Positions 1-34,378 of a stretch of DNA of 34,378 nt are shown in pieces (within the stretch, counting starts at the first letter, position 1; each line of letters starts with the position of its first letter). The notes below the pieces were generated by a model. The model saw only the letters and a program-made list of their open reading frames with translations. It was not told the DNA's origin and made no database searches. This DNA comes from Desulfobacteraceae bacterium CG2_30_51_40 (GTDB lineage Bacteria; Desulfobacterota; DSM-4660; Desulfatiglandales; Desulfatiglandaceae), in NCBI GenBank assembly GCA_001874005.1, contig MNYJ01000105.1, positions 1-34,378 of the forward strand, given 5' to 3'. A program made the translations under genes and the position numbers.

Positions 1-42
1 AGTCATGAATTTGGGTTAAGGGAGTGTCAGATTCCTTATGCC

Positions 43-110
43 AAAATCACCCCCACCCCTCCCTCCCCCGTCGAGGGGGAGGGATTAAAGGAAGGGGCAT
101 TTTCATATAA
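43..110. repeat. Mosaic intergenic repeat, G/C-rich module (copy 1)
   Basis: C-runs at 50-69 (five, four, three and five C, separated by single A or T) are followed by a CCCTCCCCC/GGGGGAGGG hairpin and close with a CATTTTCATATAAA box just downstream of the RidA-fusion stop codon. The same module recurs near 4.4, 9.7, 13.9, 15.4, 20.3 and 28.0 kb. On the minus strand the C-runs become a G-quadruplex-type motif. No coding potential is seen from 1 to 115. Confidence 0.75.
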
Positions 111-115
111 AGCTG

Positions 116-856
116 TCAGGCGTTGCCGGCAAATGCGGTACAGGATATCTCCACAAGCGCTCCCCTGGGGAGTGAGGCTACCTCAACGGCATAACGAGCC
201 GGTTTAGCCGGGCCACTGAAACGGGCTTCATAGACCTCATTCATGCCGTTAAAGTCACCCATGTTTTTTAGAAAAACTTCTGATTTTACTACATCATTGA
301 ATCCAAGTCCTGCTGCCTCGAGTATGGCGGATATGTTTGCGAGCACCCTTTCGGTCTGCTCCCTTATTGCGCCCTTAATTAGCTCGCCCGTCCCTGGATC
401 AAGGGCTATCTGCCCAGACACAAACAGGAAATCCCCTGCGGATACCGCCTGAGAATAAGGGCCTATGGCTCGGGGGGCTCCTGATGTCTCCACCTTCTTA
501 ACGGATCTTGATTTTGCGGATTCACTCACTTTGCCAAGAGGGTCGGTCACAATCATCTTCGAGAGGATCGGGCCAGGCTCAACTGCCCTCCACTCAGGAA
601 CACAGCCGTATTTTTCCGGTATCACCCTTGTCCACCTCTCAGACTCTACATAAGTCCTGAGCGCATCTTCGGTCTCAAAAATATAAAAAGCCCCCCACTC
701 GCCCTTCTCCTCGTCGCACCACCAGCACTTGAACTGAACCGTATCCATATTCAGAAATACCGGGTAACTTCCCCTGAACAATTCCTGCATCGCCTTTGTC
801 TTTATTGGCTCTAAAGGCCTGAATGTAACGGTTAGCGCCCTCTTGTTCCCTTTCAT
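116..856 (-). CDS. YdhR-like / RidA (YjgF) two-domain fusion protein
   Basis: 246 aa. Residues about 5-100 resemble the YdhR family of small dimeric alpha-beta-barrel putative monooxygenases (pattern GAFYIF-x-ALRTY). Residues about 122-244 are a complete RidA/YjgF/UK114 domain, with PYSQAV near 133, VSGQI near 147 and the signature [19 protein letters not shown] at 219-237. R221 and E236 match the conserved RidA residues that bind the imine substrate carboxylate and activate water. RidA proteins hydrolyse reactive enamine/imine intermediates released by PLP enzymes; what the N-terminal domain adds is unknown. The ATG at 856 has a strong AGGGGGGA ribosome site about 8 nt upstream. No partner gene overlaps it. 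A terminator-like hairpin lies in the short leader. Domain identities are confident; a joint function is not. Confidence 0.88.
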
Positions 857-877
857 AGCATTTATCCCCCCTGGAAT

Positions 878-903
878 AAAAACCCCGGGAAATCTACCCG
901 GGG
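878..903 (-). terminator. Rho-independent terminator-like hairpin in front of the RidA-fusion gene
   Basis: On the minus strand CCCCGGG (903-897) pairs with CCCGGGG (889-883) over a 7-nt loop and is followed by five T (882-878). It ends only 21 nt before the ATG at 856, so a promoter can hardly fit between them. It is either the terminator of the decayed gene upstream or an attenuator in the leader of the fusion gene. Confidence 0.5.
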
Positions 904-1017
904 CAAATAAATTATTGTACTTGCGAGCCGTCTTATAAGAAAGGCAGATATACTGTTGCAGCTTTTTTATGAAAATAGATACTCATAGCTGCGCAGGCTG
1001 TCCCGGAACTCGATCCT

Positions 1018-1115
1018 GCCGCCACTATCCGGTTCTGGTTCCGGCCTTCGCCGGGATGACTACCTGGATTCCGGATCGAGTCGGCTTTTGACATGCGGCA
1101 TTTTCACACTTCGTT
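1018..1115. repeat. Degenerate TTCCGGCC..GCCGGGATGAC intergenic repeat
   Basis: Contains TTCCGGCCTTCGCCGGGATGAC and then GGATTCCGGATCGAGTCGGCTTTT, closing with a GGCATTTTCAC box. Close relatives occur near 3100 and 28115, and degenerate ones near 9630 and 13820. The rest of 904-1136 shows no gene. Confidence 0.6.
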
Positions 1116-1136
1116 TCCTCCCCGCGGGCCTGGGGG

Positions 1137-2993
1137 TTATTTGTCCAGCACGTTAACGGGCCACCCTGATCCGATATCGTATTTCTCAAGCTCTTCTATT
1201 GAATTGATTGAAGCAAGTGCCGCCTTATGCTTCTCTGCGGCCCTGTTAGTTAGTGTCCATCCGGAAATGGCTATTTTCACCGATTTCGGCGTTGGGCTCA
1301 AATTTTAATCCTCGAAATACGTCTATGTATTCCTGTGGTTAAAATTATCGCCCGCCTTGAACTCGACGAAACTATCTCATTTCCGGATGGACACTAGTTA
1401 GATATATCCAGCCAGTAAGGGCCGTTTGGAGAAAAAACAATTCCTCTGAACTGAGAGCAATTTCCTTTTTATCGGATGATTGCATGGTAAATCCCTGCGG
1501 AAGAACTCCGCCCGGTACCATTGCACTCAACACAGCGGACATGATGTTCAGTCTGTTTTTATCGTCTATATCAAAACTCGCTCCCTTAAAAACCACCTTG
1601 CCTGAAAGGCGTTCACCACAAAGTGCATCTATCTCGTCAATCCTTCTAGCTCTTACCTCATCTGCTGTAATAAGAAGCTTTCTCACAACATTCATAAGCA
1701 GTTCAGGTTCAACAGGTTTTTCTAGAAATGCATCCGGCCTGGCGCTGATGAACCGTTCCAGCTCACTTCCTCCTGGAGCCTTACCTGTTCGGTCGTATCT
1801 CTGGCTATTACTGCAAGCGAAACCATCTGTCCCTGATCGTCAAGTATCGGGAACCGCACTGTGTGGAAGTGCCTCATTTTCCCAGGCCCTTCCCTGAGTC
1901 TTTCAGTGAAAGAGACCGTCTTGCTGCTCCTTAGTACCTCCCTGTCATGGGCCTCCATCTGACGAGCAAGCTTTTCGGGAAATAGCTCAAACTCCGTCTT
2001 ACCTACCGCGGACTCACGCATTACCCCCATTGAGGAAGCGGCCTCAGGATTGATATAGAGATATCTTCCCTCCAAATCCTTGATGCAGATTATGTCGTGG
2101 GCCGATTCAAGGAACTGTCTGAGTTTTTCCTCCGATTCCCTCAGTTCCCTTTCAAGAAGCACCCTGCGGGTTACATCCCTGATGCCTTCAATTATCTGGA
2201 TCACCTTCCCATCCTGGCCAAAGATGGGGGTGGCCATTATTTCCTCAAAGGAGGCGTTGCCGTCTTTCCCCTTATGGCTGTGTATGACAGTGCAGGTTGC
2301 GCCCTCATCAAAGACCTTCCTGAGCGGACAATCGCCTCCCTCTCCCAGGCACGGGCCGCCGATCCCGTGAGATATCTCAAAGCAACGCCTCCCAACAACC
2401 TCATTTTCCTCAAGGCCAGTTTCCTTGACAAACGTCCTGTTGACGGAGTGTATCGTATAATCCTGGTTCAAGACCATTATTCTATCCGGAAGGGAATCAA
2501 TAACCTTCTGGCACCAGTCCCGCTCCTTGGTGATAGATCTCTCTGCCTCCAGTTGAAGCTCTCGTTTTTCCTCCTCTATCTGGATAAGATCCCAGAGAAG
2601 TCTGGCCCCTCTATGATCAATAGAACTCACCTCAAGGGGTTTGGTACGGATCATCTTCTCCCTTACAGCCATGGAGTCGGTCAATTCTATAAGGAGGTTA
2701 AGCCCGGGAAGCTTGTAAAGTTCTATAAAATCCTTTGTGGTGAAGATGCCCATTTTTCGTGCCAAAACCATCCCCGGAGCATCGTCGCTTGGATCCGCCA
2801 CACCCAATATGTCAAGGTTCAGCCTGCTCTTTCTTTCTCCGCCCAGAAGCATGATCAGATTCTCACAGGCACTTCCTCCGCCCACTATAGCGGCCTTCAA
2901 AGCGACTCCCGACTGGGCCCCCCTCCTTATGATCCGCTCTCCGGCCTCTCCCCTATCCGGCCTTTGGCCTGAATCCTCTTGCTGATTATCCAT
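1137..2993 (-). pseudogene. Decayed sensor protein (Rossmann-PAS-PAS, receiver tail, DUF4376-like C-terminus)
   Basis: The first open frame (3008 or 2993 to 1722) encodes a Rossmann-like NAD-binding domain (LKAAIVGGGSACENL at 37-51), a PAS domain at about 165-285 with C209, C220 and C227-P-L, and a second PAS at about 295-415. It then leaves frame near 1750. A -1 frame change continues into a receiver-type tail (DAFLEKPVEPELL, about 1692-1730) and a DUF4376-like region. That region runs to 1395, is cut by the 142-bp element at 1253-1394, and resumes in the correct frame to end in YDIGSGWP and a TAA at 1137-1139. No HisKA or ATPase domain remains. GGAG about 7 nt before the ATG at 2993 favours that start over 3008. 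I infer an internal deletion that fused PAS2 to a receiver end, followed by the MITE insertion. The Rossmann-PAS part could still be expressed as a truncated signalling protein of about 423 aa. Confidence 0.75.
1253..1394. mobile_element. 142-bp MITE, copy 1 (inside the DUF4376-like gene)
   Basis: Perfect 17-bp terminal inverted repeats, GTGTCCATCCGGAAATG and its complement. The interior is itself imperfectly palindromic (AATTTTAATC..GGTTAAAATT). It is flanked by TAGTTA at 1247-1252 and 1395-1400, a 6-bp target duplication. Removing the element and one TAGTTA copy restores a continuous reading frame, which independently supports both the boundaries and the 6-bp duplication. It encodes nothing. 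Other copies are at 15600-15741 and 34170-34311. Confidence 0.9.
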
Positions 2994-3024
2994 CATCCTT
3001 CTCCGCATATTCCATCATCAAATC

Positions 3025-3161
3025 TTGACGGCTTCGTAAAAAGTCGTCACCCCGTTGAAAAACGGGGTCCAGAGATTTCATAACTGACCGAAGATACTGG
3101 ATTCCGGCTTTCGCCGGAATGACGTAACATGCTATTTGTCGACTTTCCACGAAGCCGTCAA
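3025..3161. mobile_element. 137-bp inverted-repeat element (TTGACGGCTTCGT ends)
   Basis: The left end TTGACGGCTTCGTAAAAAGTCG starts at 3025; the right end is its complement with two mismatches and finishes at 3161. Inside are CACCCCGTTGAAAAACGGGGT, a small hairpin, and the shared GGATTCCGGCTTTCGCCGG repeat (3098-3123). It fills most of the gap upstream of the decayed sensor gene. No ORF is present, so it is a non-autonomous element. I recall similar ends as common in deltaproteobacterial genomes. A target duplication is not clear. Confidence 0.7.
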
Positions 3162-3213
3162 TCTTTTCAACAGCCTGTTATATGATGTTCATTAACCGGT
3201 AAAATACAACTCA

Positions 3214-4206
3214 TCACTTTTCTTTCGAGCTTTCCTGCGGGAAGACCATCTTTCCGCAAATACCGAGATCGTATCCATCCAAGGTCAGCAAAAGTTCTCT
3301 GAAGCGTGCATCGTGTAAGACACCCATAAACAGTTGAACACCTTCATCAAAAAATCTCTCTCTTGTTATCAGCAGATCGAATCGTTCCCAGCGAAGCGGG
3401 ATGAAATCGAGGCCTAAAAGGGTTGCTGCAGCCTTTATTGCCAAACCTGCGTCAACTCGACCGGCTATAATCTCCATTCCGACATCAACATGCCTCTGCA
3501 CTTCCCTGCCATAGCCATTTATCCGGTCGCCGGCTAAGCCCAGCTTTAAAAGTTCCTGATCGAGAAGGAGCCTGGTACCCGTTCCAACGGACCGGTTGAC
3601 TATAGTTACATCCTCTCTGGCAAGGTCTTTTATTCCTGTTATGGTCTTGGGATTCCCTCTGGCTATCAGCAGACCCTGCTCGCGCATGCAGAAATTGACA
3701 ATGGCCGGCAAATGACCTAGCTCATTTTCCGCAAACCTGAAATTGTATTCACCACCGCCCGCCTCCATAAGGTGGCTGGAAGCAATATGGCAAAAACCCC
3801 TTCTGAGTGCCCGAATGCCGCCCATGCTTCCCAGGTTTCCGAAGACTGCCACGTTCTCCGGGTAGATCTTATTGAACAGGGCAATAGTCTTATCCAGGAG
3901 GATATCGTTGCTTCCGCACACAATCAAGAGACCGTGATAAGGCGGAAGAGGATTCCCCTCCTTTGGATAGTTGATGGTTTCATTTTCCAGCCACTGCTTC
4001 ACGAGTCTGGTTGGAAAAAGCCACTTGCCTGTGACCTTTGTCGCTGGGAGTCCCTTTTCGGCTATAAGCGCGTAAATCATCTTTTCATTGAGATCGAGAA
4101 ACTCGGCGATCTCTCTGGTATTCATGAACTCCTTTTTCTCTCCGCCCTGGATCAAATGGTCCGGAGCCTCGTTGGGCAATGTTTCCTTCCTGCCCCCCTT
4201 TTTCAT
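3214..4206 (-). CDS. Excisionase-type HTH plus periplasmic-binding-fold transcriptional regulator
   Basis: 330 aa from the chosen start. Residues about 28-73 form an excisionase/MerR-like HTH (MNTREIAEFLDLNEKMIYALIAE, then GKWLFPTRLVKQWL). Residues about 91-325 are a substrate-binding-protein-like domain of the PF12727 kind, with SSHLMEAGGGEYN and VNRSVGTGTRLLLDQ. One-component regulators of this design typically sense small ligands, often oxyanions such as molybdate or tungstate; that ligand is inferred here from tupA on the same strand 540 bp upstream. The frame is open to an ATG at 4287, but the ATG at 4206 has GGAGGAGG about 5 nt upstream and is preferred. A third ATG just before the HTH (4125) has AAGGAG too close. 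Cytoplasmic, no signal peptide. It may autoregulate or control the tupA operon. Confidence 0.82.
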   Translation of the reverse strand: MKKGGRKETLPNEAPDHLIQGGEKKEFMNTREIAEFLDLNEKMIYALIAEKGLPATKVTGKWLFPTRLVKQWLENETINYPKEGNPLPPYHGLLIVCGSNDILLDKTIALFNKIYPENVAVFGNLGSMGGIRALRRGFCHIASSHLMEAGGGEYNFRFAENELGHLPAIVNFCMREQGLLIARGNPKTITGIKDLAREDVTIVNRSVGTGTRLLLDQELLKLGLAGDRINGYGREVQRHVDVGMEIIAGRVDAGLAIKAAATLLGLDFIPLRWERFDLLITRERFFDEGVQLFMGVLHDARFRELLLTLDGYDLGICGKMVFPQESSKEK

Positions 4207-4336
4207 AAGCCCTCCTCCAGGTTGCATGTTTATGCCGACAGAAAAGCCACAATCCATATCCGGGAAGCGTAACCTCTTTTCTAGCATGATACTATAAGTT
4301 ACAGGCGAATGAAACTACATGGAACAATGCTGTCGC

Positions 4337-4575
4337 CGTCGTTGTGCCCCTTTCAGGGCATGGCGGTTTATATGAAAATGCCCCTTCGCTTCACTCCTCC
4401 CGCTCGACATGTGAGGGTGGGGTGGGGATGATTTTCATGTTTCGTTGTTCCTTAACAGGGCATGGGGGTTTATATGAAAATGTTCCCTTCCTTTAATCCC
4501 TCCCCCTCGACGGGGGAGGGAGGGGTGGGGGTGATTTTCATGCTTCGTTGTGCCCCTTTCAGGGCATGGCGGCTA
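4337..4575. repeat. Mosaic intergenic repeat array, alternating hairpin and G-rich modules
   Basis: Five modules alternate. TGCCCCTTTCAGGGCA hairpins lie at 4345-4360 and 4551-4566, with a degenerate one near 4446-4464. G/C-rich modules lie at about 4373-4440 and 4473-4540. ATGAAAAT or ATTTTCAT boxes mark every junction. G-runs of five, three, four and five, spaced by one base, lie at 4512-4531. This array makes up most of the 540-bp gap 4207-4746, which shows no gene. Confidence 0.75.
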
Positions 4576-4676
4576 GACGGAAAGTTTTTCCCGGGGCCTT
4601 TCGATATGGACTGCCGGGAATCCGATCAAGTTCTAGGGGATGTTTTCCCTCCGGGGCAGAGAATTCACAAAAGCTG

Positions 4677-4730
4677 AAAAATTACTGCCGACAACCCCGG
4701 GACAGAAGAAGGCCTCGAGAATTGCCGGCA
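4677..4730 (-). terminator. Possible terminator of the porin-diheme-tupA operon
   Basis: On the minus strand TGCCGGCAA (4730-4722) can pair with TTGTCGGCA (4694-4686), a 9-bp stem with one G-U pair and a long loop. It is followed after 4 nt by five T (4681-4677). It lies 17 nt beyond the tupA stop. The large loop weakens the call. Confidence 0.4.
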
Positions 4731-4746
4731 CGCTTTTTACGGTACT

Positions 4747-5646
4747 TCACCTTTTGCTCGGCTCCGCGTCGGGGAAAAATGCCTGCTGACCCGATATCTT
4801 ATAGTCATTTATATACGATTGACCCTTGGGCGAGACAAGCCATTTAGCAAAACTGTCCGCCCATTCAAATCGCACATGCTTGTGCTTACCGAAACTCACC
4901 GGAATGACCCCGTAATAATTGAAAAGCCGCTCATCGCCCTGGCAGAGTATTTTCAGATCAAGCCCTAGGCCTTTTCCGAACTTGTGCTTGAGAAATGTTG
5001 CCCTGTCGGAGAGCGTGTAGGCCCGCTTTTCATCGGCAAAAAGGAGGGTTCTGCCCATACCCTGACCTATTGAAAAATACCATTCTCCTTCCGGGCTCTC
5101 AAATGATATTCCTCTCTTAACACCCATGATTGAAACCTCCAAGCTTCTTCGCTTCAAAGGAATGCCGGTGAGCCTCCAGAGTTCCTGCTCCTTGGAGTGA
5201 GTGCCGCTATCGTCTCCCCTGGAAACAAAGGGCGATTTACTACCCGCTATAAGCTTCATAGCGGCAACCGCATCCCTCGTTGCCTGTATGGCGGCAGGAT
5301 CTGACGGAGGTCCGAGCAATACAAAATCATTGTGCATTACTGAAAGCCTGTAGGCTCCGTAGCCCTCGGAAACAAAGCTCTCCTCACGTTTCCTGTCGTG
5401 AACTAATATGACATCAACATTGCCGTCCATTCCGTCCCTTATGGCAGCCCCTGTCCCCTTTGCAAGCACCCTGACTTCTATACCTGTGTCCCTCGTAAAA
5501 TGTGGTAGGATCACTGCCAAAAGCCCGGAATTTTCGGTACTTGTAGTTGTTGACATCAGGATATATTTCTTACCATCACCAAACGCTGAATGGCTCAGGC
5601 TCAGAAGACAGGCGATGACAATGGAGACAAAAATACGTTTCATCAT
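4747..5646 (-). CDS. tupA: Tungstate-type ABC transporter substrate-binding protein (TupA family)
   Basis: 299 aa with a signal peptide (residues 1-23, MMKRIFV..AFG). Family motifs are present: STTTSTENSGLL at 32-43, GTGAAIRDG..GNVDVILVH at 65-83 and SRGDDSGTH at 142-150, the oxyanion-contacting loops of TupA/WtpA-like proteins. Its role is periplasmic capture of tungstate, or possibly molybdate, for delivery to an ABC permease. No tupB or tupC homologue lies in the window, so the transporter partner must be elsewhere, or this copy acts alone as a sensor or scavenger. The ATG at 5646 follows AAGGGGG. The gene starts 18 nt after the stop of the diheme protein gene, so they are very likely co-transcribed with the porin gene. 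Family call firm; ligand specificity (W, Mo or another anion) inferred. Confidence 0.88.
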   Translation of the reverse strand: MMKRIFVSIVIACLLSLSHSAFGDGKKYILMSTTTSTENSGLLAVILPHFTRDTGIEVRVLAKGTGAAIRDGMDGNVDVILVHDRKREESFVSEGYGAYRLSVMHNDFVLLGPPSDPAAIQATRDAVAAMKLIAGSKSPFVSRGDDSGTHSKEQELWRLTGIPLKRRSLEVSIMGVKRGISFESPEGEWYFSIGQGMGRTLLFADEKRAYTLSDRATFLKHKFGKGLGLDLKILCQGDERLFNYYGVIPVSFGKHKHVRFEWADSFAKWLVSPKGQSYINDYKISGQQAFFPDAEPSKR

Positions 5647-5664
5647 AAAGGCCCCCTTGAGGAA

Positions 5665-7674
5665 TCATGCCCCTTGTTTTTCCCTCAAACGATATACACC
5701 AAAACCTGCCGCAAACGCCAATAAGGCAAGTAAGGCAAGGGATGATGCTATCCCGAAGTGAAGAGCGAACCAACTGAGTCCTACCACTGGAACAAGGGTT
5801 ACCCGCACAACAGGCTTCATCCAGGCGTGATCATCTATGAAACGGGCCATGGGGGGTGAGAACCTGTAATATGCATCAACGAAGGCTTCACCCAGACTGT
5901 TGCCCTTCATATGGGAATCGCGAAACTCCCTCAGTATGACCACTTCCGGGGCGCTGAAATCACCGTATGCTGCAGTGGCTATAAAGCATCCTCCGCCTCC
6001 CCCTCCGCTTTCCCCTGAAGCTGACGAGGTCGTTGTGGCGATTGCCCCGGGATCATGGATGGCGCCATCTTTGACTCCATCAGAATCCGTCGCCGGATCA
6101 CCGTCGGTTAGAGTGATTGTAATTGTGTCGTCTCCATCATTGCTCCCGAAAGGAATCACGCTCCAACCTCTTGCAGGATCAACCTTGTAATACTTGGAAT
6201 CAGTTGGGACGTTCCCAGGATACCTCATTGTCACCGTTACACTGGCGCCGGGGGTGATCCCAACAATGTCGAACTTCGTGGTACCGAATGGAAAGGTGGC
6301 AGAAGGTTTTCCGTCCTGCGGCAAGGCAGGATCGTCATGATTTAGTGTCCGAACATTAGCCAATTGGCCCGCGTTCGCGTTGATGAGGATCAGGGAGCCT
6401 CCATTAGCCTGTCTCACCTTTGCAGTGTCAGGGTCTTGGAAATCGGGAATACCGTCCCCGTCGAAATCTTCCGTCGCGTCTGTGCCCTCTTCGCTGTCCA
6501 GAACCCCGTTTCCATTTGAGTCGCTGCCTTCAATGGAACCGTAAACTATTATTTTTCCCTGATCCACATAGGCCCAGCCAACCTCCAGAAGATCAATATC
6601 TGTGGTGCCGGAAGGAAGCGGCTGTACCTTTATAGCCGTGACAGTTCTGCTTGCCGCGCCCGCGTTGTGATCCCAATCGAAGTTGTAAGGCCATATTACA
6701 TTCTGGTTCGTTGACTTGCTCGACTGGTCGGGCGCGTTGGGAGATTTCTGTGGCGGGACCACTCGGAAAGGACCCTCACCGTCAAGCTTATTGTCCTGGT
6801 TCAAAACGCCGGGATCCATACCCTGTCCTTCACGAGCATAAGCAAGGATCATCTTCAGCCCGCCTGGAACAGCTATGGAATCGAGGTGTTTTCTGCCTTT
6901 ACAGCTTGGCGCGCTGTAATCACACCATCCGTCAACCGTGTTAACCGCAATATCGGCCTGGGTATCATAATAATAAACCGCTGAAGGATAAATACCCTTT
7001 ACGTAATAGAGTTCAGGATCAGGATCCGAATCAAGAGGGTGATACTGAGCCCAGCCGTCGGGCGCGTATACAAGGATGCCTGTGGCACTTGAAAGGATAC
7101 CGGCATCTGCCAGCAGAACCTCCATCGGAACCCCCGTATATTCCGCATAAAAGTCCCCGGAACGCGAAGTGTTCATAAGAAGAAACTGTGTGTGTTTACC
7201 CAGGGCCTGGAGCTGCGCCTTGGTATAGATCCTTGAAGGGGCAACCACCTTTGACGGATCATCACCGGCATCGCCCGGGAACCTTACTGCCTCTATCTCC
7301 TGGATATTCGTATAACCATCGCCGTCAGAGTCTATAGCCTCTATGGCCTTGACAGCCGACGCATTGCGGCCGTTGTCATGATAGTCCTTACCGTATTGAT
7401 TCATTGTTTCGAGGATATTTCCGCTTCCGTCATAGCCATATTTGTAGTGACACCATTGGCAGCTCCCCAATGTGGTAGTTTTGCCTTTGCTTTCATATGA
7501 TCCGCCGCTGTGGCACAGGGCGCAGTGATCAAGCTTTGTTCCCGACTTGGCGGGGTAAGTCGCGGTGAAGTTCTTCGAATCGTTTTCTCCCTCATGATGA
7601 TACGCAGAAAAGGCCTGAGATACCAGGCAAAATGAAATAAACAAAGAAAATCCGCATAACAGAATCTTTTTCAC
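5665..7674 (-). CDS. Secreted GEGP-type diheme cytochrome with Ca-binding repeats and CFI-box C-terminus
   Basis: 669 aa. Signal peptide 1-24. Two CXXCH heme-c sites, CALCH (51-55) and CQWCH (72-76). EF-hand/thrombospondin-3-like calcium loops DSDGDGYTN (115-123), DSNGNGVLD (385-393) and DFDGDGIPD (403-411). Residues about 150-380 contain YTGVPMEVLLADAGI, GEGPFRVVPPQ (299-309) and DWDHNAG, matching the family I recall as GEGP motif-containing diheme proteins; this region resembles a SUOX-like molybdopterin-binding fold. A choice-of-anchor-U-like domain spans about 465-545. A CFI-box follows (CFIATAAYG at 563-571), then a hydrophobic helix (about 640-660) and a basic tail (RLREKQGA), a sorting-type end. 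It is probably displayed outside the cytoplasmic membrane. Its position between a porin and a TupA-like protein suggests a link to Mo/W chemistry, which is inference. Substrate unknown. Confidence 0.83.
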   Translation of the reverse strand: MKKILLCGFSLFISFCLVSQAFSAYHHEGENDSKNFTATYPAKSGTKLDHCALCHSGGSYESKGKTTTLGSCQWCHYKYGYDGSGNILETMNQYGKDYHDNGRNASAVKAIEAIDSDGDGYTNIQEIEAVRFPGDAGDDPSKVVAPSRIYTKAQLQALGKHTQFLLMNTSRSGDFYAEYTGVPMEVLLADAGILSSATGILVYAPDGWAQYHPLDSDPDPELYYVKGIYPSAVYYYDTQADIAVNTVDGWCDYSAPSCKGRKHLDSIAVPGGLKMILAYAREGQGMDPGVLNQDNKLDGEGPFRVVPPQKSPNAPDQSSKSTNQNVIWPYNFDWDHNAGAASRTVTAIKVQPLPSGTTDIDLLEVGWAYVDQGKIIVYGSIEGSDSNGNGVLDSEEGTDATEDFDGDGIPDFQDPDTAKVRQANGGSLILINANAGQLANVRTLNHDDPALPQDGKPSATFPFGTTKFDIVGITPGASVTVTMRYPGNVPTDSKYYKVDPARGWSVIPFGSNDGDDTITITLTDGDPATDSDGVKDGAIHDPGAIATTTSSASGESGGGGGGCFIATAAYGDFSAPEVVILREFRDSHMKGNSLGEAFVDAYYRFSPPMARFIDDHAWMKPVVRVTLVPVVGLSWFALHFGIASSLALLALLAFAAGFGVYRLREKQGA

Positions 7675-7703
7675 AGTTTTCCTCCTTTTTAACCTTATTT
7701 TTA

Positions 7704-9290
7704 TTAGAATCCCATCTGAAATCTTGCAGTTATAACATCTTCCCTATCGCTGTAAATCGCAGTACCGCTAAGCGGATCACGAGCAATAAGAAGAGGTTTG
7801 TCGAATTCGGTTCTGGTGAAGTCCACTATGAACTTCACATACCTGCTCAAGAACCAGTTGACGGCGACGCTGTAAGCCTCCGCTCTTCTAACCGAATTGC
7901 CTTCCCTTATGAGATAGTCATAGACTGACTCCTCCGCCTCAAAAAGGTCGTATCGTACCGCAAGGCCAAGACCTCCCCATCCTCCTTCCCACAAGCTCTT
8001 TCGAGGAATAACCGGAAGGATTCTGCCTCCAGCCAATTCAGGCTCCTCACCTGTCAGCATCCAGAGGAGGGCTCCATAATAGTCTTCCATGCCGGCATCA
8101 AACCTCTCGGCGCTGGTGGCAATTCCCTCGAAATCCATCTTTGTGTATTCCCCATAGATCAGAAGAGGGCCATACGCCCATCCCATCTCAACGACATAAC
8201 GCGAACGCGAGTCAGCATCACGGATTATGTTAAACTTTGCGGCTGAAGCGACATCAAAAAAGCTTGTCAGGCCGGAAGTTTTGACATTAACCTGGACATT
8301 TGAGGCATCAACTTCCGCATAGGACGCAGACATACCAAAGTGCAGGTTCTCCAGCGGTCTGAAGCCAATCTCCTTGAATGGTGACAAACCGATCCTCCCG
8401 GTCAATTCAGGAGAGTCACTGTTGCCTCCGGTCGAGTCATCAGTACCATCCCCGTTAAATACTCCGACGGCGTAATAAGCGCGATTTTTGAGAAAGGCTC
8501 CGTGGAGCATCGCACCGAGGTCCCTTTGCGGGGTGAGATAATAACCCATTGACCTCTCGGCGAAGGGAACTACCTCGTCATCCGATACATGCTCCAGGCC
8601 GAACGGTTCTTTGAACTGCCCGATCCTGAATGAGGCAAAGGGAAGGATGGCAGATTCAAGATATGCATCCATAAGCCTGCGGCTTCCAGCTCCCTGGAAC
8701 TCGTATTCGAATTTGTATGCGAACCTTTTAAGGAGGTTACCGGATAGCGCAAGACGAACCCTGCGCAGGTCGAATTCGTTCTTTTGCGGATCTCCTTCAT
8801 CGTAGTCAAAATAACGATAGTCAGCCTGCAGGAAGGAGTTAAAACAAAGCGACAAGTCTTCCTTGTCCTCCGAGCCCAGGCAGAATCCATCGTCATAATA
8901 CGCCGACAAAGGTCTCTCGGTTCTATTCCTGTCTTCCAATATCGTTGCTTTCTCAGATGGCGAAGTGCCCCCTCCGCCGGCCGAACCAAGGGAAGAACCG
9001 CCTGAGCCTTGTGATGCCATGAGTGCCCTCTCCTTTTCTTCAAGAAAGCGCTCCTTCTCCTCAAGTGCCCTGTGAACCCTTGCCAGTTCTTTTCTCTCTT
9101 CGGCAAGAACAGCCCGCAGAGCATCTGCCTCCTGAGCGGTAAGGGTGCCTTTCCTCTGAAACAGGATGAGCAGTTCCTCCATGGCGCTTGTCTGGCCAAA
9201 ACATGGCAAAAGGGCTCCCGTCAGTCCATAACAAATAAGAATCAGCATAAAAAAAGCGATCTTAAAACCTCGTCCAACTTCGTTTTTCAT
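7704..9290 (-). CDS. Phosphate-selective porin OprO/OprP family protein
   Basis: 528 aa. The N-terminal hydrophobic segment (about 10-32) is a signal peptide. A coiled coil rich in E/K/R lies at about 55-95 (LAEERKELARVHRALEEKE), followed by a Gly/Ser linker and then a beta-barrel region of the OprO/P family (PF07396). Visible traits are FLQADYRYFDYD, FDLRRVRLALSGNLLKRFAYK, RIGQFKEPFGLE and the terminal ARFQMGF, whose final Phe is the usual outer-membrane assembly signal. Such porins pass small anions across the outer membrane; phosphate is the classic substrate, but oxyanions in general fit the TupA-like neighbour. First gene of a tight three-gene operon (29 nt to the next). An ATG at 9290 is used. 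A run of TTTATAGTC boxes lies upstream. Confidence 0.87.
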   Translation of the reverse strand: MKNEVGRGFKIAFFMLILICYGLTGALLPCFGQTSAMEELLILFQRKGTLTAQEADALRAVLAEERKELARVHRALEEKERFLEEKERALMASQGSGGSSLGSAGGGGTSPSEKATILEDRNRTERPLSAYYDDGFCLGSEDKEDLSLCFNSFLQADYRYFDYDEGDPQKNEFDLRRVRLALSGNLLKRFAYKFEYEFQGAGSRRLMDAYLESAILPFASFRIGQFKEPFGLEHVSDDEVVPFAERSMGYYLTPQRDLGAMLHGAFLKNRAYYAVGVFNGDGTDDSTGGNSDSPELTGRIGLSPFKEIGFRPLENLHFGMSASYAEVDASNVQVNVKTSGLTSFFDVASAAKFNIIRDADSRSRYVVEMGWAYGPLLIYGEYTKMDFEGIATSAERFDAGMEDYYGALLWMLTGEEPELAGGRILPVIPRKSLWEGGWGGLGLAVRYDLFEAEESVYDYLIREGNSVRRAEAYSVAVNWFLSRYVKFIVDFTRTEFDKPLLIARDPLSGTAIYSDREDVITARFQMGF

Positions 9291-9323
9291 GTGTGACCCC
9301 TTACCAGTATATGTCTCTCTAGC

Positions 9324-9430
9324 TTTATAGTCAGTAACGGTAATTCAAGGGTTTTTTATAGTCAATATTTTTTTATAGTCTATTAATTGTTTCTGATATA
9401 GCCTTTTATAAAACTATTAATAACTATAAA
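9324..9430 (-). promoter_or_regulatory. AT-rich operator/promoter region with repeated TTTATAGTC boxes
   Basis: TTTATAGTC occurs at 9324-9332, 9355-9363 and 9372-9380. An inverted ACTATAAA lies at 9423-9430 and a TTTTATAAAA palindrome near 9404-9413. On the minus strand TAGACT, 16 nt, TATAAA could serve as -35 and -10 for the porin operon. The repeat spacings (31 and 17) suggest cooperative binding by a regulator; the HTH-PBP protein at 3214-4206 is the obvious candidate, but this is inference. Confidence 0.45.
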
Positions 9431-9587
9431 TAACAACCATGATCCACCGGAATTTCGCACTGAAAACCTTAGGAATGAATTTGAGGAAAAGGCAGGCTAT
9501 AAAAGCCGGCGGAGTAGTTCAAACGGCAGCACAATTCCTATCCGGGGTGACAAGGACAACCGGATGGATATCAGAGTCTATATGAAA

Positions 9588-9846
9588 ATGGATCATCATA
9601 CCGGCGCGGTCCGTTATGCAGACTTTTACACTTGGATTCGGATTAAGTCCGGAATGACAGGTTAGATTTTCATCCTTCTTTGTGCCCTATCCGGGCATGG
9701 CGTTTTATATGAAAATGTCCCTTCCCTATATCCCTCCCCCTTTACCGTCGAAACGTCGGGATGCGGCGGCATTATTCCCTCCCCCTCGAATGGGGAGGGA
9801 GGGGTGGGGGTGATTTTCATCCTTCGTTGTGCCCCATTCGGGCATG
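9588..9846. repeat. Mosaic intergenic repeat array
   Basis: Boxes ATGAAAAT/ATTTTCAT delimit several modules: a degenerate GGATTCGGATTAAGTCCGGAATGAC unit, TGCCC hairpins at 9683-9697 and 9830-9844, and a G/C-rich unit whose G-runs (four, three, four, five) lie at 9792-9810. A palindromic insert CCGTCGAAACGTCGGGATGCGGCGG sits within the G/C-rich unit near 9740-9765. The preceding 9431-9587 shows nothing recognisable. Confidence 0.7.
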
Positions 9847-10363
9847 ACCGTTAGTAAAAGAGGTCTGCCCTCTGATCTGTGGGAAAGGGGATTTTCATGC
9901 TCGGGGGCGACTAAATCTTCCTGTCACGAACGTTTGGGAGCTATTCATGGTAAAGGGTAAGCAGAATCCCCAAGGCATGGCGGAAAGCAGTCAGGTATGC
10001 TGAGATTTTTTACCGGCTAAGTCCCACGCCCTGACGGATCACAACGAAAGATGAAAATAGCCAACAGGTTTAAGCTGTTATTATATAAATTGAATGGGCT
10101 ATAGACAAGGATCTGCCCTTTCCGGAAAATATTTTTTCGACACAGGCCAGGCCAGTTACTGCCTCAGGAAAAAAGGCGTTCGGCAAAAAAGTGATGAAAG
10201 AAGATGGAATAAGTGATACAGATCACATCATAGATCTGATGCTCAAGGGATTCGGCAGATAGATGCACACCAGGAGAAATCCGGAGTTTGCTTCCCGGAT
10301 CTGCCTGCTTGTGTCGCTGTTTTTCTATTGAGCGACAGAAGACTCTGGAAATGGGGGTAAACT
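9847..10363. other. Gene-poor interval upstream of the receiver-domain gene
   Basis: A half copy of the hairpin module (CACAACGAAAGATGAAAAT) lies near 10039-10058. A short open frame on the plus strand ends in LMLKGFGR with TAG at 10259-10261, but it lacks a convincing start or ribosome site and is not called as a gene. No RNA gene or clear promoter is seen. Confidence 0.5.
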
Positions 10364-10873
10364 ATGCCGCAAGATAGCCTGTTAAAGGGGAAGCGCCTAC
10401 TCATTGTAGATGATGAACCTGACGTTCTGGAGGTTCTGGAAGAGATGCTTGACATGTGTGAGGTCTCCAAGGCAACCACGTTCGAAGATGCAGGAGAACT
10501 GCTGAAGAAAAATGATTTTGATATGGCGATCTTGGATATTATGGGTGTTGACGGTTATAAGCTCCTCAATATCACCAAGCAAAAAAACATCACCGTAGTA
10601 ATGTTGACGGCTCACGCATTAAACCCGGACAATCTGGTCAAATCAATCAAGGAAGGAGCGAATTCTTATATTCCCAAAGAGGAGATGTCAAACCTCACTA
10701 CCTTCCTGATTGATATATTGAAATCCCAGGAGGATGGAAGGTCTTCCTGGAGTCCTTGGAGACAGAGGTTGTCTTCCTCCTTTTTTGAAAAGAAATGGGG
10801 ACGTAACTGGAAGGAGCAAGATAAGCAGTTCTGGGAGGATTTTGATTCTCGCGACAAGGAAAATAAGCCTTGA
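10364..10873 (+). CDS. Orphan response regulator with Trp-rich C-terminal tail
   Basis: 169 aa. Residues about 8-125 are a CheY-like receiver with all key residues: D16-D17 (acid pair), D58 in AILDIMGVDGY (phosphoacceptor), T82 and K105 (YIPKEEM). There is no DNA-binding or enzymatic output domain. The tail from 126 to 169 is short, charged and rich in Trp (SSWSPWRQR, KKWGRNWKEQD, FWEDF). I recall similar tails on stand-alone receivers of deltaproteobacteria, so it is probably a conserved interaction segment rather than noise. Good GGGGG ribosome site before the ATG. No kinase gene is adjacent; the closest intact one is at 31648. The DUF89 gene follows after 46 nt on the same strand, so co-transcription is likely. 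Confidence 0.88.
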   Translation: MPQDSLLKGKRLLIVDDEPDVLEVLEEMLDMCEVSKATTFEDAGELLKKNDFDMAILDIMGVDGYKLLNITKQKNITVVMLTAHALNPDNLVKSIKEGANSYIPKEEMSNLTTFLIDILKSQEDGRSSWSPWRQRLSSSFFEKKWGRNWKEQDKQFWEDFDSRDKENKP

Positions 10874-10919
10874 AGTCGCTGCTTCAAGACATTTTGGAGC
10901 TGTTATCGGAGCGTAAGGG

Positions 10920-11813
10920 ATGTTGATAAAGCCGGATTGTATTCCCTGCATCCTGAATATGGCCGTTACGTCCGTCCGCAAATTATCCCTGGATGAAATT
11001 CGTTTCAGATCATTGTTCAGCAGGATACTCAGGATTCCTTCTCTCAGGGGGGAATCCTGGGAGATTACAAGTCCGCAGGTCATAGAATCTGTAATGAAGC
11101 TCATAGTTGATGAGACAGGCGACCCGGATCCTTTCAGGGCGATAAAGGCCGACCAGAACAAGAGGATAATGGAGATTGTTCCTTTCCTGCGGAAAATCCT
11201 CAGCGAGGCCCCTGACCCCCTCTATCTGGCCGTCAAACTTGCCATCCTGGGCAATACCATTGATCTTATGATGGGAGATCGGCCTACAGACATAGAAAAC
11301 TTCATAACAGAAAGACTTAAAGCGCCTCTGGACACGAAGGCATACCTTGACTTCAGGGAAAAACTTGAATCATGCAACTCATTGGTCTATCTGGGAGACA
11401 ATGCCGGTGAAATTGTCTTTGATAAACTTTTGGTCGCGCTGATAACCCAGAGGCATGACATGGATGCGGTGTTCATTGTGAGAAGTGTCCCTGCCCTCAA
11501 TGACGCGACTATGGATGAGGCAAAAAGCATTGGATTGGACGAAGTAATAAGGGTGATTGAAAACGGGATAAACGGCCCCTGCCCCGGGACCTTGCTTGAC
11601 AGATGTTCGGCTGAGGTCTCAAATATTATGGCGGGAGCAGATATGATCATCTCAAAAGGCGGGGGGAATTTCGACGCCCTTGAGGGAGAACAGCCGGAGA
11701 TAAGAGACAAAATCTCATTCATGCTCCTTTCAAAGTGTCAACCTTACTGTGAGTACTTCTGCGTCCGTATGCACGAGCCTATCCTGGCCCACCTCGAAAA
11801 TATCGTGAAATAG
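10920..11813 (+). CDS. DUF89 (ARMT1-like) damage-control phosphatase family protein
   Basis: 297 aa, close to the size of archaeal and bacterial stand-alone DUF89 proteins. The N-terminal DCIPC motif (residues 6-10) is typical of this subgroup and may bind metal. YLGDNAGEIVFDKLL and SKGGGNFDALEGE are the two conserved DUF89 blocks that form the metal-dependent active site. Family members hydrolyse phosphate from damaged or toxic sugar-phosphate-type metabolites; the actual substrate here is unknown. ATG at 10920 with GGAG about 8 nt upstream, in the tail of the receiver operon. The downstream neighbour aspS is convergent with a 65-nt gap that shows no clear terminator. Confidence 0.85.
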   Translation: MLIKPDCIPCILNMAVTSVRKLSLDEIRFRSLFSRILRIPSLRGESWEITSPQVIESVMKLIVDETGDPDPFRAIKADQNKRIMEIVPFLRKILSEAPDPLYLAVKLAILGNTIDLMMGDRPTDIENFITERLKAPLDTKAYLDFREKLESCNSLVYLGDNAGEIVFDKLLVALITQRHDMDAVFIVRSVPALNDATMDEAKSIGLDEVIRVIENGINGPCPGTLLDRCSAEVSNIMAGADMIISKGGGNFDALEGEQPEIRDKISFMLLSKCQPYCEYFCVRMHEPILAHLENIVK

Positions 11814-11878
11814 TCCTGCCGGAGATTTATGCCTTAATATTCCATCTTATGGATTTTCACTGCTGGGCGCGGCCTGAG

Positions 11879-13663
11879 CTACTGACCTGCCAGTTTCAAT
11901 CCCAGCTCCTTTAACTGATCTTCGCTGACGGAGGAGGGGGCGTTGGTCATTACGCACTGGGCAGTGGTGGTCTTTGGAAAGGCGATGACCTCCCTTATGG
12001 AGGATGAGCCTATTAGAAGGGCTACAAGCCTGTCCAGACCGAAAGCCACCCCGCCGTGAGGAGGCGCGCCGTAGCGAAGCGCTTCCAGCAGAAAACCGAA
12101 CTTCGCATCCGCATCTTCCTTGGAAATACCCAGGAGTGAAAAGACCCTGCCCTGCATCTCCGGATCGTGTATCCTTATGCTTCCTCCCCCTATCTCAACA
12201 CCGTTTAAAACAAGATCGTAGGCCCTGGCCCTCACCTTCTCAGGTTCTTTTTCCAGCAGATCAAGATCATCGAGGTTCGGTGAGGTAAATGGATGATGCA
12301 CCGCATCGAGCCTCTTTTCCTCTTCGTTATACTCAAAGAGCGGAAATTCCGTAATCCAGACAAGGGAAAAGACGTCGTCCGGGATAAGCCCCATTTTCCT
12401 TGCAACTACCAGCCTGAGCCCTCCCATGATTGCGGTGGCCGTCTTGGCTCTGTCGGCCACCATTATGATCAGGTCTCCTTCCCGGGCAGACGCGGCATCA
12501 TTAACGGCTTTCCTGGTCCCATCGTCAAAAAACTTCTCAAGCGAAGATTGCCATCCGCCGGCCGTCACCTTCACCCAGGCAAGGCCTTTCCCGCCCAGTG
12601 ACTCGGCTTCCTTTGAAAGCTCATCTATCGCCTTTCTCGAAAAAGCGGCCGCGCCGCCCGGAACCGCCAGGGCCTTTACGCGGCCTCCGGCATCCACAAC
12701 CTTTCTGAAGACTCCGAAGCTGCTATTCCCAGCCATTTCCGTTATATCAGCCATCGGCAGGCCGAATCTCAGATCCGGCCTGTCCGTTCCATAAAGGGCC
12801 ATGGCTTTTCTGTAGGTCATCCTTCTGATCGGAAGCGATATCTCCCTTTTAAGCGCCTTGCTGAAGACATCCGAAACCATAGTCTCGCAGACAGCCATCA
12901 CATCATCTTCTCCAACAAAGGACATCTCTATGTCCACCTGAGTGAACTCGGGCTGCCGGTCGGCCCTGAGGTCTTCATCCCTGAAGCAGCGCACAATCTG
13001 GTAATACCGGTCAAAGCCCCCGACCATCAGGAGCTGCTTGAAGAGCTGTGGTGATTGCGGCAGAGCGTAAAAGAGCCCCTTGTTGACCCTGCTTGGGACC
13101 AGGTAATCACGGGCCCCCTCAGGGGTGCTCTTCGTAAGGAAAGGGGTTTCCACATCAACGAATCCCTGCCTGTTTAAGCACTCCCTGATGCAGGAGGCTA
13201 TCTGATGTCTTTTCAGAAACGCCTTGAATACCTGCGGCCTTCTAAGTTCAAGATAACGGTACTTTAGTCGCAGAACTTCGGACGCGTCAACGGCACCGTC
13301 CACCTGGAACGGAGTGGTCTCTGCACGGTTTAGGATCTTAAGATCAATTGCCCTGACCTCTATTTCGCCTGTCCCGAGATCCTTGTTTTCCTGCCCTGAA
13401 AGGCGTCTTGCCACTACTCCCTTAAGCGCTATTACCCATTCATTCCTCAAGAGGGAGGCCTTTTCGTGTGCCTGTGGTGATTCCGCAGGATCAAATACGA
13501 TCTGGGTAAGACCTTCCCTGTCCCTCAGATCCACAAAGATCAGACCGCCTAAATCCCTCCGGCCGTTTACCCAGCCCATAATAATTACTTCTCTTCCAAC
13601 ATCACCGGCGCTCAAGGTGCCGCAAGTGTCGCTCCTCCTCCAATTAACCATTGATTCGTTCAA
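11879..13663 (-). CDS. aspS: Aspartyl-tRNA synthetase
   Basis: 594 aa, the usual length of bacterial AspRS. N-terminal OB-fold anticodon-binding domain (GWVNGRRDLGGLIFVDLRDRE at about 30-50), class II motif 2 RCFRDEDLRADRQPEFTQVD (225-244), the bacterial GAD insertion in the middle, and motif 3 GVAFGLDRLVALL near the end. It charges tRNA-Asp with aspartate. The residue after RRD is Leu, as in the E. coli discriminating enzyme, rather than the His common in non-discriminating ones; this hints at, but does not prove, tRNA-Asp specificity. The start is a TTG at 13663 with GAGGTGA at proper distance; the ATG at 13651 is too far from that site. It follows hisS on the same strand, with repeats between. 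Confidence 0.95.
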   Translation of the reverse strand: MNESMVNWRRSDTCGTLSAGDVGREVIIMGWVNGRRDLGGLIFVDLRDREGLTQIVFDPAESPQAHEKASLLRNEWVIALKGVVARRLSGQENKDLGTGEIEVRAIDLKILNRAETTPFQVDGAVDASEVLRLKYRYLELRRPQVFKAFLKRHQIASCIRECLNRQGFVDVETPFLTKSTPEGARDYLVPSRVNKGLFYALPQSPQLFKQLLMVGGFDRYYQIVRCFRDEDLRADRQPEFTQVDIEMSFVGEDDVMAVCETMVSDVFSKALKREISLPIRRMTYRKAMALYGTDRPDLRFGLPMADITEMAGNSSFGVFRKVVDAGGRVKALAVPGGAAAFSRKAIDELSKEAESLGGKGLAWVKVTAGGWQSSLEKFFDDGTRKAVNDAASAREGDLIIMVADRAKTATAIMGGLRLVVARKMGLIPDDVFSLVWITEFPLFEYNEEEKRLDAVHHPFTSPNLDDLDLLEKEPEKVRARAYDLVLNGVEIGGGSIRIHDPEMQGRVFSLLGISKEDADAKFGFLLEALRYGAPPHGGVAFGLDRLVALLIGSSSIREVIAFPKTTTAQCVMTNAPSSVSEDQLKELGLKLAGQ

Positions 13664-13761
13664 CGCTTCACCTCATTTTTTCTACCGGCGATGCCGGGGA
13701 TTATTCCGTCTCCCAATAGTGTGATTTCATGCGTCCTTGCGGCTGTATCCTACAACCACTC

Positions 13762-13981
13762 CCGTATAGGGCACAATGAAAGATGAAAATACCTTACGTC
13801 CTAACCGGACCCGATCCGGAATCCAGATGTAAAAGACTGGATACCGGCATATGCCGGTATGGCGATGTATTTTCATATAAACGGTCATGCCGTGGCCGAG
13901 CGCAATTAAAGATGAAAATACCCCTTCGCTTCGCTCCTCCCCCCTTGACGTGGGAGGAAGGGGTGGGGGTGATTTTCATGT
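13762..13981. repeat. Mosaic intergenic repeat array between hisS and aspS
   Basis: Ordered modules: a half hairpin unit (TATAGGGCACAATGAAAGATGAAAAT), a GGATACCGGCATATGCCGGTATGGCG hairpin unit near 13840-13865, a degenerate hairpin unit, and a G/C-rich unit with G-runs at 13952-13969. ATTTTCAT boxes lie at each junction. It occupies over half of the 420-bp gap 13664-14083, which holds no gene. Confidence 0.7.
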
Positions 13982-14083
13982 AAATCTTCATTCCTGGGGA
14001 TTCAACATGCCAAGGGTCCAGACATAATTCCTCAGCCTCTAAGTAACGTTCTTTCAGGCTCGCTTATAAGAGGAAATCCGTCC

Positions 14084-15334
14084 CTAGTGTCTCTCAGCCA
14101 GACTTACCAGCCTATCCAAAGGCACAGTCTCCTGCGCCTTGGTTGCCATGTCCCGCACGATAGCCTCTCCCCTCTTGAGTTCATCTTCCCCCAGGATAAT
14201 CACTTTGCCGGCATTGAGCTTATCCGCCCTCTTCAACTGGGCTTTAAGGCCCTTTTCGCCGTATTCCATCTCCACGCGAAGGCCCTTTTTCCTGAGAGCG
14301 GCAATTATAGGAAATATCCTCTTCTTGCTTGCTTCACCCAGGGCCGCCACAAATATGTCGGCCCCCTTAGAATACCTTGGTATAGTGTCCTCCAGGAGTG
14401 CCGCCACCCTCTCCATTCCGACTGCAAACCCTATTGCCGGCATCTCAGGGCCTCCCAGCATCTTCACAAGCCCGTCATATCTTCCTCCGCCTGCGACCGC
14501 GTTCTGGGCGCCGAGCCGGTCAGTCTGTATCTCAAAGGTAGTCTTGCAGTAGTAATCAAGGCCTCTCACAAGATTGGGAGCAAATGTAAAGGCAAGGCCT
14601 GCCAGATCGAGATAGGACTTCACCTGGTCAAAGTGCTCCGCGCATCCCCGGCAGATGTGTTCGGATATGGAAGGCGCTCCCTTAATTGCCTCTTTGCATG
14701 ATTCCACCTTGCAGTCAAAGACCCTCAGGGGATTTAATTCCGCCCTTCTCCTGCAGTCCTCACACAGGGAATTTCTTATTCCGGAGAGATAACCACTTAG
14801 CGTGTTTCGGTATCCCGGACGACATGAGACGCAACCCAGGGAATTGATGCAGAGCCTTACTTCATAAATTCCTATCGCTTCCAGGATAGTCATGGCCATA
14901 ATCACCATCTCAGCGTCGCTCACAGGACCAGGATCGCCAAGAAGCTCCGCGTTTATCTGATGAAACTGCCTCAATCTTCCCTTCTGGGGTCTTTCATGAC
15001 GAAACATCGGACCAATAGTGTAAAGCTTATGCACTCCCCCGGCCTCGTGAAGGCCGTTTTGCAGATAGGCCCTCACCACGGATGCTGTTGCCTCCGGTCT
15101 TAGCGCCATTCCCCTTCCCTTGCTGTCGCTAAGCGTGTACATCTCCTTTGAAACGATATCGGTCTCCTGGCCTATGCCTCGGCTGAAAAGCTCAGTAAAC
15201 TCCATGGCCGGAGTCCTGATCTCAAGAAAACCAAAGGAAGAAAAGACCTTCCTCGCGGTCTCCTCTATCCCCTGCCAAAGCCCGGTTTCGGGCGGAAGTA
15301 TGTCTCTGAAACCCTTAATGCTTGAAAACTCCAA
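14084..15334 (-). CDS. hisS: Histidyl-tRNA synthetase
   Basis: 416 aa, normal bacterial HisRS length. Visible are the N-terminal IKGFRDILPPE, class II motif 2 region GPMFRHERPQKGRLRQFHQ, the histidine A-loop LVRGLDYYCKTTFE, AGGGRYDGL, motif 3 IGFAVGMERV, and a C-terminal anticodon-binding domain from about 330. It charges tRNA-His. A TTG at 15334 is the start, with GGAGG about 10 nt upstream. A cluster of cysteines in the middle (CVSCRPGY, CEDCRRR, CRGCAEHF) resembles the insertion found in several bacterial HisRS enzymes. Tandem with aspS downstream, as in many deltaproteobacteria. Confidence 0.95.
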   Translation of the reverse strand: MEFSSIKGFRDILPPETGLWQGIEETARKVFSSFGFLEIRTPAMEFTELFSRGIGQETDIVSKEMYTLSDSKGRGMALRPEATASVVRAYLQNGLHEAGGVHKLYTIGPMFRHERPQKGRLRQFHQINAELLGDPGPVSDAEMVIMAMTILEAIGIYEVRLCINSLGCVSCRPGYRNTLSGYLSGIRNSLCEDCRRRAELNPLRVFDCKVESCKEAIKGAPSISEHICRGCAEHFDQVKSYLDLAGLAFTFAPNLVRGLDYYCKTTFEIQTDRLGAQNAVAGGGRYDGLVKMLGGPEMPAIGFAVGMERVAALLEDTIPRYSKGADIFVAALGEASKKRIFPIIAALRKKGLRVEMEYGEKGLKAQLKRADKLNAGKVIILGEDELKRGEAIVRDMATKAQETVPLDRLVSLAERH

Positions 15335-15356
15335 AATAATCTGCCTCCAATCTATT

Positions 15357-15421
15357 TACCGTGAAAATACACCCCCTGCCCTGACCCTCCTCCGTCATGT
15401 AAGAACGGAGAATTTTCATGC
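15357..15421. repeat. Mosaic intergenic repeat, divergent G/C-rich module
   Basis: Opens with CGTGAAAATACACCCCC and closes with GAATTTTCATGCG, with the C-rich half kept and the G-rich half eroded (CTCCTCCGTCATGTAAGAACGGAG hairpin). Lies just upstream of hisS. Confidence 0.6.
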
Positions 15422-15449
15422 GCGGGAGCTACAAAACATATGATATCCA

Positions 15450-15588
15450 AAATCCGGGGTAGGTGCGGCTTCAGCCGCACAGGTAGCGTGCGCCGTGCGC
15501 CTGAAGGCGGACCTACAGGACCTGATCTCTGCTCTGCTTTCCCTGACCTGCGCAAAGCCATCCCTCCGATTTATTAAAATGATACGAT
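15450..15588. repeat. BIME-like double-hairpin repeat (copy 1)
   Basis: Two facing hairpins: GTGCGGCTTCAGCCGCAC, and then GTGCGCCTGAAGGCGGAC with one arm mutated, bracketed by GTAGGT and ACCTAC. The similarity to 27773-27913 runs for about 140 bp, including a shared GCGCAAAGCC tail and GATACGAT end. This is typical of REP/BIME elements mobilised by Y1 transposases; no such transposase gene is in the window. Confidence 0.75.
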
Positions 15589-15599
15589 GAAACTATCTC

Positions 15600-15741
15600 G
15601 TGTCCATCCGGAAATGAGATAGTTTCGTCGAGTTCAAGGCGGGCGATAATTTTAACCACAGGAATACATGGACGTATTTCGAGGATTAAAATTTGAGCCC
15701 AACGCCGAAATCGGTGAAAATAGCCATTTCCGGATGGACAC
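15600..15741. mobile_element. 142-bp MITE, copy 2 (reverse orientation, nested in an older copy)
   Basis: Same 17-bp terminal inverted repeats as at 1253-1394, opposite orientation, same length. The perfect 6-bp duplication TATCTC lies at 15594-15599 and 15742-15747. The flanks joined without the element read CGATGAAACTATCTCATTTACGG and continue to TTGAACAC, which matches a mutated MITE end. The rest of the 479-bp gap 15335-15813 is repeats. Confidence 0.9.
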
Positions 15742-15813
15742 TATCTCATTTACGGTTGAACACTAGCTATCAACCTGCTACAGCCAGTGACGCGAAAGTT
15801 ATCGCCTGGAAAT

Positions 15814-17454
15814 TCAATCTTCGCCCTTCCCGCGGATAAGAGAAGGATCATATTCGTCAGGTCTTTCATATCCCATAAGATTCAGGATAGTTGCAGCTAC
15901 ATTTGAAAGCCCCATCTTATCCGGAGGCGCCATCTCATATTCACCCATATACTCTGGATCATATACGGCAAAGGGCACGGGGTTGAGGGTGTGGGCCGTC
16001 TTGACACTCACGTTGCCCTTTTTGTCCTTTGTCGTCATCTCATCGGCGTTTCCATGATCGGCAGTAACAACCGCTATCCCGCCCAGTCTTTCAATTACAG
16101 CAAGAAGTTCCCCCACACATGAGTCAACAACCTCAACCGCTGCAATGGCGGCTGCCATGACGCCTGTGTGGCCGACCATGTCACCGTTTGCGAAATTGAC
16201 CCTCCCGAATTGATAGCTGCCGCTTAGAAGCATCTCAACGGTTGCCGCCTTCACCTCAAATGCCTTCATGGCAGGCGTTGTCTCGAACCTTACCCTGTCA
16301 GAGGGCACCTCCACATAGGTCTCGAGACTCTCATCAATGTATCCTGAGCGGTTCCCGTTCCAGAAGTACGTCACGTGTCCGAACTTCTGGGTCTCGGCAA
16401 TGGCAAAGCTCCTCACGCCTTCAGCGCACAGATACTCACTCACTGTCCTGTCAATAGCGGGAGGCACCACAAGGAATCTCGGAGGCATATGGGTGTCTCC
16501 GTCATATTCCATCATGCCAGCGTAAAGCACGTTAGGTAACGGCCCGCGATCAAAAAATGGAAAATCCTTCTCAGTAAAGGCCCTCGATATCTCTATGGCC
16601 CTGTCTCCCCTGAAGTTGAAATTGATAACTACGTCTCCGTCAAGAATCTTCCCGACAGGCGATCCGGTATTATCCGCTATGACAAATGCATCCAGGAACT
16701 GATCCGTCACTGCGGGGTCTTCTGCGTAAAGGGTCTTGATTGCCTCTGACGCGGACGAAAACTTCCGGCCCTTACCAAGCACGTGAGCTTCCCATCCCCT
16801 CCTTACAATCTCCCAGTCCGCTCCATATCTGTCCATGGTCACCCTCATGCGGCCCCCGCCAGAGGCGACCCTATAATCCATCCCCCTGGAAACGCTTATC
16901 TTCAAGAGAAGTTCCTCAGTAGGTTCCACGTATCTCAGGGCCGACTTTTCCTCGACATCCCTCCCGTCCAGTAGCGTGTGTATTCTCACTGACCCGAACC
17001 CGGACTCGGCGCATTTTTCAACAAGCCTGTAGAGTTGATTTATATGGGAATGGACGTTTCCGTCGGACAAAAGTCCTATGAAATGAATGGTTCCGCCGGC
17101 CTTGGCCCTTTCGGATATATCCTGCCACATCTGAGTGGAAAAGATCTCTCCAGTCTCAATGGCCCTATTTACAAGAAGGGCGCCCTGCGCGAATACCCGG
17201 CCTGCGCCGAGGGCGTTGTGTCCGACCTCGCTGTTTCCCATATCTTCATCGCTCGGAAGTCCTACTGAGATTCCATGGGCCTTGAGGGTGCAAAAAAGCC
17301 GCGAGGCGAAAAGACGATCCAGATTAGGGGTCTTTGCCAGATAAACGGCATTGTGATCCCCGGGGATGCCTATCCCTATTCCGTCCATTATTATTAAAAG
17401 CAACGGCCCTTTTCTCCCCTTAAAATAATCGAGTTTTTTTAATTTTAATGCCAT
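15814..17454 (-). CDS. gpmI: 2,3-bisphosphoglycerate-independent phosphoglycerate mutase
   Basis: 546 aa, alkaline-phosphatase superfamily. Metal-binding IIMDGIGIG (D24), the phosphoserine nucleophile in DMGNSEVGHNALGAGR (S75), the LLDGRDV and FNFRGDRA blocks, and the metal-binding TADHGNADEM near the C-terminus are all present. It interconverts 3- and 2-phosphoglycerate in glycolysis and gluconeogenesis with Mn-type two-metal chemistry, in the cytoplasm. ATG at 17454 with an AGGGA site that overlaps the TAG of the upstream gene (9-nt gap), so the two are co-transcribed. Slightly longer than the 510-515 aa of many homologues. Confidence 0.95.
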   Translation of the reverse strand: MALKLKKLDYFKGRKGPLLLIIMDGIGIGIPGDHNAVYLAKTPNLDRLFASRLFCTLKAHGISVGLPSDEDMGNSEVGHNALGAGRVFAQGALLVNRAIETGEIFSTQMWQDISERAKAGGTIHFIGLLSDGNVHSHINQLYRLVEKCAESGFGSVRIHTLLDGRDVEEKSALRYVEPTEELLLKISVSRGMDYRVASGGGRMRVTMDRYGADWEIVRRGWEAHVLGKGRKFSSASEAIKTLYAEDPAVTDQFLDAFVIADNTGSPVGKILDGDVVINFNFRGDRAIEISRAFTEKDFPFFDRGPLPNVLYAGMMEYDGDTHMPPRFLVVPPAIDRTVSEYLCAEGVRSFAIAETQKFGHVTYFWNGNRSGYIDESLETYVEVPSDRVRFETTPAMKAFEVKAATVEMLLSGSYQFGRVNFANGDMVGHTGVMAAAIAAVEVVDSCVGELLAVIERLGGIAVVTADHGNADEMTTKDKKGNVSVKTAHTLNPVPFAVYDPEYMGEYEMAPPDKMGLSNVAATILNLMGYERPDEYDPSLIRGKGED

Positions 17455-17463
17455 ATTTATTCC

Positions 17464-18306
17464 CTAATCCGTTATCTTCACAAGTCTGAGTCCGACAGTG
17501 CTGTAGCGACTTGCCGGATGGGCAAAGTTTCTGTTTGCAGAGCGGCAAAGATGGCCGTATTTAAACCAGCTCCCGCCTCTTCGAACCCTGCGGCTTCCAA
17601 TAGCGGGGCCTTGGGGATCAACGGCCTCCCCTTCGGGATAAGCCCCATACCAGTCGGAGCACCACTCCCATAAGTTTCCGTGCATGTCGTAGATGCCCCA
17701 TGCATTAGGAGAAAAGCTTTTGACCGGAGCAGGCGAGGAGGCCGAAATCCCCATACCTGCCACTTTCTGAGCGCAGTCATTTGCGCCCTGCATGTTGTTG
17801 GCGTATAGGGCCTTTGAGCAATCTATTTCATCGCCCCAAAAAAAGGCGGCATTTGATCCGGCCCGGCAGGCATACTCCCACTCGGCCTCCGTCGGGAGCC
17901 TGTATTTCCCATCACCCATACTGTTGAGTCTGTCTATGAACCTGACACAGTCATTCCATGAAACCCTGGTGACAGGAAGGTTTCCGCCTTTACTTGCACC
18001 CATCATTCTCCTTCCCATAACCGACTTCCATTGAGCTACGGTAACTTCAGTCGTCTGTATCAGGAAAGGCCTGCTTATAATAACCTTGTGGGGTTTTTCG
18101 TCCAGGTCCCTTCTCTTTTCGCTCGCCGGGCTCCCCATAATAAAGGAGCCGGCCGGGACCTGTACAAACTCCATTCCGAGTCTGTTGACAAATGATTGTC
18201 CTCCCGAGGCCTGATCAATAAACATAAAGGATGACGCCGCCAATAACGCAAATAAGGCAGCAGAAACAAAAGTCACCAAGGTTCCATTTCCTGCTCGCTT
18301 CTTCAT
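17464..18306 (-). CDS. Secreted SUMF1/formylglycine-generating-enzyme-fold protein
   Basis: 280 aa from the preferred ATG at 18306, which gives a clean signal peptide (MKKRAGNGTLVTFVSAALFALL). The frame is open to an ATG at 18348. Residues from about 40 are a full SUMF1/FGE domain (PF03781): GMEFVQVPAGSFIMGS, TTEVTVAQWKSVM, LPTEAEWEYACRAG, WGIYDMHGNLWEWCSDWY, VRRGGSW and STVGLRLVK. True FGE enzymes need a copper-binding cysteine pair just after GGS; here that stretch reads GGSWFKYGHLCRSANR and keeps only the one non-catalytic-position Cys. It is therefore probably a binding or structural relative with a C-type-lectin-like fold, not a sulfatase activator. No sulfatase gene is nearby. It precedes gpmI in an operon. 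Confidence 0.85.
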   Translation of the reverse strand: MKKRAGNGTLVTFVSAALFALLAASSFMFIDQASGGQSFVNRLGMEFVQVPAGSFIMGSPASEKRRDLDEKPHKVIISRPFLIQTTEVTVAQWKSVMGRRMMGASKGGNLPVTRVSWNDCVRFIDRLNSMGDGKYRLPTEAEWEYACRAGSNAAFFWGDEIDCSKALYANNMQGANDCAQKVAGMGISASSPAPVKSFSPNAWGIYDMHGNLWEWCSDWYGAYPEGEAVDPQGPAIGSRRVRRGGSWFKYGHLCRSANRNFAHPASRYSTVGLRLVKITD

Positions 18307-18397
18307 GGTTGTCTCTCTCGGAAAGGCTGCGATTTTTTTAACAGGCATCCCCGGATGCCCTGGAAAACGGTTCTGTCAAGATAGCACTAATGATCCA

Positions 18398-18658
18398 ATG
18401 ATAAAAGGAGGGATTTGCGATGTTGGTAACAAACGTTATTACAAGGTAACTTTCGCATGCCAAAGAAACTTTATCCATCCCGCAAAACCAATTACTCGTT
18501 CCCATTATTCAGATTGTGCTGATACCATTGCACATACTGAAAAGGGGACAATCCATCGTATCTGTCAGGGAAGCAACGGGACATGGCATTTTATGGATTT
18601 GAAGCATATAGAAAGACCCTGTGAAATATCGTTGCCCGGCGACCGCGTATGGTTTTGA
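18398..18658 (+). CDS. Possible small hypothetical protein
   Basis: 86 aa from the ATG at 18398; the frame is open from 18305. Composition looks protein-like, with four Cys and six His (ICDVGNKRYY, FACQRN, SDCADTIAH, RICQGSNGTWHF) and a GDRVWF end before TGA. No ribosome site precedes the ATG, and I recognise no family. It could be the remnant of a longer gene. It lies divergently from the SUMF1 gene. Apart from this, 18307-18835 shows nothing I can name. Confidence 0.3.
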   Translation: MIKGGICDVGNKRYYKVTFACQRNFIHPAKPITRSHYSDCADTIAHTEKGTIHRICQGSNGTWHFMDLKHIERPCEISLPGDRVWF

Positions 18659-18835
18659 ATGCAAGGGATTCGCGCAATGTTCAGCTCCGGGGGATGTCAA
18701 CTCGCAGGGTTAAGGTCGAATCGTCAGGGTAAACATTGCCAAGGAAGACCGTCGACTCTTCACGATGATTCCTTATGGGAGTCCGAGTTGTAATCGGGCC
18801 TATAATCGTCGCTCCTCTTTTTAGAGAATCAATAG

Positions 18836-18929
18836 ATGGCCCTTTGCCATGTAAGGGCCGGTCGCCCCATTCCTCTTCCACCCCGGCGGATCGCCACGCC
18901 CGGCAAAAAACGGCGCAACGCAAGTTCCT
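18836..18929. repeat. 94-bp direct repeat, left copy
   Basis: Identical in length and 88/94 in sequence to 20131-20224. It contains the hairpin GGCCCTTTGCCATGTAAGGGCC and GGCGGATCGCC, and AAAAAACGGCG near its end. The two copies bracket the toxin-antitoxin pair and a broken receiver gene in direct orientation. Confidence 0.85.
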
Positions 18930-18944
18930 AAAAAATGAAACCGG

Positions 18945-18973
18945 TTGCGCCTATCTATGCGATCTGGTATAAA
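18945..18973 (+). promoter_or_regulatory. Putative promoter of the DUF104-PIN operon
   Basis: TTGCGC (18945-18950), a 17-nt spacer and TATAAA (18968-18973), about 38 nt before the GTG start. The -10 is good, the -35 weak. Confidence 0.4.
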
Positions 18974-19011
18974 TTGAAATAGACGTTTCAAGCTGAAGGA
19001 GGTGCTGCTCC

Positions 19012-19251
19012 GTGTCACAACTTGTCGAGGCAATCTTTGAAAATGGCGTATTTAAACCGCTTCAACACATTCCCATGAAAGAGCATCAGAAAGTCGAGAT
19101 AAGGATCATTTCCGTGGAAGACTGGTCACATCGATTCAAGCGTATTATCGATAAGATACACCTTCAGTCATCCAAGTATTCTGCCGATCAAATAGAAGAA
19201 GACATATCTTTGGCATTCAAAGACGTAAGGGCCGAAAAACATGACCGTTAA
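19012..19251 (+). CDS. DUF104-family antitoxin
   Basis: 79 aa. The N-terminal half VEAIFENGVFKPLQHIPMKEHQKVEIRI is the compact DUF104 (PF01954, AF2212-like) fold found in type II antitoxins. The C-terminal half is helical and charged and would wrap the toxin. The start is a GTG at 19012 with a near-perfect AAGGAGGTG ribosome site 7 nt upstream. Its last codons overlap the PIN-toxin ATG by 11 nt, the translational coupling usual for such modules. It probably represses its own promoter together with the toxin. Confidence 0.85.
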   Translation: MSQLVEAIFENGVFKPLQHIPMKEHQKVEIRIISVEDWSHRFKRIIDKIHLQSSKYSADQIEEDISLAFKDVRAEKHDR

Positions 19252-19684
19252 GGCGGTCATTGATACCAATATCTGGGTTTCAGCACTCATCAATCCGTTT
19301 GGTTTTCCGGCCAAATTAAGAAATGCCTTTGAAAGGGGTCTCTTTCAGCCTGTTATTTCCGAACCCATGATCGAAGAGATCATCGAAGTCTTGAAACGAC
19401 CGAGGATCAAGGACAAATATGGCATCACAGAAAATGACATCCAGGAGTTGGTGCTCCTCATAGAGGAAAGATCCCTGCCTGTTTTGGTTTCGGGTTCACT
19501 CAAGCTCTGCCGTGATAAAGATGATGACTTCATCATCGAAGCAGCCATCGTGGGTGAGGCCCAATACCTCGTGACTAGAGATGACGATATGAAATTCGAC
19601 CCGACTCTGGCCTCGATCGTCTCGGGGCATGGGGTCACCATCACGACAGTGTCCAAATTCCTTTCGGCCATTACAACTGGCTAA
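19241..19684 (+). CDS. PIN-domain ribonuclease toxin
   Basis: 147 aa. PIN fold of the TIGR00305 type (PF13470): AVIDTNIWVSAL (D8), an acidic pair E45-E46, RDKDDDFIIEAA (D95/D96) and VTRDDDM (D114) supply the Mg-binding acidic cluster of these nucleases. It is expected to cut RNA unless bound by the DUF104 protein encoded just upstream. Length and overlap with the antitoxin are typical. All four acidic positions are intact, so the toxin is probably functional. The two genes sit in a segment framed by 94-bp repeats, which fits acquisition as a cassette. Confidence 0.87.
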   Translation: MTVKAVIDTNIWVSALINPFGFPAKLRNAFERGLFQPVISEPMIEEIIEVLKRPRIKDKYGITENDIQELVLLIEERSLPVLVSGSLKLCRDKDDDFIIEAAIVGEAQYLVTRDDDMKFDPTLASIVSGHGVTITTVSKFLSAITTG

Positions 19685-19782
19685 AAACATCTTATATTAT
19701 AGCCACCTATATCCAATTATTCCTTCTTCATTTCTCACTGCCCCCGTTCTGCATTCCGACTTTCCCGCTCACCCTTTATTCT

Positions 19783-20112
19783 TAACTTCCCAACGCCTCC
19801 CTCACTTTCCGCGCCAGTTCCTCCATGCTGAGGGGTTTCTGGGTGAGGCGGGAACCTTTTTCGACCACACTGCGTTTGGGGATGATGTCGGCCGTGTAGC
19901 CTTATATGAACAGGCACTTGAGGCCTGGCCGGGTTTCAAGAAGCCGCCTTGACAATTACCCGACCGTCCATCTGGGGCATCCCCGCGTCGGTCAGGAGAA
20001 GCGGGATTTCCTCGGATGGTTCCCTGGCCAGCCCAATAGCCAGGTCGAGCGTCCCCCCAGTAAGCACCCTGTACCCAAACCGTTCCAGAGGTATCTCTAG
20101 TATCCTCCAGCC
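19783..20112 (-). pseudogene. Receiver-domain remnant of a hybrid histidine kinase
   Basis: Read on the minus strand, the frame gives GWRILEIPLERFGYRVLTGG, then LLLTDAGMPQMDGRVIVK. A frameshift near 19946 follows, then LLETRPGLKCLFI, an in-frame TAA, GYTADII, KGSRLTQKPLSMEELARKV and REALGS before a TAA at 19783-19785. This is the second-strand-to-end part of a CheY-like receiver of the kind fused to PAS kinases (D in LLLTDAGMP, K in TQKPLSMEEL). The N-terminal acidic pair and the whole kinase are missing; the upstream edge stops 18 nt before the 94-bp repeat. Clearly dead: one frameshift plus one stop. No other gene is seen in 19685-20504. Confidence 0.8.
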
Positions 20113-20130
20113 ACAGCAGTAATGATGGCT

Positions 20131-20224
20131 ATGGCCCTTTGCCATGTAAGGGCCGGTCGCCCCATTCCTCTTCCGCCCCGGCGGGCCGCCCCGCCCGGCA
20201 AAAAACGGCGCACCGCAAGTCCCT
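20131..20224. repeat. 94-bp direct repeat, right copy
   Basis: Six substitutions and no gaps relative to 18836-18929. It abuts both the receiver remnant and a mosaic repeat. Confidence 0.85.
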
Positions 20225-20232
20225 CTTACGGC

Positions 20233-20334
20233 CATGCCCGGGCAGGGCACAACAAAGGATGAAAATCACCCCCCACCGATCCCTCCCCCTTCGAGGGCAA
20301 GGGATAAAGGGAATGGACATTTTCATATAAAAAG
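20233..20334. repeat. Mosaic intergenic repeat (hairpin module plus G/C-rich module)
   Basis: A hairpin TGCCCGGGCAGGGCA (20235-20249), a GGATGAAAATC junction, then a C-rich/G-rich unit closing in ACATTTTCATATAAA. It lies about 170 bp upstream of the CoA-disulfide reductase start. Confidence 0.7.
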
Positions 20335-20504
20335 ACAAAATTATTGAAAACCCCTGCCTTCATCAACTATAAGAAAGCAGGACAGGGGCATATCCAGGTT
20401 ATCGTTAAATGACCATTGTCTGTTCCGATAGCTGGTGCCCGGGATCTATTTTCACGGCCAAAGGAGGCGTTTCAGCCGTGAGCTTTTGTGAAAGGAAAAT
20501 TTCA

Positions 20505-22211
20505 ATGGTTCAAAAGATTTTAATTATCGGGGCTGTTGCACTTGGGCCGAAGGCCGCCTGTCGCATCAAAAGGCTCTCTCCTGAAACCAAAGTAACCATG
20601 GTGGATCAGGGAAGCCTCATTTCTTACGGCGGATGCGGCATACCGTATTTTGTATCAGGTGATGTAAGCGACGCAAGCCAGCTTCAGTCCACAAGCTTCC
20701 ACATGGTCAGGGATGAGAAGTTTTTCAGAGAAGCAAAAGATATCGAGGTAATCACGAGGACAAAGGCTAAATCCATTAACCGGGCTAGGCAGGTGGTCCT
20801 GGTGGAGGATCTTCAGACCGGCGAAGAGAAGGAGCTGCCCTACGACAGGCTCATTCTCGCGACCGGGAGCAGGCCCAGACGCATTTCAGTACCCGGCTCA
20901 GACCTCAAAGGAGTATTTACTGTATCCAATCTGGATGAGGCAATGGCCATAAAGACAAAGATCGCAGCCGGAGAGGTGGGTAAGGCGGTTATCATAGGGG
21001 GCGGGGCAATCGGGCTTGAAATGGCTGAGGCCCTGAGCGATCTCTGGGGTATAGAGACCACCGTTGTGGAGATCGCCGACCAGGTACTTCCCGGCGTAAT
21101 AGGTAAAGCAATTGCCCGTATGGCCCAAAACCACATAGTTGAAAAGGGCGTCTCACTTCAACTTTCCAGTCGCGTAGTAAGCATGGAGGGAGACGGTAAA
21201 GTGAGCGCCGTAGTGACAGAAAAGGGCCCTATAGAGACGGATATGGTTATCATTGCGGCAGGTGTAATCCCTAACAGCGATCTTGCCGGAGATGCCGGTC
21301 TGAGGCTGACTGAGAGAGGGGCTATATGGGTGAACAGCAGAATGCAGACCTCAGACCCCAGCATTTACGCGGGCGGCGACTGCGTTGAGATACCCAATCT
21401 CATAACCGGGAGGCCGGGCTTTTATCCCCTCGGTTCCATGGCCAATCGCCAGGGAAGGGTCATAGGGACAAACGCCGTTGGAGGGAGGGCAAATTTTGAA
21501 GGGGCCGTCGGATCTTTTGTCATAAAGATCTTTGACCTTTCGGTTGCAAGCGCCGGGCTCACCCTTGGGGCAGCTGAGAAGGCAGGCTTCGATCCCGTCA
21601 GCGCATTTGTGGTGCAGTTTGACAGGGCACATTTCTATCCTGAAAAGGATCTCCTATATCTTGAACTGGTGGCAGACAGAAAAACCAGGCAGGTTCTTGG
21701 AATCCAGGGCCTCGCTGACAAGGGTGATTCTATGCTTGCAAGGATAAACGCTGTCGCCTCCCTTCTAAGGCACAAGCCCGAAGTGGCTGAGATAGGAAAC
21801 ATCGAGATACCGTACTCTCCTCCGTTTTCAAGCGCGATGGATATAATAAACGCGCTCGGCAACACCGCTGAAAATATCATCGAGGGGAGAAACAAGGTTA
21901 TTGAGCCTGAGGACTTTGCCTCATGGTGGGAGAACCGGGGAAAGGGCGATGCCTTCTTCCTTGACTGCAGAGGCTGGGGTAATGCCGAGCCGTTTGTGAA
22001 TAAATATCCCGATCATTGGATAAGCATCCCGCAGGATGAACTAAGGGCAAGACTGGGTGAAGTTCCGAAGGACAGGCCAATAGTGCTTATATGCAACACC
22101 GGAGTGCGTTCCTACGAGGCCCAGCTCATCCTGAACCAGGCCGGCATTACCAATACCTTCAACCTTCAGGGAGGCATGGCCGCAATCAAAAAAAGCGGCA
22201 TACGCCTATGA
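20505..22211 (+). CDS. CoA-disulfide reductase-like flavoprotein with C-terminal rhodanese domain
   Basis: 568 aa from the ATG at 20505 (AAAGGA upstream); the frame is open to 20409. FAD-binding KILIIGAVALGPKAA (4-18), active-site SYGGCGIPYF with C44 (the single redox Cys of the CoADR/NADH-oxidase class), NAD(P)-binding VIIGGGAIGLEMAEAL, FAD-closing SIYAGGDCVEI, then a dimerisation domain. The last about 100 residues are a rhodanese domain with the CNTGVR loop (catalytic Cys). Such fusions reduce CoA disulfide, CoA persulfide or polysulfide using NAD(P)H and handle sulfane sulfur in the cytoplasm. It heads a plus-strand pair with rlmH (34-nt gap). A second paralogue without rhodanese lies at 23638. 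Confidence 0.88.
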   Translation: MVQKILIIGAVALGPKAACRIKRLSPETKVTMVDQGSLISYGGCGIPYFVSGDVSDASQLQSTSFHMVRDEKFFREAKDIEVITRTKAKSINRARQVVLVEDLQTGEEKELPYDRLILATGSRPRRISVPGSDLKGVFTVSNLDEAMAIKTKIAAGEVGKAVIIGGGAIGLEMAEALSDLWGIETTVVEIADQVLPGVIGKAIARMAQNHIVEKGVSLQLSSRVVSMEGDGKVSAVVTEKGPIETDMVIIAAGVIPNSDLAGDAGLRLTERGAIWVNSRMQTSDPSIYAGGDCVEIPNLITGRPGFYPLGSMANRQGRVIGTNAVGGRANFEGAVGSFVIKIFDLSVASAGLTLGAAEKAGFDPVSAFVVQFDRAHFYPEKDLLYLELVADRKTRQVLGIQGLADKGDSMLARINAVASLLRHKPEVAEIGNIEIPYSPPFSSAMDIINALGNTAENIIEGRNKVIEPEDFASWWENRGKGDAFFLDCRGWGNAEPFVNKYPDHWISIPQDELRARLGEVPKDRPIVLICNTGVRSYEAQLILNQAGITNTFNLQGGMAAIKKSGIRL

Positions 22212-22245
22212 CGCAAGAAACCATGGGTTTCTCGAAAAGTAGTAG

Positions 22246-22716
22246 ATGCTGACAATAAGATTAGTGGTCGTTGACAGGACAAGAAACGCCTTTCTCAAGG
22301 AGGGGGAGGAGTTTTATATAAAAAGGATAAAACGGTATGCGCGTCTTGAATGGATCGAGGTGAAACCGGAAGGCAAAAAGGCCATTTCCTCTCCCGAGGA
22401 TGCGATGGTCTCCGAGGGTAAGGCCATCGCAAGGAAACTTGTTCCGAGGCAGTACGTTATCTCACTGGACAGGGAAGGCAGGGCATTGGATTCCATTGAA
22501 TTTGCAAGGCTCATCGAGAGGCTTTCCATGCATCAGAGCGGCATCTGTTTTATCATAGGCGGAGCGCTAGGGATATCACGCGAGGTCCTTGAAAGGTCAA
22601 ACGAAAGGATTTCCCTTTCAAGAATGACCCTCACCCACGAAATGGCCCGCATGGTCCTGCTCGAACAGCTTTACAGGGCATTCACCATACTCAATAACGA
22701 GAAATACCACAAATAG
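22246..22716 (+). CDS. rlmH: 23S rRNA pseudouridine-1915 N3-methyltransferase
   Basis: 156 aa, the standard RlmH (SPOUT superfamily) length. Conserved blocks FLKEGEEFYIKRIKRYA, YVISLDREGRALDS, ICFIIGGALG (the SAM-binding knot) and the signature LSRMTLTHEMARMVLLEQ with LYRA after it are all visible. It methylates pseudouridine 1915 in helix 69 of the large subunit on assembled 70S ribosomes. ATG at 22246 just after the flavoprotein gene; convergent with the SDR gene, with 11 nt between stops. Confidence 0.95.
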   Translation: MLTIRLVVVDRTRNAFLKEGEEFYIKRIKRYARLEWIEVKPEGKKAISSPEDAMVSEGKAIARKLVPRQYVISLDREGRALDSIEFARLIERLSMHQSGICFIIGGALGISREVLERSNERISLSRMTLTHEMARMVLLEQLYRAFTILNNEKYHK

Positions 22717-22717
22717 G

Positions 22718-22737
22718 TCTTGCCTTATCAGGCAAGA
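22718..22737. terminator. Hairpin between convergent rlmH and SDR genes
   Basis: TCTTGCC (22718-22724) pairs with GGCAAGA (22731-22737) over a 6-nt loop. It begins right after the rlmH stop and covers the SDR stop codon. No T-tract on either strand, so intrinsic termination would be weak; it may act with Rho or protect 3' ends. Confidence 0.4.
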
Positions 22738-23492
22738 GAACCGCCATCCACCGTGATGGTTTCGCCCGTGACGAACCCGGAGAGATCAGACGCGAGGAAA
22801 AGAACGCTTCCCACAACGTCTTCCACCTCGGCAATCCTCCCCATGGGAATCATCCTGGTGAGTTCAGGAAGAAGGGATTCGTTTCCCCAGAAAAACTTGC
22901 TGAAGCCTGTTTTGACCATGCATGGAGCCACGGAGTTAACGGTTATCTTTTCCTGGGCAAGCTCCACCGCAAGCACCCTTGTGAGCATCTCAAGGCCCGC
23001 CTTGGCCACGCAGTAAAAGCCCATTCCCATCGCAGCCTTTCTAGCGGCAATAGAGCTTATGTTTATTATCCTTCCCTCACCGGACTTCCTGATGAGCCTC
23101 ACCGCCTCTTTTGTAACGATATACGGCCCTTTTAGATTTGTCTCCATAACCTTATCAAAAAGAGACTCATCCGAGTCTATCAAAGAGGGAGTAAAAATGT
23201 TCATGCCGACATTATTTATAAGGATATCAAGTCGTCCTAACTCCGCTTCAAGCGATTCAATCAGTGACTTGACCTGATCTGCTTTCCCGATATGGGCTGG
23301 TCTTGCCATAACTTCATGGCCCAGAGACTTGAACTCTGCCCTGACTGCATTGAGCGTATCTTCCTTCCTTCCGCAAATCATGACCTTAGCACCCCTTTCC
23401 GCCAGGGCCAGGGCGATTGCCTTGCCTATTCCTCTGCTTCCACCCGTAACCAAGGCCACCTTACCCGAAAAATCAAGTTCCCTCTTATCCAC
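22728..23492 (-). CDS. Short-chain dehydrogenase/reductase (classical SDR)
   Basis: 254 aa, the usual classical SDR length. Cofactor motif TGGSRGIG (16-23), NNVG (93-96; normally NNAG), catalytic N119, S146/S147, Y160 and K164 in FYCVAK, and the closing GFVTGETITVDGGSLA. R42 after the second strand (ICGRKED) suggests NADPH preference. An oxidoreductase on a keto or hydroxy group; FabG-like 3-oxoacyl reductase and glucose or steroid dehydrogenases share these motifs, so the substrate cannot be named. GTG start at 23492 with AAGGAGG 7 nt upstream. It is transcribed away from the second CoADR-like gene, 145 nt between starts. Confidence 0.9.
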   Translation of the reverse strand: MDKRELDFSGKVALVTGGSRGIGKAIALALAERGAKVMICGRKEDTLNAVRAEFKSLGHEVMARPAHIGKADQVKSLIESLEAELGRLDILINNVGMNIFTPSLIDSDESLFDKVMETNLKGPYIVTKEAVRLIRKSGEGRIINISSIAARKAAMGMGFYCVAKAGLEMLTRVLAVELAQEKITVNSVAPCMVKTGFSKFFWGNESLLPELTRMIPMGRIAEVEDVVGSVLFLASDLSGFVTGETITVDGGSLA

Positions 23493-23637
23493 AGCTTGCC
23501 TCCTTATGTGTTATTGTCCTCAAAAGGTTCACCTCGAATTTATATACCCGATTCCCCCTCACCTCGTAAATACCTTGCATTTTTCTCAGGATTGTTCACA
23601 ATTCTTTGTTAACGTAGCGACGCAGGAGGATATCTTA

Positions 23638-24978
23638 ATGAAATTCATAGTAATAGGAGGGGATGCGGCCGGCATGAGCGCGGCAAGCAGGGCAAAAAGG
23701 AACCTGCCTGAACTTGAAGTGACTGTTCTTGAGCAGGGTGAAGACGTATCTTACAGCGCTTGCGGAATGCCCTATAATTTAGCTGATCCTTTTCGAGAAA
23801 TGGATGATCTTGTCGTAAGAAGGGCCGAGGTCTTCAGGGAAAAGCAGGGGATAGATCTCAGGCTTCGGCATCGAGTTGATGCCATTGACAGAATAGGGAG
23901 CAGCGTTAAAGGGACTGATAATAAGGGAAGGCCGTTCTCCCTTTATTACGACCGACTCCTGATTGCTACCGGCGCGTCACCCCTGGTGCCGCAGATACCA
24001 GGGACCGATCTTCCCGGGGTATTTGTGCTCAAGGGACTCCACCATGGAAGGCAGATCAAGGACTACCTCAGAAAGGTCCATGCTCATAAGGCAGTAATCA
24101 TAGGGATGGGCTATATCGCCCTTGAGATGTGCGAGGCATTCAGGGCGCTTGGTATTGAAGTCGCGATGGTAAAGCCCCGGCCGGTTCTGCTGCCGAGGAT
24201 GCATAAGAGGCTTTCAGAAATTATAAAGACTGTACTGGAGAAAGAATCTGTTGAACTCTTTGCCGGAGTCGAACCCCGAAGTATTGAAAAAGAGGGCGAT
24301 CTGGTGCGGCTGTCTTGCTCCGGTCAAGAATTCAAAGCAGACCTTGTGCTCGTCGCCGCGGGGATAGAGCCCAACAGCGGACTTGCACTTGATGCGGGGC
24401 TGGAATTAGGGCCATCTAATTCTATTGCAGTTGACCGGAGTCTAAGGACTTCGGATGAAAAAATATTTGCCGCCGGTGACTGCTCAGATGCCTATCATGT
24501 GGTAACAGGCCGTAAGGTATGGATACCGCTCGCCTTGAGGGCAAACAGGGCCGGATGGGCTGTGGCGGATAATGTTACCGGCGGTGAGGCATCGCTCGAC
24601 GGAGTTGCAGGCACGGCTGTCTTCAAGGTTTTTGAGCTGGAAGTTGCGACAACAGGCCTCAATATGGAAGAGGCTAAATCAGCCGGATTCGACCCTGTGG
24701 AAGTGGTTATAGAATCAAGGTCAAGGGCGCACGCGCACGCCGGGTCATCAAATATACTGGTTTATATGGCTGCGGACAAGCCTAGCGGAAGGCTTCTAGG
24801 GGTGCAGATGGTGGGCAGGGAAGGCGTTGCCCACCGGATAAACTCCGCTGCAGTCGCGCTTCATCAGCACATGACAGTCGAGGCATTCAGCCAGTGCGAT
24901 CTGGCCTATGCCCCGCCTTTCAGCCCGGTATGGGACCCGCTGCTCACAGCCGCAAACCAATTACTCAAGGCCCTGTAG
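23638..24978 (+). CDS. CoA-disulfide reductase / NADH oxidase-like flavoprotein
   Basis: 446 aa from the ATG at 23638, chosen because AGGAGG lies 8 nt upstream and MKFIVIGGDAAGMSAA is the family N-terminus; the frame is open far upstream. FAD motif IVIGGDAAGMSAASRAKR, single redox Cys in SYSACGMPY (C42), NAD motif AVIIGMGYIALEMCEA, KIFAAGDCSDAYH, and a dimerisation domain ending LAYAPPFSPVWDPLL. Same class as the 20505 gene but with no rhodanese domain. Expected to reduce CoA disulfide, persulfides or O2 with NAD(P)H. It is the last gene before glgP, which is convergent; a 61-nt gap shows no clear terminator. Confidence 0.88.
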   Translation: MKFIVIGGDAAGMSAASRAKRNLPELEVTVLEQGEDVSYSACGMPYNLADPFREMDDLVVRRAEVFREKQGIDLRLRHRVDAIDRIGSSVKGTDNKGRPFSLYYDRLLIATGASPLVPQIPGTDLPGVFVLKGLHHGRQIKDYLRKVHAHKAVIIGMGYIALEMCEAFRALGIEVAMVKPRPVLLPRMHKRLSEIIKTVLEKESVELFAGVEPRSIEKEGDLVRLSCSGQEFKADLVLVAAGIEPNSGLALDAGLELGPSNSIAVDRSLRTSDEKIFAAGDCSDAYHVVTGRKVWIPLALRANRAGWAVADNVTGGEASLDGVAGTAVFKVFELEVATTGLNMEEAKSAGFDPVEVVIESRSRAHAHAGSSNILVYMAADKPSGRLLGVQMVGREGVAHRINSAAVALHQHMTVEAFSQCDLAYAPPFSPVWDPLLTAANQLLKAL

Positions 24979-25039
24979 CAGTTTATCCTCATGGAACGGC
25001 AAGAGGGCAACCATATAATTGCTTCGCCTGCTTACCGGA

Positions 25040-27604
25040 TCACTCCTTGGCCCAGATGGCAAGCCCCATTGAGTGACGGTTTTCAATTATGGGATGATTC
25101 GGAGTCACCCTGACATTTACCCCGAATTGTCCCACCTCCTCAAACCGCACATCGGCTGCGTATCTATATGAGCGATCAGCGAAGGCCTCGGCAGGTTCCA
25201 TGGGATGTTCAAAGCGATCCAGGAAATGTCCCGTATGATCAAGCCGGCCGCAATATGAACCTACCATGACATCCTTGGGCTCCAGCTCTCCCAGCGTGAC
25301 ATCTGCCTCAACGTGATAGGTTCCTCCGACCTCAAGCTCTGATATCTGCTGCATCCTTACCCCCTTTATGGAGACCCCGGACCAGTTATACATGATCTTC
25401 TCTCTCCAGGCCGCCAGCTTCTTGAGCCCATCTCTTTCGGAACCCATCAGCTTTTCTTCATGTACGGCGGCCGGCAGATAAAACCTATCCCAGTATTCCT
25501 CAACCATGCGATGGCTGTTGAATACCGGGCAAAGTCTGCGCAGGGACAATTTCATCATGGCAAGCCATTTGCGGGGCAGCCTGTCCGCGCCCCTGTCGTA
25601 GAATAGAGGGACAACGTCTTTTTCCAGTATATCGAAGATGGCCCTGCTCTCCAGATCATCCTGAAATCCCTCGTCCTGATATTCCTCGCCCCTGCCTATT
25701 GCCCAGCCGATCTCTCTGTCATATCCCTCGTCCCACCATCCGTCCAGGACGCTCATGTGCAAAGCCCCGTTTGCCACGGCCTTCATGCCGCTCGTGCCGC
25801 AGGCCTCAAGGGGTCTTCTAGGCGTATTGAGCCATATATCCACCCCCTGAACCAGTTGGCGCGCTACCTCCATGTCATAGTCCTCAATAAACACTATTCG
25901 GCGTCTGAAATCTTCCATCTCGGCAACCTCAACCAGGTGTTTAATGAGTTCCTTTCCCATGTGGTCCTGCGGATGGGCCTTGCCGGCGAAAATGATCTGC
26001 ATCGGTTTGGTGCTGTTAGTAAGAAGTTTATGAAGCCGATCCATGTCTCTCATTATCAACTGCGCCCTCTTGTAGGGAGCAAAGCGTCTGGCAAATCCTA
26101 TCGTGAGGGCCTCGGGGTCAAGTATCTCATCAACTATCGCTATGTCCCTGTTTGAAAAACCCCTCCTCGCCATCTGATCTCTCAGTCTGCGGCGGCAGAA
26201 TCCCACCAGCCTTGCCCTTGCCTGCTCATGTGTCCTCCATAGTTCCGTGTCAGGAATCCTGTCAACGCGCTCCCATACCTTTTCGTTGTCAGGGTCTTCA
26301 ATCCATCTGGGCCCCATGTACCTGTTGTAGTGTTCGGCCATCCCCTGGCATATCCATGTAGGTATATGAACACCGTTTGTAGTGTAGCTTATTGGAAGAT
26401 CAATTTCAGGGGTCTTAGGCCATATCTTCTGCCACATTTTTCTGCTCACCCTGCCGTGGAGGCGGCTTACGGCGTTATTCCACGTGGAAAGCCTCAGCGC
26501 CAGAACCGCCATTGAAAAAGGCTCTTCTCGATCTCTGGGATTTTGCCTGCCGAAACCAAGCATCACATCAAAGCTTATCCCTAGGGACCTAGCGAAATCC
26601 TCGAAATACGCCCTCATGAGATCGGGATGGAAAAGATCAATGCCGGCAGGAACAGGGGTATGTGTGGTAAAGACACTGGTTACCCGAACAAGCTCCAGGG
26701 CTTCGTTAAAAGTCAAATTCGCCTCCGCCTTAAGGCTGCGTATCCTCTCAAAAGCGGCAAACGCGCTATGCCCCTCGTTCATGTGAAAGATAGTGGCCTC
26801 TATGCCCATCTCCTTCAGCATCCTCACCCCGCCTATTCCGAGAACGATCTCCTGCCTGATCCGCATATCCCGGTCCCCTCCATAGAGCTGGGATGTAATG
26901 CTTCTCATCCACGGCGAGTTCTCAGGCACGTTCGTATCGAGAAGATAAAGTTCAGTTCTTCCGACATCGACCAGCCACACCTGTATCCAGACCTGCTCAC
27001 CCCTGAGGGGAAGGACGATCCGAACGGGAGTTCCATCCTGCCTCTTAACCAGTTTCATTGTTGTGGACGTAAACTGGATAGCGGGATAGGTCTCCATCTG
27101 CCAGCCCTCTTTGCTCAGGTACTGCCTGAAATATCCCTGCTGATAAGCCAGGGATATCCCCACTATCGGAAGATTTAAATCGCTAGCGGACTTGAGATGA
27201 TCCCCGGACAATATCCCCAGACCCCCGGAGTAGATGGGAAGACAGGCTGCCAGGCCGCACTCGGCAGTAAAATAGGCCACTTTAAAGGGAGTCTCCCTCT
27301 CACCGAATATCTTTGGATTTCTCTTCTCTGCCCTGTACCTGTTGAATTCCTGGATCACCCTGTCCATGTGGGCGAGAAAACCCTCATCGGAGGAGAAGTT
27401 ATCCAGATCACCCTGCCTGAGCTTCCCCAGAAGGGCAACCGGGTTTCTTCCGGTCTCCTCCCAGAGATCCGGATTGAGTCTCCTGAACAGGTCATTAGTC
27501 TCATAGTTCCATTCAAACCAGACATTGTGGGCGAGATCTTCGAGCGGTTTTAACCTCTCCGGGATGTGTGGCTTTACTTCGATGGATGCAATCGGGATTG
27601 TCAT
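25040..27604 (-). CDS. glgP: Alpha-glucan (glycogen/maltodextrin) phosphorylase, GT35
   Basis: 854 aa. An N-terminal DUF3417 domain (PHIPERLKPLEDLAHNVWFEWN) marks the short archaeal/bacterial phosphorylase lineage. Core motifs include ECGLAACLPIYSGGLGILSG, FHMNEGHSAFAAFERI, TTHTPVPAGIDLF, ARRFAPYKRA, IFAGKAHPQD, and the PLP-lysine block GTSGMKAVANGALHMS with the Lys near residue 606. It cleaves alpha-1,4-glucan with phosphate to glucose-1-phosphate. The C-terminal about 130 residues (YNWSGVSIKGV onward) form an extra beta-rich region also known in this lineage. ATG at 27604 with GAGAGG a little far upstream. Stands alone. It shares sugar-phosphate metabolism with gpmI in this window but is not in an operon with it. 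Confidence 0.93.
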   Translation of the reverse strand: MTIPIASIEVKPHIPERLKPLEDLAHNVWFEWNYETNDLFRRLNPDLWEETGRNPVALLGKLRQGDLDNFSSDEGFLAHMDRVIQEFNRYRAEKRNPKIFGERETPFKVAYFTAECGLAACLPIYSGGLGILSGDHLKSASDLNLPIVGISLAYQQGYFRQYLSKEGWQMETYPAIQFTSTTMKLVKRQDGTPVRIVLPLRGEQVWIQVWLVDVGRTELYLLDTNVPENSPWMRSITSQLYGGDRDMRIRQEIVLGIGGVRMLKEMGIEATIFHMNEGHSAFAAFERIRSLKAEANLTFNEALELVRVTSVFTTHTPVPAGIDLFHPDLMRAYFEDFARSLGISFDVMLGFGRQNPRDREEPFSMAVLALRLSTWNNAVSRLHGRVSRKMWQKIWPKTPEIDLPISYTTNGVHIPTWICQGMAEHYNRYMGPRWIEDPDNEKVWERVDRIPDTELWRTHEQARARLVGFCRRRLRDQMARRGFSNRDIAIVDEILDPEALTIGFARRFAPYKRAQLIMRDMDRLHKLLTNSTKPMQIIFAGKAHPQDHMGKELIKHLVEVAEMEDFRRRIVFIEDYDMEVARQLVQGVDIWLNTPRRPLEACGTSGMKAVANGALHMSVLDGWWDEGYDREIGWAIGRGEEYQDEGFQDDLESRAIFDILEKDVVPLFYDRGADRLPRKWLAMMKLSLRRLCPVFNSHRMVEEYWDRFYLPAAVHEEKLMGSERDGLKKLAAWREKIMYNWSGVSIKGVRMQQISELEVGGTYHVEADVTLGELEPKDVMVGSYCGRLDHTGHFLDRFEHPMEPAEAFADRSYRYAADVRFEEVGQFGVNVRVTPNHPIIENRHSMGLAIWAKE

Positions 27605-27772
27605 GTCGGCTTAACCTCTCTTGCTAATTATTTATGTAAAGATGGCAACTGCACAGTTTTTCAGGTTCACGGTTATCGGTTCACAGCTCACGGTTATCGA
27701 AATCGAATTCCTCTGTAATATTATGCATTGATGATCCGGCGGCATCTTGTATTTGTTTATTCGTACGCGTTC

Positions 27773-27913
27773 AAAAATCCGGGGTAGGTGCGGCTTCAGC
27801 CGCACCGAAATCGTGCGCCGTGCGCCTGAAGGCGCACCTACAGAACCTGATTCCTTAGTCTGCATGTCCTGATCGGCGCAAAGCCGTCCCCCCAATTATT
27901 GAGCTGATACGAT
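27773..27913. repeat. BIME-like double-hairpin repeat (copy 2)
   Basis: Perfect hairpins GTGCGGCTTCAGCCGCAC and GTGCGCCTGAAGGCGCAC inside GTAGGT..ACCTAC, followed by a GCGCAAAGCC tail and GATACGAT, as at 15450-15588. Just before it, near 27667-27697, CACGGTTATCG is repeated. Confidence 0.75.
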
Positions 27914-27960
27914 AGTTTTATCAAACGCTCATGACAGAAATATTTTGTCGCCCCCCGCTA

Positions 27961-28052
27961 ATGAAAATCCTCCTCCGGCTCCACACTCTACGAGGTCGAG
28001 GATTTCCCTCCCCCCGCGCGGGGGAGGGTCGAGGTGGGGGGTGTATTTTCAC
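27961..28052. repeat. Mosaic intergenic repeat, G/C-rich module
   Basis: Opens with ATGAAAATCC and closes with GTATTTTCAC around a CTCCCCCCGCGCGGGGGAG hairpin and a GGTGGGGGG run. Together with the neighbouring repeats it fills the 614-bp gap 27605-28218, which holds no gene. Confidence 0.65.
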
Positions 28053-28053
28053 G

Positions 28054-28105
28054 GTAAATTCAAGGCGAATGATCATTTTAATCACAGAAATACATTAAGG
28101 TAAAC
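28054..28105. repeat. Degenerate fragment of the 142-bp MITE
   Basis: AATTCAAGGCGAATGATCATTTTAATCACAGAAATACAT is broken here into its recognisable blocks: TTCAAGGCG, ATTTTAA, CACAG and AATACAT occur in the same order and spacing as inside the intact elements (for example 15624-15670). The termini are lost. Confidence 0.6.
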
Positions 28106-28112
28106 AGCTATC

Positions 28113-28192
28113 CAATCCTTGTTCCGGCCTTAGCCGGAATGACGACCCGGCTTCCGGATCGAGCCCGGCTTTTTTAGATTCGGCATTTTCAT
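28113..28192. repeat. Degenerate TTCCGGCC..GCCGGAATGACG repeat
   Basis: TTCCGGCCTTAGCCGGAATG, then GGCTTCCGGATCGAGCCCGG and a GGCATTTTCATG box, the same order as at 1018-1115. Confidence 0.6.
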
Positions 28193-28218
28193 GCAACCAG
28201 CCATAATCTACACCAAGG

Positions 28219-29388
28219 TCACTCCTTGTTTTTGAACTTGAACTCCATCTGCGTCGGTCTTATGTGCACCACCTGAACCCTGTCGTTAGGGAGAAGCACT
28301 TGATCCCTGTTGACGGGAAAAACGGAATAGCCCAAATGAGCCAGAGAAAGATCAATCTCAATTTTGACGTCACTGACTGAAAGTGTGCTGGCATCCCTTC
28401 TCAGACCTCGCACTGTAAGGTTCACCCTGGGGTTTACCGGTTCCACTATCTCTTTGTTTTCCGGAAGGTTGCGCAATACCGGAGGCACGGCAAAGCTTAC
28501 TTCAAAATCCTGCTGGCCTGCAAGGAGAAGCCAGATGGCCGAAACACCCAGCAGGGATATAAGTTTGGGCAGCCAGTTGACTGTTACATAAGAACTGATT
28601 TGCGATCCCCAAGAAAGACTTGGAGAGGCCTTCGGTGCCATGCCCTCGGAGATCATGGTCGAAAGCGCCTGCTTTTCTTTTATCTCCGTAATCCTTCCGC
28701 CCCTCGCTACAGAGACATTTCCCCTTTCCTCCGACACGGCTATGACCCAAGCGTCGCACCTTTCGCTCAGACCCAGGGCGGCCCTGTGTCTTGTTCCCCA
28801 TTCATTGGGAAGCCCGTCAGCCGAACTCAACGGGAGATAACAGGCCACCCCGGCTATCCTCCCATCCCTTACTATTGCTGCCCCGTCATGGATCGGCGAT
28901 TCCTTATGGAATATACTCATAAGCATCTCATAGCCGGCATCCGCATCAATAGGATGCCCGCCTGTAATCAGCTCGTCAACCCTTTCGGCCCGCTCCAGAA
29001 TTATCAAGGCCCCAATCCTGCGTGAAGCGAGTCTGAATATCGCGTCCGCCAAATCGTCCACCCAGTCGCTGGAGGCTTGAGACTTCCTGTGACCAAGCAT
29101 CCTGACAGGGTTCACCTTTTCAAGCACCTGTCTAATCTCCGATTGAAACAAAATGATGAGCAGGATGACGAGTACCTGCCATAGTATCTGAAAGACCCAG
29201 GTAGTGAGGAAAAGGCCCCAGCTCTTTGCTATAGTAAAAACGACCCCGATTACCATCATCCCAATGAGGGCTTTATAGGCCTTTGTCCCCCTGAACCACA
29301 GGTAGAGATAATAAACCAGTGCGGACAAAAGCAGGATATCGGCTATGTCTCTTATCCGCATTGTCGTCAAAATAGCAAGAAAATCCAT
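28219..29388 (-). CDS. cdaA: Diadenylate cyclase CdaA fused to a YbbR (CdaR-like) domain
   Basis: 389 aa from the ATG at 29388; a longer frame to 29559 overlaps the upstream gene and is rejected. Three N-terminal membrane helices (about 14-31, 39-58, 62-82), then a DAC catalytic domain with HDGAAIV (D168-G-A) and GTRHRAALG (198-206), the two motifs that bind and condense two ATP to c-di-AMP. A fourth membrane helix lies at 274-290. Residues about 295-385 match one YbbR repeat (VPPVLRNLPENKEI, VNLTVRG, DVKIEIDLS, VQVVHIRPTQ). In Firmicutes CdaA and its YbbR regulator CdaR are separate co-operonic genes; here both are on one chain, with the YbbR part predicted outside the membrane. Third gene of an M48 / small membrane protein / cdaA operon. 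Confidence 0.9.
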   Translation of the reverse strand: MDFLAILTTMRIRDIADILLLSALVYYLYLWFRGTKAYKALIGMMVIGVVFTIAKSWGLFLTTWVFQILWQVLVILLIILFQSEIRQVLEKVNPVRMLGHRKSQASSDWVDDLADAIFRLASRRIGALIILERAERVDELITGGHPIDADAGYEMLMSIFHKESPIHDGAAIVRDGRIAGVACYLPLSSADGLPNEWGTRHRAALGLSERCDAWVIAVSEERGNVSVARGGRITEIKEKQALSTMISEGMAPKASPSLSWGSQISSYVTVNWLPKLISLLGVSAIWLLLAGQQDFEVSFAVPPVLRNLPENKEIVEPVNPRVNLTVRGLRRDASTLSVSDVKIEIDLSLAHLGYSVFPVNRDQVLLPNDRVQVVHIRPTQMEFKFKNKE

Positions 29389-29462
29389 TGCTCGATATTT
29401 GTCCTCGCGTTCGTTCCGACGCCCGGCTGGGGTGGGAAAAAGGTATTTCCTTGAGGCCGGGC

Positions 29463-29981
29463 TTATAACGTCTTTACTTGCGCCTTTTTTCTTCTCCGCC
29501 AAACGGATCGTAACAAGATAATTAAAAAAGGCAGGGTGATAAAAGCTGCATCGTCCCATCTACCCGCTGAAAAGTCCGGCATGAAATAGTAAGTGATACC
29601 ACCTGCTAACAGACTTATTCTTATGCACCTTCCATATCCGGCAAAGGTGAACACACGCAGGAATATAAGGTATAGAAAAGACCAGAAGAAGAAAAGGGCA
29701 AAGTTGGTAATGACCCGGTATCCGGGAGGAATCAGGCCGGCTATATGCCTTGCTGTTCTGTCCAGAATGCCTCGCTCTTCCCTGAGCCTTATTCCGGCAA
29801 CTTCTCCGACGGTTATCTTATCGTCTATATGAACGCCCGCCGGGATGAGCATGTCGAGCGTAACTGGGCATGCGGTCTTATGTAGCTTATCGTTTAGAGC
29901 CCTGAATGGAAGGCGGCTAACATGGTCTAGAAAGAGATATGCCCCTGCCCCAAAAGCGATCAGCAATAGGATCGGGGTCAA
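29463..29981 (-). CDS. Small membrane protein of unknown function
   Basis: 172 aa, family not recognised. An N-terminal hydrophobic helix (3-18), a soluble part of about 70 residues (HKTACPVTLDMLIPAGVHIDD to GYRVI), then hydrophobic stretches at about 92-112, 118-132 and 144-162 and a basic tail WRRRKKAQVK. ATG at 29981, 30 nt after the M48 gene stop; its stop is 74 nt before the cdaA start. Its fixed place between a periplasmic protease and a membrane cyclase suggests a shared envelope function, but nothing in the sequence names it. Confidence 0.75.
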   Translation of the reverse strand: MTPILLLIAFGAGAYLFLDHVSRLPFRALNDKLHKTACPVTLDMLIPAGVHIDDKITVGEVAGIRLREERGILDRTARHIAGLIPPGYRVITNFALFFFWSFLYLIFLRVFTFAGYGRCIRISLLAGGITYYFMPDFSAGRWDDAAFITLPFLIILLRSVWRRRKKAQVKTL

Positions 29982-30011
29982 ACGCCAAATATGATTTGCC
30001 TTCCCAGTCGT

Positions 30012-31424
30012 TCAGTTACCCCGGGGCTTAGGCTGCAAGGCCTTTTCTATTCGTTCCAACATCTCTTTGTCCCCTGCTGAAAGCTCTCTGGCCTTCTCGA
30101 AGTGGAACCGGGCCATCCTCATATCCCCCTTCTTCTTGAAGAAGAAACCAAAATTGAAATGGGCATGAGAAAGCCTATCAAGTTTTCCGTATGATACACC
30201 TAAATTATGAAACACATCATCCCTTACCGGGGGAAATGCCTTGAGCCTTTCATAGATAGACACCGCCTTTTCATGCTCTTCTTTGCTTTGATAGCACCCG
30301 GCAAGGATGAAAAGAGCCGCCTTGTCATCCCTGTCCTTTTCGAGGACCTTGTTCAATAAAGCTATCGCATCCTCGGTGTTCCCACTTGACTGATACATCT
30401 CCGCAAGGCCTCGTGACACTGCCGCCGAGTGGGGGGCGTAACGCATCGCACGGGACAGGTATTCGCTCGCCACGGCAAAGTCCGCCCTCTGCTTCATAAT
30501 CAGCCCGAGACCGTAATAACCTGGAGCCGATCCCGGGTTCTTCTTTATCTCTGCCCTGAATGACCTCATGGCATCAGATGAGTCCATGTGAAGGGCCAAT
30601 ACAGATGCCCTGAAAAACGGATATTCCTCAGCGAGGCGAAGGGCCTCTTCCCTCTGAGCCAGATCTGGATGTTCCCTCGTCAGGGTGTCAATATTTGCCA
30701 TGCGCTCAGGTCCGGTCGGATGGGTAAGCAGGTAGGCCGGGACCTTATCCGTTCCCATCCATCTTCCCCTCTCTATCTTCGAGAGAACCGAGACCATGGA
30801 GCCGGGATCAAGTCCAGCGCTCCTCATATAGGAAAACCCCAATTGATCAGCCTCGCGTTCATCATTTCTGCTGTAATGGAGCTGCGTCTGGATGCCGGCC
30901 GCCATAGTGCCGGTAATTATGGCCCCGGCGGCAGGCCCGCCTATCAGCACTCCCGCCAGGATTCCAGCCAGTGTAGCAAGCCCTATCTTCTTACCCTGGT
31001 CCACTCGCGCGGACAGATGCCTTGCGGATACGTGGCCCAATTCATGGCATATCACCGCCGCAAGCTCTGGAAGTCTGTCAGTCTCCGTAATAAGTCCGGT
31101 AAATATAAATATGCGGCCTCCTGGGGCCGCAAATGCATTCAAAGAACCGTCCTTTAAGATATAGAACCTGAAAGGAAATGGATTAACCTCGATCGCCTCT
31201 GAAAGATATTTACCAACCCTGTTTATGTAATCATTAAGAAAATCATCTTCTACTACAGTGAAGTATTTCTGCACTTGAGCGAAAAACTCATCTCCCAAGG
31301 TGGTCTCCTCTTCTATTGATAGGGCCATTGCATCCTTTGGAGACCAGGAAATGAAGCTCAGAAAAAGGACACACAGGACAGCTCTAAACAGTCTTTGCTG
31401 CCGCTGTAACCGACTTATAAACAA
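30012..31424 (-). CDS. Periplasmic M48 metalloprotease with TPR repeats (BepA/YfgC-like)
   Basis: 470 aa. Signal peptide 1-34 (RAVLCVLFLSFISW..AMA). Zinc motif HELGH (127-131) with the third ligand in DEREADQLG (about 191), and a Gly/Ala-rich hydrophobic segment between (150-178). TPR repeats fill about 275-455 (GLGLIMKQRADFAVASEYLS; GLAEMYQSSGNTEDAIALLN; NFGFFFKKKGDMRMARFHFE). This domain order matches BepA, which degrades or helps assemble outer-membrane proteins. TTG start at 31424 with AAGGAG 11 nt upstream; no better ATG is present. First gene of the operon with the small membrane protein and cdaA. Confidence 0.9.
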   Translation of the reverse strand: MFISRLQRQQRLFRAVLCVLFLSFISWSPKDAMALSIEEETTLGDEFFAQVQKYFTVVEDDFLNDYINRVGKYLSEAIEVNPFPFRFYILKDGSLNAFAAPGGRIFIFTGLITETDRLPELAAVICHELGHVSARHLSARVDQGKKIGLATLAGILAGVLIGGPAAGAIITGTMAAGIQTQLHYSRNDEREADQLGFSYMRSAGLDPGSMVSVLSKIERGRWMGTDKVPAYLLTHPTGPERMANIDTLTREHPDLAQREEALRLAEEYPFFRASVLALHMDSSDAMRSFRAEIKKNPGSAPGYYGLGLIMKQRADFAVASEYLSRAMRYAPHSAAVSRGLAEMYQSSGNTEDAIALLNKVLEKDRDDKAALFILAGCYQSKEEHEKAVSIYERLKAFPPVRDDVFHNLGVSYGKLDRLSHAHFNFGFFFKKKGDMRMARFHFEKARELSAGDKEMLERIEKALQPKPRGN

Positions 31425-31463
31425 GATTATCTTCTCCTTTTATTTGCTCTTGGTTTTGATATG

Positions 31464-31475
31464 CTAACATGTTAG
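31464..31475. promoter_or_regulatory. Perfect 12-bp palindrome in a divergent intergenic region
   Basis: CTAACATGTTAG lies 39 bp upstream of the M48 start and 172 bp before the histidine-kinase start. It is a plausible operator for either direction. No protein is assigned. Confidence 0.3.
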
Positions 31476-31647
31476 AAGGTCATTTGCAAACTCGGAGCCA
31501 TGACTGAAATTAATCTGAAAGCTACTTTCATAGTGAAAATGCACCACCCGCCGCAAGCCTTTCCCGCCGGTCGGCACGGGGAAAACTCACGCACGGGGGT
31601 GAAAGAATACACGTGTCATGAAGGTTTGGCTGGAGGCGATGCCTGGT

Positions 31648-34140
31648 ATGACTAAAAGACCTACCTATGAAGAACTGCTAAATAGGCTTTCACAGCTTGA
31701 AAAGGATGCCCTTGAAAGAAGAGAGTTTGAAACGGCCTTTGAAGAAGCACAGTTTACACTTGAAAGGAGGGTTGAGGAAAGAACCGCGGCGCTGGTTGCA
31801 GCTAATATCAGGCTGAAAAGGGAGATGGAGGAAAGGATTGCCGCTGAAAGGGCATTAAACGCAGGCGAGGAGAGATACAGAAATATCCTGGAAACCATGG
31901 AGGACGGATATTTTGAGACGGATCTAAAGGGCGATCTGGTTTTTTGCAACCTGGCGCTCAGCGAGATAACCGGCCTGGAGAGAAGCGAACTTATCGGCAT
32001 GAACAACCGCTCTTATATGGATTCGGAGGATGCTAAAAAGACCTTTGAGGTATTCAGCAAAGTTTACTCAACGGGAAATACCGTGAAAGGCTTTGAGTGC
32101 CGCATCACGCGACCGGATGGGTCAAAACTCCATCTGGAGCTTACTGTGTGCCTTTTTAGTGATCCGGCCGGACATCCGAAAGGATTCAGGGGTACCGTAA
32201 GGGATGTGACGGCCAGATGGATTGCTGAAAACGCACTGAGGGAAAAGGAAGAAAGATACCGCACGGTCTTCGAGACGACGGGCACCGCAACCGTGATAAT
32301 CGAAGAAGACATGACCATTTCGATGGCCAACTCCGAGTTTCAGAGGCTAAGCGGATACAGCCGCGAGGAGATCGAAGGCAAGATAAAATGGACCGTCTTT
32401 GTTGCCCCTGAAGACCTTGAAAGGATGAAGACGTATCACCTGGAGCGCAGAAGCCGGGGCAAGAACGCGCCGGGAAGCTATGAATTCCGATTCATTGACA
32501 GACACGGCAAGGAGACGGACGTCTATATCAAGGCGAGCCTCATAGGAAACACCGGCAGGAGCGTGTCGTCTCTTACGGATATAACTCCATTGAGACAGGC
32601 GGAAAGACTCTTCAGAGACCTATTCAATAATGCCGAGGTAGGGCTCTTCATTGTTCAGGACAGGACATTTCGGATCGTCAATCCTGTCTTTTCAAGGATG
32701 ACGGGTTACACCATAGAAGAACTGACAGGCATGGATTCCATGTGTCTCGTTCCCGCTGATGAAAGAGAGAAGGTAGCCCGGCAAGTCATCACCATGCTCA
32801 AAACCGGGCATTTTGCCCCTTATGAATTGAGGGTAAGGGACAAGATAGGCAGAGAGAGATTCGTTATGGTTAGCCTGGGAGTGATACTCTATGAAGGGAG
32901 GGATGCCCTTCTCGGCAACTTTATGGACATCACTGAGAAGAAGGCCATGGAGGAAGAACTCCTTAGGGGGCAGAAACTAGAATCCCTAGGTCTCCTCGCC
33001 GGAGGAATGGCCCACGACTTCAATAATCTTCTCACAGTAATACTGGGAAACATTGATATCGCTCGCATCGAATTGCCAAGGGGTTCGTCCGGCCACATGA
33101 ACCTTATGGAAGCCGAAAAGGCCTGCTTTGCCGCCAAGGATCTGACTCAACGATTTATCACCTTTTCAAAGGGCGGGGTTCCCGTAAAGAAAGAAGGCAT
33201 TATAACTGATACGATAAAGGAAACGGCCAGTCTTGCCCTTGCAGGATCAGCCGTCCAATGCGAAACTCAAGCAAGCGAATCCCCCTGGAAGGTATCTTTC
33301 GACGAGGTGCAGATTAGACAGGCCCTCAACAATGTCCTGGTAAACGCCAGAGAGGCGATGAGCGGGTCGGGACGAATCGAAATATCGCTAAGAAATGTCG
33401 AGGTCGGAGATGAGGAAATACTCCACCAATCCTTCAGGATCAGACAGGGACAATATCTGCTGATTTCAGTCAGCGACAACGGTCCCGGTATCTCTAAGGA
33501 AAATCTCTCAAAGCTTTTTGACCCTTACTTTTCAACAAAGGAAAGGGGCGCACGGAGGGGAATGGGGCTTGGACTTACAACGGCCTACAATATAATTAAA
33601 AAACATGACGGATATATTCACGTGGAGTCGAAGCCGGGAGCGGGAACCACTGTTTTTCTATATCTGCCTGCAAAAAAACCTGCCCAGCCGGCCGCAAGTG
33701 TTAAGGATACAAACAAGGCTACCATGCATGCATCGGCATCTATACTTATTATGGATGATGAAGAAACCGTTAGAAGTCTCACACAGGAGATACTTGAACG
33801 ACTGGGATTCAAGACAGTGCTTGCCTGTAACGGGGATGAGGCTGTAAGGCTGTACAAAGAAGCAATGTTGCGCGGGATGCCCTTTGATATTGTATTTCTT
33901 GATTTAACCGTGCGGGGCGGCATGGGAGGCAAGGAGGCAATGGAGAAGCTGGTTGATCTTGATCCAAAGGTGAAAGCGATTGTGACAAGCGGCTACGACA
34001 ATGATCCCCTCATCAAAGATTTCAGAGCATTCGGATTCTCAGCCGCCATGCCGAAGCCTTTTTCCTTTTTTGATCTCAAGAAAATTATGGAATCAACCCT
34101 TGGAATCCAGTCCTTGCCTATATCAGTAGAACAGGATTAG
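31648..34140 (+). CDS. Hybrid sensor histidine kinase, three PAS domains and a receiver
   Basis: 830 aa from the ATG at 31648 (GGAGG about 11 nt upstream, and MTKRPTYEELLNRLSQLE is how related kinases begin); the frame is open to 31618. Numbering below is from 31618. Coiled coil 15-82, PAS1 about 83-205, PAS2 207-328, PAS3 330-445, HisKA with H466 in GGMAHDFNNLL, HATPase with N575 (NNVLVNAREAM), SDNGPGIS, and MGLGLTTAYNII. A receiver from 707 has D714-D715, D762 (IVFLDLTV) and K813 (MPKPFS). No membrane helix is visible, so it is cytoplasmic and senses an internal cue or ligand. Hybrid layout implies intramolecular phosphotransfer. Single gene; a MITE lies just downstream. Confidence 0.93.
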   Translation: MTKRPTYEELLNRLSQLEKDALERREFETAFEEAQFTLERRVEERTAALVAANIRLKREMEERIAAERALNAGEERYRNILETMEDGYFETDLKGDLVFCNLALSEITGLERSELIGMNNRSYMDSEDAKKTFEVFSKVYSTGNTVKGFECRITRPDGSKLHLELTVCLFSDPAGHPKGFRGTVRDVTARWIAENALREKEERYRTVFETTGTATVIIEEDMTISMANSEFQRLSGYSREEIEGKIKWTVFVAPEDLERMKTYHLERRSRGKNAPGSYEFRFIDRHGKETDVYIKASLIGNTGRSVSSLTDITPLRQAERLFRDLFNNAEVGLFIVQDRTFRIVNPVFSRMTGYTIEELTGMDSMCLVPADEREKVARQVITMLKTGHFAPYELRVRDKIGRERFVMVSLGVILYEGRDALLGNFMDITEKKAMEEELLRGQKLESLGLLAGGMAHDFNNLLTVILGNIDIARIELPRGSSGHMNLMEAEKACFAAKDLTQRFITFSKGGVPVKKEGIITDTIKETASLALAGSAVQCETQASESPWKVSFDEVQIRQALNNVLVNAREAMSGSGRIEISLRNVEVGDEEILHQSFRIRQGQYLLISVSDNGPGISKENLSKLFDPYFSTKERGARRGMGLGLTTAYNIIKKHDGYIHVESKPGAGTTVFLYLPAKKPAQPAASVKDTNKATMHASASILIMDDEETVRSLTQEILERLGFKTVLACNGDEAVRLYKEAMLRGMPFDIVFLDLTVRGGMGGKEAMEKLVDLDPKVKAIVTSGYDNDPLIKDFRAFGFSAAMPKPFSFFDLKKIMESTLGIQSLPISVEQD

Positions 34141-34169
34141 AGGAATATGTTTTACGGCAAACCTCATTC

Positions 34170-34311
34170 GTGTCCATCCGGAAATGGCTATTTTCACCGA
34201 TTTAGGCGTTGGGCTCAAATTTTAATCCTCGAAATACGTCTATGTATTCCTGTGGTTAAAATTATCGCCCGCCTTGAACTCGACGAAACTATCTCATTTC
34301 CGGATGGACAC
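34170..34311. mobile_element. 142-bp MITE, copy 3
   Basis: Same length, ends and orientation as the copy at 1253-1394, with very few substitutions (for example TTTAGGCG against TTTCGGCG). Flanks TCATTC (34164-34169) and TAATTC (34312-34317) agree at 5 of 6 positions, consistent with an ageing 6-bp duplication. It sits between the kinase stop and the next gene start. Confidence 0.88.
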
Positions 34312-34335
34312 TAATTCAGAAGCGTTTTTTCAGAT

Positions 34336-34378
34336 ATGTACCGAACCCTCGTCATAGCCACCAGAAATAAGGGAAAGA
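34336..34378 (+). CDS. rdgB: Start of a RdgB/HAM1-like NTP pyrophosphatase (cut by the window edge)
   Basis: Only 14 codons are visible: MYRTLVIATRNKGK. The pattern LVIATxNKGK is the N-terminal substrate-binding strand of ITPase/RdgB proteins, which remove inosine and xanthosine triphosphates. An in-frame TAA at 34312-34314 limits the start to this ATG. Its ribosome site is weak; the MITE has replaced whatever lay farther upstream. Identity rests on this short motif. Confidence 0.65.
   Translation, partial: MYRTLVIATRNKGK

Follow-up and report, generated by a model that had tools for sequence, protein, structure and literature searches.

The window, a stretch of 34,378 nucleotides from Desulfobacteraceae bacterium CG2_30_51_40, makes up all of contig C108; the draft genome has a size of 3.44 Mb and is 97% complete. 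Three minus-strand genes lie there in the order porin, GEGP diheme protein and TupA-like protein, and the ORF coordinates gave gaps of 29 and 18 nt between them, as had been predicted. The original prediction had also named an OprO/P-type porin, a GEGP diheme protein and a tungstate-type binding protein, and these assignments were borne out by the family profile matches. A regulator with an HTH and a binding fold, expected downstream, is indeed located beyond tupA, at a spacing of 459 nt, and therefore need not be in the same operon. The features are as follows.

9413..9434, minus strand: candidate operator, a tandem 10-bp direct repeat, GTTATTTATA-GTTATTAATA-GT, ~125–145 nt upstream of the porin start
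7704..9290, minus strand: OprO/OprP-type porin, the first gene of the operon, 528 aa (PF07396)
5665..7674, minus strand: GEGP diheme protein, 669 aa (NF041762)
7510..7524, minus strand: heme c site 1 of the GEGP protein, CALCH, residues 51–55, invariant in 49 of 49 aligned domains
7447..7461, minus strand: heme c site 2, CQWCH, residues 72–76, likewise invariant (49/49)
7297..7332, minus strand: EF-hand-like loop, DSDGDGYTNIQE, residues 115–126, with D115, D117, D119 and E126 invariant
6616..7245, minus strand: SUOX/PruR-fold domain with the GEGP motif, residues 144–353, no conserved Cys
6037..6309, minus strand: choice-of-anchor U domain, residues 456–546 (NF041766, 101 bits)
5782..5988, minus strand: CFI-box-CTERM domain, residues 563–631 (NF041770, 94 bits)
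4747..5646, minus strand: TupA, a tungstate-binding protein by family assignment, 299 aa (NF041772)
3214..4287, minus strand: TaoR-type regulator (HTH_17 and PBP_like PF12727)

The porin matches Porin_O_P (PF07396) with 110 bits, and no other match to this family was found in the genome. Like the OprO/OprP anion porins it belongs to this family, and its sequence matches the Porin O structure 4rjw over positions 138–498 (E 1.5e-14); it differs from them by the low similarity and by an additional coiled stretch at the N-terminus. Against the NCBIfam model of ExtI, which is associated with selenite and tellurite, it scores 28 bits, under the cut-off of 150. Our literature search found no text on a porin for tungstate. 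Separately, three exact copies of GACTATAAA occur on the minus strand shortly upstream of the porin (9324–9332, 9355–9363 and 9372–9380), which is far over chance; this triple repeat was not found in the promoters of relatives.

The TupA of the window scores 209 bits against NF041772, whose equivalog cut-off is 400. Since this cut-off is reached by none of the 395 genomes of the phylum, the shortfall is uninformative, and a reading of the low score as that of a non-Tup protein was rejected. The oxyanion-site residues proposed for the TupA of D. alaskensis, namely TTTS, H59, R118, T124 and D170 (PMC5517513), are all retained, as T33–T35, S36, H83, R143, T149 and D214, respectively. The profile search of the genome found this gene to be its sole tupA. 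The sole tupB is located on contig C53 (NF041773, 210 bits), where a tupC-like ABC ATPase gene overlaps it from behind, and no tupA accompanies the two there. Neither tupB nor tupC occurs within the window, no ModA was found in the genome, and no ModB exceeded the cut-off. Thus, the predicted lack of tupB and tupC holds for the window and the operon, while a missing permease has to be rejected at the level of the genome: the statement is true of the operon and false of the cell. Seven matches to AFOR_N, of the AOR family, point to a wide use of tungsten-type aldehyde oxidoreductases in this organism.

The simplest reading is that of one transporter whose binding protein was relocated to the porin operon, although the missing 3% of the genome could contain another tupA, or one next to tupBC. 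The same separation, in which the single tupA adjoins GEGP and a different contig carries tupB, was found in at least six other genomes (G333, G395 (SURF_67), G402, G406, G085 and G011), nearly all of the compared genomes being drafts, mostly MAGs. When tupA lies away from GEGP, it usually adjoins tupB (e.g., in G252, G036, G389, G408, G410 and G411), and a complete TupABC is encoded at five GEGP loci (L047, L050, L051, L059 and L103). The window thus shares with the TupABC importer the proposed oxyanion-site residues, TupB and a TupC-like ATPase, and differs from it in that tupA stands apart from tupBC, behind the porin and diheme genes. A comparable arrangement is known from Geobacter bemidjiensis, in which modB1C1 is located away from modA1 (PMC2996986). 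There too the binding protein is separated from the permease and the ATPase; that system, however, concerns molybdate, and no porin or diheme partner was described for it. Because tupA is detachable from tupBC, a scan that looks for intact tupABC operons would assess genomes of this kind wrongly.

The neighbourhood of GEGP genes was compared across genomes, and the gene trio was found to recur. The NF041762 profile exceeded its cut-off in 22 of the 395 genomes of the phylum; a named collection, whose genomes partly overlap that set, provided 77 GEGP loci (about 75 distinct), mostly from Desulfobacterota with some from other phyla. Two culturable relatives, Desulfatibacillum alkenivorans DSM 16219 and Desulfosarcina cetonica, also have GEGP. 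GEGP is constantly accompanied by a porin gene of the same orientation, most often the gene just upstream of it (40 of 66 scorable loci). These two, the porin and the GEGP diheme gene, form the core of the set. Within 8 kb and on the same strand, TupA or ModA was present at 20 of 54 scorable loci and absent from 34. Approximately one-third of the 75 distinct loci carry TupA or ModA, roughly 70 times the chance level; based on a density of ~26 TupA genes in 87 Mb, the 1.29 Mb of GEGP loci should contain ~0.4, and more than 25 were found. On the GEGP tree, the TupA/ModA label changes 14 times, 11 of these changes being forced by well-supported branches, so these genes were joined or lost at least 11–14 times. 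In Desulfobacteraceae SURF_67 (L052), the nearest relative, the porin, GEGP, TupA, regulator and Rid genes follow one another as in the window. In the first set, the GEGP genomes devoid of TupA are G160 and G349, and both have ModA behind GEGP, with ModB and an ABC ATPase in addition at the G160 locus. A MoaE gene is placed between GEGP and two tupA-like genes in a Pelobacter MAG, and an FmdE gene follows GEGP in another locus.

The regulator matches PF12727 (PBP_like) with 212 bits and the excisionase-type HTH_17 with 38 bits; translation probably begins further downstream than the listed ATG. The AlphaFold2 model of this protein, made from 7 sequences, has a pLDDT of 44, and no inference was drawn from it. 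According to two papers (PMC11980592, PMC10102598), TaoR is a characterised regulator of the tungsten aldehyde oxidoreductase with the canonical architecture of HTH_17 and a PBP-like domain, and the family is described for tungstoenzymes and for molybdate/tungstate transport. The window regulator has this architecture and tup genes alongside, and it is distinguished by its neighbourhood to porin-GEGP-tupA. Regulators of this architecture adjoin tupA in the window and in L042, L052 and L074, and also, where GEGP is lacking, in L134, L136, L170 and L171. The TaoR link may already be contained in the 2019 regulon paper (Rajeev et al.).

The candidate operator upstream of the porin contains two overlapping matches to GTTATTNNTAGT, a form that did not occur in shuffled sequences. 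Repeats of this type also precede porin, GEGP, regulator and tupA genes of relatives. The upstream regions of porin, GEGP, regulator and TupA/ModA genes, 54.6 kb altogether, contain the general form, GTnATTnnnnGTnATT, 14 times, against 6 times in 1.23 Mb elsewhere. This 53-fold enrichment is partly circular, since the form was first noticed by eye in some of the counted promoters and was then counted against the remaining DNA and against separately fetched tup loci. The repeat was absent from 130 kb of other intergenic DNA. Independent occurrences were found at L044, L055, L065, L092, L116 and L120, and at the tupA promoter of stand-alone tupABC (G389; L146, L164); among the separately fetched tup loci, the repeat precedes a stand-alone tupABC and a tupA. 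The genome's own tupBC promoter showed no clear copy, and an unguided Gibbs motif search returned GC-rich noise only.

The GEGP protein matches the NF041762 diheme_GEGP profile over its full length with 448 bits (cut-off 300). In the alignment of 49 GEGP domains, H27, C51, C54, H55, C72, C75 and H76 are invariant and H336 is nearly so, and judging from this conservation H27 and H336 could serve as the far heme ligands. AlphaFold2 modelled residues 1–399 with a pLDDT of 90. The predicted SUOX-like region was recovered in this model: by fold comparison, residues 144–353 resemble PruR (7kom; Z 11.3, 2.4 Å over 122 residues) and sulfite dehydrogenase (2blf; Z 10.8). Sequence searches of this region against the PDB gave nothing usable, and Foldseek alone yielded no match of the model under E 0.001; the fold comparison alone succeeded, so the SUOX-fold assignment rests on the aligned fold, which is common to every high-scoring match. 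NCBIfam names the family by its motif only, and our literature search found no text on a GEGP motif; the Mo/W context, the PruR-like fold and the EF-hand-like loop are new here.

The C-terminal ends of these proteins vary. In the window protein, the CFI-box-CTERM domain is followed by a hydrophobic stretch and then by a basic tail, and a long hydrophobic tail is also seen in L052, whereas many other GEGP proteins (L034, L038, L042, L053–L056, L059, L065, L066, L074, L080 and L082) finish at a bare CFI that only a few residues follow, and they have no membrane segment. Such a CFI tail may itself act as a sorting mark.

Taking these results together, we consider it probable that the operon encodes the initial part, in the outer membrane and periplasm, of an uptake route for tungstate, and possibly molybdate, that is regulated by the TaoR-type protein and in which TupA works in trans with TupBC. 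The computation itself establishes the gene identities, their recurrence, the separation of tupA from tupBC, the architecture of the regulator, the shared promoter repeat and the fold; the transport direction, the ligand, the regulation and the part played by GEGP are what we infer, as follows. The oxyanion would cross the outer membrane through the OprO/P-type porin, and TupA would capture it in the periplasm and pass it to the TupBC encoded on C53. The TaoR-type regulator would act at the tandem GTnATT repeat and tune expression according to how much tungsten is available. Sec would export the GEGP protein in an unfolded state. This protein has two sites for c-type heme, a calcium-type loop and, as in PruR, a SUOX fold that lacks a metal-ligating cysteine; rather than an Mo/W enzyme, it is most likely an accessory protein with a redox or pterin-linked part in uptake or sensing. 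For uptake it may reduce something, sense, hold a pterin or assist the porin. The original prediction of an oxyanion module stands in that the porin, TupA and the PBP-type regulator recur and are linked to W/Mo, and it can be narrowed to tungstate/molybdate uptake; its suggestion that the module provides the diheme protein with Mo/W is not supported, as the SUOX-fold domain has no conserved Mo-ligating Cys and the leader is not Tat-like.

The porin and GEGP might instead belong to a redox or anion system of their own, e.g., for phosphate, selenite or another oxyanion, with TupA merely co-regulated. Many loci have the porin and GEGP with no TupA/ModA in the vicinity (34 of 54 scored loci lack TupA/ModA), and there the pair could serve another anion. 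The porin's clear match to OprO and its weak one to ExtI, known from selenite/tellurite operons, point in the same direction, although the ExtI score is far from its cut-off. Against such a system, TupA, ModA, MoaE, FmdE and TaoR-type regulators were independently joined to the porin-GEGP pair, and the promoter repeat is common to tupA and tupABC promoters. We regard a separate system as unlikely. Also unlikely is a particular reading in which the porin and GEGP constitute a new outer-membrane step of W/Mo acquisition and the redox chemistry of GEGP, for example, frees W/Mo from a pterin or sulfur complex for TupA/ModA.

The comparison with PruR bears on two further explanations. PruR is a periplasmic pterin receptor that binds small pterins, has no Mo-binding cysteine and is regarded as free of Moco; its usual partner is DcpA or DTB (PMC13259868). 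GEGP shares with it an exported or periplasmic SUOX fold devoid of an Mo-ligating cysteine and differs by the diheme domain, by insertions and by the anchor domains. By this likeness, and by its position next to W/Mo uptake genes, GEGP might be a periplasmic sensor whose hemes report the redox state and whose PruR-like domain reports a pterin, thereby informing W/Mo regulation. However, no DcpA or DTB regulator was found in the operon neighbourhood, the regulator at the locus is a cytoplasmic HTH-PBP protein, and no signalling protein is constantly adjacent to GEGP, which makes a sensor quite improbable.

In Moco enzymes of the SUOX fold, the cofactor is loaded in the cytoplasm and the folded protein is exported by Tat. 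GEGP has the fold of the sulfite oxidase-family enzymes in common, but no cysteine outside the heme motifs is conserved among the 49 aligned domains (C251 in 36/49, C258 in 28/49), a verdict on the Mo ligand that comes from sequence conservation. The twin arginine is absent from the leader of the window protein, MKKILLCGFSLFISF, which is of the Sec type; a lipobox is apparently present in some relatives. The lack of a conserved Mo-ligating Cys and the Sec-type leader make GEGP unlikely to be an Mo/W enzyme, and it is probably not one supplied by TupA. That GEGP is itself a W/Mo-pterin enzyme fed by TupA and the porin is thus highly improbable, even though its best structural matches are PruR and the sulfite dehydrogenases and its pair of hemes could transfer electrons in the manner of sulfite dehydrogenase, because PruR, the best of these matches, is regarded as Moco-free and TupA supplies a cytoplasmic importer, not a periplasmic enzyme.

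In the preferred reading, uptake through a porin operon with TupA in trans, the locus would name a porin and a heme protein for the passage of tungstate/molybdate across the outer membrane. The literature searched gave no account of this passage, and the systems studied so far begin at TupA or ModA. New here are the proposal that Tup uptake can start from an outer-membrane and heme module, with tupA detached, and the association of GEGP with metal uptake in many Desulfobacterota.

Several minor observations were also made. In one clade, a conserved protein of ~130 aa, to which no Pfam or NCBIfam family matches, is encoded between GEGP and TupA (L041 10840–11232, L046 10819–11226, L048 3960–4355 and L049 289–711). 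In the tandem tupA-like pairs of L101 (12067–12921) and L111 (2950–3840), the first copy is devoid of the TTTS and SRGDxSGT motifs and possibly has a second specificity. Between tupA and the regulator of the window, a 24-nt repeat, CATGCCCTGAAAGGGGCACAACGA, occurs in two exact minus-strand copies (4339–4362 and 4545–4568), and what seems to be a diverged copy lies near 9660–9700. Finally, the minus-strand gene at 1722–3008 encodes a Rossmann-like and double-PAS protein that stops short of a kinase domain, while its homologue in L092 (5931–7397) goes on to a histidine-kinase ATPase domain; the gene in the window is possibly truncated.
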